Assembly (NCBI RefSeq): GCF_004054195.1 | Contig: NZ_SBIW01000031.1 | Span: forward strand, 1-64,000 | DNA from: Mucilaginibacter gilvus | Lineage (GTDB): Bacteria > Bacteroidota > Bacteroidia > Sphingobacteriales > Sphingobacteriaceae | Direction: 5' to 3' | DNA: 64,000 nucleotides | Shown here: positions 1 to 64,000 of the stretch, in pieces | Layout: the number at the start of each line of letters is the position of its first letter | Position numbering within the stretch: the first letter of the stretch is position 1 | Translations under genes and position numbers: made by a program | Notes under the pieces: model-generated | The model's input: only the letters and a program-made list of their open reading frames with translations | Databases searched by the model: none | Told to the model about the DNA's origin: nothing

Positions 1-3000
1 AGGTAAGCGATATCGTGCTGGCCAACGAACCTACCGTGGCGGTATAGTTAAGGTCTGCCGGGCCGCTTACCTGGGTAAGTGGCGATAACGGGTTGGTGGC
101 TATTTTGCTCAGGTAAGCATTGCTGGACCCGCTTTTGTTTACCGTTACGGTATAGTTCTGGGTGCTTGAACCATCCGGGGCGGTTACGGCCATCGTGATC
201 ACCGTAGGGCCACTGTTCAGCGTTATGGGATCTGAAGCTAAGCCTGAACCGACCGCCGAGCCGTTAACCAAAATGGTTGAACTTGCTTCTACCGAGGTTG
301 GGATCAGTCTTATGGTTGTTAAGCTCAGCGATACCGAGGTGGTAAAATTGTTACTGGTACCTATCCTGGTTACGGTGGATGATGGTGTAAATTCTATTTT
401 GCTTAAGTAAGCCGATTTTAAGCGGGTTACGGTTACCGCATAGGTTTTAACGCCGCCGTCTGTTGCTGTTACTTCTACAGCAATGTTGTTAGCGCCGGGA
501 AGCAGCGTAACCGGGCCCGAGGCTACCCCATTGGTACTGATTGTCCCGTTTACCTTTACGGTCGCCAACGCGTCGCTTGCCGTTGGTGTTAGGGTGAGGC
601 TGGTTACGGCGTTGGCTACGGTGGCGGTATAAGCTACCGTGTTTTTATGGAAGCCAGGGCTTAAACTGCCGCTGCTCAACGTTAAATTGCTCAGCGTAAA
701 GTCGGCAGCACGGGTCACGGTTAACGTATTAACACTCATAGTTGTACCATCCTGTGCAAGGCTGGTGATCACTACGGAATTAGCGCCAATGTTTAGCGGG
801 GCGGTTATCACACCTGCGCTTAGCGCAACATTGCTGCCGTTAAGCGTGGCGGATAGGCTGCCCGTGGTATCAGCAAGTGACGGTGTGATCGCTATGGATG
901 ATATTTCATTAGGTACCAATACCGTATATGAATTACCTGCCAATTGGTCGAATACCGGGGAAAGGGTACCAGTGCTCAATAAGATATTCGCCAGGCCCGA
1001 TTGATTGGATGGTGCACGCGTGATGGATAAGGTATAAGTCTTTGTAGTGGCACCGTCAGCTGCGGTAACCGCAATGGAATAATGATGCACACCTACACTT
1101 AAACTGCTGTTGGTAACAGATGCGCCCGAGGCAAGCGGAGCGTTGTTTACTTTTATCGTTGCATTAGGTTCTGTTGCAGTCGGGGTAAAACTAATTGCGG
1201 TAGTACTGTTTGGTAAAGCAACATTGTAAGTGGTATCCGTACTGTTAAACGCCGGGTTTAAACTGCCGGTGCTTAACGCTATGCCTGAGAGCGTAGCATC
1301 GACGGATGCGTGCTGCACATTAATGGTATAAGTTTTGGTGGTTTCGCCGTCGCCTGCAGTAATTTTTACGGCAATAGTAGTTGAACCATCTTCCGCTATA
1401 GTTACAGGTGCAGAAGCATCGCCATAGTTTACGTAATCACCATTTACCAGCATTTGGAAATAGGTTTGGTTGCCCATAGGCGTTACCGTGATAGCCGGGG
1501 TGGCCAGATCTACCTTTGCTACGTAGCTGGTAACGTTCGGATCGAAGGCTGGGCTTAAATGGCCAGCGCTAAGCGTAAGTGTTTTTAACCTGATCGGGCG
1601 TTTGATCACTAGGGTGTATAACGTGGTGCTGGTACCATCTGCCGATTTAGCAGATATGCTTTTAACGTTGGTACCTTCAAACAGTGCAACCTTCTTTGGC
1701 CCGGTGCCGCCGCCTTCACCACCACTTACGCGGGCTGTTGCCAGCGGGTCGTGCGTGGTTGGGGTGATGGTTACCGAATCTGTTTCGGCGCTTACATCAA
1801 GGGCGTAGAATCTAATGTTTGGATCGAACGACGGGGTCATGATGCCTGTGCTGGTAACCAGGTTTGATAGTTTAGAATCGGACGGTATCGGCGATACATT
1901 GAAGTAATAAGATTTTATGGAGCCGTCTTCTGCGGTTACGTGTACGCCAACCTGCTCGGTGTTATTGTTAGTAAAGTTTATGGTATAAGGCGTGCCCGAT
2001 GCAATTGGAACAGCAACTGCAGGGTAAGCTCCTATTGTCATAGTTGAAAGCGGATCGGTTATTGTTGCCACCAATGTTGCCGAAGGAACCCCGTTTGGCG
2101 TACTTACCGTATAAAAGTCAGTTGCAGGGTCAAAAGGCTCGTTAAAGCCGCCGCCATTTAACGTTGCGCTTGCCAGTGTGTTAATGGTTGATGCAGGCGT
2201 TACGGTTAACGTACCGCCTACGGTGGTAACGTTGTAATTAGAGGCGTTTACGCTACCTACAGGGTAAATATTGTAATCGCCGGCCGCCGAGTTTATGGTT
2301 GCATCGGTTGTTAAACTAATAGGTGCCAGGAATGTTGTTGCTTCAGCATCACCGTTTCTATAGCCGCTTACGCTATAAGTAAGCGCCGGGTTTGCTTTAG
2401 TTGCAACCTTGGTTTTGTTATCAATAGTAATGGTGAGCGGTGAGCGGTCAACCTCAAAATAGCCGCCCTGGAAAGTAAGCTTATAGTTGCTGTCGTTTAT
2501 GGCTAAAGTACCCTGGGTCACATTATACGGGCCCGCTGTTTCGCCTGCATCACGTGCTAACGCACCGGTAATGGTAGTACCACCAAGTAAGGAACCCGAT
2601 ACAATGCTGTAGTTTATTGCAGGGTCGGCATCGCCATATATTTTTATGGTAGAACCGCCCGATACCACAACTTCCCGCTGTATGATGTTGTAAGGAGCGC
2701 TATGGAAAACAAGGTCGTAACTTGCACCATTGGTTATCGCTAATGTACCTAACGTTGTTGCATACGTGCCAATGGCTGTACCCGGCGTGCGGCCGGGAGC
2801 GCCTGACAGGGCATCGCCGCTGGCCACTGTACCGCTGTAATAGTAGCCAATACCAGTGTCTGGGTTACCAAATTGCACATCCTGGCTGAGGGTATAAATA
2901 TCAATGGCGCGTTTATTAATGGTAAAGTTTGCCGGAGTATAATTAAGGGCATAGCTGGCTGCATTGCTTACCGCAAGTGTGCCCTGCCCTATCGGGTAAT

Positions 3001-6000
3001 CGCCTGCTGCCTCGCCCGTGGCCCTTTCAACGTTGCCGCTGTAAGTATCACCTGCTACCAAAGCGTCAGCTGTATAGGTAAGCGCCGGGTCGGTATCGCC
3101 AAAGGTTTTGCTGTTTGCAACGGCTGCAACATTTATCGCCTTTTTATCGATAGTGAAGTTTGAGCCGGTAAAGTTTAGCGTATAGTTGCTGCTTAAAGCC
3201 AAACTGTTTTGGCCAATAGCATAAGTACTGAAGGTTTCGCCCGCTGCTCTTGAAATTGCACCGGTAAAACTCTCGCCGTTTGGTAATGCTGCATCTGCCG
3301 TGTAGGTTAAGGCAGGGTCGGTATCCCCGTAAGTTTTATTTTTAGCATCGGCAGTAACATTAATGGTTTTTTTGCCGATGGTTAAGTTGTTAGTTGTGTA
3401 GGTTAAAGCATAGTTGCTGCTTAAGGCCAGTGTATTTTTGTTGATAGCATATGTACCGAAGTTTTCACCCGCAGCTCTTGACAAAGCACCTGTAAAAGCA
3501 TCGCTAAAAGCCAAACTCACATCGGTGGAATAGGTTAATGCAGGGTCGGCATCGCCGTAGGTTTTGGTTTGGGCACTGGCTGTAACGGTTACAGGTTTTG
3601 CTGTTATGGTTACATAAGCCGTTTGAACGGTTACGTCGTAATTAGAGGTAATCTCTATGAAGCCTGAGCTGCCGTTGCTATAGAATTTCTTGGTACCCAA
3701 GGTCATCAGATAAGTGCCCACGTTTTCGCCGGGAGCACGCCCAAATTGGTCACCTGTTGCATCCCCGGGTGCCAATGATCCTGCTATGATCTGAAACTGA
3801 TTTAAGAACGGATCAACCTCGCCATACACTTTGGTTTTGGCTACGGGTAAAACAGTGACAGGCCTTTTGTTTATTGTAAGGTTTGCGCCTACATAGGTAA
3901 CATTATAATTGTTACCATAACTAAGGGTGCTCTGATCAATAGTATAAGTGCCAATAAACTTATTTTCGTTTGGCAATACCCTGCTTAATGCACCTGTAGG
4001 CGCATCAGAAGCTACCACACCTGTTGCGGTGTAAGTAAACGCAGGGTCGCTGTCGCCGTAAACTTTAGTTTTGGCAGCGGCAGTTATGGTAAGGTTTGCT
4101 TTATTTACTGTAAAGTTTTGTACCACGTTTGCAGCCGCGTTGTAGTTAGTAGTGCCCGCCTGCGAAGCCGTGATATTGGCAGTACCCTGCCCTACTATGT
4201 GTACCTGGTTGCTAACAATGGTGGCAACAGCAGTGTTATCGCTGGCGTAGGTAATAGGCAAAGGACTATTAATAGTAGCACCAGTTACAAAATCGGCGGT
4301 GCCGTAGGTTTTTGCGGTTATGGTGCCAAAGGTTATGGTTTGTGCTGCTTTATCAACCGTAAGAGTTTGCGTGGCGCTCGTTGCCGCCAAATAACTGGCG
4401 TCGCCGGCCTGCGAAGCTGTGATGGTGGTGCTGCCCGCACCCACGATGTGGATGGTACTGCCCGAAACGGTGGCTACAGCAGTATTGCTGCTGCTATAAC
4501 TAACAGTAAGCCCGCTGCTTGCGCTTCCGCCGGCTGCAAAATCGACATTGCCGAAGGTTTTTGAATTTGTTGACGCAAACGTAATGGTTTGCACCGCCTT
4601 GGGCCTGTTTACCGTGGTGGTATAAGTTTTGGTAGTTGTACCATCCTGTGCGGTTACAACGGTAGAGATAACGTTATCGCCAATACTTAGGTTTAGGTTA
4701 CCCGATGCAGAGCCCGATGTAACGGTTGTATTGTTAACCTTTATAATAGCATTTGCCTGATTGCGGGTTGGCGTTACCGTAATAGACGTGGTTGCATTTG
4801 TTACCGATGCCGTATAAGAAGTTGTGGCCGCAGCAAATGTTGGTGTTAATGTGCCTGAACTGATGCTGAAAGCAGAAAGCGTTGCATCGTTTGATGGGGT
4901 TGCGAAAGTTACAACCGGGCCGTATCCTGTACCAGCTGTACTTGTAGCATAGCTTCTTGCATAATAAGTTGTTGATGAGCTAAGGCCGGTTATACTTGCA
5001 GAAAAAATACCTGTACCGCTGCCATTTGTAGTCTTATTGTCCGCTATTGTTGGTGTTTGATTGCTGCTGCTGTATACTACGCCGCGCGCGCTCACAGCGG
5101 CGTCGGTTCGGGTAACATTGCCCCCTAAAGTTGCCGATGCAGCGGTAATACCGCTTGCGGCGGTAGTTGTTAGCGCCGGAACGTATGCCGATGCCATAGC
5201 TGATACTGTTACAGCATTGGGATAACTGGTTAACGACAGTACAGTTGTAACATCACCTGTAGTTAAATTTACTGCTTTAATGGCCCTGTTTGCTATTAAG
5301 GCTTCATAAATATACGCCCTGTTGTTGCCTGCGTCCAAAAGCATACACTGGCCCGGAGAACCGGTAACCTGTGCTTTTATTACAATCGTAGTGCTTGCTC
5401 CGGGTAATATCTTGTTCAATGCATCCGTAGCGCCAAGGTTTGTTGCCGACCCATCATTCGTTAAATAGTAGATGTAGCCTGTTGGTGAGTCATACGCTAT
5501 ATCAACAACAGTTCCGGCATTTATTGTGGCAGAAGCCGTAATTGTTTTGGAGGTCAGGTCGAACGTTTTTATACCCCTGTTTGCAGGTACGCTTTCATAA
5601 ATAAACACCCGGCTATTAGCCACATCAAGCGCCAAAAATAAGGGAGATGTGGTAATTGATGAAGCGATTAATGTAGGCGTTGTTTCTGTTGGTTTAACTT
5701 TATATATCGCATCCGAAACATCCAGCGCTATACCACCGCTTGTTGTTGTAAAGTAAATATAGTCGGTAGCTGCATCATACCGCATGCAACTCACATTGTA
5801 AGGAACAGAGATACTTGCAGTGATCGCTCCGGTTCCGGAATTAACTACTTTGATAGATTTTTGCGCGGCAAGCCCTTCATAAATAAATAGCCGGCTATTT
5901 GCCAGATCCTGCTCTATCCGTACAGGTGAGTTGGAAAATGACGAAACCATCCTGGTATTGCTGGTGCCGTCGTAATTCATCCGGTTTAACGCATCATCCG

Positions 6001-6163
6001 TATTGAGCGACGATGCACTGGCATCAGACGTGAGATAGTATACCTGCGCACGGCTAACATTGCTGGCACACAAAAACAATAACACTAACATCACCAGAGC
6101 TTTGCAAGAAAAATGCGCTTTTCTTGTTAAATAAAGCTGTAATAAAAGTAAAGATTTTTCCAT
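1..6163 (-). CDS. Giant repeat-rich secreted surface protein (MBG and cadherin-like sandwich repeats), C-terminus beyond window
   Basis: The reading frame is open from the ATG at 6163 to the left edge, about 2054 residues with no stop. Residues 1-40 look like a long signal peptide ending in SNVSRAQ. Residues ~40-330 hold repeated segments of the type SRLFIYEGLAAQKSIKVVN, resembling beta-propeller blades. A fibronectin-III-like module (STTYYARSYATSTAGTGYG) follows at ~335-415, then a cadherin-like beta-sandwich unit, two Ig-like units built on QTITF...KTYGTADF, and about seven or eight MBG-type repeats marked by KTYGDADPALTY at ~695-1320. The remainder is a run of cadherin-like sandwich units (LSSGSLSPGF, TKTYTLTV). 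Such proteins are typically exported adhesins or matrix proteins of Bacteroidota, often by type IX secretion, but the sorting domain would lie outside the window. Function as an adhesin is inferred. Confidence 0.85.
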   Translation of the reverse strand, partial: MEKSLLLLQLYLTRKAHFSCKALVMLVLLFLCASNVSRAQVYYLTSDASASSLNTDDALNRMNYDGTSNTRMVSSFSNSPVRIEQDLANSRLFIYEGLAAQKSIKVVNSGTGAITASISVPYNVSCMRYDAATDYIYFTTTSGGIALDVSDAIYKVKPTETTPTLIASSITTSPLFLALDVANSRVFIYESVPANRGIKTFDLTSKTITASATINAGTVVDIAYDSPTGYIYYLTNDGSATNLGATDALNKILPGASTTIVIKAQVTGSPGQCMLLDAGNNRAYIYEALIANRAIKAVNLTTGDVTTVLSLTSYPNAVTVSAMASAYVPALTTTAASGITAASATLGGNVTRTDAAVSARGVVYSSSNQTPTIADNKTTNGSGTGIFSASITGLSSSTTYYARSYATSTAGTGYGPVVTFATPSNDATLSAFSISSGTLTPTFAAATTSYTASVTNATTSITVTPTRNQANAIIKVNNTTVTSGSASGNLNLSIGDNVISTVVTAQDGTTTKTYTTTVNRPKAVQTITFASTNSKTFGNVDFAAGGSASSGLTVSYSSSNTAVATVSGSTIHIVGAGSTTITASQAGDASYLAATSATQTLTVDKAAQTITFGTITAKTYGTADFVTGATINSPLPITYASDNTAVATIVSNQVHIVGQGTANITASQAGTTNYNAAANVVQNFTVNKANLTITAAAKTKVYGDSDPAFTYTATGVVASDAPTGALSRVLPNENKFIGTYTIDQSTLSYGNNYNVTYVGANLTINKRPVTVLPVAKTKVYGEVDPFLNQFQIIAGSLAPGDATGDQFGRAPGENVGTYLMTLGTKKFYSNGSSGFIEITSNYDVTVQTAYVTITAKPVTVTASAQTKTYGDADPALTYSTDVSLAFSDAFTGALSRAAGENFGTYAINKNTLALSSNYALTYTTNNLTIGKKTINVTADAKNKTYGDTDPALTYTADAALPNGESFTGAISRAAGETFSTYAIGQNSLALSSNYTLNFTGSNFTIDKKAINVAAVANSKTFGDTDPALTYTADALVAGDTYSGNVERATGEAAGDYPIGQGTLAVSNAASYALNYTPANFTINKRAIDIYTLSQDVQFGNPDTGIGYYYSGTVASGDALSGAPGRTPGTAIGTYATTLGTLAITNGASYDLVFHSAPYNIIQREVVVSGGSTIKIYGDADPAINYSIVSGSLLGGTTITGALARDAGETAGPYNVTQGTLAINDSNYKLTFQGGYFEVDRSPLTITIDNKTKVATKANPALTYSVSGYRNGDAEATTFLAPISLTTDATINSAAGDYNIYPVGSVNASNYNVTTVGGTLTVTPASTINTLASATLNGGGFNEPFDPATDFYTVSTPNGVPSATLVATITDPLSTMTIGAYPAVAVPIASGTPYTINFTNNNTEQVGVHVTAEDGSIKSYYFNVSPIPSDSKLSNLVTSTGIMTPSFDPNIRFYALDVSAETDSVTITPTTHDPLATARVSGGEGGGTGPKKVALFEGTNVKSISAKSADGTSTTLYTLVIKRPIRLKTLTLSAGHLSPAFDPNVTSYVAKVDLATPAITVTPMGNQTYFQMLVNGDYVNYGDASAPVTIAEDGSTTIAVKITAGDGETTKTYTINVQHASVDATLSGIALSTGSLNPAFNSTDTTYNVALPNSTTAISFTPTATEPNATIKVNNAPLASGASVTNSSLSVGVHHYSIAVTAADGATTKTYTLSITRAPSNQSGLANILLSTGTLSPVFDQLAGNSYTVLVPNEISSIAITPSLADTTGSLSATLNGSNVALSAGVITAPLNIGANSVVITSLAQDGTTMSVNTLTVTRAADFTLSNLTLSSGSLSPGFHKNTVAYTATVANAVTSLTLTPTASDALATVKVNGTISTNGVASGPVTLLPGANNIAVEVTATDGGVKTYAVTVTRLKSAYLSKIEFTPSSTVTRIGTSNNFTTSVSLSLTTIRLIPTSVEASSTILVNGSAVGSGLASDPITLNSGPTVITMAVTAPDGSSTQNYTVTVNKSGSSNAYLSKIATNPLSPLTQVSGPADLNYTATVGSLASTISLT

Positions 6164-6472
6164 AATGAATTGATTGTATTATTTATTTTTTGCCGGCCAA
6201 AACCGTTATACTGTACAGATTAACTTTCGCCCGGTTTAACTGTAAACCTGTATGCCGGGCAGGCGTGCAGGTATTATATGTATAAAGTTTATGCTGGCAA
6301 TTGTAATGCGCTGCATAAAGCTTGTTATTTACGAAGTAAGAGGTGGCCGTTTTTGCGCCGGGTATACTATGGCTAAATAGCAACGCTTAGGTGCCTTTGC
6401 AACTAAGTTGTAATGTAAAAATAACAGCCCCCTTTACACATTTTTTAGCAAGGGGGCTGCCTATGTAATTAA
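6164..6472. other. Intergenic region upstream of the giant surface gene
   Basis: This 309-bp stretch separates the minus-strand tail-collar gene from the giant surface-protein gene. It contains the terminator of the collar gene (6410-6459) and presumably the promoter of the giant gene, but I see no clear TAnnTTTG-type promoter box. A 66-codon minus-strand frame (6183-6383) has no recognisable domain, signal or start context and I do not call it a gene. Confidence 0.5.
6410..6459 (-). terminator. Rho-independent terminator of the tail-collar genes
   Basis: CAGCCCCCT (6425-6433) pairs perfectly with AGGGGGCTG (6451-6459). Read on the minus strand the hairpin is followed by TTATTTTTAC, a T-rich tail. 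It lies 13 bp after the stop of the collar gene at 6473. Confidence 0.8.
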
Positions 6473-7018
6473 CTAATCTTGCGGAGGATATGGCCCTTCA
6501 ATACATATAATATAGTTTATACCGAGTACAGGGGGTGTAGTCTTAACCGGCTGATTATCGCCCGTGTAAGAAACGCTTTTGGGATTTAAAGCCGCAAGCG
6601 CAAAAACAGGATCGGTACCGTCGTTGTAGGTGTTAATTGACGCACCAGTAGAACCATCAGCAGGCACCGACAGATAATTATTAAGCGGATCTGACTGGTT
6701 AGACGCAGTAGTTACCGCGTGTAATGCATGGCTGTGAGATGGCAATTGCTGTGGCGTTAAGGTAAAGCCTTCTGCGCCTGCCTTTTGCCCGAGTGTGTAC
6801 GGCGAAAGCCCTTCGCCCTGTCCGGGATGCACCGGTGCCCTGCCTTTTAAGTCAGGAAGTGCGAAAGTATTTACGCCGTCGCCGCCGTAAGTTGTGCCGA
6901 GCAATGAAAAAAGAGCCGAATATTGAGCTGTCGACAAAAGTTTTCCGTCGCAAAAAGCCCACCCCCTGGGTGCAAATTTACCGGCAAAAAGAAGAACGGT
7001 GGCCATGTATTGATCCAT
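6473..7018 (-). CDS. Phage tail collar domain protein (microcystin-dependent-protein-like), copy 2
   Basis: A 181-residue protein with the tail-collar fold signature: the N-terminus MDQYMATVLLFAGKFAPRGW, then FCDGKLL, LFSLLGTTYGGDG and FALPDLKGRAPVH within the first 70 residues. The middle carries the LPSHSHAL histidine motif that in phage short tail fibres binds metal, and the C-terminus ends PPVLGINYIICIEGPYPP. It is the same length as its upstream neighbour (7069-7614) and clearly paralogous, 50 bp downstream in the same direction. No other phage genes are present, so this is the chromosomal family often annotated as microcystin-dependent protein; its cellular role is not established. A good terminator follows. 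Confidence 0.88.
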   Translation of the reverse strand: MDQYMATVLLFAGKFAPRGWAFCDGKLLSTAQYSALFSLLGTTYGGDGVNTFALPDLKGRAPVHPGQGEGLSPYTLGQKAGAEGFTLTPQQLPSHSHALHAVTTASNQSDPLNNYLSVPADGSTGASINTYNDGTDPVFALAALNPKSVSYTGDNQPVKTTPPVLGINYIICIEGPYPPQD

Positions 7019-7068
7019 AGTTTAAATTGATTATGTGTTAGGGTTTATAGCTGCTAATTTAATATCAA

Positions 7069-7614
7069 TTATGGTCTCGAAGGATAAATACCTGTCCAGG
7101 CAATAATAAATTGCATGGCAACAAACGGAGGAGTTACATCTACCGCTTGGTTGCCACCTGCCACCGAAACAGATGCCGGTGCCAATGTTGCACCAGCAGT
7201 TGGAGCCTCGTTGTAAAAGTTTATTCCTGCGCCGGTCTCTGGATCGGCATTAAATCCAATGTAGTTGTTGGTTGCATAACCCTGCGTAGCAGCGGTATTA
7301 TTTATGGCAACAGTATGGTTGTGCGCAGGCATTTGCTGTGCATTTAAAATAACATTTTGCTGTCCGCCAATTTCACCTAAAAAATAAGTGCCGCCTGGGT
7401 GTGAACCGCTAATATTAGTGCACTGCGTAGGGAATGAGCCGCGCAGATCGGGCAATTGAAAGTAAGTAATGCCGTCGCCGCCATAGGTGGTACCCAATAT
7501 GCTAAATAAAGCGGTATACTGGTTAATAGGCAAACGTTGGCCTTCGCAGGTAAACCAGCCGTTAGGTGCAAAGTTGCCTGCGAATAGTTGGATCGATCCC
7601 ATTAAAGGTTCCAT
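7069..7614 (-). CDS. Phage tail collar domain protein (microcystin-dependent-protein-like), copy 1
   Basis: A 181-residue paralogue of the downstream gene. It shows the collar motif in order: MGSIQLFAGNFAPNGW, FTCEGQRLP, LFSILGTTYGGDG, FQLPDLRGSFPTQ, the MPAHNHTV histidine motif, and a C-terminal PPFVAMQFIIAWTGIYP. No signal peptide is visible, as usual for the family. The two genes form a small operon that ends in the hairpin at 6425-6459. The pair probably arose by tandem duplication. Association with the giant surface protein next door is suggested only by position. Confidence 0.88.
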   Translation of the reverse strand: MEPLMGSIQLFAGNFAPNGWFTCEGQRLPINQYTALFSILGTTYGGDGITYFQLPDLRGSFPTQCTNISGSHPGGTYFLGEIGGQQNVILNAQQMPAHNHTVAINNTAATQGYATNNYIGFNADPETGAGINFYNEAPTAGATLAPASVSVAGGNQAVDVTPPFVAMQFIIAWTGIYPSRP

Positions 7615-7762
7615 AGTTGTAATTGTTTAAGGTTGTTGTTTAAAGGTTTATAATTGTTGGGTAAATATAATATATTTAATTGTTAGTAAAAGGTATATTA
7701 AATATTAAAAGCTCCTTGTTAATTATTTAAAATGCTAATAAACAGTGATTTATTGGTGTACT

Positions 7763-7779
7763 GTATACATTTTGTATAC
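7763..7779. repeat. Inverted repeat GTATAC-N5-GTATAC
   Basis: Two copies of the self-complementary hexamer GTATAC separated by ATTTT. With the similar ACCGGT pair at 7875-7891 it could form operator half-sites in the divergent promoter region; no regulator is known. Confidence 0.35.
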
Positions 7780-7874
7780 GGTTTTTACATATATGACTTA
7801 TCCCTTTCAGGAATACTTTTAACAACCAATTAATTTATTTAAGTGTACCAGCTAACAATTATTACTATGCACCG

Positions 7875-7891
7875 ACCGGTATATAACCGGT
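7875..7891. repeat. Inverted repeat ACCGGT-N5-ACCGGT
   Basis: Two self-complementary ACCGGT hexamers separated by ATATA, ending 15 bp upstream of the TATATTTG promoter-like box at 7906. The position is compatible with an operator for the plus-strand lipoprotein gene, but this is inference. Confidence 0.35.
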
Positions 7892-8094
7892 ACTTTGTTC
7901 CCGGCTATATTTGGTCGCTGGTTTCCCTTAACATTAATTATTTATTACGATCCAAATGTATATGGAAGTTTAAAACTGGTACAGGGTGATAACAGCTTTT
8001 TTGAGGGGGTGATTTAAGGGTAAAAAAAGGCTGGATACTTTTTGTGATTATGCGTGCAAATACCCACTTTCGATAACCTTAAAATTAAAACGTT

Positions 8095-8679
8095 ATGACA
8101 ATCAAACAAACCCTCATGTTAATGGCTTTCGCAGGTTTCGGCCTCGCATCGTGCCAAACAAAAACCGCAGAAACAGCTGCCGCTCCCGGCGGGCAGATAG
8201 GCGATGAGCTTAGCTTAGACACCGCTAAAAAATATGTGGAGAATTACAAGCGCCGGGCCGGCATCGTAGATTCGGTATGGGGCGAAAATGGCGGCCTGCA
8301 AAAGAAATACCCAAGACCAAACACCCGCTGTGTATGGTTCGACAAAGAAAAACTACGCAAAATACTGGCCGACCTGGATGCAGAAAAAGGAGACGGTGTA
8401 CGTTTTTACCTGGCCGCTTATGATAGTACTTATAATAAAAATGCACTCTCAAAAACACCCGACAGGAAATACTGGAACTATAACACCCTGGTAATGGTAT
8501 CTACCGTGCAGAAAGTAGTTGGCGCAGACACGCTGCACTTTGATTCGTACAGTAAAAGAACCGCTAACGCGCCGGGCAAAGGCTTTATAGTAGGTGCAGG
8601 CGCCGGCCCCGAAAATCGTGGTGAAATGTGCCCGCCGCCAAGTAACTGCCCTGCCATTGGTGCAACGCTTATCCAATAA
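8095..8679 (+). CDS. Hypothetical lipoprotein
   Basis: A 194-residue protein with a lipoprotein signal: MTIKQTLMLMAFAGFGLASC, with the lipobox LASC placing the lipidated cysteine at residue 20, followed by a low-complexity TKTAETAAAPGG linker. The mature part has a mixed charged sequence (YVENYKRRAG, WFDKEKLRKILADLDAEKGDGVRFYLAAYDSTY) and a C-terminal Cys/Pro-rich end (EMCPPPSNCPAIG). I do not recognise the family. It is followed after 6 bp by a membrane protein and then a two-component pair in the same direction, so it may be part of that signalling operon, for instance as a sensed or regulated envelope component. Confidence 0.8.
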   Translation: MTIKQTLMLMAFAGFGLASCQTKTAETAAAPGGQIGDELSLDTAKKYVENYKRRAGIVDSVWGENGGLQKKYPRPNTRCVWFDKEKLRKILADLDAEKGDGVRFYLAAYDSTYNKNALSKTPDRKYWNYNTLVMVSTVQKVVGADTLHFDSYSKRTANAPGKGFIVGAGAGPENRGEMCPPPSNCPAIGATLIQ

Positions 8680-8685
8680 TCAAAA

Positions 8686-9360
8686 ATGGGATCTGTTCCG
8701 TTGAGCAAATTATTTACCCTAAACACGGTAGCCGAACTTATTTGCTTCTTGATTGCGCTTATATTCCTTTACCGGGATAAAAGCGCGGCCTGGAGGTTGC
8801 TAATTGTTTACCTGCTGCTCACCTTTACTGCCGAAACTACGGGCCTTATTATACGCAAAGTGTTTTTATCGCCAAACCTGCCGGTATATAACACCTTTGT
8901 AGTAGTAGAGTGCTTTTTTACCAGCTATTTTTTTTATACGCTTTTTAAGCCATACGGCTATAGCGTAAAATGGCTTTTTGGCTGGCTGGCTTTGGTCACG
9001 GTAATGTACATTAGCGAACTGTTTTACGTGCAGTTTGCCGACTTTGTAGCCGTAACAGCGTCCATAATGTCTATTGTATTTGTATTGGCCTGCATGTGGT
9101 TCTACTACCTAAAACTTACCGACGAGCGGTACGAGCCCTTGCTGCAATCGGCCGAGTTTTGGTGGGTTAGCGGCGCGCTGTTCTTTTATTTTGGCAGCAC
9201 CGCCTGCAATATCTTTTTTGATTATCTTAAACAAAACGAGGTATCTACCTACAATAGTTCCATCAGGTATATTATTTTTAATGTACTAAATATTATATTG
9301 TACTCATTCTGGTCATTTTCATCCGTATGCCGATATCGCCAAAGGAAATCGTTTCGTTAA
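8686..9360 (+). CDS. Hypothetical multi-pass membrane protein
   Basis: A 224-residue protein with about six to seven hydrophobic segments, among them TVAELICFLIALIFLY, LLIVYLLLTFTAETTGLII, WLFGWLALVTVMYI and VTASIMSIVFVLACMWFYYL, and a basic C-terminus CRYRQRKSFR. There is no conserved catalytic motif that I recognise. Its last 34 bp overlap the start of the histidine kinase gene (9327) in another frame, which implies translational coupling. It may be the membrane sensing partner of the kinase, which has only one membrane segment of its own; this role is inferred from position. Confidence 0.8.
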   Translation: MGSVPLSKLFTLNTVAELICFLIALIFLYRDKSAAWRLLIVYLLLTFTAETTGLIIRKVFLSPNLPVYNTFVVVECFFTSYFFYTLFKPYGYSVKWLFGWLALVTVMYISELFYVQFADFVAVTASIMSIVFVLACMWFYYLKLTDERYEPLLQSAEFWWVSGALFFYFGSTACNIFFDYLKQNEVSTYNSSIRYIIFNVLNIILYSFWSFSSVCRYRQRKSFR

Positions 9361-10115
9361 TTGGACTAACTTCCATCGTTTTCCTCATCGCCCCTATCTT
9401 CCTGATACGGTATGTACTGCTGTATAATCGCAAAAAGAAAAAACACGAAGAAGAAAAATTAGCTATGGTAAAAACACTGGAAACCGAACTGTTGCGTACC
9501 CAAATGGAGGTGCAGGAGCAAACGCTTAAAACCATCGCTTACGACCTGCACGATAACATTGGCCAGCTGCTAAGCCTCACTACCATTACCCTCAGCTCTA
9601 TCAACCTGGACGATAAGGTAAAAACCGCCGAAAAGATTGCCCTGGTGGAAGATCTTACCGCCCGCTCTACCAAAGAGGTGAAGGCCCTGTCGCGGATGCT
9701 GCACAGCGAAGAATTACTAAGCAGGGGGCTGTTTTCGGCTATTGAATTTGAGCTGGACTGGATGAAACGCAGCGACCGCTTTACCATCAGCTTTAAAAAA
9801 CCCACGTTCGAGTCTTTTACCGACGATGCCGGTAAGGAAACCATCATGTTCCGCCTTTTCCAGGAAATTATAAATAATATTATTCAGCACTCAAAGGCAA
9901 CAGAAATATTTGTTACTTTGGAGCAAATTCAGGATTCGTTAAAGTTAAGCATACGCGATAACGGCGTTGGTTTTGATGTTGACGCAACCCTGAAACGAAA
10001 AACCGGTATGGGCCTGTATAATATTAAAAAACGCGCTGCCATTATAAATGGTACTGCCTCAATAGATTCTACCCGCGGTGCCGGTTCTGTTATAGCCATT
10101 ACAGTACCTTATTAA
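9327..10115 (+). CDS. Sensor histidine kinase (HisKA_3 / NarX-DegS type)
   Basis: A 262-residue kinase. One membrane segment spans residues ~8-32 (IVSLIGLTSIVFLIAPIFLI), followed by a basic, coiled-coil linker (RKKKKHEEEKLAMVKTLETELL). The phosphoacceptor is H75 in AYDLHDNIGQLLSL, typical of kinases paired with NarL/FixJ regulators. The ATPase domain shows an N-box (FQEIINNIIQHSKA), G1 box (IRDNGVGFD) and G2 box (GMGLYNIKKRA). It has no periplasmic sensor domain, so the input probably comes from a partner such as the overlapping upstream membrane protein. The response regulator follows after 12 bp. The ATG at 9327 is preferred because the membrane segment begins directly after it. Confidence 0.92.
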   Translation: MPISPKEIVSLIGLTSIVFLIAPIFLIRYVLLYNRKKKKHEEEKLAMVKTLETELLRTQMEVQEQTLKTIAYDLHDNIGQLLSLTTITLSSINLDDKVKTAEKIALVEDLTARSTKEVKALSRMLHSEELLSRGLFSAIEFELDWMKRSDRFTISFKKPTFESFTDDAGKETIMFRLFQEIINNIIQHSKATEIFVTLEQIQDSLKLSIRDNGVGFDVDATLKRKTGMGLYNIKKRAAIINGTASIDSTRGAGSVIAITVPY

Positions 10116-10127
10116 TAACCATTTACC

Positions 10128-10784
10128 ATGCCCCCCCCCGACAAAATAGATATTGCTATAGTTGACGATCATACCCTCTTTAGACAGGGGCTGATGGGCC
10201 TGCTCACCGAAAGCGGCCGCATTAATGTTGTGTTTGATGCCAGCAACGGTGCCGATATGATCCAGAAGATAGGCAAGCAAGCCCTGCCAAGCGTTATACT
10301 GATGGATATTACCATGCCCGTAATGGATGGTTACGAAACCACCAAATGGCTTAAACAAAACCACCCCGAAATAAACGTACTGGCCCTGAGCATGTTTGAG
10401 GAAGACAAACCCATCATTGAAATGCTGAAAAGCGGCGCGGGTGGCTATATGCTAAAACAATCAAAAGTAGCCGACCTGGTTAACGCCATAGCGGGCATCA
10501 ACGAACATGCGTTTTATATAAACGAGTTGGTATCTGGCAAGCTGCTGCGCAACATCCAAAACAAGCAGGCCGTTAAGAACAATTTCTCGGACCTTAACTC
10601 CAACGAGCTCCGTTTCCTGGAACTTTGCTGCTCCGATCTTACCTACAAACAAATTGCCGACCAAATGAACCTGAGTCCGCACACCATCGATAATTACCGC
10701 GAATCGCTGTTCCAAAAGTTCGAGACCAAATCGCGCACGGCCCTGGTGATATCGGCATTAAAAAACGGATTGATAAAAATTTAG
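10128..10784 (+). CDS. Response regulator, NarL/FixJ family
   Basis: A 218-residue regulator. The receiver domain (residues 6-125) has the acidic pair D13-D14, phosphoacceptor D60 in ILMDITMPVMDG and the KQS lysine near residue 110. The C-terminal LuxR-type helix-turn-helix (residues ~155-215) reads LRFLELCCSDLTYKQIADQM and LSPHTIDNYRESLFQKF. It is co-transcribed with the kinase at 9327-10115. The start is unusual: the ATG is followed by nine consecutive C bases (three proline codons), so slippage of one C would shift the frame and remove the protein. Targets are unknown; the upstream lipoprotein and membrane protein genes are candidates. Confidence 0.93.
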   Translation: MPPPDKIDIAIVDDHTLFRQGLMGLLTESGRINVVFDASNGADMIQKIGKQALPSVILMDITMPVMDGYETTKWLKQNHPEINVLALSMFEEDKPIIEMLKSGAGGYMLKQSKVADLVNAIAGINEHAFYINELVSGKLLRNIQNKQAVKNNFSDLNSNELRFLELCCSDLTYKQIADQMNLSPHTIDNYRESLFQKFETKSRTALVISALKNGLIKI

Positions 10785-10798
10785 CCCATCAAAATTCA

Positions 10799-10823
10799 GG
10801 CTGAAGTTTGCCCGGGCTCAGCC
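10799..10823 (+). terminator. Weak hairpin after the response regulator
   Basis: GGCTGA (10799-10804) pairs with TCAGCC (10818-10823) around a GC-rich loop, 14 bp after the regulator stop. There is no T-run directly after it, so it is a weak candidate for a terminator between these convergent genes. Confidence 0.3.
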
Positions 10824-10951
10824 AAATTGCTGGCATAAAAACAAGCCCAAAAAACTGCGTAAAAAAAGACTAAAAAGACCAAAAACCGCCCTTTTTTCAA
10901 TTAAAAACGCAAAAACACGGAGATTTTCGACAGCATTTTGGGCAATTCGGG

Positions 10952-12262
10952 CTAAAAGTTGTCCTGGTAATTCACTTTTCCGTTAGAAAGTTTCACGTAA
11001 TCTACCGAGCCGGTACCCTGAAAACTGAAATCGATACCGATAATTTTGGAGCGGATAATGCCGCTGCTTACCGTGTAAACCAGCTTGTCATCCATGTAAA
11101 TTTTAGCCACCCGGTTATGCGATTCTACACTAACCTTCACAAATTTGCCAAAATCGGCCCCAAACATGGATAGATCCTGCTTTTTGCCCGATTTAAAATA
11201 GTTAGTGAATATAAAGTCAACGTTTGATACACAGCCCTTTACGCAAAGCGGGATGCCTACCGCCGTTCCCTTGCATAAAATGTAGATATGGGTTTGCTGG
11301 CAGGCGTTAGCACCACCGCTATAATCGTTTTTCAGGAGGGTTTCAAAAACAAAATCGTCGCTGTAGATCTCCCCAAAATCTTTCACGTTACTAAAAAGCA
11401 CGTATGGCGCAACAGGCTCTGTTTTAATATTATGCGCAATTATCTGCTGTATGGGCAGGCCCATTTTGCCATCCTTCATTACATCTACGCTATCAAAATA
11501 TACCGGTACCGGGCTCAGCGTAACTGCTGATACCCAGCCGTTTGATTTGATGAGCAGATCGTGCTGTTTTACAACGCGGTTATTCACAATAAGCTTAGCG
11601 TGGTAATAATCGGGGTAATAATAGATAGAGGTGTGCTGCTTATCAAGCTTGGAAACCTTCTGGCGCAGCGTTTTATCCCACGATTGCTGTATAATAACCG
11701 AATCGCCGGGCGCTTTTTTGGCGTCGTAATTAAAAATGACTGAATTGGGTACCCCCGCCGTAACCACAGTTTTACTACTGAAGGTATAATCGGCATCTAC
11801 CACCTGCGGCGGGTTTTTATTTATACTTAAATAGGTGATTACAATGCCCGCAATAAGCGCTATCCCGGCTGTAATTTGCCATATACGCCTGTTGGTTGGA
11901 TTTATGGGAGCAACTGGTTTAGGCGCGGGGATCTGCCCGGGCTCGGGGGTTACTATTACATCTTCTAATACAGCAACGTTTGTGCCGCCGTTTTTTTGGT
12001 GTGCCGTTACAAAACTCCTCCAGCCGCTAAAACCAATATAATGGGCAAGCGTGTCCAGCGTGTAGGTATTGGGCAGGCTATCGTATTTTACCTTGCCCCA
12101 AATGCGTTTTAGGGTAACATGGCTTAGGGTTACGCCAGTGCGCTGGTGTATGCGCCCGCTTAGGTTAATAAAATCCTGGTTGGACCAGCTGCGGCTGTCG
12201 CCCCATCCGGTTTCGGTTTCATACTGCTGTTTAAGCGTTTCTATAAGTTCATCAAAAGGCAT
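10952..12262 (-). CDS. Putative membrane-anchored one-component regulator (helical N-terminal domain, one TM, periplasmic sandwich domains)
   Basis: A 436-residue protein I cannot name. Residues 1-90 are charged and helical, with segments SNQDFINLSGRIHQRTGV, LSHVTLKRIWGKV and YTLDTLAHYIGFSGWRSF that look like a helix-turn-helix-type domain. A proline-rich linker leads to one transmembrane segment at ~127-147 (WQITAGIALIAGIVITYLSI). The rest would be periplasmic: a PKD-like sandwich at ~155-245 (VIFNYDAKKAPGDSVIIQQSW) and a LamG/concanavalin-like C-terminus (DDFVFETLLKND, ESHNRVAKIYMDDKLVYTV). This topology resembles ToxR-type regulators that bind DNA from the membrane. An AAGGAG motif precedes the ATG and a TAATTTTG box lies at 12280-12287. 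The regulatory role is inference. Confidence 0.75.
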   Translation of the reverse strand: MPFDELIETLKQQYETETGWGDSRSWSNQDFINLSGRIHQRTGVTLSHVTLKRIWGKVKYDSLPNTYTLDTLAHYIGFSGWRSFVTAHQKNGGTNVAVLEDVIVTPEPGQIPAPKPVAPINPTNRRIWQITAGIALIAGIVITYLSINKNPPQVVDADYTFSSKTVVTAGVPNSVIFNYDAKKAPGDSVIIQQSWDKTLRQKVSKLDKQHTSIYYYPDYYHAKLIVNNRVVKQHDLLIKSNGWVSAVTLSPVPVYFDSVDVMKDGKMGLPIQQIIAHNIKTEPVAPYVLFSNVKDFGEIYSDDFVFETLLKNDYSGGANACQQTHIYILCKGTAVGIPLCVKGCVSNVDFIFTNYFKSGKKQDLSMFGADFGKFVKVSVESHNRVAKIYMDDKLVYTVSSGIIRSKIIGIDFSFQGTGSVDYVKLSNGKVNYQDNF

Positions 12263-12279
12263 GTGCTATCTCCTTAATG

Positions 12280-12287
12280 CAAAATTA
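12280..12287 (-). promoter_or_regulatory. Candidate -7 promoter box TAATTTTG for the 12262 gene
   Basis: Read on the minus strand, TAATTTTG fits the Bacteroidota -7 consensus TAnnTTTG and lies 18 bp upstream of the ATG at 12262. I see no clear TTTG at -33, so confidence is low. An AAGGAG Shine-Dalgarno-like sequence (minus strand, 12270-12275) lies between it and the start. Confidence 0.35.
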
Positions 12288-12311
12288 ATATCGCTATTCA
12301 TTTTGTTCGGG

Positions 12312-12341
12312 CTTGTATCAACTTGTACCAACTTGTACAGC
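12312..12341. promoter_or_regulatory. Helically phased 10-bp direct repeats (possible operator)
   Basis: Three tandem units with exact 10-bp spacing: CTTGTATCAA, CTTGTACCAA and CTTGTACAGC. A fourth, diverged unit TTTGTATCAG lies at 12377-12386. They sit in the divergent region between the putative membrane regulator (12262, minus) and the DoxX-like gene (12450, plus). One-turn spacing puts all units on the same DNA face, as expected for cooperative binding of a regulator. No binding protein is proven. Confidence 0.4.
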
Positions 12342-12449
12342 CGCAGCGCATACAAAATGGTTTCGGCGCATCTACATTTGTATCAGCCAGCCGGTATGCA
12401 AGTTATAAAATGTACCCGGCTAAATAACCAAATCTCGCTGATATTTTTT

Positions 12450-13187
12450 ATGGATAAGCTTACAATTACGGGCAAATGGTTTTATGCCGCTGCATTTATA
12501 ATATTTGGTATACAGCACTTTATGTACGCCGGCTTTGTGGCTACCCTGGTGCCCGCATGGATTCCCTGGCATTTGTTCTGGGCGTATTTTGTGGGCGTCG
12601 CCTTTATAATGGCATCCATTAGTATCATCATTAATAAATATGCTTTGTTCTCCAGTGTGCTATTGGGACTTATGCTGGCGATGTTTATCGTATTGATACA
12701 TATTCCAAACCTGGTTAGCCATCCGCAAGAACCACAGCGCTGGACACGTGCGGTGCAGGATGTGGCAATTATGGGCACAGCGCTTATGCTTGCCGGTGAG
12801 TTAAAGCTGCAAACCGCCGGCAAATATTTGTTTGCTGTGCCCATCATCATTTTAGCGCTACAGCATTTTACACATACAAGTTTTGTCACCGCCAAGGTGC
12901 CCGCATGGTTCACTGGGGTAGAAGTTTGGGATTACATTGTGGGTATAGTAATGATAATTGCTGTTGTTGGAATAATGAGCAACCGCTACATGGGCGCGCC
13001 GGCATTAATACTGGCCATTTTACTGCTCACCCTGGCTTTACTGTACCATGTGCCCCTGCTCCTGACCGATGTACACAACGGCCAGCAATGGACGGGCGCA
13101 ATGCTGGATATTGCCATTGCAGGCGGGGCATTTATTGTGGCGGCTTTGCCCACGGTTTATTATAAACCGGCCGGCATGGCAACTTAA
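12450..13187 (+). CDS. DoxX-like integral membrane protein with internal tandem duplication
   Basis: I place the start at the ATG at 12450 (MDKLTITGKWFYAAAF), because residues encoded upstream in the same frame are not membrane-like and overlap the divergent regulator; the product is 245 residues. It has about eight hydrophobic segments and consists of two similar halves. The first half has GKWFYAAAFIIFGIQHFMY, VPAWIPWHLFWAYFVG and HIPNLVSHPQEPQRWTRA. The second repeats this as GKYLFAVPIIILALQHFTH, VPAWFTGVEVWDYIVG and HVPLLLTDVHNGQQWTGA. The repeated QHF, VPAW and QxWTxA motifs fit DoxX/DoxD-related families, which usually have a single four-helix unit. The function is unknown; the gene may be controlled from the repeat-containing divergent region. 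Confidence 0.78.
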   Translation: MDKLTITGKWFYAAAFIIFGIQHFMYAGFVATLVPAWIPWHLFWAYFVGVAFIMASISIIINKYALFSSVLLGLMLAMFIVLIHIPNLVSHPQEPQRWTRAVQDVAIMGTALMLAGELKLQTAGKYLFAVPIIILALQHFTHTSFVTAKVPAWFTGVEVWDYIVGIVMIIAVVGIMSNRYMGAPALILAILLLTLALLYHVPLLLTDVHNGQQWTGAMLDIAIAGGAFIVAALPTVYYKPAGMAT

Positions 13188-13241
13188 CAACCAAGTAATG
13201 CGTACATTTATATAACCACCTGCTATAAACCTCCTGCTGCT

Positions 13242-14468
13242 ATGCCGGGCCGTACTATATATTGTTCTTTTTTGCTACTGATGCTAATTTTTGGCTGCGG
13301 CGGGCGGAGTTACGCGCAATTTTTTCAGCTTACAGAGGAGCGTACACATGTTAAAGTGCCTTTTAAAGTGGTACGCAACATGGTTATTATCAAACTAAAA
13401 ATTAATAATAACGGGCCTTACAACTTTATTTTGGATACAGGCGTGGGCTTTATGGTTATAACAGAACCAAGCCTGGTAGACAGCCTGAATATACCGGACC
13501 GGCGTACCCTTAAACTGGCGGGGCTTGGCGAAGGAGATGACTTTGATGCTTATTATACCGAACCCCTAAACATAGAGATTCCCGGGATAAACAGCGTAGG
13601 CGTTAGTGCTGCTATATTTAAAAAAGACCATTTTGGCTTATCCAATTATGCAGGGATGCCAATTCACGGTTTATTGGGCTATGAGTTTTTTAACAGGCTG
13701 GTTGTTAAAATTAACTTTAATGATAGCACACTAACCGCCTACCGCCCGGGCAGTTTAAAAATACCACGCAAGTACGAGGCCTTGCCCATAACTTTAGAGA
13801 ACAACAAGCCTTTTTTGAAAACCTGTGTGCGTTTTTGCGATAACAGCGAACGCGAATGCAAGCTGATCGTAGATATCGGCGCGGGGCACCCGCTGTCGCT
13901 TGATGAAAACAATGCTAACCCCTGGCCCACGCAAAAATCTATCGCGGCCAACCTGGGCATGGGCTTAACCGGGCCAATAAAAGGCGAAATAAGCCGTGTG
14001 CGCCAGTTGAACCTGGGCAAATATAGCCTTACTAATGTACTTTCCTCCTTCCCCGAAAAACGTACCGATAATTCTGTTTCTGCCGAACGGGATGGGAATT
14101 TAGGGATGGATGTGCTAAAGCGGTTTATCCTGATATTTGATTACAGTAAAGGCTTGCTGTATGTTAAATCGAGAGGCAACCTGAAGGAACCCTTTGAACG
14201 CGACATGAGCGGAATGGAATATTACGCAGGCGGCGATGAGCTTAAACGCATCGTAATAAGCCGTGTGGAACCCGGTTCTGCGGGCGATGATGTTGGGCTG
14301 CTTAAGGATGATGAGATCACGTCGGTGAATTTTAAGCCCGTGGCAAACATGAGCCTGGAAGAACTCGACCGCCTTTTTCGATCGGGCGATGGCAAGGGTT
14401 TGCTGCTGGAGATCTACCACGAAAAAAAATTCACCAATGTGATATTAACTTTAAAAAGAAGGATCTAA
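13242..14468 (+). CDS. Exported retropepsin-like aspartyl protease with C-terminal PDZ domain
   Basis: A 408-residue protein with a signal peptide ending GGRSYAQ near residue 26. Residues ~35-180 hold the first half of a pepsin-like fold with the active-site motif FILDTGVGF (D65-T66-G67) and the flap region AGMPIHGLLGYEFF. A second half has the weaker motif LIVDIGAGHPLSL in place of a canonical DTG, as is common in the Bacteroidota aspartyl-protease family. A PDZ domain at ~325-400 (SRVEPGSAGDDVGLLKDDEITSVN split around the glycine-rich loop, then LLLEIYHEKKFTNVILTLKR) completes it. It probably acts in the periplasm or at the cell surface; the substrate is unknown. It stands alone between opposing genes. 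Confidence 0.88.
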   Translation: MPGRTIYCSFLLLMLIFGCGGRSYAQFFQLTEERTHVKVPFKVVRNMVIIKLKINNNGPYNFILDTGVGFMVITEPSLVDSLNIPDRRTLKLAGLGEGDDFDAYYTEPLNIEIPGINSVGVSAAIFKKDHFGLSNYAGMPIHGLLGYEFFNRLVVKINFNDSTLTAYRPGSLKIPRKYEALPITLENNKPFLKTCVRFCDNSERECKLIVDIGAGHPLSLDENNANPWPTQKSIAANLGMGLTGPIKGEISRVRQLNLGKYSLTNVLSSFPEKRTDNSVSAERDGNLGMDVLKRFILIFDYSKGLLYVKSRGNLKEPFERDMSGMEYYAGGDELKRIVISRVEPGSAGDDVGLLKDDEITSVNFKPVANMSLEELDRLFRSGDGKGLLLEIYHEKKFTNVILTLKRRI

Positions 14469-14588
14469 GAAACGTTGAGGTGTTAGTTCGTACGGTTCCC
14501 CCGATGCGGGAGACTACAGGTGATGGTGAGGGGAATTGTATGACTAATAATAAGCAAGTTTTTTTGTGCCCGTACTAAAACAGGCAGG

Positions 14589-16337
14589 CTAATTCGCCAT
14601 TCCATCATACACAATTTCCGTCCTCCGGTTGAGCTGATGCTCTGCTTCTGTACACGATGCACGATCCGGGCAATTGTTCACCAGGTTTTCTTTACCAAAC
14701 CAGCCCGCAGATAACCTGCCACGCGATATGCCCTGCCCAACCAAATATGCTATTGCCGCTTCCGACCGACGTTTGGATAGGCCGATATTATAGGTCCCGG
14801 ATGCGCGTACATCGGTATAGGATGCCAGTTTTACTTTTACCGATGGATTAGCCTTTAAAACGATAACCAGCCTGTCCAGTTCTGTTGCAGCATCCGGCCG
14901 GATGTTTGCCTTATCCAGGTCGTAATAAATAATTGCACGTAAGTCCTCAGGCTTAAAGGATTGTTTTGGCGGGCCGGCTATTGCCGGTGCTGGCGGCTGT
15001 ATTTGTTTTACCGGCTCAGGCAGGCTTTCGTATTTAAAAGTGTAGATATCATCGTTACCTGTACCGCCATCCCGGTTAGAGGAAAAATAGCCCGTTGCCC
15101 CGTCTTTAGTCAGCATATAAAAGTCGTCTGCCGTGCTATTTATCGGGAACTTTCCGTTTGACGGTACCGACCATTCAGCACGCCCACCCTTTGCTGTAAA
15201 AATATCAAAGCCGCCCATCCCGGGCAAACCCTTAGAGGCATATATTAACGTGCCCGCACCCTGCATTACAGGGAAAGCCTCCTCATCTTTTGTGTTGATG
15301 TTTTTACCGCAGTTTACCGGTTTGCTCCAGCTACCGTCCACTTGTTTAAGGCAGTACCAGATATCTGTTTTACCCCCCCCTCCCGGCATATCAGATGTAA
15401 AATATAACGCGTCGCCATTAAATGATAAAGCCGCGTGGCTCACCGAATACTCCTTAATATTATTATAAGCGAAGTTTTTAAAATTTCCCCAAACGCCATT
15501 TGTTTTTGTGGCCATCACCAGCATTAACCTGCGGGTATACAGGCGTTGGTGGCTTGTTCCCTTTTCACGTTTGTCGATGGGGAGGTCGCTACGCGGAACG
15601 CTGGTTGTTACCGTTATCCAGGCAGTATCAGCCGAAGCATTAAACAACGCCGGACCGGCATGGTAATCGCCGTTGAATATTTTGCTGGCATCGGTACTTA
15701 TTGGCAGTAGCACAACGCTATCCTTAATTGCGCTGTATAGTTTAAAATAGCCGTTGCCGGTACGGTTGTCGGTTTGTTTGCCGCTATCCTCGTACCCATT
15801 TAGCCTGTCGGAAGTAAAAACGATGCCTTTTTCACCGTAATAGTTTGTGCCCCAATCTGCATAGATACTGTTGATCTTCTTTTCCAGGCTCACCGTGTAC
15901 TCTTTGCGCGGTGCGGCCATCCATTTGGCGGCAGAATCGCAGGTGGCAACCTTAAAACGCAGTTGCTCCGGGTTATTTACTTTGGCATAGTAAGCCTGGT
16001 ATTGTACTTTGGCTTCCTTTAATTTATTGTTGCGGAGGAGCGATTCGGCATAATAATACAGATCGATATCGGCGGCCTTTTCATAAGAAATTGCACTGGC
16101 GTACCAGTTTTCGGCATTCTTATTATCGTTTATTAAGCGGTAACACCCGGCTATGCGTTCTACCACTTGTACGTTAGAATTATTTTTGTCGGCCAGCGGA
16201 AGGTAAAGGTTTAGTGCTTTAAAATACTCGTAACGTTCAAAAAGCTTATCCGCCAGTTGCTTTTTGCTTAGTTGTTCCTGAGCGGTTGCAACCATCCGGC
16301 AATTCAACAATAAGGCTATTATTAATAACTTCTTCAT
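14589..16337 (-). CDS. OmpA-family protein with TPR-like and PD40 beta-propeller domains (PorE-like)
   Basis: A 582-residue protein with signal peptide (MKKLLIIALLLNCRMVATAQ). Residues ~25-130 form helical, TPR-like repeats (LADKLFERYEYFKALNLYLPL, NAENWYASAISYEKAADIDLYYYAESLL). Residues ~160-430 carry PD40-type propeller motifs (GIVFTSDRLNG, ALYFTSDMPGGGGKTDIWYC, TLIYASKGLPGMGGFDIFTA, GYFSSNRDGGTGNDDIYTF). The C-terminal OmpA domain (~460-578) has YYDLDKANIRPDA and SKRRSEAAIAYLVGQGI, which bind peptidoglycan. This is the standard partner of PorP/SprF and CHU_C proteins in Bacteroidota and resembles PorE of the type IX secretion system. It is the last gene of the operon, 8 bp after the PorP/SprF gene. 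Confidence 0.93.
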   Translation of the reverse strand: MKKLLIIALLLNCRMVATAQEQLSKKQLADKLFERYEYFKALNLYLPLADKNNSNVQVVERIAGCYRLINDNKNAENWYASAISYEKAADIDLYYYAESLLRNNKLKEAKVQYQAYYAKVNNPEQLRFKVATCDSAAKWMAAPRKEYTVSLEKKINSIYADWGTNYYGEKGIVFTSDRLNGYEDSGKQTDNRTGNGYFKLYSAIKDSVVLLPISTDASKIFNGDYHAGPALFNASADTAWITVTTSVPRSDLPIDKREKGTSHQRLYTRRLMLVMATKTNGVWGNFKNFAYNNIKEYSVSHAALSFNGDALYFTSDMPGGGGKTDIWYCLKQVDGSWSKPVNCGKNINTKDEEAFPVMQGAGTLIYASKGLPGMGGFDIFTAKGGRAEWSVPSNGKFPINSTADDFYMLTKDGATGYFSSNRDGGTGNDDIYTFKYESLPEPVKQIQPPAPAIAGPPKQSFKPEDLRAIIYYDLDKANIRPDAATELDRLVIVLKANPSVKVKLASYTDVRASGTYNIGLSKRRSEAAIAYLVGQGISRGRLSAGWFGKENLVNNCPDRASCTEAEHQLNRRTEIVYDGMAN

Positions 16338-16345
16338 ATAGTTTA

Positions 16346-17320
16346 TTAAAAAAACCTTGGACTTATTACCCGGGGCTGCTTTCTCCTAAACGACAAACTT
16401 AACGACACCTCGTGCGTACCGCTTTGATAAGTACTCAGCGCGCTGGTACTAAAATCGTACGAATACCCAAACCGCAGAAAATCGTTGATATTAAACTGCG
16501 CTATCCCCGTTACGCTGTTACTTTTATCGAGCCCTTTATACTGACCGGATCGCTTGAGATTAACACCTGTATTGTACGATGCCCCCAGCCAGAGCTTTTT
16601 ATCAAATAGCAGATACGTGGTGAGATCTAAACCAGCGGGGCTTTTAAGGTCGCCTTTGAGCATCACCGAAGGTTTTATATCGATAGTATTACTCAGCGCT
16701 ATTACAGCACCCGTGGTTAAATACCCATGCGGCACCGGGTTTATCACCAGCGTATTGCCTCCCGATACCGGCTTAGAAAACAAGTTAAGCACCGATGCAC
16801 CCACATAAAACAACGGTGTGGTGTAGTAAACCCCCAGCCTGAAATCGGCCATCAGCGTATTTTCATTGCCGATGATCCCTCCATCTGTCGGGTCGTTCGC
16901 GTTAAATTTCGAGGCGTCTATACGGTACTGTACCAGCCCCGCGCCAAAGCCGAAACTTAGGCGTTTGGTATCCTCATCGTCCAGCCGCAGGCGGTAAGCA
17001 TAATTGGCGTAAAACGAGGTATTGTTCTCCGGCCCCAGCCTGTCGTTGGTAGCTAAAAAGCCAAATGCAACGTTTTTATTATCGGGATTCAGCACACCAT
17101 CTACAGATATAGTATTGGTACGTGGCGCGCCATCTATACCCGCCCATTGCAGGCGGCTGCTCAGGTTAAGCGTCCAATCCTCTTTATAACCGGCATAAGC
17201 GGGGTTTACCACCAGGCCGTTAAACATATACTGGCTAAACTGCACAGTTTGCTGCGCATAGCTATTTTGCAGGGCAGCACCCATTATCAACAGCAGGCTA
17301 TACTTCTTCAGCCTCTTCAT
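16346..17320 (-). CDS. PorP/SprF family type IX secretion outer-membrane protein
   Basis: A 324-residue beta-barrel protein with signal peptide (MKRLKKYSLLLIMGAALQNSYAQ). The family hallmark follows directly: VQFSQYMFNGLVVNPAYAGY, then LSSRLQWAGIDGAP with TNTISVDG, and FGFLATNDRLGPENNTS. Alternating hydrophobic strands run to the C-terminus, which ends EVSLSLSFRRKQPRVISPRFF. PorP/SprF proteins associate with exported substrates carrying CHU_C domains and are needed to secrete or anchor them in gliding species. The start codon follows the stop of the CHU_C gene with no spacer (TAGATG), so the two are translationally coupled. The partner is very probably the protein encoded at 17321-19138. Confidence 0.95.
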   Translation of the reverse strand: MKRLKKYSLLLIMGAALQNSYAQQTVQFSQYMFNGLVVNPAYAGYKEDWTLNLSSRLQWAGIDGAPRTNTISVDGVLNPDNKNVAFGFLATNDRLGPENNTSFYANYAYRLRLDDEDTKRLSFGFGAGLVQYRIDASKFNANDPTDGGIIGNENTLMADFRLGVYYTTPLFYVGASVLNLFSKPVSGGNTLVINPVPHGYLTTGAVIALSNTIDIKPSVMLKGDLKSPAGLDLTTYLLFDKKLWLGASYNTGVNLKRSGQYKGLDKSNSVTGIAQFNINDFLRFGYSYDFSTSALSTYQSGTHEVSLSLSFRRKQPRVISPRFF

Positions 17321-19138
17321 CTATCGTCTGTTTATATAGATCCATCCTTTGTAAACGGTAGGCTTGTCCGCACCTGTATTCAGTTCCAGCAGGTAATAAT
17401 AGGTCCCATCGGCAAGGCCGGTGCCATCCCAGTTATTATGGTAATCTTCCGATTTGTAAACCTGGTTACCCCAGCGGTTAAATATCAGCAAGCGGCTCCC
17501 GGGGTAACTTGCTATGCCAATCACTTCAAACACATCGTTTTTACCATCGCTGTTTGGGGTGATAATATTGGGAACCTTAATGTTACTCGGATCGGGACTT
17601 TGCACCCTGATATCCACAGTAGCCTTTAGCGCCGGGCTTATCACATAGGCCCAGGTGTCAATACTGCGTTCGTTCCCAAAATCATCAGCATCGTTAATAT
17701 TGGCAGCGGGTTTGCCCCATTTATGGCCATTAACCAAACTGCTTAGCCCGGTGGTGTTCTTTACCGGGTTCGATGGCACCCCCACTTCGGTAATATCGCT
17801 GTCGTCCCAGTAAATGGTGTTATCCGGCGAATTGCTGCCGTTGATACGGGTAAGTAATATGCCATTGAGGTTTCGTTCCACATCAAAAAACGGAAAGTGT
17901 ACCTCCGCCGCAAATAGCGATGCCGTAATATTAATGGCGTAGCTTGCCGCGCTCGGCTTTGCCTGGTTGCCCGCTCCGTCCAACCCATCCCAGCTTACCT
18001 GGTTGCCCCCTGCGTTAACAGTGCCGGTAAGCTGCCGGTCTATCGCATCGGTAAAAATGTTATTATGGTTTACATCAATATTAATGGCGTAGGTTCCGTT
18101 GCCGGTAGCCGTGAATTTTATTTTGCCGCCGGGCAGGGCGGTTCCGGCGACGCCGTCCATTCCATCGGCACCGGTAAAGCCTATATTGGTTAAGGCAGGT
18201 ACAACCGGCACATTAATTAACCAGGTAGTACCACCGCCCGGCGTATTGGCCACAGCCGGGAGATCTGCCGAAGGGGTATTGAAAAATATTTTATGCGTGA
18301 TATCGGAAGGGGTATCGTTGTTAACCGGGCTATAGGCATTAGGGTTATTGGTGTTATCCACGCTTTTGTAGGATGCCGTACCATCTGCGTTGCGGAAGCC
18401 TTTGTTGTTTACAAAAAAAGTAAAGCCATTACCAGCCTGCCCGTTATTATCAAGCGTGTAACGGTAGCCATCCTTGGTGAGGGTACTTAATATGGCATTA
18501 AAGCCGACATTAAAAGTACCCAGTATGCCCGACAATACATTGGTAAATACCCGCCCGGTTAAAAATGCGGTATTAGTACTATTTCGCACAGATACATCAA
18601 ACGCGGCCACATACCGGTTGGTGGGTTGGATCCATTGCGCGTTCACCGCTATGGCAGGCGGGTTACCGCCAAAATCGGTACCATCGGTAGGCGAAATAAA
18701 GTCGATCTCCCAAATGCCCTCCTGCCCGGCAATAACTGTTTTTGTGAACGCCTGGTAACCGCCCGCGTTAGGCAGCGGGCCCGCCAGTTCCTGGGCGCGG
18801 GTACCTATAAAACCAATAGAGGAAGATGTGCCGCTGGTATAAACCGAACCATCCGGGGCACGCATATTAATACTGCCCGATCCCTGCCCCTGCGCGCTTG
18901 AGCCTACGTAAATAGTTTCTCCGGCCTTTACGTACACCTTCATGGTGCCTAATGTTGGGAAAGGGTATGAAGGGTTGGTTGTTGTTGTGGAAAGCAAGTA
19001 GGCGCGGTTGCCGCCGTTGGCAGCGAGTTCTTTACTCCCCTCGGCCAGCGCTATTTTTGCGGATGATAATAACAGGCTTAAAACCGAGCAGTAGCACAAC
19101 CATTTACCCATATAAAGTTTTTTAAATATTACGCCCAT
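17321..19138 (-). CDS. Type IX secretion substrate with gliding-motility-associated C-terminal domain (CHU_C)
   Basis: A 605-residue secreted protein. The signal peptide is best formed from the internal Met10 (MGKWLCYCSVLSLLLSSAKIALA), so the start may be at 19111 rather than 19138. The body is Ig-like or sandwich-like, with Gly/Asn/Asp-rich strands and a calcium-loop-like stretch (INIDVNHNNIFTDAIDRQL). The last ~90 residues are a clear CHU_C domain: VPNIITPNSDGKNDVFEV, LLIFNRWGNQVYKSEDY, NNWDGTGLADGTYYYLLEL and VYKGWIYINRR. That domain targets proteins to type IX secretion and to the partner PorP/SprF protein. It is the first gene of the three-gene operon. The adhesive or structural role of the body is inferred. 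Confidence 0.93.
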   Translation of the reverse strand: MGVIFKKLYMGKWLCYCSVLSLLLSSAKIALAEGSKELAANGGNRAYLLSTTTTNPSYPFPTLGTMKVYVKAGETIYVGSSAQGQGSGSINMRAPDGSVYTSGTSSSIGFIGTRAQELAGPLPNAGGYQAFTKTVIAGQEGIWEIDFISPTDGTDFGGNPPAIAVNAQWIQPTNRYVAAFDVSVRNSTNTAFLTGRVFTNVLSGILGTFNVGFNAILSTLTKDGYRYTLDNNGQAGNGFTFFVNNKGFRNADGTASYKSVDNTNNPNAYSPVNNDTPSDITHKIFFNTPSADLPAVANTPGGGTTWLINVPVVPALTNIGFTGADGMDGVAGTALPGGKIKFTATGNGTYAINIDVNHNNIFTDAIDRQLTGTVNAGGNQVSWDGLDGAGNQAKPSAASYAINITASLFAAEVHFPFFDVERNLNGILLTRINGSNSPDNTIYWDDSDITEVGVPSNPVKNTTGLSSLVNGHKWGKPAANINDADDFGNERSIDTWAYVISPALKATVDIRVQSPDPSNIKVPNIITPNSDGKNDVFEVIGIASYPGSRLLIFNRWGNQVYKSEDYHNNWDGTGLADGTYYYLLELNTGADKPTVYKGWIYINRR

Positions 19139-19245
19139 GCTCAGTCCCGGAAATATTTAACAGCAAAAAATATCCGCCATTAAAAGTAAAAAAAACCGGC
19201 GTAAAACAATCATTCAAGCAACGGTTGCAGTGGCTTCAGGCAGAT

Positions 19246-20283
19246 TTATTTCTGCACGCTCACATCTATGCCCATCTCCCGGTACCGTTTGGTTAGAGCA
19301 TCCTTTTTATGGTTAAAGTGATCCATAAACCAGTTATCGTAACGCGAAAGGTACCAATTGGAAAGTTGGGCGTTTGTGATACAGCTGAGAACGGTTTCTC
19401 CCGCCATAATGCCAGACATGAGGCCGCTTAAGATCCCCTGCCCTGCCGCGGGATCCAAAATACCGGCGGCATCCCCGGCGAGCAACAGCCCCGGGCATGC
19501 CAGCGGCCTAAAAACGCGCCACTGCATATTAGCCGCCTTAATGGTGGCCGCCTGCGACGATGCGGACAATTCTTTTAAAAAAGCATCGCTGTTGCTTTTA
19601 TCGGCGAGTTTTGTCCAGGTGTAGTAACCCTTGTTGCTGTAGGCGGTCCATGTCCAGCCATGCGGGTTTGGCTCAAAGTATGCTAATTCACGGTCGGGAT
19701 TTCCACAGGGGTTATCCTTATCTATGCCTGTCCATGATAATAAAGGGCGACTGAGCAGCTCTTCATCAAATTTCAAATACCGCCCGGCAAAACGGCTACG
19801 CCCGCTGGCATCTATCAAATAAGCACAATTAAGCGCTGTTCCGTCAGCCAGTACAACACCTGTTACCGCATCCTCGCTGCAAACTATTTCGTTTGCCCGG
19901 CTTACAAACCGTACCTCTACGCCAAGTTCTTTTGCTTTCAGAAGACTATATGCCGAGAAAAGCCCTGGTGCAATGTGATGCCCCTCCCAGGTCTCCCCTT
20001 CCACTGTACTTAAAGGCGATACGTTGGCACCTGTTTTTATACCGGTATAAATTCCTTTGGATGCAAAGGCCGTCGCCCCGTCGATCTGTAATTGCTTCAA
20101 CAAGGTTTGCACACCGGGATGCAGGCTTTGCAGAGGCTCGGGGGGCTGCATCTCAGCATCGGCAAGGTCAATTTCGGGTTGATCTGTTAACAGCATAACG
20201 CTTAGCCCTCCCTGCACGCAGGTAATAGCTGCCGCGACACCTGCCGGGCCTCCGCCTATTACTATTACATCAGCAGCAACCAT
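19246..20283 (-). CDS. LodB-like FAD-dependent oxidoreductase (probable quinone-cofactor maturase)
   Basis: A 345-residue flavoprotein of the tryptophan-halogenase/geranylgeranyl-reductase type. The N-terminal dinucleotide motif DVIVIGGGPAGVAAAITC (GxGxxG at residues ~10-15) and the second FAD-contact motif LLLAGDAAGILDPAAGQGI (~265-285) are intact. In Marinomonas, LodB is the flavoprotein that builds the cysteine tryptophylquinone cofactor in LodA. This gene starts 3 bp after the LodA-like gene and is read with it, which supports the same job here. It has no signal peptide, so it would act in the cytoplasm before export of its partner. The maturase role is inferred from family and context. 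Confidence 0.85.
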   Translation of the reverse strand: MVAADVIVIGGGPAGVAAAITCVQGGLSVMLLTDQPEIDLADAEMQPPEPLQSLHPGVQTLLKQLQIDGATAFASKGIYTGIKTGANVSPLSTVEGETWEGHHIAPGLFSAYSLLKAKELGVEVRFVSRANEIVCSEDAVTGVVLADGTALNCAYLIDASGRSRFAGRYLKFDEELLSRPLLSWTGIDKDNPCGNPDRELAYFEPNPHGWTWTAYSNKGYYTWTKLADKSNSDAFLKELSASSQAATIKAANMQWRVFRPLACPGLLLAGDAAGILDPAAGQGILSGLMSGIMAGETVLSCITNAQLSNWYLSRYDNWFMDHFNHKKDALTKRYREMGIDVSVQK

Positions 20284-20286
20284 GCT

Positions 20287-22902
20287 TTAAGCGTTCCAAA
20301 CCAATTTTTGCGCCGGGGTGAGGCGGTCGCCATAGATCATCGTCCAGGCGATGCCTGTTTCGGTAACCTGGCAAACGTAAAGTTTAAGGCAGCCCTGGAT
20401 GCGGCGTTTGGTTGATAAATTGTCGGCCATTATGGGTTTGGCTTTATCGGTATTGGCAAAAACATACAGGTAACCCGGTCCGCTGATGCCCTTATGAGCT
20501 CTGATGGCCCAGTTGATATTATCGCCCACAAGGTCAGCGGGGATACCCAGCCCCTTCGCGCCCTTGCCCCAATCATCCACTTTTTCGGCGCTTACCAGCC
20601 ACAGGCCGGTTAAACCAACCATTTTTTGTTTGTTATCATCAATTATTTCCTGGTCGAAATTGGTTTGCGGGAGTTTTTTGATGCATAGTTTTAAGCAGGC
20701 CATCCGCGACCGTAACTCCGCGCTGGTTAAATTCCGCAGAACCGACATATCCATCTGCCCGTTCATGGCGTTCTGGATATAATCCGCGCAGGCCAGATCG
20801 GTAAAGTTCACAAAAACGTTATTGTACACCCTTTCCAGAAAAGGGCCCTGTTCGCCATCCCAGCCGGTACTTTCAAAAAGGTGCAGTTCCTTACAGGCCG
20901 GTGAATCTTTGTGCAGGCCTATCTCTTTATCCATCAGCGGCACAGCCGTAGGGTTACGGTAATCGGTATCCATCGATCCCTGGTAGGTACGCGCGGCATC
21001 GGGCGAGGCGGCGGGCCACATCCCATTCATGGCGGCGCAAAGCTTCATATCCTCCGCAAAAGGCGAACCCAGCCCCCGGGTGCTCAGGTAGCTGTCTACC
21101 TTTTCATATGTGCCATCGGCTTTCCTGGTATCATTGGCATAGGTGATATCCCATCCCGGCGCAAACACACCCGAACATACATCTGGCAGGAAACTGCTCG
21201 ATTGGTATTCACGCTTGCTCGTTTCAGTATACTTATTTCCCGATATAACTTTGATGTTCTTACTTTCAGAGAATACGGCGGTAAAGGTATCGCCGTGCGT
21301 GTCAAAAGCTTGTTTTTTGGTAACCGGGTTCTCCATGGTTTGGTTTGGCCGGGTCCGTTCGGCACAGAAACTGTAGAGCCCGCCTTCGAAAAAGTTGGTA
21401 GTATTGTCTTCAAAATCAAAGCCAGCCAGATCGTAATTATCCACCAGCGGGAAAAAATCCGGCGCGGTGATGATAGAGAACGCGGGCAGGCAATTATGTA
21501 AAACATGATCGGGCAGCAACTTGCTGCTCCAGTTTTGCGTATCAACGGTCACACAGCCATCGCAAATGCTATCCTCAAACAAAGCGGCCAAATAATTGCC
21601 ACGGGGGTTGCGTTCCAAATGGATAAAACCGGGCATTGCCCCATCTTTTTTAAACTTGGCATTTACAAACATGGGCGTGTTGCGGGGCACATCATAAGGG
21701 TTTACTTCGCGGTAAACCTGCTTATCCAGGTCATCGAAAACCAAAACCTCTTCGTTGCCCACATAGGCAGTATTCATGGCGGCGAAGTAGGCGCTGTCCT
21801 GCTTTTTTACGGTGTAATACGCTTGTTTGCCGTTTTGCTTTGCCCAGCGAACCAGTGCCCCCGGTACCGATTTGATAAGCACCGAAGAGCCCGTACCGAT
21901 GCTTTTTACCAAGGTTGCGGAGTTACGCGAATCTACCCTGAAAGGCGGTTTGTTGATATCGAACAGGTGTTTGCCGGCGGCATCAATCGGGTTGTTAAAA
22001 TGATCGGAAAAGGTTTTTACCAGGCTGTTTAGCTTCTCGTTAACATGGTATTCGCTAAAGCTGAGTTCTTTGGTATCCAGCAGGGTATCCCCTTTAAATA
22101 TCTTGCGGATGGGTTGCAGGAATGTGCGTGTCCCGTCTTCACCATCCTTTGCCTTGCCCATCAGCGTAATGCCCGCTTCGCCGGTTACTTTTTTAGCCAG
22201 GAATAAACCAAAGCGGGCGGGTGTTACTGCTATATTCTTCACTTTGGCTGGGTCGGCCGGTTTATTGGTGTAGCAACGGTTCAACGCATCGTAATTCATT
22301 TCGCAATCACCAATGCGCGAGATCCCGGTACGGGAGAAAACCATATCGGCATGTAAATGATGCGGCGTTTTATAGGCGGGGCGGTATTCGTAAGCAAACA
22401 CGGCCAGCACCATATCCTTCCTCTCGTCGGCAGTAAAAGCCCTCAGGCCGTATATTACATCCTCCAGCGAGTCGATGATCTCTACCGAAGGATAATTGCA
22501 GGTGCCGATAGCCGGCCGCACCCTGGGGCTTGCCAGCGCATGGTAAAGCAAACTGCCGGCAGGGTAACCGGGTTCTATCAGCTTCTCCCCCATAAAATCG
22601 TCAAAGCCCTTTGCTTTGGCAAAAGTTTGATTTTTGGTATAGGTGGCCATATCCGCGTTAGCGGGGTTTATATTCAACGATAAAATTTTGTTGAGGTAAT
22701 CTATCCATCCATTGTCCTGCATCCACTTCAGCAGCGCCTTAAATTTAGCGGAGGTGTCTTCAGTTAAAAGCATCATGATCGCTTTATCGAAATCAACATC
22801 CTTTAAAGTACTGCCGGGTGACGCCAGAATATTGAAGGAGGAAAGTTCGCTCAGCAAAAAAGTTGTTAAGGCGGTTTTAGTGATAAAATCCCTTCGTTTC
22901 AT
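20287..22902 (-). CDS. LodA/GoxA-family CTQ-dependent amino acid oxidase with Tat-type signal
   Basis: An 871-residue protein with a twin-arginine-type N-terminus (MKRRDFITKTALTTFLLSEL). The C-terminal half resembles the LodA/GoxA family: FAPGWDITY (~580-589), EDMKLCAAMNGMWPAASPDAAR (617-638) split by the candidate quinone cysteine C622, and ESTGWDGEQGP (677-687) with candidate W681. The two are 59 residues apart, similar to the Cys-Trp pair in LodA. The N-terminal RVRPAIGTCNYPSVEIIDSL is only loosely like the family start. Known relatives oxidise lysine or glycine, releasing ammonia and hydrogen peroxide, often with antibacterial effect. The LodB-like gene follows after 3 bp. Substrate cannot be told from sequence. 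Assignment to the family is good, to the exact residues moderate. Confidence 0.82.
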   Translation of the reverse strand: MKRRDFITKTALTTFLLSELSSFNILASPGSTLKDVDFDKAIMMLLTEDTSAKFKALLKWMQDNGWIDYLNKILSLNINPANADMATYTKNQTFAKAKGFDDFMGEKLIEPGYPAGSLLYHALASPRVRPAIGTCNYPSVEIIDSLEDVIYGLRAFTADERKDMVLAVFAYEYRPAYKTPHHLHADMVFSRTGISRIGDCEMNYDALNRCYTNKPADPAKVKNIAVTPARFGLFLAKKVTGEAGITLMGKAKDGEDGTRTFLQPIRKIFKGDTLLDTKELSFSEYHVNEKLNSLVKTFSDHFNNPIDAAGKHLFDINKPPFRVDSRNSATLVKSIGTGSSVLIKSVPGALVRWAKQNGKQAYYTVKKQDSAYFAAMNTAYVGNEEVLVFDDLDKQVYREVNPYDVPRNTPMFVNAKFKKDGAMPGFIHLERNPRGNYLAALFEDSICDGCVTVDTQNWSSKLLPDHVLHNCLPAFSIITAPDFFPLVDNYDLAGFDFEDNTTNFFEGGLYSFCAERTRPNQTMENPVTKKQAFDTHGDTFTAVFSESKNIKVISGNKYTETSKREYQSSSFLPDVCSGVFAPGWDITYANDTRKADGTYEKVDSYLSTRGLGSPFAEDMKLCAAMNGMWPAASPDAARTYQGSMDTDYRNPTAVPLMDKEIGLHKDSPACKELHLFESTGWDGEQGPFLERVYNNVFVNFTDLACADYIQNAMNGQMDMSVLRNLTSAELRSRMACLKLCIKKLPQTNFDQEIIDDNKQKMVGLTGLWLVSAEKVDDWGKGAKGLGIPADLVGDNINWAIRAHKGISGPGYLYVFANTDKAKPIMADNLSTKRRIQGCLKLYVCQVTETGIAWTMIYGDRLTPAQKLVWNA

Positions 22903-22938
22903 AATCGGTAAGGTTAGATAATAGGTTGATTTGTAGGC

Positions 22939-22963
22939 CCAATAAATATATAATATTTATTGG
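22939..22963. promoter_or_regulatory. 25-bp AT-rich palindrome upstream of the lodA-like gene
   Basis: CCAATAAATAT and ATATTTATTGG form perfect 11-bp arms around ATA, ending 37 bp before the ATG at 22902. On the minus strand it contains TATATTTA, one base from the TAnnTTTG promoter box, so an operator overlapping the promoter of the oxidase operon is plausible. Confidence 0.45.
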
Positions 22964-23130
22964 AAAGTACGGCAAATAGCACAGCGGCAAAAGGGTATAA
23001 ACCGCTGTTTTACAAGGGGATTTTTAGCTATTTTATCATTGGTAAACGTTCAGATAGAAATGCCTTAGAAAAGCAATTAAAATAATAATACATATTCATT
23101 TTAAATTAGCATAAATACTTGATAGGGATA

Positions 23131-23160
23131 TAGTTAAACTATCATTTGCGTAAATTTACG
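23131..23160 (+). promoter_or_regulatory. Palindromes immediately upstream of cydA
   Basis: TAGTTAAACTA (23131-23141) is an odd palindrome inside a wider TGATAG...CTATCA inverted repeat (23119-23143). CGTAAATTTACG (23149-23160) is a perfect 12-bp palindrome that ends 2 bp before the cydA ATG. Either could be an operator or a leader structure affecting expression of the quinol oxidase; which is not visible. Confidence 0.4.
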
Positions 23161-23162
23161 GC

Positions 23163-24488
23163 ATGGATAATTTTATGGCCGCGCGCTCGCAGATGGCATT
23201 GTCCCTCGGCTTTCACATTATATTTTCGTGTATTGGCATGGTGATGCCCTTTTTTATGGCGGTATCGCACTTTATGTACCTCAAAACCCATAACCCTATT
23301 TACCGAAATGTAACCAAGGCCTGGAGCAAGGGCGTGGCTATCTTTTTTGCCACGGGCGCGGTATCCGGCACGGTATTATCCTTTGAACTGGGCCTGCTAT
23401 GGCCAACCTTTATGAAACACGCGGGGCCGATCTTCGGGATGCCCTTTTCGCTGGAAGGCACCGCTTTCTTTATTGAAGCGATAGCTTTAGGATTCTTCCT
23501 TTACGGCTGGGGACGGTTCAATAAATGGTTCCATTGGTTTACCGGCGTAGTGGTTGGCGTCAGTGGACTTGCATCGGGTATATTAGTAGTAGCGGCCAAT
23601 GCCTGGATGAATAGCCCTTCGGGTTTCGACCTGGTGAACGGGAAATACACCAACATAGACCCAATAAAGGCCATGTTTAACCCGGCATGGTTCTCACAGG
23701 CGCTGCACATGTCGGTAGCCGCCTTTGCCGCTACGGGATTTGCTGTAGCAGGCGTACACGCGCTGATGATATTGAGAAAACGAAACGTTGATTTCCATAC
23801 GCGCTCCTTCCGCATAGCGGCTATATTTGGTGTGGTAGCGGCTATTCTGCAGCCCTTAAGCGGCGATATTTCTGCCAAGATGGTTGCCAAACGCCAGCCC
23901 GCAAAACTTGCCGCAATGGAGGCGCATTTTAAAACCGAACCGTATTCGCCCCTCATCATAGGTGGCATTCCCGATGTAAAAAACAAAAAAGTTGATTACG
24001 CCCTCGAGCTGCCCGGTATGCTGAGCTTTATGGTGTATGATGATTTTAAAACGCCCGTAAAAGGCCTTGACCAGATACCGCTTGCCGATCAGCCCCCTAT
24101 CGCGGTAACCCATTATGCCTTTCAATTGATGGTGGGCCTGGGCATGGCCATGATGGCATTGGGCGTTATTTACCTCATCGCGTTAGTAAAAAAGAAAAGT
24201 TGGTTTACCAAACGCTGGTTTTTAAAGCTCTTCATCGCCGCTACACCGCTTGGTTTTATTGCCGTGGAGGCTGGTTGGACGGTTACCGAAGTTGGCCGCC
24301 AGCCCTGGATAATACAAGGCGTTATGCGCACTGCCGATGCCGTTACCCCAATGCCGGGCATAGGCTACTCGTTTTACCTGTTTACCGCTGTGTATTTTAC
24401 GCTGAGCATAGCGGTTACATTTTTGCTGTACCGACAAATAAAAATGGTGCCGGTACTTTATGATAATGCAGAACCCTTAACACATTAA
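23163..24488 (+). CDS. cydA: Cytochrome bd-type quinol oxidase subunit I
   Basis: A 441-residue, nine-helix-type subunit that oxidises quinol and reduces oxygen to water in the cytoplasmic membrane. Visible haem ligands are H18 (b595 position, LGFHIIF), H182 (b558, SQALHMSVAA) and M323 (b558, FQLMVGLG). The conserved acidic residues E98 and E105 lie in SLEGTAFFIEAIALG and the GRQPW motif is at 378-382. The quinol loop (~240-310) retains QPAKLAAMEAHF but is short, as in cyanide-insensitive-type (short Q-loop) enzymes. cydB follows after 12 bp. The start at 23163 places H18 exactly where the family expects it. Palindromes directly upstream may regulate it. Confidence 0.96.
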   Translation: MDNFMAARSQMALSLGFHIIFSCIGMVMPFFMAVSHFMYLKTHNPIYRNVTKAWSKGVAIFFATGAVSGTVLSFELGLLWPTFMKHAGPIFGMPFSLEGTAFFIEAIALGFFLYGWGRFNKWFHWFTGVVVGVSGLASGILVVAANAWMNSPSGFDLVNGKYTNIDPIKAMFNPAWFSQALHMSVAAFAATGFAVAGVHALMILRKRNVDFHTRSFRIAAIFGVVAAILQPLSGDISAKMVAKRQPAKLAAMEAHFKTEPYSPLIIGGIPDVKNKKVDYALELPGMLSFMVYDDFKTPVKGLDQIPLADQPPIAVTHYAFQLMVGLGMAMMALGVIYLIALVKKKSWFTKRWFLKLFIAATPLGFIAVEAGWTVTEVGRQPWIIQGVMRTADAVTPMPGIGYSFYLFTAVYFTLSIAVTFLLYRQIKMVPVLYDNAEPLTH

Positions 24489-24500
24489 AATATAAGGCTT

Positions 24501-25526
24501 ATGATGATCTACGTAGTGATGGGGTTTTTATGGCTGGCGCTGCTGCTATACCTGGTAATGGGCGGTGCCGATTTTGGCGCGGGCATCATCGAACTGTTTA
24601 CTTCCAACGCCAATAAATCGCGCACACGTAAGATCATGTACAACGCCATTGGCCCTATTTGGGAGGCCAACCACATGTGGCTCATCATCGCCATTGTAAT
24701 ATTGTTTGTGGGTTTCCCGGTGATCTACACCACCATGTCTACCTACCTGCACATCCCGCTGGTGATCATGCTGATGGGCATCATTGCTCGCGGTACGGCC
24801 CTCACCTTCCGTAATTACGACGCGGTGACGGACAATATGCAACGTGTTTATAATAAGATCTTTGTGTACTCGAGCTTTATTACGCCGCTGTTCCTGGGTA
24901 TAATAGCGGGCAGCGCCGTTAGTGGGCGAATAGACACCGGGGCAACCGATTTTTTATCGGCCTATGTGTATAGCTGGCTCAATTTGTTCTCCGTAGCCAT
25001 TGGCTTTTTCACCGTAGCGCTTTGCGGCTTCCTGGCGGCAATTTATTTAATAGGCGAAGCTAACGATGAGACTGAAACCAAAAGCTTTATCCGCAAAGCC
25101 CGGTTTATGAATATAGCAGCCGTAGTAGCCGGTGGGCTGGTTTTTATCGCTTCTATTGAGGAGAAAATACCTCTGGTAGAATGGGTTTTCGGCAGTATTA
25201 TTGGAGTTTTAGCGGTGAGCGCTGCCAGTATTTCGCTGATGGTGATGTGGTACCTCATTGTAAAAGGCAAGCGGTTTATTATCCGCATACTGGCCGGTTT
25301 CCAGGTTACCATGATATTACTGACCACCACCTACAAGCACTATCCCAATATCGTGATCCTGAAAAATGGAGGCTATCTTTCCCTTATTGCAGACCGTGGT
25401 GCAGATAAAGCCATTGAGGGTTTAGGAATAGCTTTGCTCGTGGGCAGTTTGTTTATTTTACCTGCGCTCGGCTATCTTATTTACAGCTTTCAGCGGAAGG
25501 ATAAGGGAGATGTGGCGGAGCATTAA
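24501..25526 (+). CDS. cydB: Cytochrome bd-type quinol oxidase subunit II
   Basis: A 341-residue membrane protein with eight or more hydrophobic segments, beginning MMIYVVMGFLWLALLLYLVMGGADFG, where GGADFGAGI is the family signature. Further conserved stretches are IGPIWEANHMWLIIAIVILFVGFP and LIVMLMGIIARGTALTFR-like residues at ~85-100. It pairs with CydA to form the oxidase. No small CydX-like subunit or cydDC export genes are visible nearby. The next ATG (24504) is an equally possible start. The C-terminus is charged (FQRKDKGDVAEH) and cytoplasmic or periplasmic side cannot be decided from sequence. Confidence 0.95.
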   Translation: MMIYVVMGFLWLALLLYLVMGGADFGAGIIELFTSNANKSRTRKIMYNAIGPIWEANHMWLIIAIVILFVGFPVIYTTMSTYLHIPLVIMLMGIIARGTALTFRNYDAVTDNMQRVYNKIFVYSSFITPLFLGIIAGSAVSGRIDTGATDFLSAYVYSWLNLFSVAIGFFTVALCGFLAAIYLIGEANDETETKSFIRKARFMNIAAVVAGGLVFIASIEEKIPLVEWVFGSIIGVLAVSAASISLMVMWYLIVKGKRFIIRILAGFQVTMILLTTTYKHYPNIVILKNGGYLSLIADRGADKAIEGLGIALLVGSLFILPALGYLIYSFQRKDKGDVAEH

Positions 25527-25545
25527 GTAGGCGCAAAAACCCGCC

Positions 25546-25590
25546 ATGTCATTCCAAAGGAAGCGCAGCGACGAAGAATCTTATACGAGC
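25546..25590. repeat. Dispersed intergenic repeat (GTCATTCC-type)
   Basis: The stretch starting GTCATTCCAAAGGAAGCGCAG and continuing GACGAAGAATCTTATACGAG resembles the GTCATTCC...GAGGAATCT elements scattered between genes in many Bacteroidota. Only one copy is in this window. The 176-bp gap (25527-25702) between cydB and the convergent helicase gene holds nothing else I recognise. Confidence 0.45.
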
Positions 25591-25702
25591 AGCCTTTACG
25601 TCAATGCATTATTGCTATGCATACTTAGGATGCATAACGTACAATTTCTCTTTCGCCCTCCCGCTCCTTCCGGCCCATGCTCTATCGAAATTACATGGTT
25701 TT

Positions 25703-28700
25703 TTAAGGCGACGATAACAACCCAAGCAAATCAACCTTGGTAAGCGACTGAAATATCGTATCTGATGAGATCAGCTTGCCTGCCAGCTCCTTTTTGGTTT
25801 CCTGTAATACAATGATCTTTTCTTCGATGGTATCGGGGCATATCAGCCTTACGGCAACCACGTTTTTGGTTTGGCCGATGCGGTACACCCTATCAATAGC
25901 CTGGTTTTCTATGGCCGGGTTCCACCAGGGGTCTATCAGGTAAACGTAATCGGCGGCCGTGAGGTTAAGCCCGGTACCGCCTGCTTTGAGGCTTACCAGA
26001 AACACCCGGGTATTAATATTACCTTGAAAATCGTTCACTACCTGCTCGCGGTTGCGGGTTGCGCCGGTGAGGTAAGCAAAACCAATATTGCGCCTGGTTA
26101 GTTCCTTTTTTATCAGATCGAGCATCCCTACGAACTGCGAGAATACCAGGATCTTATGATTGGCCGATTTACCTTCTATTTCGGCTGCCAGCGCATCAAT
26201 TTTCGACGATCGATTACCCGGAACGCGCACGCCATTAAGCAATTGCGGCGAATCGCAGATCTGACGTAGTTTAGTCAAACCCTTTAAAACATGCATCGAG
26301 CGTTTGGGCAACTCATTCTGCGTGGTGGCCGAGATATACTCTCTAAACTCCTTTTCATAAGCCAGATAGATACCCCGTTGTTCCTCGCCCATAGGGCAAT
26401 GCAACACCATTTCAGTTTTCTCGGGTAGCTCAGATGCTACCTCTTGTTTGGTACGGCGGAGGATGAACGGACTTATCTTATTATGCAGTTCGCGCGAGCG
26501 CTTGCTTACTTTAAACTGATCGATAGGCATGGCGTAGATCTCTTTGAAATACTGGTGCGTACCCAGTAACCCCGGGCAGGCAAACGATAATTGCCCGTAA
26601 AGGTCGAAAGTATTATTTTCTATGGGTGTGCCGGTAATGGCTATCCGGTTTCTCGCTTTTAGCAGCTTTACAGCTTTATAGCGCTGAGAACCAGGATTTT
26701 TGATATTTTGGGATTCGTCTAAAAAGACATAATTGAAAGTATAATCCTTCAGGAAGTTAACATCGGATAACAGCGTGCCGTAGGAGGTTAGAACCAACTC
26801 ATAATTGTCAAAATCTGCCGTGCTTTTTATCCTGTCGGCACCATAAATGGTGTGGATCTTCAGCGATGGCGCGAATTTAGCCACCTCCGCCTGCCAGTTG
26901 AAGATCAACGAAGTAGGCACAACCAGCAAATTGGTATTTTGCTGAACCTTTGCGCGTTGCGACAGGATAAACGCCAGTATTTGTATGGTTTTGCCCAGCC
27001 CCATATCATCCGCCAGGCAACCGCCAAAGTTAAAATCATCCAGAAAATTAAGCCAGTTCAAGCCCTGCTTTTGATAAGGGCGAAGGGTAGTGAGCAATGT
27101 ATCAGGCACTTCAACTTCCTGTATCGATTCGAAATTTTCGAACTTTCGGCGAAAATCTTTTATCTCCAGCTTTACCTGCTCATCCAGCATTTGCCCTTCA
27201 AACAGTTGCTCAATGGTTTCGTAATTTGTTTTGGGGATGCGGAGCTCGTCTTCCCAAATTTCGCCCGATTGGAAATAGGCCGCGAATTTTTCCATCCACG
27301 CTTCGGGCAGGATGCCCATGGTGCCGTCGTCGAGCTGTACAAACTTGGTTTTGTTGCGGATGGCCTTGTGCAGGTGCTTTAACGATGCTTGCCGCTTACC
27401 AAATTTGGCAACAATATGCGCGTTGAACCAATTGATGCCGCTTAGTATCTTTATCGTAATATTTATCTTATTGGGATTCAGCTTATTACCGTCGAGTTCG
27501 TTAAAACCTAAAATGGTTATGCCCGCTTTGTTCCAGGCTTCAAAAGCATCTAAAAACCAGTTTTCGTCTAAAAAGCGTTTTTTGTGTAGGTAAAAATATT
27601 GAATCTCGTCGCCCGTTTGTTCCTCAAAATAAGGATGTTGCTGAATAATGAGGTTATTAAAGACCTTTTCGGCAGCATCATTCCGTTGTACCAAAAACTC
27701 TTTGCCTTTAACATCCGGGGCGTAGATCTGTGTATCTTTTCTGATGGGGATCTCGGCATCGCCATAGCGCATTACGGGCAAAATCATTACATGTTGCCCA
27801 AAATCCGACAGGTAGATGATCTGTTCGTTTTTATCAAAATTGTATTTTTTAACCTGCGCGGGGGTGGCTTTCAGAATGAAAGGATAACTAATTAACATAC
27901 TCTCTTCCAGCTTATTAAGAATCCTCGAGCGAAACTCTTTAAACTGCGACTGGTGGATCAGCAAATTCTCCCCACCCGATCTGAACAGCCCGATAGCACC
28001 CATCATCTGCAGATCCTTCACTAAATAAAGCGTGTTATCCAGCCGTATAAAATAACCGAAAATCGTTTCAAGATTGTTTAACGTGTAGCGTTCCTCCCCA
28101 ATGTGCAGCTCGCCCGAAACCTCGTAGAAATCGCCTTTTTCCTCCACGGTGAGCTGTAAGCCTTTATTGATATTTCGCTGGGTAACCAGCTGCAAGGCAT
28201 TTGCCGACACTTTTTCAGAAACCTCATTATCAAGTAAATAACATTCCAAATTTAGCGGATTTTTAACGATAGCTTTCAACCCGTCCAGGTTGGATTGGTT
28301 TATTTTGGCATCTATGTTTTGCTGGAAACGGGATACCGCGGTATAAAATTTCAGCTCCAGCGGGTCATTGGTCTCTGTAACCAACTGCAGGGGTGCAACC
28401 GGCGATAAAGGATTTTTAATCCGTCCATCCTTCGCCATGGCAGCATCATACAATTCTACAATGAGGTGTTTGTAGAATCTGTGTTGCTTAAATACTAAAA
28501 CCCTTTTAATCAATTCATTAATGTCTGATTTCTTTGCAAGATCTGGCATTTGCCCCAACATCAGCTGCTGCTCCATATTACTGAGGCTGGCGCTGGTAAC
28601 CGGAAAAAGTGATTTATTTTTTGGTTTGATAATCAGGCGATTATCTCGTAGTTCGGAGACAAAGTACGCGTCTAGGTCGGGTTCACCGGCAAGCCCGTAG

Positions 28701-29101
28701 TCTGTGGCGAATTTTCTTAATTTGATATCCCTCAGCTCATTATCAAAGAAAACAAGGTAATTCTCGTTGCTGATAATCTGCAACAAAGCCGAGGACTGAT
28801 GACCGCAAAGTTTGGTTTTGGACTGGCGGCATCCGCAATAGAGCACCAAACAATCCAGCTCCTGAACTATCTGTATATCAATAATTTGCAACCCATCCCG
28901 CCCGGTAAATTTTGCTTTATTGATGCTAAATTCAATCGGAGTCAAAGCTTCTTCCCCTAACTCTTCATAAGCAGATACAGGCGAATGCTGCGCGATCGTC
29001 ACCGCGTTTAATTGAGCGATGCTTTTATCTTTCAGGATATAAATTCCGTCATTTTTTTGTCCATCATTCGCGGTAAAAACGTTCTCCATTGATGGCGGCA
29101 A
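25703..29101 (-). CDS. SNF2-family DEAD/DEAH-box helicase with N-terminal SWIM zinc finger
   Basis: A 1132-residue ATPase. A SWIM-type zinc finger lies near residues 85-110 (LYCGCRQSKTKLCGHQSSAL, pattern CxC...CxH). The C-terminal SNF2 core (~660-1125) shows motif I DDMGLGKTIQILAF, Ia VVPTSLIFNWQAE, II DESQ in YVFLDESQNIKNP (DESQ rather than DEAH), III AITGTPIENNTFDLYGQLSF, IV KILVFSQFVGMLDLI, V VSLKAGGTGLNLTAADYVYL and VI ENQAIDRVYRIGQTK. The middle (~150-640) is the helical/sandwich region typical of the bacterial SWIM-SNF2 group. Such proteins translocate on double-stranded DNA and are thought to remodel nucleoprotein, but their role in Bacteroidota is unclear. It stands alone without restriction or defence partners. 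Confidence 0.95.
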   Translation of the reverse strand: MPPSMENVFTANDGQKNDGIYILKDKSIAQLNAVTIAQHSPVSAYEELGEEALTPIEFSINKAKFTGRDGLQIIDIQIVQELDCLVLYCGCRQSKTKLCGHQSSALLQIISNENYLVFFDNELRDIKLRKFATDYGLAGEPDLDAYFVSELRDNRLIIKPKNKSLFPVTSASLSNMEQQLMLGQMPDLAKKSDINELIKRVLVFKQHRFYKHLIVELYDAAMAKDGRIKNPLSPVAPLQLVTETNDPLELKFYTAVSRFQQNIDAKINQSNLDGLKAIVKNPLNLECYLLDNEVSEKVSANALQLVTQRNINKGLQLTVEEKGDFYEVSGELHIGEERYTLNNLETIFGYFIRLDNTLYLVKDLQMMGAIGLFRSGGENLLIHQSQFKEFRSRILNKLEESMLISYPFILKATPAQVKKYNFDKNEQIIYLSDFGQHVMILPVMRYGDAEIPIRKDTQIYAPDVKGKEFLVQRNDAAEKVFNNLIIQQHPYFEEQTGDEIQYFYLHKKRFLDENWFLDAFEAWNKAGITILGFNELDGNKLNPNKINITIKILSGINWFNAHIVAKFGKRQASLKHLHKAIRNKTKFVQLDDGTMGILPEAWMEKFAAYFQSGEIWEDELRIPKTNYETIEQLFEGQMLDEQVKLEIKDFRRKFENFESIQEVEVPDTLLTTLRPYQKQGLNWLNFLDDFNFGGCLADDMGLGKTIQILAFILSQRAKVQQNTNLLVVPTSLIFNWQAEVAKFAPSLKIHTIYGADRIKSTADFDNYELVLTSYGTLLSDVNFLKDYTFNYVFLDESQNIKNPGSQRYKAVKLLKARNRIAITGTPIENNTFDLYGQLSFACPGLLGTHQYFKEIYAMPIDQFKVSKRSRELHNKISPFILRRTKQEVASELPEKTEMVLHCPMGEEQRGIYLAYEKEFREYISATTQNELPKRSMHVLKGLTKLRQICDSPQLLNGVRVPGNRSSKIDALAAEIEGKSANHKILVFSQFVGMLDLIKKELTRRNIGFAYLTGATRNREQVVNDFQGNINTRVFLVSLKAGGTGLNLTAADYVYLIDPWWNPAIENQAIDRVYRIGQTKNVVAVRLICPDTIEEKIIVLQETKKELAGKLISSDTIFQSLTKVDLLGLLSSP

Positions 29102-29266
29102 ATTACGATATTTTAGCCCGCAAGTACCCCAAATAGCAAAAATCGCCGTCGAAAAAATGCGTTTTTTTGCTATTTTTTATCAAAAAATGGGCCTTTTTAG
29201 TGTTTATTTCACCGTTTTTTCGGGCTTACCATCAAAACTGATTTTCATCCGGGCAACGGGAAATAC

Positions 29267-29295
29267 AAAAAAAGGGACGCAAAATTTTGCGTCTC
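29267..29295 (-). terminator. Rho-independent terminator of the Hint-domain gene
   Basis: GACGCAAAATTTTGCGTC (29276-29293) is a perfect 18-bp palindrome. Read on the minus strand it is followed by CC and a run of seven T. It lies 25 bp after the stop at 29319 and ends the 33428-29319 gene group. Confidence 0.85.
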
Positions 29296-29318
29296 TCCCA
29301 TTAGATTTTTTCATTGAA

Positions 29319-30329
29319 TTATTTTTGCATCACCATTACCCCATTCATTAAAATTGTGCTGCCTTTTTCGGCAACAATGTTGTATACGTTTTGTAAGCCG
29401 CCTGCCTGCTCGTTTTTTTGCAGCACGGTGTAGGCTTCGTATTTGCCGGTTTTATCATTCAGGCAAAGCACCTGCTGGCCCAAAGTTATCTCCCCTATTT
29501 TAAAGTTGCCTTCTTTGGTCAGCATGGGGTGATTTGGTGTAGCCTTTAACACTTTGACGCGCAGGTTTACATTGGTACCCTCAGCGGTGTTGTTTTCCTT
29601 TGCCAATGCCAGCACCAGTTGGGTAAGCGCGTAGTTTTTGGCAGCATGTACGGTAAGTTCTTTTACTTTGGTGGCAGATGGCTTGCGGGTTACAGGGTCG
29701 AGGGTGATCACCTCATCGCCGCTTTTAACATCCTTCAGCAGTTTTTTACTGCCGTTGCCCATGGTAACCATTTCATCACCGGGGAAACAGATATCGTTAC
29801 CATAGGTAGCCGATTCTTCCTTCAGATCCTTGCCGTTATTCAGCAACTTGTATTGCTGGAAGCTCAGCTCTTTTGAAAGCACATAGCTCAACTTCAGGAT
29901 AAAGTTTTTCTCCACCTTGTTGATATCATCAATATCCTGGAAATAAGCTGCCCATACTTTGGCATCGGCGGTAAAATCGGGCACCAGGGCCTGGTATTTT
30001 TTGCCGGTTTCGCTGGTATAGAACACCATGGTGCCAATTTCCTGCATCCCCTCTTTGGCGACCAGCTTATACAGGTCGATCCGCTTTTTCAGGTTATCGG
30101 CACCCGTGATGAAGTAAGGTTTACGCCCCTCGTACCTGTCAAGCACATAGGCGTTATCGAACTTCACGTAAGTATCCTGATCCAGGTTGGCAATGGCGTA
30201 CGTTTTTGCCTTGGTATATTCTGCCAGCGTAAGCGGGCGCGGGTTAACGGTTTTTTCCTGTGCGAAGGCCGCTGGGGAAGTAACAAAAAGTATAAGTAGT
30301 GAAAATAGTAAATTGCGCATTAGTTTCAT
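29319..30329 (-). CDS. Exported protein with C-terminal Hint (hedgehog/intein-type) domain
   Basis: I place the start at the ATG at 30329 (MKLMRNLLFSLLILFVTSPAAFAQ, a clear signal peptide); an ATG 51 bp upstream would add non-signal residues. The product is 336 residues. Residues ~25-170 are an unrecognised charged domain. A Hint domain begins with C181 in DICFPGDEMVTMGNG, continues with LLKDVKSGDEVITLD, and has the block-B motif ATPNHPML (H267), ending NVYNIVAEKGSTILMNGVMVMQK broken only by the chain end. There is no C-terminal HN plus extein, so protein splicing is not expected. Autocleavage at C181, as in hedgehog proteins, is possible. The gene ends in a strong terminator. Confidence 0.85.
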   Translation of the reverse strand: MKLMRNLLFSLLILFVTSPAAFAQEKTVNPRPLTLAEYTKAKTYAIANLDQDTYVKFDNAYVLDRYEGRKPYFITGADNLKKRIDLYKLVAKEGMQEIGTMVFYTSETGKKYQALVPDFTADAKVWAAYFQDIDDINKVEKNFILKLSYVLSKELSFQQYKLLNNGKDLKEESATYGNDICFPGDEMVTMGNGSKKLLKDVKSGDEVITLDPVTRKPSATKVKELTVHAAKNYALTQLVLALAKENNTAEGTNVNLRVKVLKATPNHPMLTKEGNFKIGEITLGQQVLCLNDKTGKYEAYTVLQKNEQAGGLQNVYNIVAEKGSTILMNGVMVMQK

Positions 30330-30457
30330 ATTATTCCTGTGTAGTTCACTATTTGACCAAAGACCGCGCAGTGGAAGCATAGAGGCACAGATTTGTTTTT
30401 ATTTTTTTTCAGTTACCTCCCTCGGGAGGCAACTATATATGAGTTGGGACAATGTAT

Positions 30458-30580
30458 TTAATGTTTATTCGCGGCTTTGGCAATCATGTAAACAATCCAT
30501 GCTATCACTATGATTACAACAAAGAATTTACCACCATCTGATAGGTCTTCGAATCGTGGATTTTTACGACGGCGTCCCAT
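30458..30580 (-). CDS. 40-residue single-span membrane peptide
   Basis: A short frame with a strongly basic start, MGRRRKNPRFEDLSDGG, one hydrophobic helix, KFFVVIIVIAWIVYMIAKA, and the end ANKH. The layout (positive inside, single span of about 18 residues) is that of a genuine small membrane protein rather than chance coding. It lies between the HisC-like gene (69 bp away) and the Hint-domain gene (128 bp away), all on the minus strand. I do not recognise a family. It could anchor or modulate a neighbour, but function is unknown. Confidence 0.65.
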   Translation of the reverse strand: MGRRRKNPRFEDLSDGGKFFVVIIVIAWIVYMIAKAANKH

Positions 30581-30649
30581 TTTATTTATTTAAGTGACGT
30601 TTTTTTGCATTCGCCATTTTTGGTATTATCACCAACAACAGCTATTAGC

Positions 30650-31822
30650 TTACGAGATCTCTTTAAACGCAGCGGCAAATGCTTCCATCTCATCCATACG
30701 GCCGATGCTGATGCGGCACCAGTCCTGGCCGTTCAGTTTCCAGTCGCGCAGGGCTACGCCGCGTTTATTCATCTCCTCACTAAATTTTTTAGCATCCATC
30801 TTTAGTTGAAACATCACAAAATTTGCAGACGAAGGGATGTAGGTATAGTTTTCCTTCTTCAGCGTTTCGTACAAAAACTCTTTCGACGCGTTAGTTTTCT
30901 TCAGCGCATCTGCCAGGTAGTCGGTTTCGCGGTACGATGCAATGGCCGCAGCAAGCGCGGTAGACGATAAACAGGCCCAGGCAGGTGTATAAGCGCCAAG
31001 CGCTTTAAGCGTATCTGGCTGGCCTACCATATAGCCAAAGCGCAAGCCTGCAAAACCATATAATTTAGAGAACGTGCGCGCAATGATCACATTGTGCCCG
31101 GCTTTAATACAATCCATCATGCTGGATGCTTTAGGGTCGGGCAGGTAATCTATGTAGGCCTCATCCACCAAAACAACCGTTTTTTTAGATACGCGCTCGC
31201 AAAAGCCTTTCAGTTTTTCGGTATCTACTATAGTAGCCGTAGGGTTATTGGGGTTACAAATATAAACCAGCCCGGTGTTGCCATCTACCTTAGCCTCTAT
31301 GGCGTCCAGGTCCAGCTTGTAATCGGCTGTTAAAGGCACTTTCACCCATTTGCCGTCAAAGTGCTCTGCCTGGGTAGGCAGGTCGTCGTAAGAAGGATCG
31401 GCGGTGATGATGCTTTTACCGCCTTTGCTGTAATACATGGCAGCAGCCTGCAGCAATGGCGACGAGCCCGAAGACATCAATATATTAGTTCCCTTAACAC
31501 CCTCGTAGGTAGCTATTTTACCACGCATGGTAAACATTGACGCGAAAGTGTACTGGTAGCCAGTATCTAACGAATCTATTATCGCCTTCTTTGCAGCTGC
31601 CGATGGGCCGAAAGGGTTTTCGTTGGCCATCAGGCGTGCTTTGAGCCCGGCAGGTGCCTGCATTATCGCGGCTTCTTCCGCCAGCATGGTATTGCCTGCG
31701 CGCATTTTGCGGATAACCGGCATCGCGGCCAGCTTATTCATAGTGCCGGTTAAAAAAGCCACGCCGCCTGCCATCAGGGCGCTGCTTTTTATCCAGTTTC
31801 TGCGGTTTAGTGAATTTGACAT
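30650..31822 (-). CDS. HisC-like PLP aminotransferase with Tat-type signal
   Basis: A 390-residue fold-type I aminotransferase. The N-terminus SLNRRNWIKSSALMAGGVAF is a twin-arginine-type signal, so export is predicted. The enzyme part has NENPFGPS (~67-74), SSGSSPLLQAAA, the PLP-aspartate region YICNPNNPTATIVD, VLVDEAYIDYLPD and the Schiff-base lysine K253 in ARTFSKLYGFAGLRFGY. These are histidinol-phosphate-aminotransferase motifs. The flavin amine oxidase gene lies 22 bp upstream and is probably co-transcribed, giving two exported enzymes acting on amino groups. Export through Tat would allow PLP to be bound before crossing the membrane. A role in histidine synthesis is unlikely because of the signal. 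Substrate is unknown. Confidence 0.9.
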   Translation of the reverse strand: MSNSLNRRNWIKSSALMAGGVAFLTGTMNKLAAMPVIRKMRAGNTMLAEEAAIMQAPAGLKARLMANENPFGPSAAAKKAIIDSLDTGYQYTFASMFTMRGKIATYEGVKGTNILMSSGSSPLLQAAAMYYSKGGKSIITADPSYDDLPTQAEHFDGKWVKVPLTADYKLDLDAIEAKVDGNTGLVYICNPNNPTATIVDTEKLKGFCERVSKKTVVLVDEAYIDYLPDPKASSMMDCIKAGHNVIIARTFSKLYGFAGLRFGYMVGQPDTLKALGAYTPAWACLSSTALAAAIASYRETDYLADALKKTNASKEFLYETLKKENYTYIPSSANFVMFQLKMDAKKFSEEMNKRGVALRDWKLNGQDWCRISIGRMDEMEAFAAAFKEIS

Positions 31823-31844
31823 ATCGTTTAATTTTAGTTTTTTC

Positions 31845-33428
31845 TTACTTATTTGCCGGGTAGCTCAACCGCTGCTCGGTTACACGGGCATGTACCTGCG
31901 CCACCACGCTCCTGGCCGATTCGAAGGCCCCCGCCATCCAGGCGTTGAGGTACGTTAAATGCTCCCCGGCAAAATACACCTGCTTATCGGGCTTTAACAA
32001 AACCGGGTACTGGGTTTTACGGGTCTCGTTATTATAAAGCGCCCATCCGCCTAAATTATACTTGGTTTTGTGCCAGCTTACCGAGAACGACCGCTCAAAA
32101 TCCGTATCGTACTGCGGGTGTATCAGCCTGCCTTTTTGCAGGGCAAGCTTTTCGCGTTCGGCGTAGCTTAAATCGCCCGTGCGTAGTGCTTTTTCGTTAA
32201 AATTATAATATCCTATTAAGATACCCTTTTTACTTAAATAATCATAACTCGGATAAAATATCTGCGTTAAATCGTTGTTAGTGTGCGTTATACCGCCGTA
32301 AATATGATCGTCCTCTTCCCAAAATCTCCGCTTAAACTGCAGGCCTATTTTGCCCGTTTGAATGTAGCCGATGTAATCGATAGCCCGGCTTACATCGCCC
32401 GAAAAATTGTTGTTAATATTGCTGAGCACAGGTAGCGGCAGCGTACAAATGCACAGGTCGCCCTGTAAAACGTGTTCGCCGGTGGCATCCTTATAGGTTA
32501 TTTTTACACCCTCGGCCAGGTTGGTGATGCTGCTTACCTCGGCACCCAATTTAAGCGAGGGTGCCACCTGCTTTTGCAGCGCTTTGGCAATCATATCCAT
32601 ACCGCCAACAGCCTGGAACATGGTCATCTGCAACTCGTAGGTGTATTCGGCCACGTTGTAAAAATCCGGGTCAAGCAGGCCCGACTGGATAATTTCCGCC
32701 AGTTTATTCGCCTCCGCTATTTTGCCGGGCTTGTTCCCCGCCCCCGGCGATTCGGCATAGCCCCTGCGGGCAGATGCCTTGTACAGCTTATCAATATCCA
32801 AACCGCCTTCGGCGGCCAGGTATTCCAGTACTTTTTGGGTATCTTCTTTGGTGAGAGCGCCGTCTAAAGCGCCGTGGTCAACACTTTTGCTCAGCAGTTC
32901 GGCCATATAGCCGCGTACATCGTTGTGTACCTCGCGGGCACGGATCTTTTTATTGGATAGCGGGCCTTTGCCTTCGGCGAAGTAGTACGCGCCTTCGTTT
33001 ACGTTGTTGTAAACCTGTATGGGTACGCCCAGTTCTTTGCAGTAATGCAACGTAAGCTGGTGGTGGTGGGGTATGCGCGAGGGGCCCGCGTTAAAGTACA
33101 GCCCGTCGTCGAATTTAGCGGTAGTGGTTGGCATCCCGGTTTCGGTATTGGTGCTGCCATTACGGATGCTCCAACATCGCCCCCCTGCCCTTTCGCGTGC
33201 CTCTAAAATGGTAGTTTTATAGCCAAGTTTGTTCAGTTCGTATGCCGATGCCATCCCGGCCAACCCTCCGCCTAAAATAATAATGTGTTTGCCATTGCCG
33301 CTGCCGGTGAGGTTGAAGGCATGCGCGGGCGCAGATTTGAGCAGCCCCAGCGCCAGCATAGCCGGATAAGTGCCGCCTGCGAGCATGGCGCCCTTGCTTA
33401 AAAAATTTCTGCGGGTTAAATTTTCCAA
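31845..33428 (-). CDS. Flavin-containing amine / L-amino acid oxidase with Tat-type signal
   Basis: A 527-residue flavoenzyme. MENLTRRNFLSKGAMLAGG followed by a hydrophobic stretch ending SAPAHA is a twin-arginine signal. The FAD-binding motif HIIILGGGLAGMASAYELNK (GxGxxG) is followed by the GG doublet region TTILEARERAGGRCWSI, which defines the monoamine/L-amino acid oxidase family. Further family motifs are FNAGPSRIPHHH and the C-terminal VYFAGEHLTYLNAWMAGAFESA that contacts FAD. It should oxidise an amine or amino acid in the periplasm, yielding ammonia and hydrogen peroxide. It is the first gene of the group with the HisC-like aminotransferase. Confidence 0.92.
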   Translation of the reverse strand: MENLTRRNFLSKGAMLAGGTYPAMLALGLLKSAPAHAFNLTGSGNGKHIIILGGGLAGMASAYELNKLGYKTTILEARERAGGRCWSIRNGSTNTETGMPTTTAKFDDGLYFNAGPSRIPHHHQLTLHYCKELGVPIQVYNNVNEGAYYFAEGKGPLSNKKIRAREVHNDVRGYMAELLSKSVDHGALDGALTKEDTQKVLEYLAAEGGLDIDKLYKASARRGYAESPGAGNKPGKIAEANKLAEIIQSGLLDPDFYNVAEYTYELQMTMFQAVGGMDMIAKALQKQVAPSLKLGAEVSSITNLAEGVKITYKDATGEHVLQGDLCICTLPLPVLSNINNNFSGDVSRAIDYIGYIQTGKIGLQFKRRFWEEDDHIYGGITHTNNDLTQIFYPSYDYLSKKGILIGYYNFNEKALRTGDLSYAEREKLALQKGRLIHPQYDTDFERSFSVSWHKTKYNLGGWALYNNETRKTQYPVLLKPDKQVYFAGEHLTYLNAWMAGAFESARSVVAQVHARVTEQRLSYPANK

Positions 33429-33793
33429 TGTAACAATCAGTGATAGGTGAAGCGCTCCGCCGCGCCCTTTTTACGCGACCCGGCGGGATAAATAGCCTAA
33501 AAAGCATTAAAGACTATTTACAGCGGGAATTTACCTGTTTTTTAAAAGAAAGCCAATTAAATTATCAACATCTGTAAAAATGACATGGTTTTTTGTGAGA
33601 AAAGCAGGGTTTGGTGCGTTATAGGCTGCGGCGCCCCCGCTGTACGCTCTACGTTGTGCCACTGCCATCGGGTTTAGGTGGGTTGGGTTACGTTATTTAT
33701 TTAGCTTCTCAACTATGTCATGCTGAATTTATTTCAGCATGACGTGAGAGAGCTTAAGCGGAATATCAATATCGCTTCTTCTATCGCGGGTCT
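33429..33793. other. 365-bp intergenic region with dispersed repeat
   Basis: This lies between the amine-oxidase gene start and the end of the DinB-like gene, so it should hold the promoter of the oxidase-aminotransferase group. No confident promoter box was seen. It includes a perfect hairpin element at 33717-33743 and a GC-rich stretch near 33625-33680 (TGCGGCGCCCCCGCTGTACG onward) that looks like another dispersed element rather than coding sequence. Confidence 0.45.
33717..33743. repeat. Palindromic dispersed repeat (GTCATGCTGAA hairpin)
   Basis: GTCATGCTGAA (33717-33727) and TTCAGCATGAC (33733-33743) form perfect 11-bp arms around a 5-base loop. The sequence matches the GTCATGCTGAA-type intergenic element common in Sphingobacteriaceae as I recall it. 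It may also act as a transcription end for the DinB-like gene (stop at 33794). Confidence 0.55.
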
Positions 33794-34267
33794 TTACACT
33801 AAAACCAACTGCCCGAAATGGTAAGCGATATGATTGGTACGGCTTAGTAATACGCTGAGACGGTTGCGGGTTGGGTCGTTCGCGAAATCTTCGTCGGTCA
33901 TGGCGTTGTGGCGTTTAAACCAGTCTTCGGCCGGCAGGGCATTAAACAGCTCGGTCAAGCGGTCGTGTACCTCATGCCAGTATTCCCTTAATTTTTCTAC
34001 GGGGTAGGCATTAACAAGCGGGCCATCGGGCGTGCGCAGAAATACCGGGGCAAGTTCGGGGTACATAGCCTGGCCTAAGCCGAGGGTTTCGCTTAACAGC
34101 CCGTGATAACTTGTTAAGTGCCCGTAAAGGTATATGATACGGTTTTTGCCGGGTGCTACCGTTTTCTGAAAGTCAGCTTCGCTAAGGGCGTTGAAATATT
34201 TTTCGGCGCGGGTTACCTGGGTGTTCCAGCCCTGCAGCGCCATCTTTACAAACAATTGATGATCCAT
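33794..34267 (-). CDS. DinB-like four-helix-bundle protein
   Basis: A 157-residue protein of the DinB/YfiT-like superfamily. Histidines expected for the metal site are in IYLYGHLTSYHGLLSE (~44-58) and in the C-terminal SRTNHIAYHFGQLVLV; a further conserved-looking stretch is LREYWHEVHDRLTELFNAL. Members are thiol-dependent transferases or of unknown function. The called start (ATG 34267) lies inside the 3' arm of a perfect hairpin, and an in-frame stop is 24 bp upstream. The next start, ATG 34243 (MALQGWNTQVTRAEKYF), would still retain most of helix 1, so the start is uncertain. Confidence 0.85.
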   Translation of the reverse strand: MDHQLFVKMALQGWNTQVTRAEKYFNALSEADFQKTVAPGKNRIIYLYGHLTSYHGLLSETLGLGQAMYPELAPVFLRTPDGPLVNAYPVEKLREYWHEVHDRLTELFNALPAEDWFKRHNAMTDEDFANDPTRNRLSVLLSRTNHIAYHFGQLVLV

Positions 34268-34297
34268 CTTTTTTTCGGTAAAGATGGATCATCAATT
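34254..34297 (-). promoter_or_regulatory. 18-bp perfect hairpin enclosing the DinB-like start codon
   Basis: Arms AATTGATGATCCATCTTT (34254-34271) and AAAGATGGATCATCAATT (34280-34297) are exactly complementary with an 8-base loop. In the minus-strand transcript the start codon at 34267-34265 lies in the 3' arm, so folding would hide it. There is no T-run after the stem in that direction, which argues against a simple terminator. Confidence 0.7.
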
Positions 34298-34349
34298 ATG
34301 TTTTTGGTAACATCCCGCCAAAATTGACGGGCGGTTGACGGTAGCCGGA

Positions 34350-36737
34350 TTATTTCACCTCAAAGGTAAACGACTGCGAAGCGGCGTCCCCATTGGCGGC
34401 CATCCCCTGCACTATGCCAAAGTATCTCCCGGCCTGGTCTGATGTGTAAAAGGTAACTTTATTGGCGCTGATAGGGCCTGTATTGATCTCGGGTGCCCAA
34501 AATAACAGGTTCCTAAAATCGGGTATGCGGCTTTTTGTCTGCTCATCGGTCTCGTAAATTGGCGAGTAAAACTCGCGCTGTACCTGCATCCCTTCATAAT
34601 CTATCACTACGGCATGCGGATCCATTTCGGCGCCGCCCAGGTCGCCTTTATAGGTGGTATAGTTCATAATACCCTCAAATGCAGCTGGTCCCCAGAAATA
34701 GCGGCTCCGCAGCACCTGCAACCTTTGCACTTTTAGCGGATCTATCGCCATTACTTTATCAATGTTAAATACCGGCACACCATCCAGCATTACCAATGGG
34801 TCGCCGGTAAGTATTGCCTTCTCGTCTATAAGGGTAATGTGGAACCGGCCACGAGACCTGGATACGCCAGCTTCGCGCACGTATTCGCGCACTACTTCTT
34901 CCATGGTAACAAAGCGGGTAAAATCATCCAGCTTATAGGTTTTGTAAGGAATGCCAAAAAAACCGGTGCTATCTACAACCGGCTCGAAGTAGTGTTTAAG
35001 CTTATTACCTGCGTAGATGTTTTGCACCTGCATGCCCAGGCTTTGCTGCTGTAAAGAGGTTTGCATCCCTGGGGTAAGCCCAAATGCAGGCAGCGTGGTT
35101 TTTGAATATTGCTCAGAGAAAGGGCTAATAACCTCTATCTTATGCGAAGTATCGCGCTCGGTATTGGTTTGCACCACAATTTCGCTGGGACCGTAAAACT
35201 CTTTGGTATTAAAATAAAGCTTGCCTTCGGCATCGCTTTTTGCTGCGTATACCTGCACACGCTTACCCGGCACAGCAAGGAAAGCGATCACATCCTTCGC
35301 GATATTTTTTACCGAGTCGGTAACCTTGCCAATAACCAGGTGCCCGTTAAACTCGGGCAGGTATTTAAAGGCTGCCGGGTTGGCCTGTAATATATTATCC
35401 CAGCGGAAACGTCTCCAACCCTGGGTTAATAACAGGTTATCGGTTGCCTCATCAATCTCAGCAGTGGTGTTTTTTAAGTAATATCCCGGCGATTCGATAC
35501 TGCCTTTAAGTTCGGCACCGAGCCAAAAGTAGCTCGCGATATCATCCTGATCTACCGTTTGCAAAGAATCTACCCGGTAAACCGACATGGATAAACCAGC
35601 GTTGATCATTTTATTGGCCGCGTTTTTTGCTGCCACGGTAACACTTACCTTTTTACGGGTTGCGTACTGCCCGGCATCGGCACCGGCATTAATAAACAAG
35701 GCTTGCTTTGGCCGTTTAAAGTACAACCGCTCGCAAACGGGCTGCTTGCCGCCATCAAATATGGTGAGGGAAGATACGCCTTCATCCAGCTTGTCTTTAC
35801 TTACCGTAAACTGCGCTGCGCCGTTGCTGCTAACAGCGCTCTGCACTAATTTAGCAACACCGCGAGTGTGTGCAAAAAGGTATAGCGGCTGGTCGCCGGT
35901 ATTGTTGTTCACCTTTACATTAAGGCTGCCGTTGCCGGCATCGGTTACCTGCATGGTGTAGCCATTATTTTCCACCACGGGCAGTGTTGTAACAATCGGT
36001 TTATCGCTGCCGATATTTATAACGGCCCTGTAAGTGCTATTTGCAGCAGGCGTAAATGCAAAACGCGCCATACCAAACTTTAATGGCTTAAAACGGGCAA
36101 CGGTATCGTTATTATCATTTACAACGGCACCCCTAAAGGTAACGCCCATGCCATTTTTTGCAACCGCTTTAAAGGCAACGTTTGCTGCCAGGCCGCTAAC
36201 CAGATACCCCCCCTCCGGGAAAAACTGCACATCATAATCTGGTGTTTTGGGTTTGGCCGCCAAATCGGGAGATCTTAACGAGTTTACAATGGTTATCTTT
36301 TTTTCGAAGAAACCCTCGGGACCAAAATTCTTCATCCAATTGGTGTATGCCCGTAATTTATAATTACCATTAGCCACAGATGGCGGTATCACCAGCGAGC
36401 CGCTGCCCATACCATCGGCCATGGCTATTTTAGCCTGCATAACGCTCACCTGCGCGTTATCTAAAATATCAACATAAACTACTTTACTTAGCGTGAGCGG
36501 TTTATTAAAGGCCCCGTCTACACAATAAATTTTAAACCAAACGATCTCGCCGGCCAGATAGGTGCTTTTATCGGTATGCACAAATATTTTTTCCTGCAGG
36601 GTGGACTGGGTGTACTTATTAAAAGCGGCTTGTACAGGCTGCAAATCCTGCGCGTTGCCGCGCGGGATAAAAGCAAGCAATATTACCGATACGAGTAAAG
36701 TATTTTTAAGCAGGTTTAATTTTCTTTTACCGTTCAT
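34350..36737 (-). CDS. Large exported MG2-like protein with TonB-receptor plug-like domain, no barrel
   Basis: A 795-residue secreted protein (signal ending FIPRGNAQ). The N-terminal part has the alpha-2-macroglobulin MG2-like motif EKIFVHTDKSTYLAGEIVWF (~49-68), then repeated sandwich domains (GNYKLRAYTNWM, VQFFPEGGYLVSGL). The C-terminal third contains a plug-like segment, DPLVMLDGVPVFNIDKVMAIDPLKVQ broken around GVP, then YFWGPAAFEGIMNYTTYKGD, as in TonB-dependent receptors, but no beta-barrel follows. This architecture recurs in Bacteroidota and is thought to work at the outer membrane. It closes the operon of receptor and DUF4249 lipoproteins, 36 bp after the full-length DUF4249 gene. 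The substrate is unknown. Confidence 0.8.
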   Translation of the reverse strand: MNGKRKLNLLKNTLLVSVILLAFIPRGNAQDLQPVQAAFNKYTQSTLQEKIFVHTDKSTYLAGEIVWFKIYCVDGAFNKPLTLSKVVYVDILDNAQVSVMQAKIAMADGMGSGSLVIPPSVANGNYKLRAYTNWMKNFGPEGFFEKKITIVNSLRSPDLAAKPKTPDYDVQFFPEGGYLVSGLAANVAFKAVAKNGMGVTFRGAVVNDNNDTVARFKPLKFGMARFAFTPAANSTYRAVINIGSDKPIVTTLPVVENNGYTMQVTDAGNGSLNVKVNNNTGDQPLYLFAHTRGVAKLVQSAVSSNGAAQFTVSKDKLDEGVSSLTIFDGGKQPVCERLYFKRPKQALFINAGADAGQYATRKKVSVTVAAKNAANKMINAGLSMSVYRVDSLQTVDQDDIASYFWLGAELKGSIESPGYYLKNTTAEIDEATDNLLLTQGWRRFRWDNILQANPAAFKYLPEFNGHLVIGKVTDSVKNIAKDVIAFLAVPGKRVQVYAAKSDAEGKLYFNTKEFYGPSEIVVQTNTERDTSHKIEVISPFSEQYSKTTLPAFGLTPGMQTSLQQQSLGMQVQNIYAGNKLKHYFEPVVDSTGFFGIPYKTYKLDDFTRFVTMEEVVREYVREAGVSRSRGRFHITLIDEKAILTGDPLVMLDGVPVFNIDKVMAIDPLKVQRLQVLRSRYFWGPAAFEGIMNYTTYKGDLGGAEMDPHAVVIDYEGMQVQREFYSPIYETDEQTKSRIPDFRNLLFWAPEINTGPISANKVTFYTSDQAGRYFGIVQGMAANGDAASQSFTFEVK

Positions 36738-36773
36738 TTTTTTTCAAATGGTTATTGTATAAGTACAGTAATC

Positions 36774-37943
36774 TTATTTATCTCTCCAAAAATCGGGGCG
36801 CCTTTTTACACCGCGTGAGGTACAATCGGCGCAGAAAGGGTTTGCTCTGCCATAGCCTATAGCCGGGCCACCCTTTGGGCCTGTTATGGCATAAGTAGGC
36901 AAATATATACCGCTGATAATAAATGCAGCAACATCGTTAGCTCTTGATAAAGGGTTTACGAAATAGGTAGAATCCTGTTGGCAATCATAAGGGTACTCTA
37001 CTAACCATGATTTCGGCAGGTCGTCCTTGTCAACAAATATCCTTTTGGAAGTCATAGTACCCACGCTGATGAAACCTACCACAGGTTCTTTCGCATCGGT
37101 TGTGTTGTGGATATTCCCTTTAATTTCTGAAGGCAGGGCATCAAATATACTTCCCAACTGTTCGGTGTTCTTTCTTAGGTTTTCCCAAAAAGCAAAGGCC
37201 TCGGCGGTAAGTGCATATTGTTTTATCAGGATGCTGTAACGCAAGCTAACTTTCTCCGAAGTGGGAATGATATTGGTTATGGGCGCATTATTCACTACAT
37301 CCGAAGCAAGTTTTACGGTTGATGCCAGCGTGACTGTGCTTGATGAATGGTTGCCAAAACAAATAAACACCTGGTCGTCAGACGTACGGGGCAAAATATC
37401 ACCGTTGACTACTCTATAATTGGAGATGTATTTGGCATGAAACAGCCATGTTTCGTCGTAATCCCAGCGGTAATAGCGCGTGTTAGCGGCAGGGTCATGT
37501 GCGCTAACGTTTATTTGCAGCCCACTGCTTTTAATATCGTAAGTTATAGTATCTACAGGTGGCGTTAATTTAACTTCGCTATCATCTGAGAGATATTCTT
37601 TGCCATTGGATAGCTTAATACGCAAATGATACTTTTGCGAAGCATCTAAATTTAAAGGCGCTGCCGCATATACGCCGGCTTTTATCTCGTTTAGTTGGTA
37701 AGTTTTGCCATTGCCCTCCACTGTAAGGGCAGCACTTCGTTCTGCTGCTGTACTTACCGTATCGCCCAGGTTCACGGTGTGGCTTAACTTAATTAAGGTA
37801 GAGTCGTTGCCGCTGTTTATAAAGCCTTCTACAACCAGGTAATTATTGGCCGTAGCCGCTAAGGTTGGGGAATAAGGTTTTTTACAGGCTATGCCGGCAA
37901 TCAGCAAAACCAGGTAAACAATGTATTTTATATTTTTTCTCAT
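36774..37943 (-). CDS. DUF4249 lipoprotein, full length
   Basis: A 389-residue lipoprotein: MRKNIKYIVYLVLLIAGIAC gives a lipobox with cysteine 20. DUF4249 features are NYLVVEGFINSGNDSTLIKLS near the start, an Ig-like region with GKTYQLNEIKAGVYAAAPLN, the middle segment RYYRWDYDETWLFHAKY, and the C-terminal cysteine motif FCADCTSRGVKRRPDFW. DUF4249 genes accompany TonB-dependent receptors with STN or carboxypeptidase-like domains and probably present a ligand at the surface. Here the receptor is at 38631-41402. The shorter paralogue upstream (38030-38542) is an internally deleted copy. Confidence 0.9.
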   Translation of the reverse strand: MRKNIKYIVYLVLLIAGIACKKPYSPTLAATANNYLVVEGFINSGNDSTLIKLSHTVNLGDTVSTAAERSAALTVEGNGKTYQLNEIKAGVYAAAPLNLDASQKYHLRIKLSNGKEYLSDDSEVKLTPPVDTITYDIKSSGLQINVSAHDPAANTRYYRWDYDETWLFHAKYISNYRVVNGDILPRTSDDQVFICFGNHSSSTVTLASTVKLASDVVNNAPITNIIPTSEKVSLRYSILIKQYALTAEAFAFWENLRKNTEQLGSIFDALPSEIKGNIHNTTDAKEPVVGFISVGTMTSKRIFVDKDDLPKSWLVEYPYDCQQDSTYFVNPLSRANDVAAFIISGIYLPTYAITGPKGGPAIGYGRANPFCADCTSRGVKRRPDFWRDK

Positions 37944-38029
37944 CAGTCTATCTAAAAAATGGCTTTTGGTAAGCCCTCACCTATAATTGATTACTTACAA
38001 TCCGTTTAAAAAATCTGTTCATCCTTATA

Positions 38030-38542
38030 TCAATTCGTCCAAAAAGCCGGTTTTATTATAGTTCCGCGTAAGGTACAATCAACGCAATACAGGTTTGAAA
38101 AGGTATCGGGGCCAACAGGTACATTCAAACCATGTGTGTCAATAATGTTTGCTTCTATATCAGCCGCACTCGCGGCCGCACCAGATACGTAATCCTGATT
38201 ATTGGTAGTATGAATTTTAAAACGGTATTTCTTTGCGCCGTCGAGATTTAAACCTGCCGATGCATAGGTACCGCCGGTTGTTTCGTTTACATGATAGGTG
38301 CTGCCCTCTCCTTCTAATGTAACAGCGGCACCGGTTTCGGGTTTAACAGATGTATTTTGCTTCAACTGCACGGTATGGCTCAGCCTGATAAAAGTTGAAT
38401 TTGATCCTAAATTTACCACACCTTCAACTACCAATAAATCGGTATCGGTAGCAACAATTTCAGGTAAATACAGCTTACAACAGCCCGATGCCGTTATAAA
38501 CAGCGCCAATGCCGAAATGATATATGGACAATTTATCCTCAT
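38030..38542 (-). CDS. Internally deleted DUF4249 paralogue
   Basis: A 170-residue protein whose first ~120 residues align with the full-length neighbour (DLLVVEGVVNLGSNSTFIRLS against NYLVVEGFINSGNDSTLIKLS, and STYHVNETTGGTYASAGLNLDG split by gaps) and whose last ~45 align with its extreme C-terminus (YCVDCTLRGTIIKPAFW against FCADCTSRGVKRRPDFW). About 215 central residues are missing, yet the frame is intact. The signal peptide with a Cys-Cys lipobox (ITASGCC) remains. It could be a decaying duplicate or a minimal functional form. It sits between the receptor gene (89 bp upstream) and the full copy (87 bp downstream). Confidence 0.8.
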   Translation of the reverse strand: MRINCPYIISALALFITASGCCKLYLPEIVATDTDLLVVEGVVNLGSNSTFIRLSHTVQLKQNTSVKPETGAAVTLEGEGSTYHVNETTGGTYASAGLNLDGAKKYRFKIHTTNNQDYVSGAAASAADIEANIIDTHGLNVPVGPDTFSNLYCVDCTLRGTIIKPAFWTN

Positions 38543-38630
38543 TATTTATCATTAATAAGCGTTGCTATAGCAACCCAAATACGTAATACCACTATATAAA
38601 ATCCACTAAACACTATCAAATCCATTATTA

Positions 38631-41402
38631 TCAGAACCTTATATTGTAATTGATGAATGGAATTGGTTTTGCAAAAATGGATAGTTTATACCCGGTAATT
38701 ACCCCACTCTCCTGCGTAAAATAAGTAGAATATGCGTTTTGCCTGCCGGTAAGGTTGTAAACACCAATAGTGAATGAGTTGTGCGTTGCCTGGTGTACCT
38801 TGTGGTTACCATCAATATTCATCGAAAAATCGCTTCGGAAATAATCAGGGATGCGGTAGGCGTTCCTGTCGGAGTAGTACACTCGTTCGGAGCCCGCGTA
38901 GTAGTATTTACCGGTTGGCAGGGTAATAGGCCTGCCGGTGCTGTAAGTTACGTTTAACGATAAACTAAAACGGTGTGTAAAGCGGTAATTGCCCACAAAA
39001 TTAAAGCTGTGGGGCTTATCGTAGTTGGCAGGATAAAAATTACCGTTGTTTACCGGCTGGCCAACGGCAGGGTCGTCCTGCTTTAAAAAGGTGCGGGAGT
39101 AAGCGTAACTGATCCAGCCGTTAGCTGAACCAGTGTTCTTGCGGATCATAAACTCAACCCCATAGGCCTTGCCACGGGTGTTGATAACATCTGTTTCTAT
39201 GTGGTGATTTAGCACCAGGGTAGCGCCGCTGCGGTAATCCAGGTAATCTTTCAGCCTTTTATAATATACCTCAACCGAAGTTTCGATAGTGTTTGATTTT
39301 AAGTTTTTATAGATCCCCAGCGATACCTGGTCGCCGTACTGCGGCTTAATGTTGGGGTTGCTTAACTGCCAAACATCAGTAGGCGCAATTGCCGTTGTGT
39401 TTGATAGCAGGTGGATGTATTGCCTGAGGGTATTGTACCCCCCTTTGATGGACAGGTTATCGCCCAGGTTGTAGCGCGCGGAAAGCCGTATTTCGGGGCC
39501 GCCATAGGTTTTAATGATCTTGCCGCTGCTGTAGTTGGTGCTATCAATAAGGCTGGTGCTGCTGCGCGGCAAGCCAGGCGCGTAATTGTTAACGGCTTGC
39601 GGGCCAAGGAAATTATATAAGGAATACCGCAGGCCAAAGCTTACAGAAAGATCGTCGTTCACATCGTATTTATCACCCAAATACAAGGCACTTTCCAGGG
39701 CTTGCTGGGCAGGTACCACATCTGGCAAGGCTAAAGATTTTGCATCGTTTGGCCCGTAAGTACCCGGGTGCAGCTTGTAATAAATGTTGTTTAGCCCAAA
39801 GGTGATGGTGTTACTGGTGTTTAGGTAGTAGGTAAAATCTGATTTGAAGTTGGTTTGATTGATATCAAACTTAAGTTTGTAGGCATTAACAGGGTTATCA
39901 AAGCTGGATATATCGTACTGGTATCTGTCGCTGCCTACCAAAAACAAGCCAAAAAGTTTATTATTAAAATTATGCTTCCATTTAATATTTATGTTGCGGT
40001 TGCTGTAGCTGTAAGCGGTATCGCTATTGAGTTTAAACTTATCGCGGCTAATGTAACTGCTGATGTAAATATTGTTCTTATCGTCTATCTGGTGGCTTAT
40101 ATCCAGGTTAAAATCATAAAATGATGCCTGGCTGTTTTTGTAAGCATCGGGCAATAGCTTAAGCAACCAATCTGAATAGGTGCCACGGGCACCAAAGATA
40201 AAGGAGGTTTTATCCTTAATAATAGGCCCCTCTATATTAAACCTGCTGGTTATTAAACCAATACCGGCGGTACCGGTAAATTTCTTTTTATTGCCCTCCC
40301 TATCGGTAACATCCAATATAGAGGATACCCTGCCGCCAAATTTTTCGGGGATGCTGCTTTTGTACAGCTCCACTCCTTTTACAATATCGGGGTTAAAGGC
40401 CGAGAAAAATCCAAAAAAGTGCGACGGGTTGTAGATGGTTGCATCGTTAAGCAATATCAAATTCTGATCGGCCGAACCACCGCGAACGTTAAACCCCGTT
40501 GAGGCCTCGCCAACGCTTTGCACGCCGGGCAGGGTTAAAACCACCCTTAATATATCGGCCTCGCCAAATACAGTTGGCACCTGTTTTATACTTTTAATAT
40601 CAAGCCGGGTTACGCCAAGCTCAACAGCCCTTACGTTGGCAACCTTATCGGCAGATATTTTTACTTCTTTTAAGCTGGTAACCTGTTCCATCATCTCTAT
40701 GATAATCTTGCCATCAGCGTACAGGATGATCTGGCGCCGGGTATCGCGCATGCCAACGCCGCGGATACTGAGCAAATGCCGCCCCTTGGGCAGGCTTAGG
40801 GTAAAATAGCCGTATTGGTCTGTAGCTACACCGGTTTTTTGCGCGGTAATGTAAATGCTGGCACCGGTAACAGCCTCGCCCGATTTTATATCCCGGATAT
40901 AACCCGACAACGTTGCCCTCCCGGCATCAATAGTATTGGTTTTTACCCCAATTTCGTATAGTTTGTTTTCGGTGGTAGCTTCGGGGATTATTTTGTCGCC
41001 ATCGTTAACAAAAGTTGTTACGGGGCTAACGGGGGCGGTTGAAACGCCGGGCGTTGCCTTTATGCCAAAAAAGCCCGGGGCAAGCGTTGTTTGTAAGATC
41101 TTTGTTTTGGTTAGAAATACTTGCTGGCCGTTTAGCGCGTAATGAAAATCGGTGCCGCTGAAAGCAAGATCCAATATGGCCGGCACCGTTTTATCGGTGG
41201 CCTGCAGGGTTATCTTCAGGCTATCAAATTGGGCGGCATCATAGTAAAAACGATAGCTGCTTTTACTTTCAATGTCGGTAACTACGGTTTGTATAGTTGC
41301 CTGCTGAAAATTTACGCTAATGACAGGGCTGGCAGGCTGCTGCGCTTTTACAAATTGCGCAATGAATAAACACCAGATGCCAAACAAGTAAAATTTCTTC
41401 AT
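38631..41402 (-). CDS. TonB-dependent receptor with STN and carboxypeptidase-regulatory-like domains
   Basis: A 923-residue outer-membrane receptor (signal ending AQFVKAQ). Residues ~28-100 form an STN domain (ISVNFQQATIQTVVTDIESK, SSYRFYYDAAQF), the module that in FecA-type systems contacts an anti-sigma factor; none is encoded nearby. A carboxypeptidase-regulatory-like domain spans ~163-240 (LSGYIRDIKSGEAVTGASIY). The plug (~260-370) has LPGVQSVGEASTGFNVRGGS and NLILLNDATIYNPSHFFGFF, and a 22-strand-type barrel fills the rest, ending PFINYNIRF with a terminal aromatic. It is the second gene of the operon, 1 bp after the small secreted protein. Substrate is unknown. Confidence 0.94.
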   Translation of the reverse strand: MKKFYLFGIWCLFIAQFVKAQQPASPVISVNFQQATIQTVVTDIESKSSYRFYYDAAQFDSLKITLQATDKTVPAILDLAFSGTDFHYALNGQQVFLTKTKILQTTLAPGFFGIKATPGVSTAPVSPVTTFVNDGDKIIPEATTENKLYEIGVKTNTIDAGRATLSGYIRDIKSGEAVTGASIYITAQKTGVATDQYGYFTLSLPKGRHLLSIRGVGMRDTRRQIILYADGKIIIEMMEQVTSLKEVKISADKVANVRAVELGVTRLDIKSIKQVPTVFGEADILRVVLTLPGVQSVGEASTGFNVRGGSADQNLILLNDATIYNPSHFFGFFSAFNPDIVKGVELYKSSIPEKFGGRVSSILDVTDREGNKKKFTGTAGIGLITSRFNIEGPIIKDKTSFIFGARGTYSDWLLKLLPDAYKNSQASFYDFNLDISHQIDDKNNIYISSYISRDKFKLNSDTAYSYSNRNINIKWKHNFNNKLFGLFLVGSDRYQYDISSFDNPVNAYKLKFDINQTNFKSDFTYYLNTSNTITFGLNNIYYKLHPGTYGPNDAKSLALPDVVPAQQALESALYLGDKYDVNDDLSVSFGLRYSLYNFLGPQAVNNYAPGLPRSSTSLIDSTNYSSGKIIKTYGGPEIRLSARYNLGDNLSIKGGYNTLRQYIHLLSNTTAIAPTDVWQLSNPNIKPQYGDQVSLGIYKNLKSNTIETSVEVYYKRLKDYLDYRSGATLVLNHHIETDVINTRGKAYGVEFMIRKNTGSANGWISYAYSRTFLKQDDPAVGQPVNNGNFYPANYDKPHSFNFVGNYRFTHRFSLSLNVTYSTGRPITLPTGKYYYAGSERVYYSDRNAYRIPDYFRSDFSMNIDGNHKVHQATHNSFTIGVYNLTGRQNAYSTYFTQESGVITGYKLSIFAKPIPFINYNIRF

Positions 41403-41403
41403 A

Positions 41404-42156
41404 TTAGTTATTTATTTGGTCGTAATAAGCTATTACTTTAACCATTGCCTGTTCTTTTTCGTCGTAGAAGCTGATGTGATTATCCTTAATGAATTTTTTT
41501 AATTCGGGCTTTTTATTTTTTAAAGCTTCGAGCAATGATCTTTGGCTGCTGAAGCTCTTATAAGAACCACCGCTCATTTTGAGATACATTTTCCGGTCTT
41601 CGTCTGTAAAGTAGCTATCCAGGGTTGACGAAGCATGAGACTGGATGGTTTTTTCGCGATGGATGATAAATTGCGTTTTACCATTGTACATCAAATCGTA
41701 AAAGCCGGTGATAAGGTTTGGCCCATTTGCTTGTGTTACGGCGTCCAACCTAAAAAAGTGGTGCCCAAATATATCAAAACTCTGTACCCTGTTGCTTATC
41801 AGTTCAATGCTCGCAATTTTGCTGGACAGCTGCATCACTACCGATCCTTTATAAAGATCGTACATCACTTGCAGGTTTTTATACACAAACCCATCGTACT
41901 CTACGGTACAGTTGGTAAATTCTGGCGACTCGGTGAAATAAGCGCTGCCCTTCAGCATTTTGGAGTAAAAAGTATATTCCGGCCCATTAAACAGCCTCGA
42001 TTGCTCGCCGATGTTTTTGTAATACCCTGCAACAACGTTGTCTATCTGAGTTTGTCTCGCGCTTGTATCGCTATCGGCATTTTGCCCGAAACTGTTTATG
42101 CTGACCACGAGGAAGGCAAAGCAACCAAGTGCATTTTGGTATAAGGTTTTGGTCAT
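41404..42156 (-). CDS. Hypothetical secreted protein at the head of the receptor operon
   Basis: A 250-residue protein with a signal peptide ending VSINSFGQ (~residue 25). The mature part has alternating beta-strand-like segments (FTNCTVEYDGFVYKNLQVMY, YKGSVVMQLSSKIASIELIS) and a helical, lysine-rich C-terminus (SLLEALKNKKPELKKFIKDN). I do not recognise the family. Only 1 bp separates it from the receptor gene, so the two are tightly coupled, and a role in the receptor's function or assembly is likely by position. The upstream gap (42157-42375) has no clear promoter motif. Confidence 0.82.
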   Translation of the reverse strand: MTKTLYQNALGCFAFLVVSINSFGQNADSDTSARQTQIDNVVAGYYKNIGEQSRLFNGPEYTFYSKMLKGSAYFTESPEFTNCTVEYDGFVYKNLQVMYDLYKGSVVMQLSSKIASIELISNRVQSFDIFGHHFFRLDAVTQANGPNLITGFYDLMYNGKTQFIIHREKTIQSHASSTLDSYFTDEDRKMYLKMSGGSYKSFSSQRSLLEALKNKKPELKKFIKDNHISFYDEKEQAMVKVIAYYDQINN

Positions 42157-42375
42157 TGAATTTGAGTAAATATTGGCATTTGAATTTACATAGTTTTAGT
42201 TAAAAATCAATGCGTTACCAGAAAAATCAACTTAAAATTTAATTGTAACGAATTTATTACGGGGCAGATGCTATAAACGCTACGGGCACCGGAGAAAAAA
42301 CACTACCATGTAATTCATGTAACCGATTGAAAAACGGCAGGTTATCCCTCAAGGAAAGTGGATGTTAGATGTATA

Positions 42376-43677
42376 TCAATTAAAATTAATTGAAAACACG
42401 GTGCGGTGCTCCGCGATGGTTTTCAGGGAGAACTCGAAACCGTGGTTCAGCATGATCTCGCGAACCAGGGTGAGCCCGATGCCCTGTCCGTCCTTTTTGG
42501 TGCTAAAAAAGGGCGAAAAAAGCTGAGCGTTTTCTTCGCCGGTAATGCCTTTACCATTATCGGTAATGGTAAGCAGTCGTTTTTTTGTATCGATATCAAA
42601 AGTCACCGCACCTTCTGTTTCAATGGCTTCAATGGCATTTTTTACAATATTGATAAGGGCCTGCTCCAGTTGCTCTACATCCGCGGCAATGATACAGGGT
42701 TTGGGGCCGGGGTTAAATACAAGCTGCACATTTTTGCCATGCGCTTTTATCTGCATCAGCTCAATAATCGCTTGCAGCAACAGGTTAAGGTCGGTTTGTT
42801 TTTTGTTGGCGGGAGGCAGCTTTACCAGGTCGGCAAAGTTGCGCATAAAGTGGTTCAGGTTTTGGTTTCTGTCGAAAGCCACCTGCAGGGCGTTGTTCAA
42901 CAGCCCGTCGGGCTGGGTTTGCCAAAGGCTATCAGTACGCAGGGCCGATTGCAAAATAGAATTAACCGGGCCAATGGTATTGTTCACCTCGTGCGCCATC
43001 ATACGGATCACTTTGCCGTAGGCGTTCTTTTCGGCAGCTAATATTTCGGCAGTAAGTTCTTCTATCATTAAAAACCCACGCTGAAAACCCCTGTCTACAA
43101 AGTACGAGCGCTGCAATTTATAGGTGTTAATGCCATCGGGTTTTACGGTAATGGTTTCGCCCGCTTTAAGGCTTGCGGCCTGTAGTAGTAGCGGGTTTTG
43201 CATCAGGCCTATCTCCTGCCCTATCAGCACCTTTTCGGTTAGGCCGAGTATTTGGGCAGCTTTGGGGTTAAGCTGCTGCACGCGGTTATCATGGTCAAGT
43301 ATAACAATGCCGGTTGGGGAGGTGTGGATCAGCTTCTCTAAAAAAAAGTGCTGTTCTTCCTGCCGGGTCCGCTCATCTCTTAATGCGTCTATCATCTGGT
43401 TATAAACGTTTATCAGTTCATCAACTTCGTGTTTACCGGTTGGCAAAAATTTCACATTAAAATCCTGATCCTTTATGGCTTCTATCCCTTGCAGCAGCAT
43501 TTTTATAGGGCGTATCAGCTGCTGGTAAAGCTGTACCGCAATGATCACCGAGATGATGATAAACACCTCCGAAACAATGAAATAAACCCTGTCTTTATCA
43601 AAAATATAAAAGCTGAGTGCAAGCGCAAGCGCGTGCAGTAATACTACAAATAGGATGTACTTAGTCCTCAGCTTCAT
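42376..43677 (-). CDS. NtrB-like sensor histidine kinase (TM, HAMP-like, PAS, HisKA, HATPase)
   Basis: The start at 43677 (MKLRTKYILFVVLLHALALAL) is preferred to the ATG 24 bp upstream because it begins with a normal membrane segment; the product is 433 residues. Two membrane segments lie in the first 60 residues, then a HAMP-like linker and a PAS domain (LEKLIHTSPTGIVILDHDNRV). The phosphoacceptor region is VIRMMAHEVNNTIGPVNSIL (His in AHEVNN), followed by N-box QALINIVKNAIEA, G1 ITDNGKGI and G2 GQGIGLTLVREIM. It overlaps the sigma-54 response regulator gene by 17 bp, giving a coupled two-component pair at the end of the export operon. Confidence 0.93.
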   Translation of the reverse strand: MKLRTKYILFVVLLHALALALSFYIFDKDRVYFIVSEVFIIISVIIAVQLYQQLIRPIKMLLQGIEAIKDQDFNVKFLPTGKHEVDELINVYNQMIDALRDERTRQEEQHFFLEKLIHTSPTGIVILDHDNRVQQLNPKAAQILGLTEKVLIGQEIGLMQNPLLLQAASLKAGETITVKPDGINTYKLQRSYFVDRGFQRGFLMIEELTAEILAAEKNAYGKVIRMMAHEVNNTIGPVNSILQSALRTDSLWQTQPDGLLNNALQVAFDRNQNLNHFMRNFADLVKLPPANKKQTDLNLLLQAIIELMQIKAHGKNVQLVFNPGPKPCIIAADVEQLEQALINIVKNAIEAIETEGAVTFDIDTKKRLLTITDNGKGITGEENAQLFSPFFSTKKDGQGIGLTLVREIMLNHGFEFSLKTIAEHRTVFSINFN

Positions 43678-45034
43678 CGTAAGGGATCTCAAATTTATCA
43701 AGCCGCCGGTATAGCGCGCTGCGGGTTAAGCCTAATGCCGTTGCCGCCTTGCTTACCCGGTTCTTATGGAAAGCCATGGCGCGTTTTATCATCTCAATTT
43801 CCATCTCCTCCAGCGTTACGGTACCCACGCCCGGCCATTTGGTGTTGCCGTTCTTTTGCGGCGACAGCTCCAGCTGCGATTTAAAATCATCAATCTCCAG
43901 CACGTTCTTTTTACTTACCAGTATAGAGCGCTCCACCAGGTTCTTTAACTGGCGGATGTTGCCCGGCAACGGCAACTGCTGCAGCCACTTCATGGCGCTT
44001 TTACTCACCGTAAGCCCGGGCCGGTTGTAGATCTGTTTGAGGTTATTGATAAAAAACTCCACCAGCAAAGGGATATCCTTTGGCCGCTCGCGCAGGGCGG
44101 GCAGGGTTACGGTTATCAGGTTGATACGGTACAACAGATCCTCGCGGAAGGTGCCGGTACCGGCCATTGCCGTCAGGTTTTTGTTGGTGGCACAAACCAC
44201 ACGCACATCCACTGTTTTGGTGCGGCTGCTGCCCAATACTTCGTAGGTCCTGTCCTGCAGCACGCGGAGCAATTTCACCTGGCTGCCGGCATCCAGATCG
44301 CCTATCTCATCTAAAAAAATGGTACCTTTATTGGCCATTTCAAAACGCCCGGCCCTATCAAAGCGCGCATCGGTAAACGCCCCGCGAATATGCCCGAACA
44401 TCTCACTCTCGAACAAAGAGGTGGAGATGCCGCCCAAATTCACTTTTATAAATGGCCGGTTACGGCGGAGGCTGTTATGGTGCACGGCCTCGGCTATCAG
44501 CTCCTTGCCGGTACCACTCTCGCCCATGATCAGGATAGAGGCATCAGTACCGGCAACGCGGCCAATAGTTTCCAATATCTGCAGCATCTGCGGATCTTCG
44601 CCAATGATGTGCTTAAAATTATACTCCTTATCCAGTTGTTTGCGGGTACGGTTTACAGCGGCGTCCTCGCGCAGGTCTAACAGGGTTTTTACCGATTGCA
44701 GCAAATGCCCGTTATCCCAGGGTTTGTTGATGAAATCATTAGCGCCCATTTTCATGCCTTGCACAGCCAGCGCAATGCTGCCCCAACCGGTTATCAGTAT
44801 CACCGGGAGAGCAGCGTTCAGCTTTTTAATATCGCCTAATAACGTCATCCCCTCCTCGCCCGTAGTGCTGATAGAAAAATTAAGGTCGAGGATGATCAGC
44901 TCCGGGCCATCTTCTTTTATGATACGCAAAGCCTCGCCCGGTGTTTCGGCACCGGTTACGGCGTAGCCCTCACTTTTCAGCAAAAGCTGCAGCGAGGTGC
45001 GTACCGCAATATCATCATCAATAACCAGTATCAT
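43661..45034 (-). CDS. Sigma-54-dependent response regulator (NtrC/AtoC family)
   Basis: A 457-residue activator. The receiver has DDD at 6-8 and phosphoacceptor D50 (LIILDLNFS). The AAA+ domain shows Walker A GESGTGKE (171-178), the sigma-54 contact loop GAFTDA (218-223; the usual motif is GAFTGA, with D at position five here), Walker B GTIFLDEIGDLD and the R-finger region. A Fis-type helix-turn-helix closes the protein (NRVSKAATALGLTRSALYRRL). It lies downstream of the ABC permeases and upstream of its kinase in one transcription direction. A sigma-54 promoter precedes the first gene of the operon (51134-51149), so it likely activates its own operon. Confidence 0.95.
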   Translation of the reverse strand: MILVIDDDIAVRTSLQLLLKSEGYAVTGAETPGEALRIIKEDGPELIILDLNFSISTTGEEGMTLLGDIKKLNAALPVILITGWGSIALAVQGMKMGANDFINKPWDNGHLLQSVKTLLDLREDAAVNRTRKQLDKEYNFKHIIGEDPQMLQILETIGRVAGTDASILIMGESGTGKELIAEAVHHNSLRRNRPFIKVNLGGISTSLFESEMFGHIRGAFTDARFDRAGRFEMANKGTIFLDEIGDLDAGSQVKLLRVLQDRTYEVLGSSRTKTVDVRVVCATNKNLTAMAGTGTFREDLLYRINLITVTLPALRERPKDIPLLVEFFINNLKQIYNRPGLTVSKSAMKWLQQLPLPGNIRQLKNLVERSILVSKKNVLEIDDFKSQLELSPQKNGNTKWPGVGTVTLEEMEIEMIKRAMAFHKNRVSKAATALGLTRSALYRRLDKFEIPYDEAED

Positions 45035-45051
45035 ATGCCAAAGCTAAATTT

Positions 45052-46233
45052 TTATTCCTCATGTAAAGCAACCGCCGGATAAATTGCCGCGGCCTGTTTG
45101 CCGGGGTAAAGTGAGCATACCAGCACCAGCAGGTAAATAAATATAACCGCGAACAACATGGCAAACAGGTAAACACTTGCAGGTAAATCAAATACGTTTA
45201 ATAACGGGAATTGCACCGCGAAGAACGCACCGATAATAAGCGACAAGGTTGCCAGGATCATGGCCTCGCTAACCAGCTGTAAAGATACCGCGGCACCCGG
45301 AGCTCCTACCGCCCTGCGCAAGCCAATTTCGCCCCGGCGTTTGTTGATGTTGTACCAAAGCACGCCGAAGATGCCCAGCGCGACATTAATGATCAAGAAA
45401 GCAGCCACAATAGAAAGAATGATAAGCGGCACCAGTGTAAACTTGTTATAAGCTACCAGTCTATTATCCAGGTGCTCTATCTCGATATTAGAGTTTTTAA
45501 ACGTGTTCGCCATCAGCTTGTAAAGTTTCCCCTCAAAAGCAGCATCGGCATCTGGCGTAACTTTTACCAATATTTTGCCCATCCATTTGTAAGAAGCCGT
45601 ATCATGCCGGTTATAAAGCGCGTAGGCAGGGCGCTGGTAATCTCCATCGGTTTTTATGTCATTTATTACACCAATGATCCTTTGCCTGGTTTTAACGTTA
45701 TCGCCAAGCATTTTACCAACAGCATCGGCCTTGCCGAAAAGTTTTTCGGCAAGCATCTTATTAACAACAATTACTTCCGACTTGATCACAGGATCGGTTT
45801 TATTATACCAACGGCCGGAGAACATGGTAGTGCCCATGGTGTTTATGTAATTTTCATCTGCAAAAAAGTTGTTTATACCGGTAACTTCTACACCCTTTTG
45901 GGTTAGGCCCGTAGTGTTGTGATTGTTAGCGAAAGGTACGTTACCACTATGATACCCGGCATTTACCACCTGCGGCATAGATTTGATGTTGCGCAGCAGG
46001 GTTTGGTAAACTAAAGTAACCGAATCGGGGTTTTGGGTTTCTAAGGTATGATTATAACTAATAGCCCAAACGTGGTTATAATTAAAACCCATGGGTTTGG
46101 CGTAGTTGTTATAGGAGTTGAGCGCGAAGCTGAACACCCCAAATATGACCATGAACGAGAGCAAGATCTCCACAATAAGCAGGGAGTTTTGCTTCTTTTT
46201 ATTCCAGATCATTTTAAATAAATGCTTGAACAT
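45052..46233 (-). CDS. MacB-like ABC transporter permease, second copy
   Basis: A 393-residue FtsX/MacB-type permease. One N-terminal membrane helix (QNSLLIVEILLSFMVIFGVFSFAL) is followed by a large periplasmic domain (~50-270; MGTTMFSGRWYNKTDP, VVNKMLAEKLFGKADAVGKML) and three C-terminal helices with the FtsX motif NKRRGEIGLRRAVGAPGAAV before LQLVSEAMILATLSLIIGAF. It should pair with the neighbouring permease (46266-47495) as a heterodimer and with the ATPase at 47521. The system is a type VII (mechanotransmission) ABC exporter acting with the membrane-fusion protein and TolC-type channel encoded upstream. Confidence 0.93.
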   Translation of the reverse strand: MFKHLFKMIWNKKKQNSLLIVEILLSFMVIFGVFSFALNSYNNYAKPMGFNYNHVWAISYNHTLETQNPDSVTLVYQTLLRNIKSMPQVVNAGYHSGNVPFANNHNTTGLTQKGVEVTGINNFFADENYINTMGTTMFSGRWYNKTDPVIKSEVIVVNKMLAEKLFGKADAVGKMLGDNVKTRQRIIGVINDIKTDGDYQRPAYALYNRHDTASYKWMGKILVKVTPDADAAFEGKLYKLMANTFKNSNIEIEHLDNRLVAYNKFTLVPLIILSIVAAFLIINVALGIFGVLWYNINKRRGEIGLRRAVGAPGAAVSLQLVSEAMILATLSLIIGAFFAVQFPLLNVFDLPASVYLFAMLFAVIFIYLLVLVCSLYPGKQAAAIYPAVALHEE

Positions 46234-46265
46234 AATATTTTGAATTTTAAGATTGATAAAATTAT

Positions 46266-47495
46266 TTAGGCCTTTAAAGCCAGTACGATGTTGAGTTTAG
46301 ACATGCGCCAGGCAGGGTAAACACCCGATAGCAGGCCGAAAAACATACAGGTAAACAGCGCGTAAGCCAGTACCGTAAAGTTTAGGCTTAAATTAAGATT
46401 GGCTATCAGCTCAGCATCGTTGATGAAATACATCACCACTACTGAAAGCACTACGCCAATTATCCCACCCAAAAACGTCAGGATCAGGTTCTCTACAATA
46501 AACTGGTATACCAGTGTTTTTGATGATGCCCCAAAAGCCTTGCGCACCCCAATTTCTGATGAGCGCTCCATAATACGGGTGATGTTTACGTTCACCAGGT
46601 TTAGGGTGGGTAGCAGCATTACAAACAAGGCAAACAGGGTTATTGCTGTAAATGCGTAAACCATGCCCGAACTTTTTTCATTTCCGGTACGCACATAACC
46701 TTCAATATAGGTATCGGCATGGCTATAGAGGTGGTCCCACTCCTTACCGGGGATGGGTAGTTTGGCTACGATATTGTCATACTCTTTTTTCATTTTTGGT
46801 ACATCGCTGCTATTTTCTGCCAGTACGATAGCCGAGTAATTGCCCATATAACCCTTATCTGCATCCAGCTTTGTTTTGGACGTAGTAATAGGCAGGTATA
46901 TATCCGAATATAGCGTGTAAGAGGTTATTGGCAGGCTTTTTACAACCCCGCATACCCGGTATTTAATATTGTCGGCCTCAATGTACTTGCCCACAGCCGG
47001 GCTGTTGTCGTCGCCAAAGTACTCCTTTTTCATATCCTCAGATATAACGGTAACCCGCTCTGCATTATCTGTTTGTTGTCTGCTGATGGGTTTACCTTCC
47101 ACAAACTCAAAATCCAGCACTTCCCAGAATGCGGCATTGGCGTACTTGTAATTGATGACGATCTTACGGTTATTTACATACGTGTTGGTGGAGCCGAAAC
47201 CTGATGAAACAGCGATTTTAACAGGCGTTTTCATTTTGTTTACAAAGCGGCTGATATAAGAATAACTCAAACCGCTGGAGTTCATAGATTCTTTACCGCG
47301 CAACTCGATGTGGCTGATGTATAACGACCGGTCGCGTTTTTTATCGGGGTAATTATCGTTCACTACCTTATCTATAAAGGCAGTCATCACAAGCAGTATG
47401 GTGAGCGTAAAGCTGATGCCAAACAAACTGATGAAAGTAAAGAACTTCCGGCGCCTGAGTACGGCTATGGCTATTTTGAAATAATTTTTTAACAT
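46266..47495 (-). CDS. MacB-like ABC transporter permease, first copy
   Basis: A 409-residue permease of the same family. The N-terminal helix is FFTFISLFGISFTLTILLVM, then a periplasmic domain (DFEVLDFEFVEGKPISRQQ-like stretch, EYFGDDNSPAVGKYIE) and C-terminal helices with the FtsX motif NITRIMERSSEIGVRKAFGA and NLILTFLGGIIGVVLSVVVM. It follows the ATPase gene by 25 bp and precedes the second permease by 32 bp. Two different permeases with one ATPase is the usual arrangement in Bacteroidota MacB-type operons. The substrate is not evident from sequence. Confidence 0.93.
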   Translation of the reverse strand: MLKNYFKIAIAVLRRRKFFTFISLFGISFTLTILLVMTAFIDKVVNDNYPDKKRDRSLYISHIELRGKESMNSSGLSYSYISRFVNKMKTPVKIAVSSGFGSTNTYVNNRKIVINYKYANAAFWEVLDFEFVEGKPISRQQTDNAERVTVISEDMKKEYFGDDNSPAVGKYIEADNIKYRVCGVVKSLPITSYTLYSDIYLPITTSKTKLDADKGYMGNYSAIVLAENSSDVPKMKKEYDNIVAKLPIPGKEWDHLYSHADTYIEGYVRTGNEKSSGMVYAFTAITLFALFVMLLPTLNLVNVNITRIMERSSEIGVRKAFGASSKTLVYQFIVENLILTFLGGIIGVVLSVVVMYFINDAELIANLNLSLNFTVLAYALFTCMFFGLLSGVYPAWRMSKLNIVLALKA

Positions 47496-47520
47496 GATAT
47501 TAATGTTTTAGGCTGATAAA

Positions 47521-48186
47521 TTATTGAACCTGCGACCCATCGAACAACCTCACCAAACGGTGCGTTTTTTTGGCCATGTGCTCATCGTGTGTTACCATTA
47601 CTATGGTGGTGCCTTCGTCGCGGTTGAGCTGTAACAGGATATCCATGATCTCGTTACCCATTGCGCTGTCCAGGTTACCGGTTGGCTCATCGGCCAGGAT
47701 TATCTCCGGCCTGCCCACAATGGCCCTTGCAATGGCCACACGCTGGCGCTGCCCGCCAGATAGCTGTGTTGGGAAATGTTTGATACGGTTGCTTAGCCCT
47801 ACTTTTTCCAAAGCCTCGGTAGCCAGTTGCTTACGTTCCTTCGCGGTGGTATCACGGTAAAGCAGCGGTAACTCTACGTTATCCAGTACCTGCAGATCGT
47901 TTATTAAATGGTAGCTCTGGAAGATAAACCCAAGCTTTTTATTACGGAATGCCGCCAGCTGCTTATCAGAGAAATTGTCGGTGACTTGCGAATCGATGTT
48001 GATGCTTCCCTTCGAAGGCATATCCAGCAGACCCATAATGTTCAGCAGCGTACTTTTGCCGCAGCCCGATGGGCCCATGATGGACAAAAACTCGCCTTTT
48101 TCTATATCAAGGTTAATGCTGTTTAACGCTAAAGTTTGGATGGTGTCTGTACGGTACACCTTTTCAATGTTTTGTAATCGTATCAT
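47521..48186 (-). CDS. ABC transporter ATP-binding protein (LolD/MacB type)
   Basis: A 221-residue ATPase with every core motif: Walker A GPSGCGKST (~39-47), Q-loop FIFQSYHLINDL, signature LSGGQRQRVAIARAI, Walker B EIILADEPTGNLD and switch histidine VMVTHDEHMA. It belongs to the LolD/MacB branch that energises FtsX-type permeases. It lies between the TolC gene (separated by 208 bp that carry repeats) and the permease genes. Because the gap upstream lacks an evident promoter, it is probably still part of the same operon, possibly with reduced or separately processed mRNA. Confidence 0.95.
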   Translation of the reverse strand: MIRLQNIEKVYRTDTIQTLALNSINLDIEKGEFLSIMGPSGCGKSTLLNIMGLLDMPSKGSINIDSQVTDNFSDKQLAAFRNKKLGFIFQSYHLINDLQVLDNVELPLLYRDTTAKERKQLATEALEKVGLSNRIKHFPTQLSGGQRQRVAIARAIVGRPEIILADEPTGNLDSAMGNEIMDILLQLNRDEGTTIVMVTHDEHMAKKTHRLVRLFDGSQVQ

Positions 48187-48274
48187 TTTAGTTGTGAATT
48201 ATTGATTTAGTGGATTTGTGATTTTTGTATGTTGTTAATCGTGTTGTTTGTCTGTTAGTCGCTCGGTTATTTTA

Positions 48275-48330
48275 CTCACCCGCGGGTTCGCTTCGCTGCC
48301 CGACCTTCTTTGCGCCGCAAAGAGGGTGAG
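48275..48330 (-). repeat. Dispersed intergenic repeat, copy A (between tolC-like and ABC ATPase genes)
   Basis: The element is bounded by CTCACCC (48275-48281) and GGGTGAG (48324-48330), an inverted pair. Its minus-strand core GGTCGGGCAGCGAAGCG is identical to 17 bases of copy B at 51567-51614, and the match continues on both sides with few differences. The two copies face each other around the tolC-hlyD gene pair. Confidence 0.75.
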
Positions 48331-48345
48331 GAGTTTTTTTGTTTC

Positions 48346-48387
48346 TTGTCTCGTGATTCTTATTTCTTGATTCTTGTCTCTTGATTC
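48346..48387. repeat. Three 14-bp tandem repeats
   Basis: Units TTGTCTCGTGATTC, TTATTTCTTGATTC and TTGTCTCTTGATTC follow each other without gaps. They lie 8 bp after the stop of the TolC-like gene (48395) on the minus strand. Function unknown; similar TTATTTCTTATTTC sequence adjoins copy B near 51547. Confidence 0.6.
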
Positions 48388-48394
48388 TCTCGCT

Positions 48395-49852
48395 CTATTT
48401 ATAGTTTATCTTCTCTTTCCGCTCAAAATCATAAAGGCTTAAATATCTCAATTGGTAATACGCTCCCCAGAAATCGCGCAGGGCGGCTACGTAATCGCGT
48501 TTGGCCTGGTCGTTCTCCTGGAAGGCGATGCTGAGGTCGGTAATGCTCAGGTCGCCTAACACGTAGCGGTCACGGGCTATTTTATATTTTTCGGAGGCGA
48601 TACTGTCCGCCTGCGCTGTGAACACCAACTGGTCTTTCATCATATTGAACAGCGTTACCTGGGTTACTATCTGTTGTTTAAAGGTTTGTTTATCCTGTTC
48701 CACCGCGTACTCAATAAATTGTTCGTTGGCCTGGGCCGTTTTCACGCGCGATTTGGAGCGCCCCCAATCCAGCACCGGGATGCTGAACTGCAATTGCAAC
48801 AGTTGCTGGTTTTGCGGGTTACGGTAAACATCGGGGATGTTCCTGGCCGTGTTAGAAAAACCAATGTTGGCGGTTAAGGTTGCAACCAGCCCGCTTTGAC
48901 CCCTGGCCTTGGCCACATCGCGTTTGGCCTCGGCAATTTTGCGTACAAACGCTATCGCATCGCTGCGGTTGGCAAAAGCCTCTGTCAAAACCTTATCGGC
49001 AGATACCTCCATATTGATGGTTGCACCCGGCAGTTCCAATGAAATTTTATCCTCTCCTTCCGCACCGGTATAGGTGCGCAGGTTCAGGGTGGCAATCTCC
49101 ATATCGCGCTTGCCAGTGCCTACAGCTTTTTGGGCGTTCAGACGCTCTAACTGTAATTGCAGGATCTCGTTTTTAGAGATCTTCCCAAGGTCGAACTTTA
49201 CTTTGGCAATGGTGAGGATCTTTTCGGTATTGGTAAAGTTGGTTTGGGCTATCTGATAATTCACCTGCGCCAGCAGCAGATCGAAAAAGTAACCGGTAAC
49301 CGTAATGGAGATCTGCTCCTGTGATTCGATGTAAGCTTGCTTGCTCTCGTTAAACTTCAGCGGCTCTATCTTTTTATCCCACTGTAAAGCGTTAAACTGG
49401 AATAGCGGTTGACTGTACCCGATAGCATAAGGCACGCCGTTAAACAGCTCGTTCTTGCGGTCGAAATCGTAAAAGCGCTGCATAGAGGTAGTGCCATAAA
49501 CCGTGCCGCCTGTCGCGGTAATACTTTGGCTAAAATCAAGCTGCAGGGATGAATTATCGTTATGCACCGGCTGGAAAATAATGGTGCCATCCGGCTGCAA
49601 TACCGGCTGTGTTGTTTTACTGTAGCCCGGTAAAATACCGCTTAGCGATAGCTGAGGCTGATAGTTTGATTTAAAGGTACGCCATTGCCAGTATTTGGTT
49701 TCGCGCGCGGTGGTGGCTTGTTTGGCAGCTATAGAATTGCCTTTGGCCATATCCACCACCTGCTGTAAGCTCAGCCTTACGGTATCTCCGCCGGTGTTGG
49801 CCGAGGCTTTGATGCCCGAAAATATGCAGATGACTATGTATAAATATTTCAT
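48395..49852 (-). CDS. TolC-family outer-membrane efflux channel
   Basis: A 485-residue channel protein with signal peptide (IVICIFSGIKASAN). It has the long helical repeats of the OEP family in two halves: VRLSLQQVVDMAKGNSIAAK at the start, ISKNEILQLQLERLNAQKAV in the first half, then GRSKSRVKTAQANEQFIEYAV and LGDLSITDLSIAFQENDQAK in the second. It forms the outer-membrane duct of the tripartite exporter. The gene begins 4 bp after the membrane-fusion protein gene, so these two are one translational unit. Confidence 0.94.
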   Translation of the reverse strand: MKYLYIVICIFSGIKASANTGGDTVRLSLQQVVDMAKGNSIAAKQATTARETKYWQWRTFKSNYQPQLSLSGILPGYSKTTQPVLQPDGTIIFQPVHNDNSSLQLDFSQSITATGGTVYGTTSMQRFYDFDRKNELFNGVPYAIGYSQPLFQFNALQWDKKIEPLKFNESKQAYIESQEQISITVTGYFFDLLLAQVNYQIAQTNFTNTEKILTIAKVKFDLGKISKNEILQLQLERLNAQKAVGTGKRDMEIATLNLRTYTGAEGEDKISLELPGATINMEVSADKVLTEAFANRSDAIAFVRKIAEAKRDVAKARGQSGLVATLTANIGFSNTARNIPDVYRNPQNQQLLQLQFSIPVLDWGRSKSRVKTAQANEQFIEYAVEQDKQTFKQQIVTQVTLFNMMKDQLVFTAQADSIASEKYKIARDRYVLGDLSITDLSIAFQENDQAKRDYVAALRDFWGAYYQLRYLSLYDFERKEKINYK

Positions 49853-49856
49853 GGCC

Positions 49857-51104
49857 TTAATCTTTAATAGTGAGTTCTTTGGTGTTCTTAAACTCGCTCA
49901 TGTCTGATGTGATCACCACGTCGCCGGGTTTTACACCGTCTTTTATCTCTACAAAATCAAAATTACTTAGGCCGATGTGTACCGCCCTGCGTTCGGCTTT
50001 GCCGCCGTTTAGTACAAAAATATCCTGCTCTGCCGGGCCTTTAAACGCTGCACCGTTTGCTACGCGCATGGTTTTGCTGCGTACCTCGGTAACCACATAA
50101 ACATCCACTTTCATGTTGGGGCGCAGCTGCTTGTTATTGCGCTCGTCTAACTGCACATCAAAGCTTACAATGCTGTTTTGTACGGATGGGTAAACGTTCA
50201 CTACGTGGCCCTTCATTTGTACCTCGTTACTGCGCACTACAACCGGCATCCCGGTATGCAGCTGATCCATATAGGTATCAGAGATGCTGCCGTTCACTTT
50301 AAAGCTGCTGAGATCGGCAATGCGGGCAAGGGCGTCACCTTCATGCACGGTTGCACCAATATTTTTGTTAACATAAGTGACCACCCCGCTGCGGGTTGCA
50401 ATAATGCTGGCTAACTGTAATTTGCGCTGCAAACCGTTCAGATCGTTCTGTTGGATGGCCAGAGCTATTTCGGCTTCCTTTATCTCAATCTGCATGGTTT
50501 GCTGCTTGCTTTTTATCTCGTTCTCCAGTTGCTTTTTTTCCAGCTGAGCAACTTTCAGGTTCAATTCTGCTTGCTCAATGCCTTCGCGGGTACCGCCGCC
50601 GGCTTTAAACAAGCGTTTGGCGTTTTCGACCGCATCGGCCAGGTTGCTGATGCGCAGTTGTTTGATATCATTGTTGGACTGGATATCGAAAAAGCTTTTG
50701 TTGAGATCCAGTTTAAGCTTGGCAATCTCGTTGCGTTTGCTCTGCATCTGGAAGTTGATCTTCTCAAACTCGGTTTGCGATGCTGATTTATCGAGGGTGA
50801 GGATAGACTGACCCGCATTCACCTTATTACCGGCATCCATCACCACATTTTTGATAGAGGCATTGATGGGGCTGGTTAAGATCTCTTCAAACTCGGGCAG
50901 TACTTCGCCGGTGGCGTTCAGGGTGTTTTCTACGCTGCCGATCTCTACGACAGCAGTGGTAATGTCGGCTCTTTTTATGCTCGATTTTAGGGTGGTACGC
51001 AACAGCCAAACCGATGCGGCCAGCGCCAGTATTGCGATGGCCCCTATTAAAATGCCCTTTTTCTTTTTGCGGGCGGTTACTTCCTGTTCTATCAGCTGAT
51101 CCAT
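49857..51104 (-). CDS. HlyD/MacA-type membrane-fusion protein
   Basis: A 415-residue periplasmic adaptor. A basic N-terminus (EVTARKKKK) leads to one membrane helix (GILIGAIAILALAASVWLL). A barrel-sandwich segment follows (VENTLNATGEVLPEFEEIL, VVMDAGNKVNAGQSILTLD), then a long coiled-coil hairpin (~110-220; RNEIAKLKLDLNKSFFDI, EKKQLENEIKSKQQTMQIEI), the second half-lipoyl motif (SGVVTYVNKNIGATVHEGD) and beta-barrel and membrane-proximal domains. It links the ABC permeases to the TolC channel. As the first gene it lies directly behind the sigma-54 promoter at 51134-51149, with a predicted leader of about 19 nt. Confidence 0.94.
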   Translation of the reverse strand: MDQLIEQEVTARKKKKGILIGAIAILALAASVWLLRTTLKSSIKRADITTAVVEIGSVENTLNATGEVLPEFEEILTSPINASIKNVVMDAGNKVNAGQSILTLDKSASQTEFEKINFQMQSKRNEIAKLKLDLNKSFFDIQSNNDIKQLRISNLADAVENAKRLFKAGGGTREGIEQAELNLKVAQLEKKQLENEIKSKQQTMQIEIKEAEIALAIQQNDLNGLQRKLQLASIIATRSGVVTYVNKNIGATVHEGDALARIADLSSFKVNGSISDTYMDQLHTGMPVVVRSNEVQMKGHVVNVYPSVQNSIVSFDVQLDERNNKQLRPNMKVDVYVVTEVRSKTMRVANGAAFKGPAEQDIFVLNGGKAERRAVHIGLSNFDFVEIKDGVKPGDVVITSDMSEFKNTKELTIKD

Positions 51105-51133
51105 TTTGTGACAATGTTATATGCACAGGGCTT

Positions 51134-51149
51134 TGCAATGGATGTACCA
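51134..51149 (-). promoter_or_regulatory. Sigma-54 (-24/-12) promoter of the export operon
   Basis: The minus strand reads TGGTACATCCATTGCA, fitting the consensus TGGYACRNNNNTTGCW at every position, with GG and GC separated by exactly 10 bases. It lies 30 bp before the ATG at 51104, placing transcription start near 51123. The operon itself encodes an NtrC-family activator, which makes a chance match unlikely. Confidence 0.8.
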
Positions 51150-51200
51150 AAGTTAAAATATTGACAGTAAGGTAATTATAAAAAATAGACTATGAAAAAG

Positions 51201-51216
51201 TGCCCGATATCGGACA
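51201..51216. promoter_or_regulatory. Candidate enhancer (activator-binding) palindrome
   Basis: TGCCCGATATCGGACA is a 16-bp palindrome with one mismatched pair. Its centre lies about 85 bp upstream of the predicted start of transcription, the usual distance for binding of NtrC-type activators. The regulator encoded at 43661-45034 has a Fis-type helix-turn-helix that would bind such a dyad. Confidence 0.55.
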
Positions 51217-51340
51217 AAGCATTTCAATAGCGGGAAGAATGGTGTTATTTAGAGGAGGGGTAAAATTTGATTTTAACAAAAAATCCACTTTAGCCTCGTT
51301 ATTTAACTGGCGACTGCTTCAAAATCAATCGTTGTTAGGA

Positions 51341-51493
51341 GGCTCCGCTGGAGCCTGAACACCTCAACAAACTTCTTCTATAAACACGTGGCTCCGCTGG
51401 AGCCAATTTGCTTTTTCACGAGAATAAAACGCTCCGTTAGGAGCATCGTGTTTATAGAAATTAAAAACAGGCCTCTCAGACTCCAGCGGAGCC
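51341..51493. repeat. Cluster of REP-like palindromes
   Basis: Four related palindromes occur: GGCTCCGCTGGAGCC at 51341-51355 and 51390-51404, GCTCCGTTAGGAGC at 51431-51444, and CTCCAGCGGAGCC at 51481-51493. TTCTATAAACACG (51376-51388) and its exact complement CGTGTTTATAGAA (51447-51459) bracket the central pair. The whole resembles a REP/BIME-like composite element. Confidence 0.7.
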
Positions 51494-51566
51494 CCCAAAT
51501 CAGTTCAATTACAGCCGCTTGAGGTAGGTGTGGCGGTTGGATCTTTTTATTTCTTATTTCTTACTG

Positions 51567-51614
51567 TCTTTGCGAAGCAGAGAGGGTCGGGCAGCGAAGC
51601 GCACCCGGGGTGAG
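51567..51614 (+). repeat. Dispersed intergenic repeat, copy B
   Basis: TCTTTGCGAAGCAGAGAGGG followed by TCGGGCAGCGAAGCGCACCC and GGGGTGAG. It matches the reverse complement of copy A (48275-48330) over about 48 bases, with GGTCGGGCAGCGAAGCG identical. The two lie in inverted orientation 3.2 kb apart. Confidence 0.75.
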
Positions 51615-51645
51615 TCCACTCGACGAGCGCTTTGTCATTATAAAC

Positions 51646-53673
51646 CTATTTAAGCGTAAACTTATACAGCGCGGCGTCCTCCGCATTAAGCTTCAGATCG
51701 ATATTGTTATTCAACCCGATCTCGTTATCCTGCAAAACCTCTTTTAGGGCAATAATTTTGGTGGCCACTAATCCCAAACGCTGATAGTTTAGCGCATAAG
51801 CCTTTTCGTTTTTTGAATAATTGAACACCGCCAGATAGAAGGTTTTACCCACCTGCTTGGTAAACATTTCCGAAGCCCCGGTGCCGGTGTTACCTTCTAC
51901 CGGGCGGAAGGCCTTGCCGTATTTCACCAGTTTCAACAGGTCTTTATTTTGATAGTATTGTTTAATGCGTTCCGTCCATTGCCCGGTTTTGGATAGATCG
52001 TCGCCGCTGATCCAGGTGCCGGTTACCAGGGCAGATAACAGGCGTGCGCGGTTCGCGCCAATTTTTTCGTCGTTAAATACCACGTGGTCGGCATCTATGT
52101 AGTTGTATAAATAGGTTTGCCACCAGCCGTAGCTTACGCTGTTGAGGGTATACTGTGTGTTATCAATACTTTTAAAAGCATCGCACGCAATGCGGCGCAT
52201 GTGAACGTAGCGGCCAGAGGCCATACTTGGCGATATAGCGGCGTAAATAAGCATCTGGCTGCCCAATTGTTGGGTTAGGTATTCCATACCGGCTTTATAG
52301 GCTTGCATCCCGGTGGTTACTTTACGATCGTAAAAGTGGTTTGCCTCAATAGCGCCATGGCCCAGAAAATCAATTTTTATCATGGTAAAACCGCAGGCCT
52401 TTAGCTTGGCGACAACAAAGGCAATGCGCGCTTTGGTGCCGGGATGTGTTGGATCGAGCGCGCGGGCGCCATCCAGGTCGTGGTAGCCGCTGCCGGTTTT
52501 TGTCCACATATCACCGTACTTGTAATTACCGCCATCGGCTATCCGGTCAGGGCCGCCGCCATGTCCCCAATCGGTAAAGGGTGCCCAGTATACGCCGGGT
52601 TCCAATCCTTTGCTTTTGCAGTAATCGGCAAGTTCTTTTAGCTTACTGTAATCGCCATGCGACACCATCATATCCCAGTACGAATCGAGGTCGATATAGG
52701 CTGTATTCCTGGTGCGGAAAGCAGGGATGCTATCAGCAAAAAAATTGGCCACTTTAATGGTTTTGTCAAAGTTGATGTGTTCCTGTATTACGCCCCAGCT
52801 GTTCCAGCCTACGGGGGTGGATTTGCTCCAGTTAAAAACAAAAGGAGGCTCGGCAATGCGGTTGGCCTTGCTGTACTCTTCCATACCGCTGCGCCAATCG
52901 CTAAAACTGCCTACAAATATTTTGGGCGACCTAACCGTATTACCGCTGATGAAGCCATGCTGAATTTTATCGCGGGTAACGGCCTCTTCAGTATAACCGG
53001 CCCATACTTTGAGTTGGCCCACTGTGGCGTTCGATTGGGTTTCAACACCGGTTTTCCAAACCTCATGCTCTACCGAGCCGGCGATGATGCCATTGCGGTT
53101 GTCGTTAGCGTAAACTGTCCCAACTTCGGCGCTCGTTCCCGCGGTGGTAGTAAATGGTTTTGAATTATAGCTGATAAAGGTATCGTTATCAAAAGGCACA
53201 AAAAGGCTGCGCACATCGTTACCCGTAATCGGTTTAAAATGCCCTATCAGCGGCATCATATAATTGGTTTTTAGCGGCGCGCCCGTAAAGCAGATCTCCG
53301 TAAGGAAGTAATTGCGGCCGGTGTAGGTGTAAAACACCTGCTTCATTATCGGCTTGCCCGCTGCGGTTAACACAATGGTATGCTTTATACCTTTACCAAA
53401 GCCATCGGCTATGGCTATTTTGTTATACTGCCGTATCTCATAACTTTTTGTAGTGAGGGTATCGGCATTCACCGTTGCAACGGCGTAAATATCCATAAAC
53501 ACCTCGTGCCCGTTTTGGATAAAGTTGAACGTGCCCGTTTTTAAATTGTAACGGATGCTGCCTGCATCGCCAAAAGCGATATTGACAACCACGGGCGTTT
53601 TTGCCCCTGCATTAAAAATAAAAACAAAGGCAAACAGGATGCTTGCAACGTAGCAGATATAAATTTTAAGCAT
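51646..53673 (-). CDS. Exported alpha-galactosidase-like glycoside hydrolase (clan GH-D, GH27/GH36-like)
   Basis: A 675-residue enzyme with a signal peptide (SILFAFVFIFNAGAK). An N-terminal sandwich domain (~30-280) precedes a TIM-barrel with PVGWNSWGVIQEHINFD (~287-303), TAYIDLDSYWD, GLEPGVYWAPFTDWG and the nucleophile motif FTMIKIDFLGHG (D435). RRIACDAFKSID (D498) is the likely acid/base position and TWISGDDLSKTG lies near the substrate pocket. The domain order and motifs fit GH27/GH36-type alpha-galactosidases, although a related specificity is possible. It is the last gene of the polysaccharide-utilisation locus, 33 bp after the fucosidase gene. Confidence 0.85.
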   Translation of the reverse strand: MLKIYICYVASILFAFVFIFNAGAKTPVVVNIAFGDAGSIRYNLKTGTFNFIQNGHEVFMDIYAVATVNADTLTTKSYEIRQYNKIAIADGFGKGIKHTIVLTAAGKPIMKQVFYTYTGRNYFLTEICFTGAPLKTNYMMPLIGHFKPITGNDVRSLFVPFDNDTFISYNSKPFTTTAGTSAEVGTVYANDNRNGIIAGSVEHEVWKTGVETQSNATVGQLKVWAGYTEEAVTRDKIQHGFISGNTVRSPKIFVGSFSDWRSGMEEYSKANRIAEPPFVFNWSKSTPVGWNSWGVIQEHINFDKTIKVANFFADSIPAFRTRNTAYIDLDSYWDMMVSHGDYSKLKELADYCKSKGLEPGVYWAPFTDWGHGGGPDRIADGGNYKYGDMWTKTGSGYHDLDGARALDPTHPGTKARIAFVVAKLKACGFTMIKIDFLGHGAIEANHFYDRKVTTGMQAYKAGMEYLTQQLGSQMLIYAAISPSMASGRYVHMRRIACDAFKSIDNTQYTLNSVSYGWWQTYLYNYIDADHVVFNDEKIGANRARLLSALVTGTWISGDDLSKTGQWTERIKQYYQNKDLLKLVKYGKAFRPVEGNTGTGASEMFTKQVGKTFYLAVFNYSKNEKAYALNYQRLGLVATKIIALKEVLQDNEIGLNNNIDLKLNAEDAALYKFTLK

Positions 53674-53706
53674 GATGTATTTTTAGGTGTTTACGAAAAT
53701 AAGCGC

Positions 53707-56034
53707 TTAGCTTTTTACCGTATTAAGCGTTTTTAGCAAACCATTCATCTTTACCTTCACTTTCCGGGGGTGGGAAGAGATTATTTTACAGCTAATCACC
53801 TTCCCGTTTAACCAACTAAAGTCTACTATATAATTCCCCCGGGCTTTCACACCCTTAACCTGGCCCGATGCTTTCCAGCTATCGGGTATTGCCGGCAACA
53901 GCTCAATAAAACCGGCGTGGCTTTGTATCAGCATTTCTGCTATGCCGGCGGCCGTGCCAAAGTTACCGTCTATCTGGAACGGTGGCCCTGCTGATAACAA
54001 GTTTGGATAAATGCCCCCACCCGCTCCGTAGTTAATATCGGTACGTGTGGTGGGTTTCATGATCTCGGTAAACAATTTATAGGCGCGGTTGCCATCTTTC
54101 AGGCGTGCCCAAAACAGTAATTTATAAGCTATCGACCAGCTTGGCCCATCGTCTCCCCTCACCTCTAAGGATTTTCTGCAGGCTTCAGCCAATGCGGGTG
54201 TAGCCTCCGGCGTGATCAGCGATGCCGGGTACAGCCCGTATAAATGCGAGATATGCCTGTGCTGCGGGTCGGTTTCTTTGTACTCTTCCAGCCATTCCAT
54301 CAGGCGGCCATCTTTGGCTATTTGCCCGGCGGGTGGCAGCTGCTTTAACTTCTCGGCCAAAGTTTTGGCAAAGGCATTGTCCTTACCCAGGAGTTTGGAC
54401 GCGGTAATTACGTTACCAAAAAGTTCGCGGATGATTTGATTATCGATGGTTGGCGCTACGCAGATGCTGGCGGTTTTGCCGTTTGGCAGGTAAAAGGTAT
54501 TCTCGGGCGATGAAGACGGCGAGGTAACCAGCCAGCCGGTTTTCTCGTCCTTATTCAGCATACTGCTATAAAATTGCGCCGAGCCTTTCAGTATGGGGTA
54601 AATATCGTTGAGGTATTTTTTATCCTGCGAGAAAGCGTAATGATCCCACAAGTTATTACACAGCCAGCCCGAGCCTGCCTTGGTTACACCCCATGACGCG
54701 CTTTCGCCGGGCTCAGTAAAGCCCCATATATTGGTGATCACATGCGCCACCCATCCATCGGCATTATAGTAGGCCTTTGCGGTGCGCTCGCCGGGTTTTA
54801 CCATACCTTTTACCAGGTCGGCAAGAGGCAGGTTAAGTTCTGATAAATTGGATACTTCTACCGGCCATTGGTTCATCTGGATGTTCACATCCAGGTGATA
54901 ATCGCCGTTCCACGGGGTTTGAATTTGGTTTGCCCAAAGGCCCTGCAAATTTGGCGGCAACAGCCCAACCCGGGTACTGCAAATACTTAAATACCGGCCA
55001 AACTGGTAAAACAGTACCGGCAGAAGCTTATCGGCATTAGGGTTCTGATGGAAGGTGAGCAAACGCCTATCAGTGGTTTCCTCCGGTGCAGTACTGGTTC
55101 CCAGATCTACCGAAACTCTTTTGAATAATTTTTGATACTTAGCAATATGGCTGGCCTTTTCTGTCGCGTATGGTGTTTTTAAAGCAGCGTTAAGCTTGGT
55201 ATTCACATTCGCGTTAAAATCGGCTCCTTTAAAATCGGTACCTGCCGATAGGTATATCATGGCCTCGGTAGCGTTTTTTACGATAATTTGATGACCATCG
55301 TTACTAAGCTCACCGCCTTTTAATACAGCTTTTACTTTGGCAAGGTATTTCATTCCACCTGCATCTGTACCGCTGGCTAACTGACCTGCCATTTCTAACT
55401 GGTCGAATTTTCCGATGATCGTCGCGCGCTCGGGGCGGGATAAGTTGATACTGAAATTAAGCGTCCCGGGATGATCTGTGGTGAGTTTAATAATACTTAC
55501 ATCACTACCAAAACTTGTGAAATACTCGCGCTTATATAAAACGCCATTCACTTTAAACGATGCAGAAGCAACCGCGTTATTTAAAGAAAGCTCACGCTTA
55601 TAATCAGTCGGGACTGCCTTATCACCCGCGTAGTTGAATTTTAATTGCAGGTTGCCTAAAGTTTGGTAGCAGCCAAACGGTACACCGCCGGAGCCAATGC
55701 CCTTACAGATAAAATTCTTATCAACCAGCGCCTGCGCTTCATCGTTTTTACCTTCGGAAAGCAACCTGCGAATCTCGGGGAGGCTTTTATAAGCTTCGTA
55801 GTTATTGGCATCCTGCGGGGCACCGCTCCACAGGGTAATATCATTCAGGGTGATGTTATCTTCGTAGACACCGCTGGTGGGCATCATACCTAAACGGCCG
55901 TTACCCAATGCCAGGGTTTCTTCCCAGCGGGCGGCGGGTTTATCGTACCAAAGCCTTAGCGGCTTGTTTTGCGCGAAGGCATTAAATGCTATAAAAACAG
56001 AAACAAGTGTAAACAGGCAGCAGTATCTTTTCAT
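53707..56034 (-). CDS. GH95-family alpha-L-fucosidase-like hydrolase
   Basis: A 775-residue secreted enzyme (signal ending FNAFAQ). The N-terminal GH95 domain starts LRLWYDKPAARWEETLALGN and GRLGMMPTSGVYEDNITLND with LWSGAP. The (alpha/alpha)6 barrel has the active-site stretch DYHLDVNIQMNQWPVEVSNL, whose asparagines take part in catalysis in GH95, followed by SPSSSPENTFY, GDDGPSWSIAYKLLFWARL and FQIDGNFGTAAGIAEMLIQS. GH95 enzymes remove alpha-1,2-fucose, and some prefer alpha-L-galactose, from plant or host glycans. It lies between the esterase and the alpha-galactosidase in the locus. Confidence 0.92.
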   Translation of the reverse strand: MKRYCCLFTLVSVFIAFNAFAQNKPLRLWYDKPAARWEETLALGNGRLGMMPTSGVYEDNITLNDITLWSGAPQDANNYEAYKSLPEIRRLLSEGKNDEAQALVDKNFICKGIGSGGVPFGCYQTLGNLQLKFNYAGDKAVPTDYKRELSLNNAVASASFKVNGVLYKREYFTSFGSDVSIIKLTTDHPGTLNFSINLSRPERATIIGKFDQLEMAGQLASGTDAGGMKYLAKVKAVLKGGELSNDGHQIIVKNATEAMIYLSAGTDFKGADFNANVNTKLNAALKTPYATEKASHIAKYQKLFKRVSVDLGTSTAPEETTDRRLLTFHQNPNADKLLPVLFYQFGRYLSICSTRVGLLPPNLQGLWANQIQTPWNGDYHLDVNIQMNQWPVEVSNLSELNLPLADLVKGMVKPGERTAKAYYNADGWVAHVITNIWGFTEPGESASWGVTKAGSGWLCNNLWDHYAFSQDKKYLNDIYPILKGSAQFYSSMLNKDEKTGWLVTSPSSSPENTFYLPNGKTASICVAPTIDNQIIRELFGNVITASKLLGKDNAFAKTLAEKLKQLPPAGQIAKDGRLMEWLEEYKETDPQHRHISHLYGLYPASLITPEATPALAEACRKSLEVRGDDGPSWSIAYKLLFWARLKDGNRAYKLFTEIMKPTTRTDINYGAGGGIYPNLLSAGPPFQIDGNFGTAAGIAEMLIQSHAGFIELLPAIPDSWKASGQVKGVKARGNYIVDFSWLNGKVISCKIISSHPRKVKVKMNGLLKTLNTVKS

Positions 56035-56179
56035 TCTTTTTGGCTTAGCGCCCTCAGCAGGCGGTTAAAACAAGCGGCTTTAGCAGGACTGTTTTAACAT
56101 TTGTTTAATTCTATTGGCTGCATTAAAAATAAAAGCTTATCAGCGCTTATAAAATGGATAAAAGCATAAAAAGCATGGA

Positions 56180-58123
56180 TTATTCGCTCCTTAAAAAATT
56201 CACAATACGGCAGGCGTAACCTTTGCTATTAGGGTTATGCTGATCAGATATTTTAAGTTTCACTATGTGCTTCCCGGCCTTTAAATTCCCATCGAACAAA
56301 ATATACCATGGCAGATGCAGTCCGCCGCTCCATTGAGTGTACAGGTCGATATTTTTATAAGATCTACCATCTATCGTATAAGAAACCATACCCGCGTCAC
56401 TGCCCGAAACAATAGCCATACCAATGGCTGTTCCTGTAAAATTCAATGTCAGTTCCGCACCGGGTTTATCTGCGGAGAGGACAGGGATGTTTACAAAACC
56501 GGGGCGTGTACCCAGACCATCTGTAGGTGTCCAATTTGGGTTAATGCTCCAATTAGCGTCAAGCTTCGCATTATTGATGCTGTAATAGTTACCGTTTACA
56601 AAACTGGCAGCGTTCAATCGTTTAGGGTGCAGTTGCGGGTGGAGACGTTTATTAATGCTATCACTACACGCCTGCAGCAGGGCTTTTATATTGGCGAAGT
56701 ACAACTCCTGCCCAAACGGCGCGGGGTGCAGGTCTTTAAAATCCCTGTCCCAGTCAAATTCCTTGTTCTTTATCTTATCGTAAACCTCTTTGGCAATATT
56801 AATGGATGGCAGGCCGTAACGACTGGCCACCATTTCGTGGTTAGCAACCTCTTCGGGTGTTTTGCCCAATGCGTAATCCCGGTTCTTATCCGGATCGGCA
56901 AACTCCATCATAATGATATCCACCATGGGGTTAGCACATTTGGCATGGACGATGATACCCTCCAGATCGCGCACCTGGGTTAAGCTATCGGTGCTGTTGG
57001 CGCGGTCGTTTACCGCTGCCTCTAAAAACAGCAGGTCTATCTTGCCCGAATCCAGCAGATCGCGTTTCAGGCGGAAGGCGTGCGGTAAGCTGCCCAAAGA
57101 TGGAATCCCCGCGGCAATAAACCTGAATTGTGTATTGGGGTAACGCTCTTTTAAATAAGCCGTTACCTTATCGCGCCAGCCGGGGTTAAAGGTGATGGAG
57201 CCGCCTAAAAAAGCCACCGTCGCCTTTTTCTTTTTATTGACGTTGTACAAGAAATTATTTATTGCGCCCCTCACTTTATAATAATCATTGTAAGGCAAAA
57301 CGGACTTCACCGGGTAAGCGTTGCTCATCAAAAAATCCGCGATCTCTTCCGGGTGTTCAATGATAAAATGGTGCCCAAATAATTCCTGTGGCTTCTTATC
57401 TATCACTATCTCGGTAGCAGTGCCGCCTAATGCTTTATAATTCTTTACAAGGATGTTGGAGTTTTCGGTAACGGGCACTAATTTATCCGCGTTGCTGATG
57501 TAATGCAGTATGGGCACATGGAAAGCTGCCAGCCCCTCCAAATTGTCGATCGGGTTATCCTTAAAAGCCAATGCTTGCTCCTCAGTAAAGCCAAAAACCT
57601 GCTTAAACTGTTTCCATGAAGTGGTATCACCCATGCCTGTTCCCTTGCCGCCAGGCCAGCTTATAATATCGCAAACCGGGGTTTCGCCATAAATGCAGCT
57701 CACCTTATCTGGGTTGCGTTTTGCCCAGGCGTACGCGTATAAACCACCACGGCTCACGGCTTCCAAAGCCGGTTTTGTGCTGAACCACGCGGCTTTAAGC
57801 AAGTAGGCGTAAAACTTATCCCAAACCTGCATGGCCTGTGGACTGCCAAATTGGTTATCTGCATCAATATAAGCCACATACATGCCGCGCGAAAGCAAAA
57901 CACTATCTGCATCGGTATGCCAATCTGCAAAGGAGGAACGCCAAACCCAGGGGTTGCCCGGCAGGGGTTTATTTGGTTTTACATAATAAGCATCATGCCC
58001 CTCGATAGAAAAATTTACCCGTTCGAAACCTTTCCATTTGGTGTTAAGCGGGGTGGCCTGCTGCGCCTTGGCCGGCAATATAAAACAAAGTAAAACACAA
58101 AAAGTAAAATAGTATTTCAACAT
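56180..58123 (-). CDS. Two-domain exported esterase: alpha/beta hydrolase fused to SGNH (GDSL-like) hydrolase
   Basis: The start at 58123 (MLKYYFTFCVLLCFILPAKAQ) gives a proper signal peptide; an ATG 33 bp upstream does not. The 647-residue product has an N-terminal alpha/beta-hydrolase domain (~25-270) with nucleophile elbow ALEAVSRGGLYAYAWA and later HHFIIEHPEEIADF. An SGNH domain (~290-490) follows with block I AFLGGSITFNPGW, block III-like FLEAAVNDRANS and block V DLHPAPFGQELY (Asp-x-x-His). A C-terminal sandwich domain (GTRPGFVNIPVLSADK, AGKHIVKLKISDQHN) may bind glycan. It probably removes acyl groups such as acetate from the target polysaccharide. Both catalytic sites look intact. Confidence 0.85.
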   Translation of the reverse strand: MLKYYFTFCVLLCFILPAKAQQATPLNTKWKGFERVNFSIEGHDAYYVKPNKPLPGNPWVWRSSFADWHTDADSVLLSRGMYVAYIDADNQFGSPQAMQVWDKFYAYLLKAAWFSTKPALEAVSRGGLYAYAWAKRNPDKVSCIYGETPVCDIISWPGGKGTGMGDTTSWKQFKQVFGFTEEQALAFKDNPIDNLEGLAAFHVPILHYISNADKLVPVTENSNILVKNYKALGGTATEIVIDKKPQELFGHHFIIEHPEEIADFLMSNAYPVKSVLPYNDYYKVRGAINNFLYNVNKKKKATVAFLGGSITFNPGWRDKVTAYLKERYPNTQFRFIAAGIPSLGSLPHAFRLKRDLLDSGKIDLLFLEAAVNDRANSTDSLTQVRDLEGIIVHAKCANPMVDIIMMEFADPDKNRDYALGKTPEEVANHEMVASRYGLPSINIAKEVYDKIKNKEFDWDRDFKDLHPAPFGQELYFANIKALLQACSDSINKRLHPQLHPKRLNAASFVNGNYYSINNAKLDANWSINPNWTPTDGLGTRPGFVNIPVLSADKPGAELTLNFTGTAIGMAIVSGSDAGMVSYTIDGRSYKNIDLYTQWSGGLHLPWYILFDGNLKAGKHIVKLKISDQHNPNSKGYACRIVNFLRSE

Positions 58124-58184
58124 CGGTATTGTGGTTTGGCCTGGTAAAGCTGCCATGTATCAACGAAAATAAGGTGTTTAAAAC

Positions 58185-58220
58185 CAATAAACCATCCCTT
58201 TTGCAAAGAATGGTTTATTG
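58185..58220 (-). terminator. Hairpin between surface-protein and enzyme genes of the locus
   Basis: CAATAAACCAT (58185-58195) and ATGGTTTATTG (58210-58220) are perfect 11-bp arms. On the minus strand the stem is followed by GTTTTAAACA, a weak T-tract. It lies 24 bp after the stop at 58244 and may partly terminate or stabilise the upstream mRNA. Confidence 0.55.
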
Positions 58221-58243
58221 ATGTGTATCGGATAAGATAAAGT

Positions 58244-59470
58244 TTAGTTAAGAACGTCGTTCCAGAAGGTCATCTCGCCCATGTTGCTGTAGTTGCCATC
58301 ATTGGTGGTTACGTGTTTTATACGCACACGGATGTATCTTACCGGCGGTACAGTGCCAAAATCGTATTTCTGGGCTTGCTGGCCATCGTCGGTTCTTTGG
58401 ATGTCTTTCAATAGCGTCCAGCCTTTGGCCACCATCTCTGCAGACCAGCCGCTATCATGTGGCGATAAGCTTGTTTCGGCACCGCTGATATTGGCTATGC
58501 CCCAAATTTCAAACTGGTCGGGGTTGTTACAACAGTTACGGCCGGTCTCTTCTATCGAAGTAAGTTTTTTATACACCTTACCCATATCAAAAGTGATGGT
58601 ATGCGGCATACCGTGGTCGCCATCGCTGTGGAAGATATTTGGATAACCCTGCGGACCTACCGAACCATCCCAGAGTTTGCTTACGCTGGTTTGCCCTTCG
58701 TAAGTACCGGCATCTCCGGATAACTTATTCTCTTTGAACAATGATTTGCTACACTGCGCTATGCCGCTAATAGCCGGAAAAGTACCGTAGTTTGCCACGT
58801 AAAAGGTATCGATGGAATTTTTGATCGGCACGTAAGATGAACGAAACTGCACGGGGGCACCCGATTTGTAATCGGTTAACGTAATGCCCAAACTATCGGG
58901 CTTTAGCTGTTTTACCACTTCTGCACCATTGCGGTTGGTGTATTTTATATCGGTACCAATATTTACTACGCTGGTATCGCGCGGCAAAAAGTTGAGCCTG
59001 ATGTTACCGTTATCGCTCACCGAGAACGGGTTGGCGGCATCGTAAGTGCGGTTTAGTAAACCCGATTGGTAAATCGGCCCGTAAACCTTTACGTTATTTA
59101 TATCCAATGGGATAGACCTGTTTCCCTTAGCATCGTACGAATAAATGGTGAACGAGTAAATGTACTCGTTCAACCCCGGGATAACCGCCGTGATAGAGTC
59201 AGTAGTATTGTGGTTGGTTGACGTTAAAGTGATCGAATCGGCCTTGTTGTTCCAATAGATCACATACTTGCTTATGCTTGGGTCCGGGCTTGGGTTCCAA
59301 ACCAGGGCCGCGCGCAGGTTACCGCTTTTGGCATGTATTTTACCTACCAAACCCGGGTAGGTTACTTCCTTATTGTTAAGGAAGTTTTTAAAGTCTTTAT
59401 CCTTGTTTCCGCAGCTGAATAAGCCAAGCATCACACAGGAAAACAGACAAATATTAAAAAGGCTTTTCAT
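58244..59470 (-). CDS. Surface glycan-binding lipoprotein (DUF4998-like plus discoidin/DUF5000-like)
   Basis: A 408-residue lipoprotein: the lipobox LFSC places the lipidated cysteine at about residue 20, followed by GNKDKDFK. Residues ~35-130 are a fibronectin-III-like DUF4998 domain (NLRAALVWNPSPDPSISKYV, NEYIYSFTIYSYDAKGN). The C-terminal ~150 residues are discoidin-like (NIFHSDGDHGMPHTITFDMG, PVRYIRVRIKHVTTNDGNYS, MGEMTFWND). It follows the DUF5000 lipoprotein by 28 bp. Such proteins usually sit at the cell surface beside SusCD and bind glycan; binding here is inferred. Confidence 0.87.
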   Translation of the reverse strand: MKSLFNICLFSCVMLGLFSCGNKDKDFKNFLNNKEVTYPGLVGKIHAKSGNLRAALVWNPSPDPSISKYVIYWNNKADSITLTSTNHNTTDSITAVIPGLNEYIYSFTIYSYDAKGNRSIPLDINNVKVYGPIYQSGLLNRTYDAANPFSVSDNGNIRLNFLPRDTSVVNIGTDIKYTNRNGAEVVKQLKPDSLGITLTDYKSGAPVQFRSSYVPIKNSIDTFYVANYGTFPAISGIAQCSKSLFKENKLSGDAGTYEGQTSVSKLWDGSVGPQGYPNIFHSDGDHGMPHTITFDMGKVYKKLTSIEETGRNCCNNPDQFEIWGIANISGAETSLSPHDSGWSAEMVAKGWTLLKDIQRTDDGQQAQKYDFGTVPPVRYIRVRIKHVTTNDGNYSNMGEMTFWNDVLN

Positions 59471-59498
59471 AATTTCTTTTTTAAATATTGATGAAATA

Positions 59499-60743
59499 CT
59501 ACTGCGGTTTACCGTAAACCGAAACTTCCATTAAGTGCGTTACATCGCCCTTGCCCCAGGTATCGTGCACCAGCAAGCGCAGGTATTTTACCGGCGGAGC
59601 CGATGTTGGCACCACAAAGTCTACCCCTGCCTCAACAAATTTTTCGTCGGTACCGTTGGTGAAACCCGGCTGCAAACCCGATGGCGGATTTGGATAACGG
59701 TAGTTAGAAAGGTTAACCCAATCCCCAACCACAGTACCTACCGATGCCGATGCCGGCAGCACTACATCCGCAGGCGACTCTTTACTCGAGCCCCAGAAAG
59801 TGAAGTTTTTTGGGTTACCATGGAAAAAAGCGTACTCCAGCGGGCGCTCCCAAATTTTGATACGGCTCAGCTGTGTAAGCACGCCTAAGCCAAATGTACA
59901 TTGCAAAGGCTTGCCTGTACCCGGCTGCGTATGCCATCCATTAGAGTAGCCATCTGTTTTACCATCCCATAAATAGGGCAGCTCCCAGCCGTAACCAATA
60001 TCGCTATCGCTTGCCTTTTTGTAAACCGAGAATTTGGTTTTATCAAGCTGGGTTTCAAACAGTGGCGTAAGGGTTACAATGGTAGTATCAGAAAGGTTGC
60101 CGAATTTATCGGTAAGGTATACGCCAAACTTGGTAGGTACCGAAGGGAACCCACGTACCGTATAGCTGATGGTATCGGTATTGGTGTAATGCTGGTCGGC
60201 AACTTCCAACGCTTTGGTAGAATTATCCAGGGCTATTAAAATTACACCCAGGTCTTTCCGGTTGGGGTTTAGCGCGTTTATGGCAACTCCGCCAAAATCT
60301 GTCGCTATGGTTAGCGATGGCTTTACCAGTTTATAAAACGGCGTATTGGGGTGTACGGTAACCTTTACGGGGTCTGATGCCACGTTGGCGCGGCTTATGG
60401 TGGTAAGCGTTACCTCATAGTCCTTCACATCGGCAAAACCATCAACGGCAACCGTATCGGTGTAATAGCTCGATTTGGTTTCGCGCGCGGTTTTATCATT
60501 TATATTATACTTTGCCAGTACATATAAAATATTTTCCGAGTTGGGCAGATCGTACGTAATGTAGGCGCCGCCGTTAAAGTTTTTTACCTGTACGTTGGTA
60601 ACCACACCCGGCTTTGCTTTATCGGTACTTACCGGCTCTTTGTTGTAGCCATCGTTCTTTTTGCACGAACCGATGATACAAACCAGCGCCATGGCCAATG
60701 CCCAAAGCCCTGTTTTTGTTGAATATCTGTTTATCTTTTTCAT
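59499..60743 (-). CDS. Surface glycan-binding lipoprotein (DUF4959/DUF5126/DUF5000 type)
   Basis: A 414-residue lipoprotein with signal and lipobox IIGSC followed by KKNDGYNKEP. Residues ~45-130 fit DUF4959 (VVTNVQVKNFNGGAYITYDL), a middle domain covers ~135-250 (LTIATDFGGVAINALNPNR), and the C-terminal discoidin-like DUF5000 region has WDGKTDGYSNGWHTQPGTG, IKIWERPLEYAFFHGNPKNF, TFWGSS and PPVKYLRLLVHDTWGKG. This domain order is typical of genes placed directly behind SusD in Bacteroidota loci. It is 33 bp after the SusD gene. Confidence 0.9.
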   Translation of the reverse strand: MKKINRYSTKTGLWALAMALVCIIGSCKKNDGYNKEPVSTDKAKPGVVTNVQVKNFNGGAYITYDLPNSENILYVLAKYNINDKTARETKSSYYTDTVAVDGFADVKDYEVTLTTISRANVASDPVKVTVHPNTPFYKLVKPSLTIATDFGGVAINALNPNRKDLGVILIALDNSTKALEVADQHYTNTDTISYTVRGFPSVPTKFGVYLTDKFGNLSDTTIVTLTPLFETQLDKTKFSVYKKASDSDIGYGWELPYLWDGKTDGYSNGWHTQPGTGKPLQCTFGLGVLTQLSRIKIWERPLEYAFFHGNPKNFTFWGSSKESPADVVLPASASVGTVVGDWVNLSNYRYPNPPSGLQPGFTNGTDEKFVEAGVDFVVPTSAPPVKYLRLLVHDTWGKGDVTHLMEVSVYGKPQ

Positions 60744-60776
60744 ATATCTAATACTTTTAGATGTTCCGTTTAAATT

Positions 60777-62687
60777 TTACCAGTAAGTATTTTGTACCAG
60801 GTTGCTGTTAACCGTAATGTCCTGGTCTTTAATAGGCCACAGGTAATTTCTCAACCCAAATACCGATGTAAATACGGTGTGCGGCTGGTAATAGTTGGCT
60901 GGCTGGCTTTCGTAAACGCTCCACCCTTGTATAGGTTGGCTTAATACGTTTTGCAACTCTTTCCACCTGCGCAGGTCCCAGCCGCTTTGTGCTTCAAAAC
61001 AAAGCTCGATACGGCGCTCCTGGTGTACTATCTGGCGGAAACCATCTTTTGTGGTTACTTTACCCGGGGTGTTAGAGTAGTTTGTCCATGCGCTAACTAC
61101 GCCCGGTATACCTGCCCTTGTGCGCACTTTATCTATATACGTTATGGCATCGCCTGTTGGGCCGTTTACTTCATTTGCACACTCAGAATATAAAAGGTAC
61201 AAGCCTGCAAGCCTCATTAAAGGCAAACGGTAGCTCGATTCGATAAAACCATCATCATAAACCGATAAGTAGTTAACCAGTTTTTTTGGCCAGTAACCGG
61301 TGATGTTCAGCGTATTAATATCCTTAGGGCCGGCAAAGGTTTCTATACCGCGTGCTTCCACGTGGAAAAGATCGCCCAGGTTTACCTTACCGTTGCCAAA
61401 CCATATACCGCCATCAAAACCAATGTTGGCATACATACGCGGCTCGCGGTTAAAGTGCTCTTTTGCGGTCGCGTAATTCTGCGCTATGTAAAAGCGGCTG
61501 GCGTTGTCGCCTGTTTTGATGGAATAACGGCCTGCGTAATCAAAGGTTTTATCCTCGTTTATAGGGACGCCTTTATCGCTGTAAAACATCTCCTGTGTAG
61601 CCAACGGCACCGCGAACAACGATGGGTTGCTAAAAATATTGATTACCGATTTGTTGGTTAAACGCGGCGTAGCGTATCCCTGGAAAGGGAACGTTGGGTT
61701 AAGCGCCCATATCAGCTCGGTATTCAACTCCCATCTTTCGGTAACGGCTGTTTGTACGGAAAGCACTTTACGCAAAGAATCGGGCAGTACGGTGATATTT
61801 GCTGGTGGTATAAACGTATGAAGAGACATCCCAGCTGCCTCACACTCGGTAATAGCTGCTTTGGCTGCATCTGCTGCTAATTTCCATTTGTTGGCATCAT
61901 AAGCAGCCGGGAAAAGTGCAATGCCATCCTTGTCCTTCAAACTATTATAATCGGGGTTACCGTTAAACAGCGGGCTTGCAGCAGTTGCCAAAACTTCGGC
62001 TTTAATAGATAGCGCAATGGGCCTGGTTATGCGGCCCAGTTCCTGTACCTGGTTGGTAATAACCGGCGGCAGATCTACAGTTGCTTCATCCAATAAGCTT
62101 ACTATGTAGGCAAAACACTCATCCAAAGGTGCACGCTTCACCTTTATTTCTTCGGTTGAGGCAGTGATATCCAAATTGGTTTTTATCAATGGTATTGGCC
62201 CGTACAAGCGCAGCAAATAGTAGTGGTAGTAAGCTTTTAAAAACTTCACCTCGGCTATCCAGCGTTTCTTTTCGGTTACGGACAGGTCGGTAGGCTTATC
62301 TATGTTCTCCAGCATGATATTACACCTGCGGATAGAACGGAAGATAGCCTGGCCGTGGTTTTGGCCATCCCAAAAGTTTAAGCCGGGGTTATTGCTGTTT
62401 TGCGTACCGCGCAGCAAAGCAAAGCCGGTTTCATCAAGCGGGTGCTTGGTTAAGTTATTTGGGTATACAATTTCGCCCGAGGTGGTGAAACCCGCGTTGG
62501 CCGTTGCATCGTACAATTGCTGCAGGGTTGCATAGCAGGTAAACAAGTAGTTCTCGGCCTCGTTGCGGTTGCGGAAAGCATACTCCAGCGTTCCAGTATT
62601 ATCCGGAGCAACATCCAGGTACTTTTTGCACGATCCGCCAAGTAGCAGAACTACTATAACGCATACAAATTTTGATATTTTTTTCAT
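60777..62687 (-). CDS. SusD/RagB-family nutrient-binding outer-membrane lipoprotein
   Basis: A 636-residue lipoprotein (VVLLLGGSC, then KKYLDVAPDNTG). SusD motifs include NRNEAENYLFTCYATLQQLY, RRCNIMLENIDKPTDLS, WIAEVKFLKAYYHYYLLRLYG with IPLIKTNLD, and the C-terminal LPLMRLAGLYLLYSECANE, YIDKVRTRAGIPGV and RIELCFEAQSGWDLRRW with NYLWPIKDQDIT. It forms the lid of the SusC-type transporter encoded immediately upstream (24 bp) and helps capture oligosaccharides at the surface. It is longer than SusD itself, which is normal for the RagB group. Confidence 0.95.
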   Translation of the reverse strand: MKKISKFVCVIVVLLLGGSCKKYLDVAPDNTGTLEYAFRNRNEAENYLFTCYATLQQLYDATANAGFTTSGEIVYPNNLTKHPLDETGFALLRGTQNSNNPGLNFWDGQNHGQAIFRSIRRCNIMLENIDKPTDLSVTEKKRWIAEVKFLKAYYHYYLLRLYGPIPLIKTNLDITASTEEIKVKRAPLDECFAYIVSLLDEATVDLPPVITNQVQELGRITRPIALSIKAEVLATAASPLFNGNPDYNSLKDKDGIALFPAAYDANKWKLAADAAKAAITECEAAGMSLHTFIPPANITVLPDSLRKVLSVQTAVTERWELNTELIWALNPTFPFQGYATPRLTNKSVINIFSNPSLFAVPLATQEMFYSDKGVPINEDKTFDYAGRYSIKTGDNASRFYIAQNYATAKEHFNREPRMYANIGFDGGIWFGNGKVNLGDLFHVEARGIETFAGPKDINTLNITGYWPKKLVNYLSVYDDGFIESSYRLPLMRLAGLYLLYSECANEVNGPTGDAITYIDKVRTRAGIPGVVSAWTNYSNTPGKVTTKDGFRQIVHQERRIELCFEAQSGWDLRRWKELQNVLSQPIQGWSVYESQPANYYQPHTVFTSVFGLRNYLWPIKDQDITVNSNLVQNTYW

Positions 62688-62711
62688 GTTACTATGTGTA
62701 AATGGTGCTGA

Positions 62712-64000
62712 TTATAAATTGACATTAAGGCCTATGTTAAATACCTTTTGTATCGGGTAAGAAAAACCATTACCGCCAATTTCGGGATCCCATAATTTAA
62801 AGGGGCTCCAGGTAAGTAAATTAAGGCCGTTAAAGTATACGCGTGCTTTGGTCATGCCCAATTTCTTTGTTAAACTGGCAGGAAGGCTGTAGCCAAATTC
62901 TACCGATTTTAAGCGCAGGAAGCTGCCATCGCGCATCCACCAGGTGCTGCCCTGCCTGTTGTTTTCAATCTGGTTACCGGTTACTCCTAAACGCGGGTAT
63001 TGCGCGTAAAGGTTCTGGTTGTCTTCGCTCCAGTGGTCATCTGCAAATGCCTTAAGCAATTGTGTATTGCCACTTGCATAAGCACCATCGGGGCTTTGGA
63101 TGAACGGACTGGTGCGGCTCGGATCGATAAAGAAGCTAACTTGTGCCTGGCCCTGAAAGAATGCAGAAAGATCGAAACCTTTATACCCGCCGGACACACC
63201 GTAACCATAAACTATTTGCGGAACGGTTGGAAAACCGATAAACGTTTGGTCGGCACCATCAATTTTACCGTCGCCGTTTAAGTCGCGGTATTTGATATCG
63301 CCGCCTCTTGGCGGTACGCCGTTAGATGAGAAGATCTGGCTTGGCGAGTTTGCCGCCTCATTATCATCAACAAACAAACGCTCGGCTATATAACCATAGT
63401 TACGGTTAATAGGCTGGCCAGATTGGTAGCGGTAAGCTTCGGCATACTGCGGCTCTTCGTATTTATCATAGTCGCTTTTGGCAATAGTTAGGTTACCCCT
63501 TGCCTGGATCCAGCCGGAGCCGCCTAAACTTTGTTTATAATCTGTTTGGATATCTATACCCTTGGAATTTGCAGTACCAAAATTGGCGCTCACGTTTGCT
63601 TCCAGCCCCATAGTGGTTGGGATGGCAGAACGCTGCTGTAAAATATTGTAGCGGTGGTATTTGTAAACCTCGGCCACAATGTTCCAGTTTTTAAACAGGG
63701 TAAGCTCCATGCCTATATTCAGCTGGCGCGAAGTTTCCCAGGTTATATCTGCATTAGGGTAATTGAAAATAGTAACCCCGTTACGGCTGTAACCGTTGTT
63801 GGTACCAAAAGTAGCCGGGTTGCCACCGTTGAGATCAAGCCTCGACAGATAATAGAAACGCTCTGAGCCTATCTGGTCGTTACCTACGGTACCATAGCTG
63901 GCCCTCAGTTTCATGCGGGAGATAACGCTGTATATGCTATTACCCCAGAATTTCTCATCAGACACGATCCACGAACCGCCGATGGTTGGGAAAAACCCGT
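62712..64000 (-). CDS. SusC/RagA-family TonB-linked outer-membrane transporter, 5' part beyond window
   Basis: Only the C-terminal ~429 residues are in the window; the frame is open to base 64000. The visible part is beta-barrel with the SusC hallmark GFFPTIGGSWIVSDEKFWGN at the edge, then MKLRASYGTVGNDQIG, FYYLSRLDLNGGN, TWETSRQLNIGMELTLF, VAEVYKYHRYNILQQR, GGDIKYRDLNGDGKIDGADQ, GGYKGFDLSAFFQGQAQVSF and the final LNLLTWSPFKLWDPE with FNIGLNVNL. It imports oligosaccharides together with the SusD protein. The true start, signal peptide and plug lie to the right. Confidence 0.95.
   Translation of the reverse strand, partial: GFFPTIGGSWIVSDEKFWGNSIYSVISRMKLRASYGTVGNDQIGSERFYYLSRLDLNGGNPATFGTNNGYSRNGVTIFNYPNADITWETSRQLNIGMELTLFKNWNIVAEVYKYHRYNILQQRSAIPTTMGLEANVSANFGTANSKGIDIQTDYKQSLGGSGWIQARGNLTIAKSDYDKYEEPQYAEAYRYQSGQPINRNYGYIAERLFVDDNEAANSPSQIFSSNGVPPRGGDIKYRDLNGDGKIDGADQTFIGFPTVPQIVYGYGVSGGYKGFDLSAFFQGQAQVSFFIDPSRTSPFIQSPDGAYASGNTQLLKAFADDHWSEDNQNLYAQYPRLGVTGNQIENNRQGSTWWMRDGSFLRLKSVEFGYSLPASLTKKLGMTKARVYFNGLNLLTWSPFKLWDPEIGGNGFSYPIQKVFNIGLNVNL

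Follow-up and report, generated by a model that had tools for sequence, protein, structure and literature searches.

The start codon of a dinB gene in Mucilaginibacter gilvus is buried in a perfect 18-bp hairpin whose 5' arm also holds a candidate promoter box, and we consider it fairly probable that this hairpin acts as fold-back insulation against read-through translation. The window analysed is a stretch of 64,000 nucleotides (contig NZ_SBIW01000031.1, positions 1 to 64,000), within which the relevant features, all on the - strand, are as follows.

34350..36737, - strand: upstream co-directional gene (ORF, 795 aa), the presumed source of read-through, ending 82 nt before the dinB ATG
34321..34339, - strand: 11-bp direct repeat GTCAACCGCCCGTCAATTT, a possible activator site, conserved upstream of orthologues
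34280..34297, - strand: 5' arm (anti-start arm in gene sense), AAAGATGGATCATCAATT, exact complement of 34254-34271, co-varying with the 3' arm in relatives
34279..34286, - strand: -7-like box CATCTTTA in the 5' arm, at a fixed 42-bp distance from the direct repeat, matching 4 of the 6 fixed positions of TAnnTTTG
34272..34279, - strand: loop of 8 bases between the perfect 18-bp arms
34254..34271, - strand: 3' arm, AATTGATGATCCATCTTT, spanning the start codon (34267-34265), the three codons after it and two bases of a fourth
33794..34267, - strand: DinB_2 family protein (ORF, 157 aa; PF12867 at 38 bits, cut-off 24.8)

The proposed mechanism would depend on where a transcript begins. The -7 box of dinB's own predicted promoter lies within the 5' arm, such that RNA from this promoter would begin in the loop and carry the 3' arm only; with the 5' arm missing the hairpin could not form, and the RNA would be translatable. 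Transcripts that continue past the end of the co-directional gene upstream would contain both arms and fold, hiding the AUG and the next codons, and dinB would go untranslated from that copy. Readable directly in the sequence are the pairing and its paired changes, the elements at fixed distance with the box in an arm, and the co-directional neighbour; we infer where the dinB transcript starts, that the upstream gene is read through into dinB, and that the stem prevents initiation in living cells. An earlier note on this DNA had pointed to a buried start and, as one option, a translational switch; the sequestration stands for RNA spanning both arms, while the switch reading passes over the conserved box in the 5' arm, because of which dinB's own mRNA probably lacks that arm.

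Exact comparison of the arms revealed perfect reverse complements, bearing out the description of an 18-bp hairpin with an 8-base loop and the dinB ATG inside; the 3' arm, said to hold the ATG and the next four codons, does include the ATG (34267), but only three of the four codons are whole, followed by two bases. The predicted fold of sense RNA over both arms contains 20 pairs, and each base of the AUG has a predicted chance of being unpaired of ≤0.001 in RNA spanning both arms, with a stem of -24 to -28 kcal/mol. A 111-nt stretch folds with a z of -5.6, none of 200 shuffles being equally stable, and for loops of 3-20 the window's longest perfect stem measures 18 bp, compared with 9-12 in 20 first-order Markov copies. 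Perfect stems of at least 13 bp number 34 in 720 kb of the M. gilvus genome, 29 of them outside predicted ORFs. Among 535 ORF starts sampled from the same 720 kb, a background of longest ORFs from this one genome, the dinB start region has the lowest z (-7.1). Chance was considered as the origin of the hairpin and is ruled out by the shuffles, the Markov copies and the rank among these starts. Of 3124 candidate ATGs in 1.52 Mb, 4 fall inside the 3' arm of perfect stems measuring at least 9 bp (mirror control, 3), the dinB stem being the longest of the four and one of the others (C29:98858-98891) probably preceding the real start, a later MKKLVF. No general class emerged in the M. gilvus genome, where 9 of 148 genes reached p≤0.05 in either direction against 7.4 expected. 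Rfam returned nothing at gathering score, only four microRNA-type matches with E up to 1, and the best match over the hairpin scored 29.3 bits against a cut-off of 90.

Turning to the gene and its surroundings, the DinB_2 protein is 92% identical to its counterpart in M. pankratovii, 86% in M. pedocola and 81% in M. psychrotolerans. The suggestion that the true start is the ATG at 34243 finds no support, as the residues before it are conserved, orthologues beginning with MDHQLFVK, MDQQLFVK, MEQQLFVT or MEPQLFVK. The 795-aa upstream protein scores 31.3 bits for MG2, just under the cut-off of 32.8. The distance from the end of the co-directional upstream gene to the ATG is 82 nt in M. gilvus, 85 nt in M. 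pankratovii and 58 nt in M. psychrotolerans, the last having a different gene upstream of dinB, and a consensus scan of M. gilvus found no terminator-like site on the gene's strand between the upstream gene and dinB. Loci with a divergent or distant neighbour (L008, L040, L046) are without the hairpin, with L043 at a z of -2.1, yet L033, L006, L042, L044 and L045 have a close co-directional neighbour and still no hairpin. Judged from these loci, the link between the hairpin and a close co-directional gene is permissive only at DinB.

Conservation of the hairpin was assessed in the upstream regions of 17 DinB loci, with L036, L010, L011, L047 and more distant homologues falling outside this set for want of the layout or of a clear start, and with same-species loci (L004/L033, L009/L035, L038/L037, L039/L034) counted once. 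The hairpin z is -6.7 in M. gilvus, -6.8 in M. pankratovii and -7.4 in M. psychrotolerans. Of 18 positions, the arms of M. pankratovii form 17 Watson-Crick pairs and one U-G, and those of M. psychrotolerans 16 Watson-Crick pairs and one U-G, with one C-U mismatch near the base. A hairpin remnant of 11 pairs out of 18 persists in G010. The paired changes in relatives that the earlier note had named as a check are present, two pairs having changed on both sides and one of the pairs occurring as A-U, C-G and U-A. Shuffle controls for the five sequences were moderate, the number of cells paired being matched in 6 of 500, the covariation score in 11 of 500 and the number of pairs changed on both sides in 49 of 500.

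A recent inverted duplication, also suggested earlier, does not fit a hairpin common to three species (M. gilvus, M. pankratovii and M. psychrotolerans). The protein tree places M. psychrotolerans as sister to the other four (support 92/90, under the tool's star), and the simplest history is therefore a single origin before the M. psychrotolerans split followed by decay in M. pedocola and G010. The note held that absence of the upstream arm in close relatives, with equal expression of the gene, would speak against its reading; it is the part concerning the arm that was found, in M. pedocola, where the upstream arm is degraded to 7 Watson-Crick pairs (+1) of 18 with a z of +1.6, the upstream neighbour and the direct repeat being kept but not the hairpin. 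Across the set, the start-region z is ≥-1.1 in 12 of the 17 orthologues and about -2.1 in G010 and L043. A swap test over 13 DinB orthologues (near copies L040, L044, L045 and L052 left out) was not significant (KS p 0.22), with only L003 and L037 ranking in the best tenth both ways.

Evidence for a promoter inside the 5' arm comes from the alignment of the 17 orthologues, which share GTCA-N7-GTMAATTT or close variants followed by CATCTTTA or a variant, with little conserved sequence between repeat and box. Thirteen of 21 loci have exactly 42 bp between the two, and two others have 43 and 41 bp, six being unmatched by the script. When eleven spacings were allowed, the 149 genomes contained 9 instances of the repeat-box pattern, each of them upstream of dinB and with one and the same spacing, while its reversed control gave five matches in five genomes. 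The 11-bp period of the repeat at 34321-34339 presumably recalls PhoB/OmpR-type sites, and a search of the M. gilvus genome for a regulon of the repeat gave one exact match only, that at dinB. TAnnTTTG stands upstream of genes 86 times (324 genes in 720 kb of M. gilvus) against 29 for the reversed and 40 for the reverse-complement motif, and is commonest ≤20 nt from the ATG. CAnnTTTA, the class to which the dinB box belongs, showed no enrichment ahead of genes (33, compared with 40 and 39 in the controls), and the weak match of the dinB box to TAnnTTTG is the main soft spot of the promoter reading.

mRNAs of Bacteroidota can begin a few bases ahead of the AUG, and to our knowledge these bacteria are without Shine-Dalgarno sites. 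The gap between box and ATG is 3 to 20 nt in the orthologues, and 3 or 4 nt in seven of them. In Flavobacterium johnsoniae, many promoters start the transcript 4-5 nt after the box (PMC6847099), so in those seven the transcript would be leaderless or would start within the ATG; leaderless mRNAs are a minority in flavobacteria, at 5.5% in F. psychrophilum (PMC9723704). From the box position and the same 4-5 nt spacing, dinB transcription is predicted to start at about 34274 or 34273, inside the loop, which would leave a leader of some 7 nt. Transcripts folded from the corresponding predicted starts are weakly structured in all 17 orthologues, at -1.0 to -6.1 kcal/mol.

A second gene of Mucilaginibacter, encoding an HD-domain hydrolase (PF01966), offers a comparison in more loci. 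It was found by the pattern CCATCTTT-N3-20-AAAGATGG, which matches in 23 of 149 genomes, and its start is enclosed in a stem of 15 bp whose arms flank the canonical box TATCTTTG. The loci considered (L172-L261) are the best 90 of 133 matches in the genus (the 30 best and the next 60); starts were found for 88 of the 90, L185 and L236 being dropped, and the upstream gene was read for 68. Canonical-box HD loci number 68, 12 of them without upstream sequence. Among the 88 starts from the best 90 of 133 matches, the mean z is -2.67, with 31 values below -3 and 20 of them also below -4, compared with 13 and 10 of 535 background starts in M. gilvus (mean -0.09), the HD genes coming from many genomes and the background from one. 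Stem sequences differ by group (TGTTCCATCTTTTGC in L172, CTGTTTCATCCGGG in L200, TAATGCCGGCGT in L219 and, in L229, a palindrome around ATATGAGCTATATTTGCG); in all four the box lies either between the two arms or inside the 5' arm, and the start region of L173 is identical to that of L172. In the first HD group, 3 of the 15 pairs vary, each on one side and all kept as sense G-U, such that 120 of 120 cells are paired; slid partners are 40-57% paired, and the shuffle control is uninformative since only one side changes.

Swapping of the segments that precede the predicted start between 41 HD clusters revealed a mean interaction energy of -10.3 kcal/mol for native pairs against -5.75 for swapped ones, a difference that may come in part from differing genome base composition. 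Native pairs rank high both against other upstreams and against other starts (KS p 2e-6 and 5e-8), and continue to do so without the discovery cluster (1e-6 and 2e-7). AUG occlusion exceeds 0.9 in 31 of 68 HD loci versus 13 of 173 M. gilvus genes; however, it fails to tell native pairs from swapped ones (KS p 0.43), given that the shared box is a pairing partner for many start regions, and the HD case consequently rests on interaction energy. In M. gilvus and its nearest relatives (L207, L202, L242, L243 and L247) the box pairs instead with codons that follow the AUG, and AUG occlusion is near zero.

The mean HD z is -3.47 in the 57 loci with a co-directional HTH gene upstream versus -0.35 in the 11 without, relatedness being uncorrected; among the latter, L231 and L237 owe a z of -3.7 to a stem in which the start takes no part. 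In 48 of the 55 canonical-box loci with an HTH gene, that gene ends ≤70 nt from the HD start, and hairpins occur mostly where it ends 30-70 nt upstream, with L182, L183, L184 and L186 (HTH gene 112-144 nt away) at z values of -0.7 to +1.0. The link between AUG occlusion and a close HTH gene is weak (p 0.057). As far as these sequences indicate, the HD pattern supports the insulator reading.

Other accounts of the dinB hairpin have to be weighed against read-through insulation. Template switching during replication might have written the reverse complement of the start region upstream and might keep correcting one arm to the other, which would make the hairpin a functionless mutational product; the process can make perfect stems and compensatory changes, as PMC8794818 describes for RNA hairpins, and both the patchy presence of the dinB hairpin and the differing HD stem sequences suit it. 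That source concerns a mutational process and not a regulatory function. The letters left unpaired in the main stems are nevertheless sense-RNA wobbles (U-G in M. pankratovii and M. psychrotolerans), as are the three varied pairs of the one HD group for which the shuffle control is uninformative, and at HD the hairpin accompanies the upstream gene, all of which leads us to consider this account unlikely. Template switching could still be the origin of the stem and selection the reason for keeping it. We hold it somewhat less likely again that the hairpin is a classic translational switch in dinB's own mRNA (a thermometer or the target of a small RNA or protein), transcribed from a promoter further upstream such as the 34321-34339 repeat. 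The second half of this repeat, CAATTTTG, itself resembles a TAnnTTTG variant, and an upstream promoter would leave the start masked in all three hairpin species. A conserved switch would however be absent from most orthologues, given their start-region z values; the constant 42-bp gap with little conserved inside it fits DNA-bound proteins better than an mRNA leader, and the stem energy is very stable for a switch.

An element acting at the DNA level and covering the -7 box and the start, either a cruciform or a palindrome that serves a dimeric repressor as operator, seems improbable to us, even if the palindrome overlaps the box and the usual upstream neighbour of the HD genes encodes an HTH regulator. 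The arms vary while their complementarity is kept, with sense wobbles, and no HTH gene adjoins dinB among the ORFs. At the HD genes an HTH operator was considered and is disfavoured, since the palindrome is not conserved alongside the DNA-binding region: all 17 HTH proteins listed share the stretch ISQNAYSKIELGYTKIT unchanged, though the HD palindromes differ. A strong stem 53 nt beyond the upstream ORF might also serve that gene for termination or RNA processing and merely overlap the dinB start, but we regard this as very improbable. The earlier argument that the hairpin is no terminator because no T-run follows holds on the gene's strand and does not extend to the + strand, where T5 follows and the scan classes the hairpin as terminator-like; moreover, L033 has the same upstream gene and no stem.

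Read-through insulation, the reading we favour, has known counterparts. In Bacillus subtilis sigG, a stem of at least 20 pairs, which RNA made from the sigG promoter itself is unable to form, is proposed to block read-through translation (PMC5942855). In T4 I-TevI, I-TevII, I-TevIII and segB and in Aeh1 mobE, a stable structure covers the start site in early or middle transcripts, and in the I-TevI group the late promoter is placed such that late RNA is without the upstream arm, according to a review (PMC2988022). Chromosomal dinB resembles sigG in lying behind another gene and in having a stem absent from the predicted own-promoter RNA, and differs from it in that sigG involves a Firmicute, a ribosome-binding site and sporulation sigma factors; at dinB the stem would cover the AUG and first codons, the -7-like box falls within the arm, and the predicted own leader is about 7 nt. 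The T4 I-TevI group differs in comprising phage genes that have a Shine-Dalgarno site and whose late promoter is timed. Compared with hairpins of the sigG and I-TevI kind, dinB has a stable stem over its start site by fold prediction, a co-directional upstream gene with no terminator between by consensus scan only, and, for its putative own promoter, a conserved -7-like box in the arm at fixed spacing with a weak consensus match. On this sequence evidence, the predicted anatomy of the dinB hairpin is the same as that of sigG and I-TevI. In the IS10 and IS50 transposase genes, too, it is RNA of external origin, and not the gene's own, that folds over the start of translation, these being mobile elements in which, unlike at dinB, the upstream arm comes from the element's end.

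The mechanism is known already and its place apparently new; among the papers listed from the open-licence literature no such hairpin appeared for Bacteroidota, which proves little. More tentatively, it is possible that in Bacteroidota the -7 promoter region doubles as an anti-start arm, and that such hairpins recur in fresh sequence versions at genes that have their own promoter and closely trail another gene, uncoupling translation of the second gene from transcription of the first as a fast-evolving form of operon insulation. Were the insulator reading true, two neighbouring genes would share RNA and only the first would be translated from the shared copy, through an element of about 45 bases that is invisible to operon prediction, and the RNA level of the second gene would be misleading without 5' ends. 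Read-through insulation was previously known from some phage genes and sigG (PMC2988022 and PMC5942855); here it would concern Bacteroidota, two unrelated genes and many sequence versions, and these versions at two genes make the origin, whether selection or template switching, testable.

Several other structures were observed. On the + strand of the window, 34254-34307 reads as a hairpin followed by T5 and is terminator-like, with no + strand gene of note leading in. At 33688-33771, 3' of dinB, an inverted repeat around TCATGCTGAATTTATTTCAGCATGA has a weak microRNA-type Rfam match and resembles a dispersed palindrome or terminator. Elsewhere in M. gilvus, another start region (C30:54613-55389, - strand) has a strong fold over its ATG (z -4.9) with TATCTTAC between the arms. 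Finally, an SDR-like gene (L109, in G107; 254-aa ORF) has a 9-bp stem formed by CCATCTTTG and CAAAGATGG, with the start ATG in the 3' arm.
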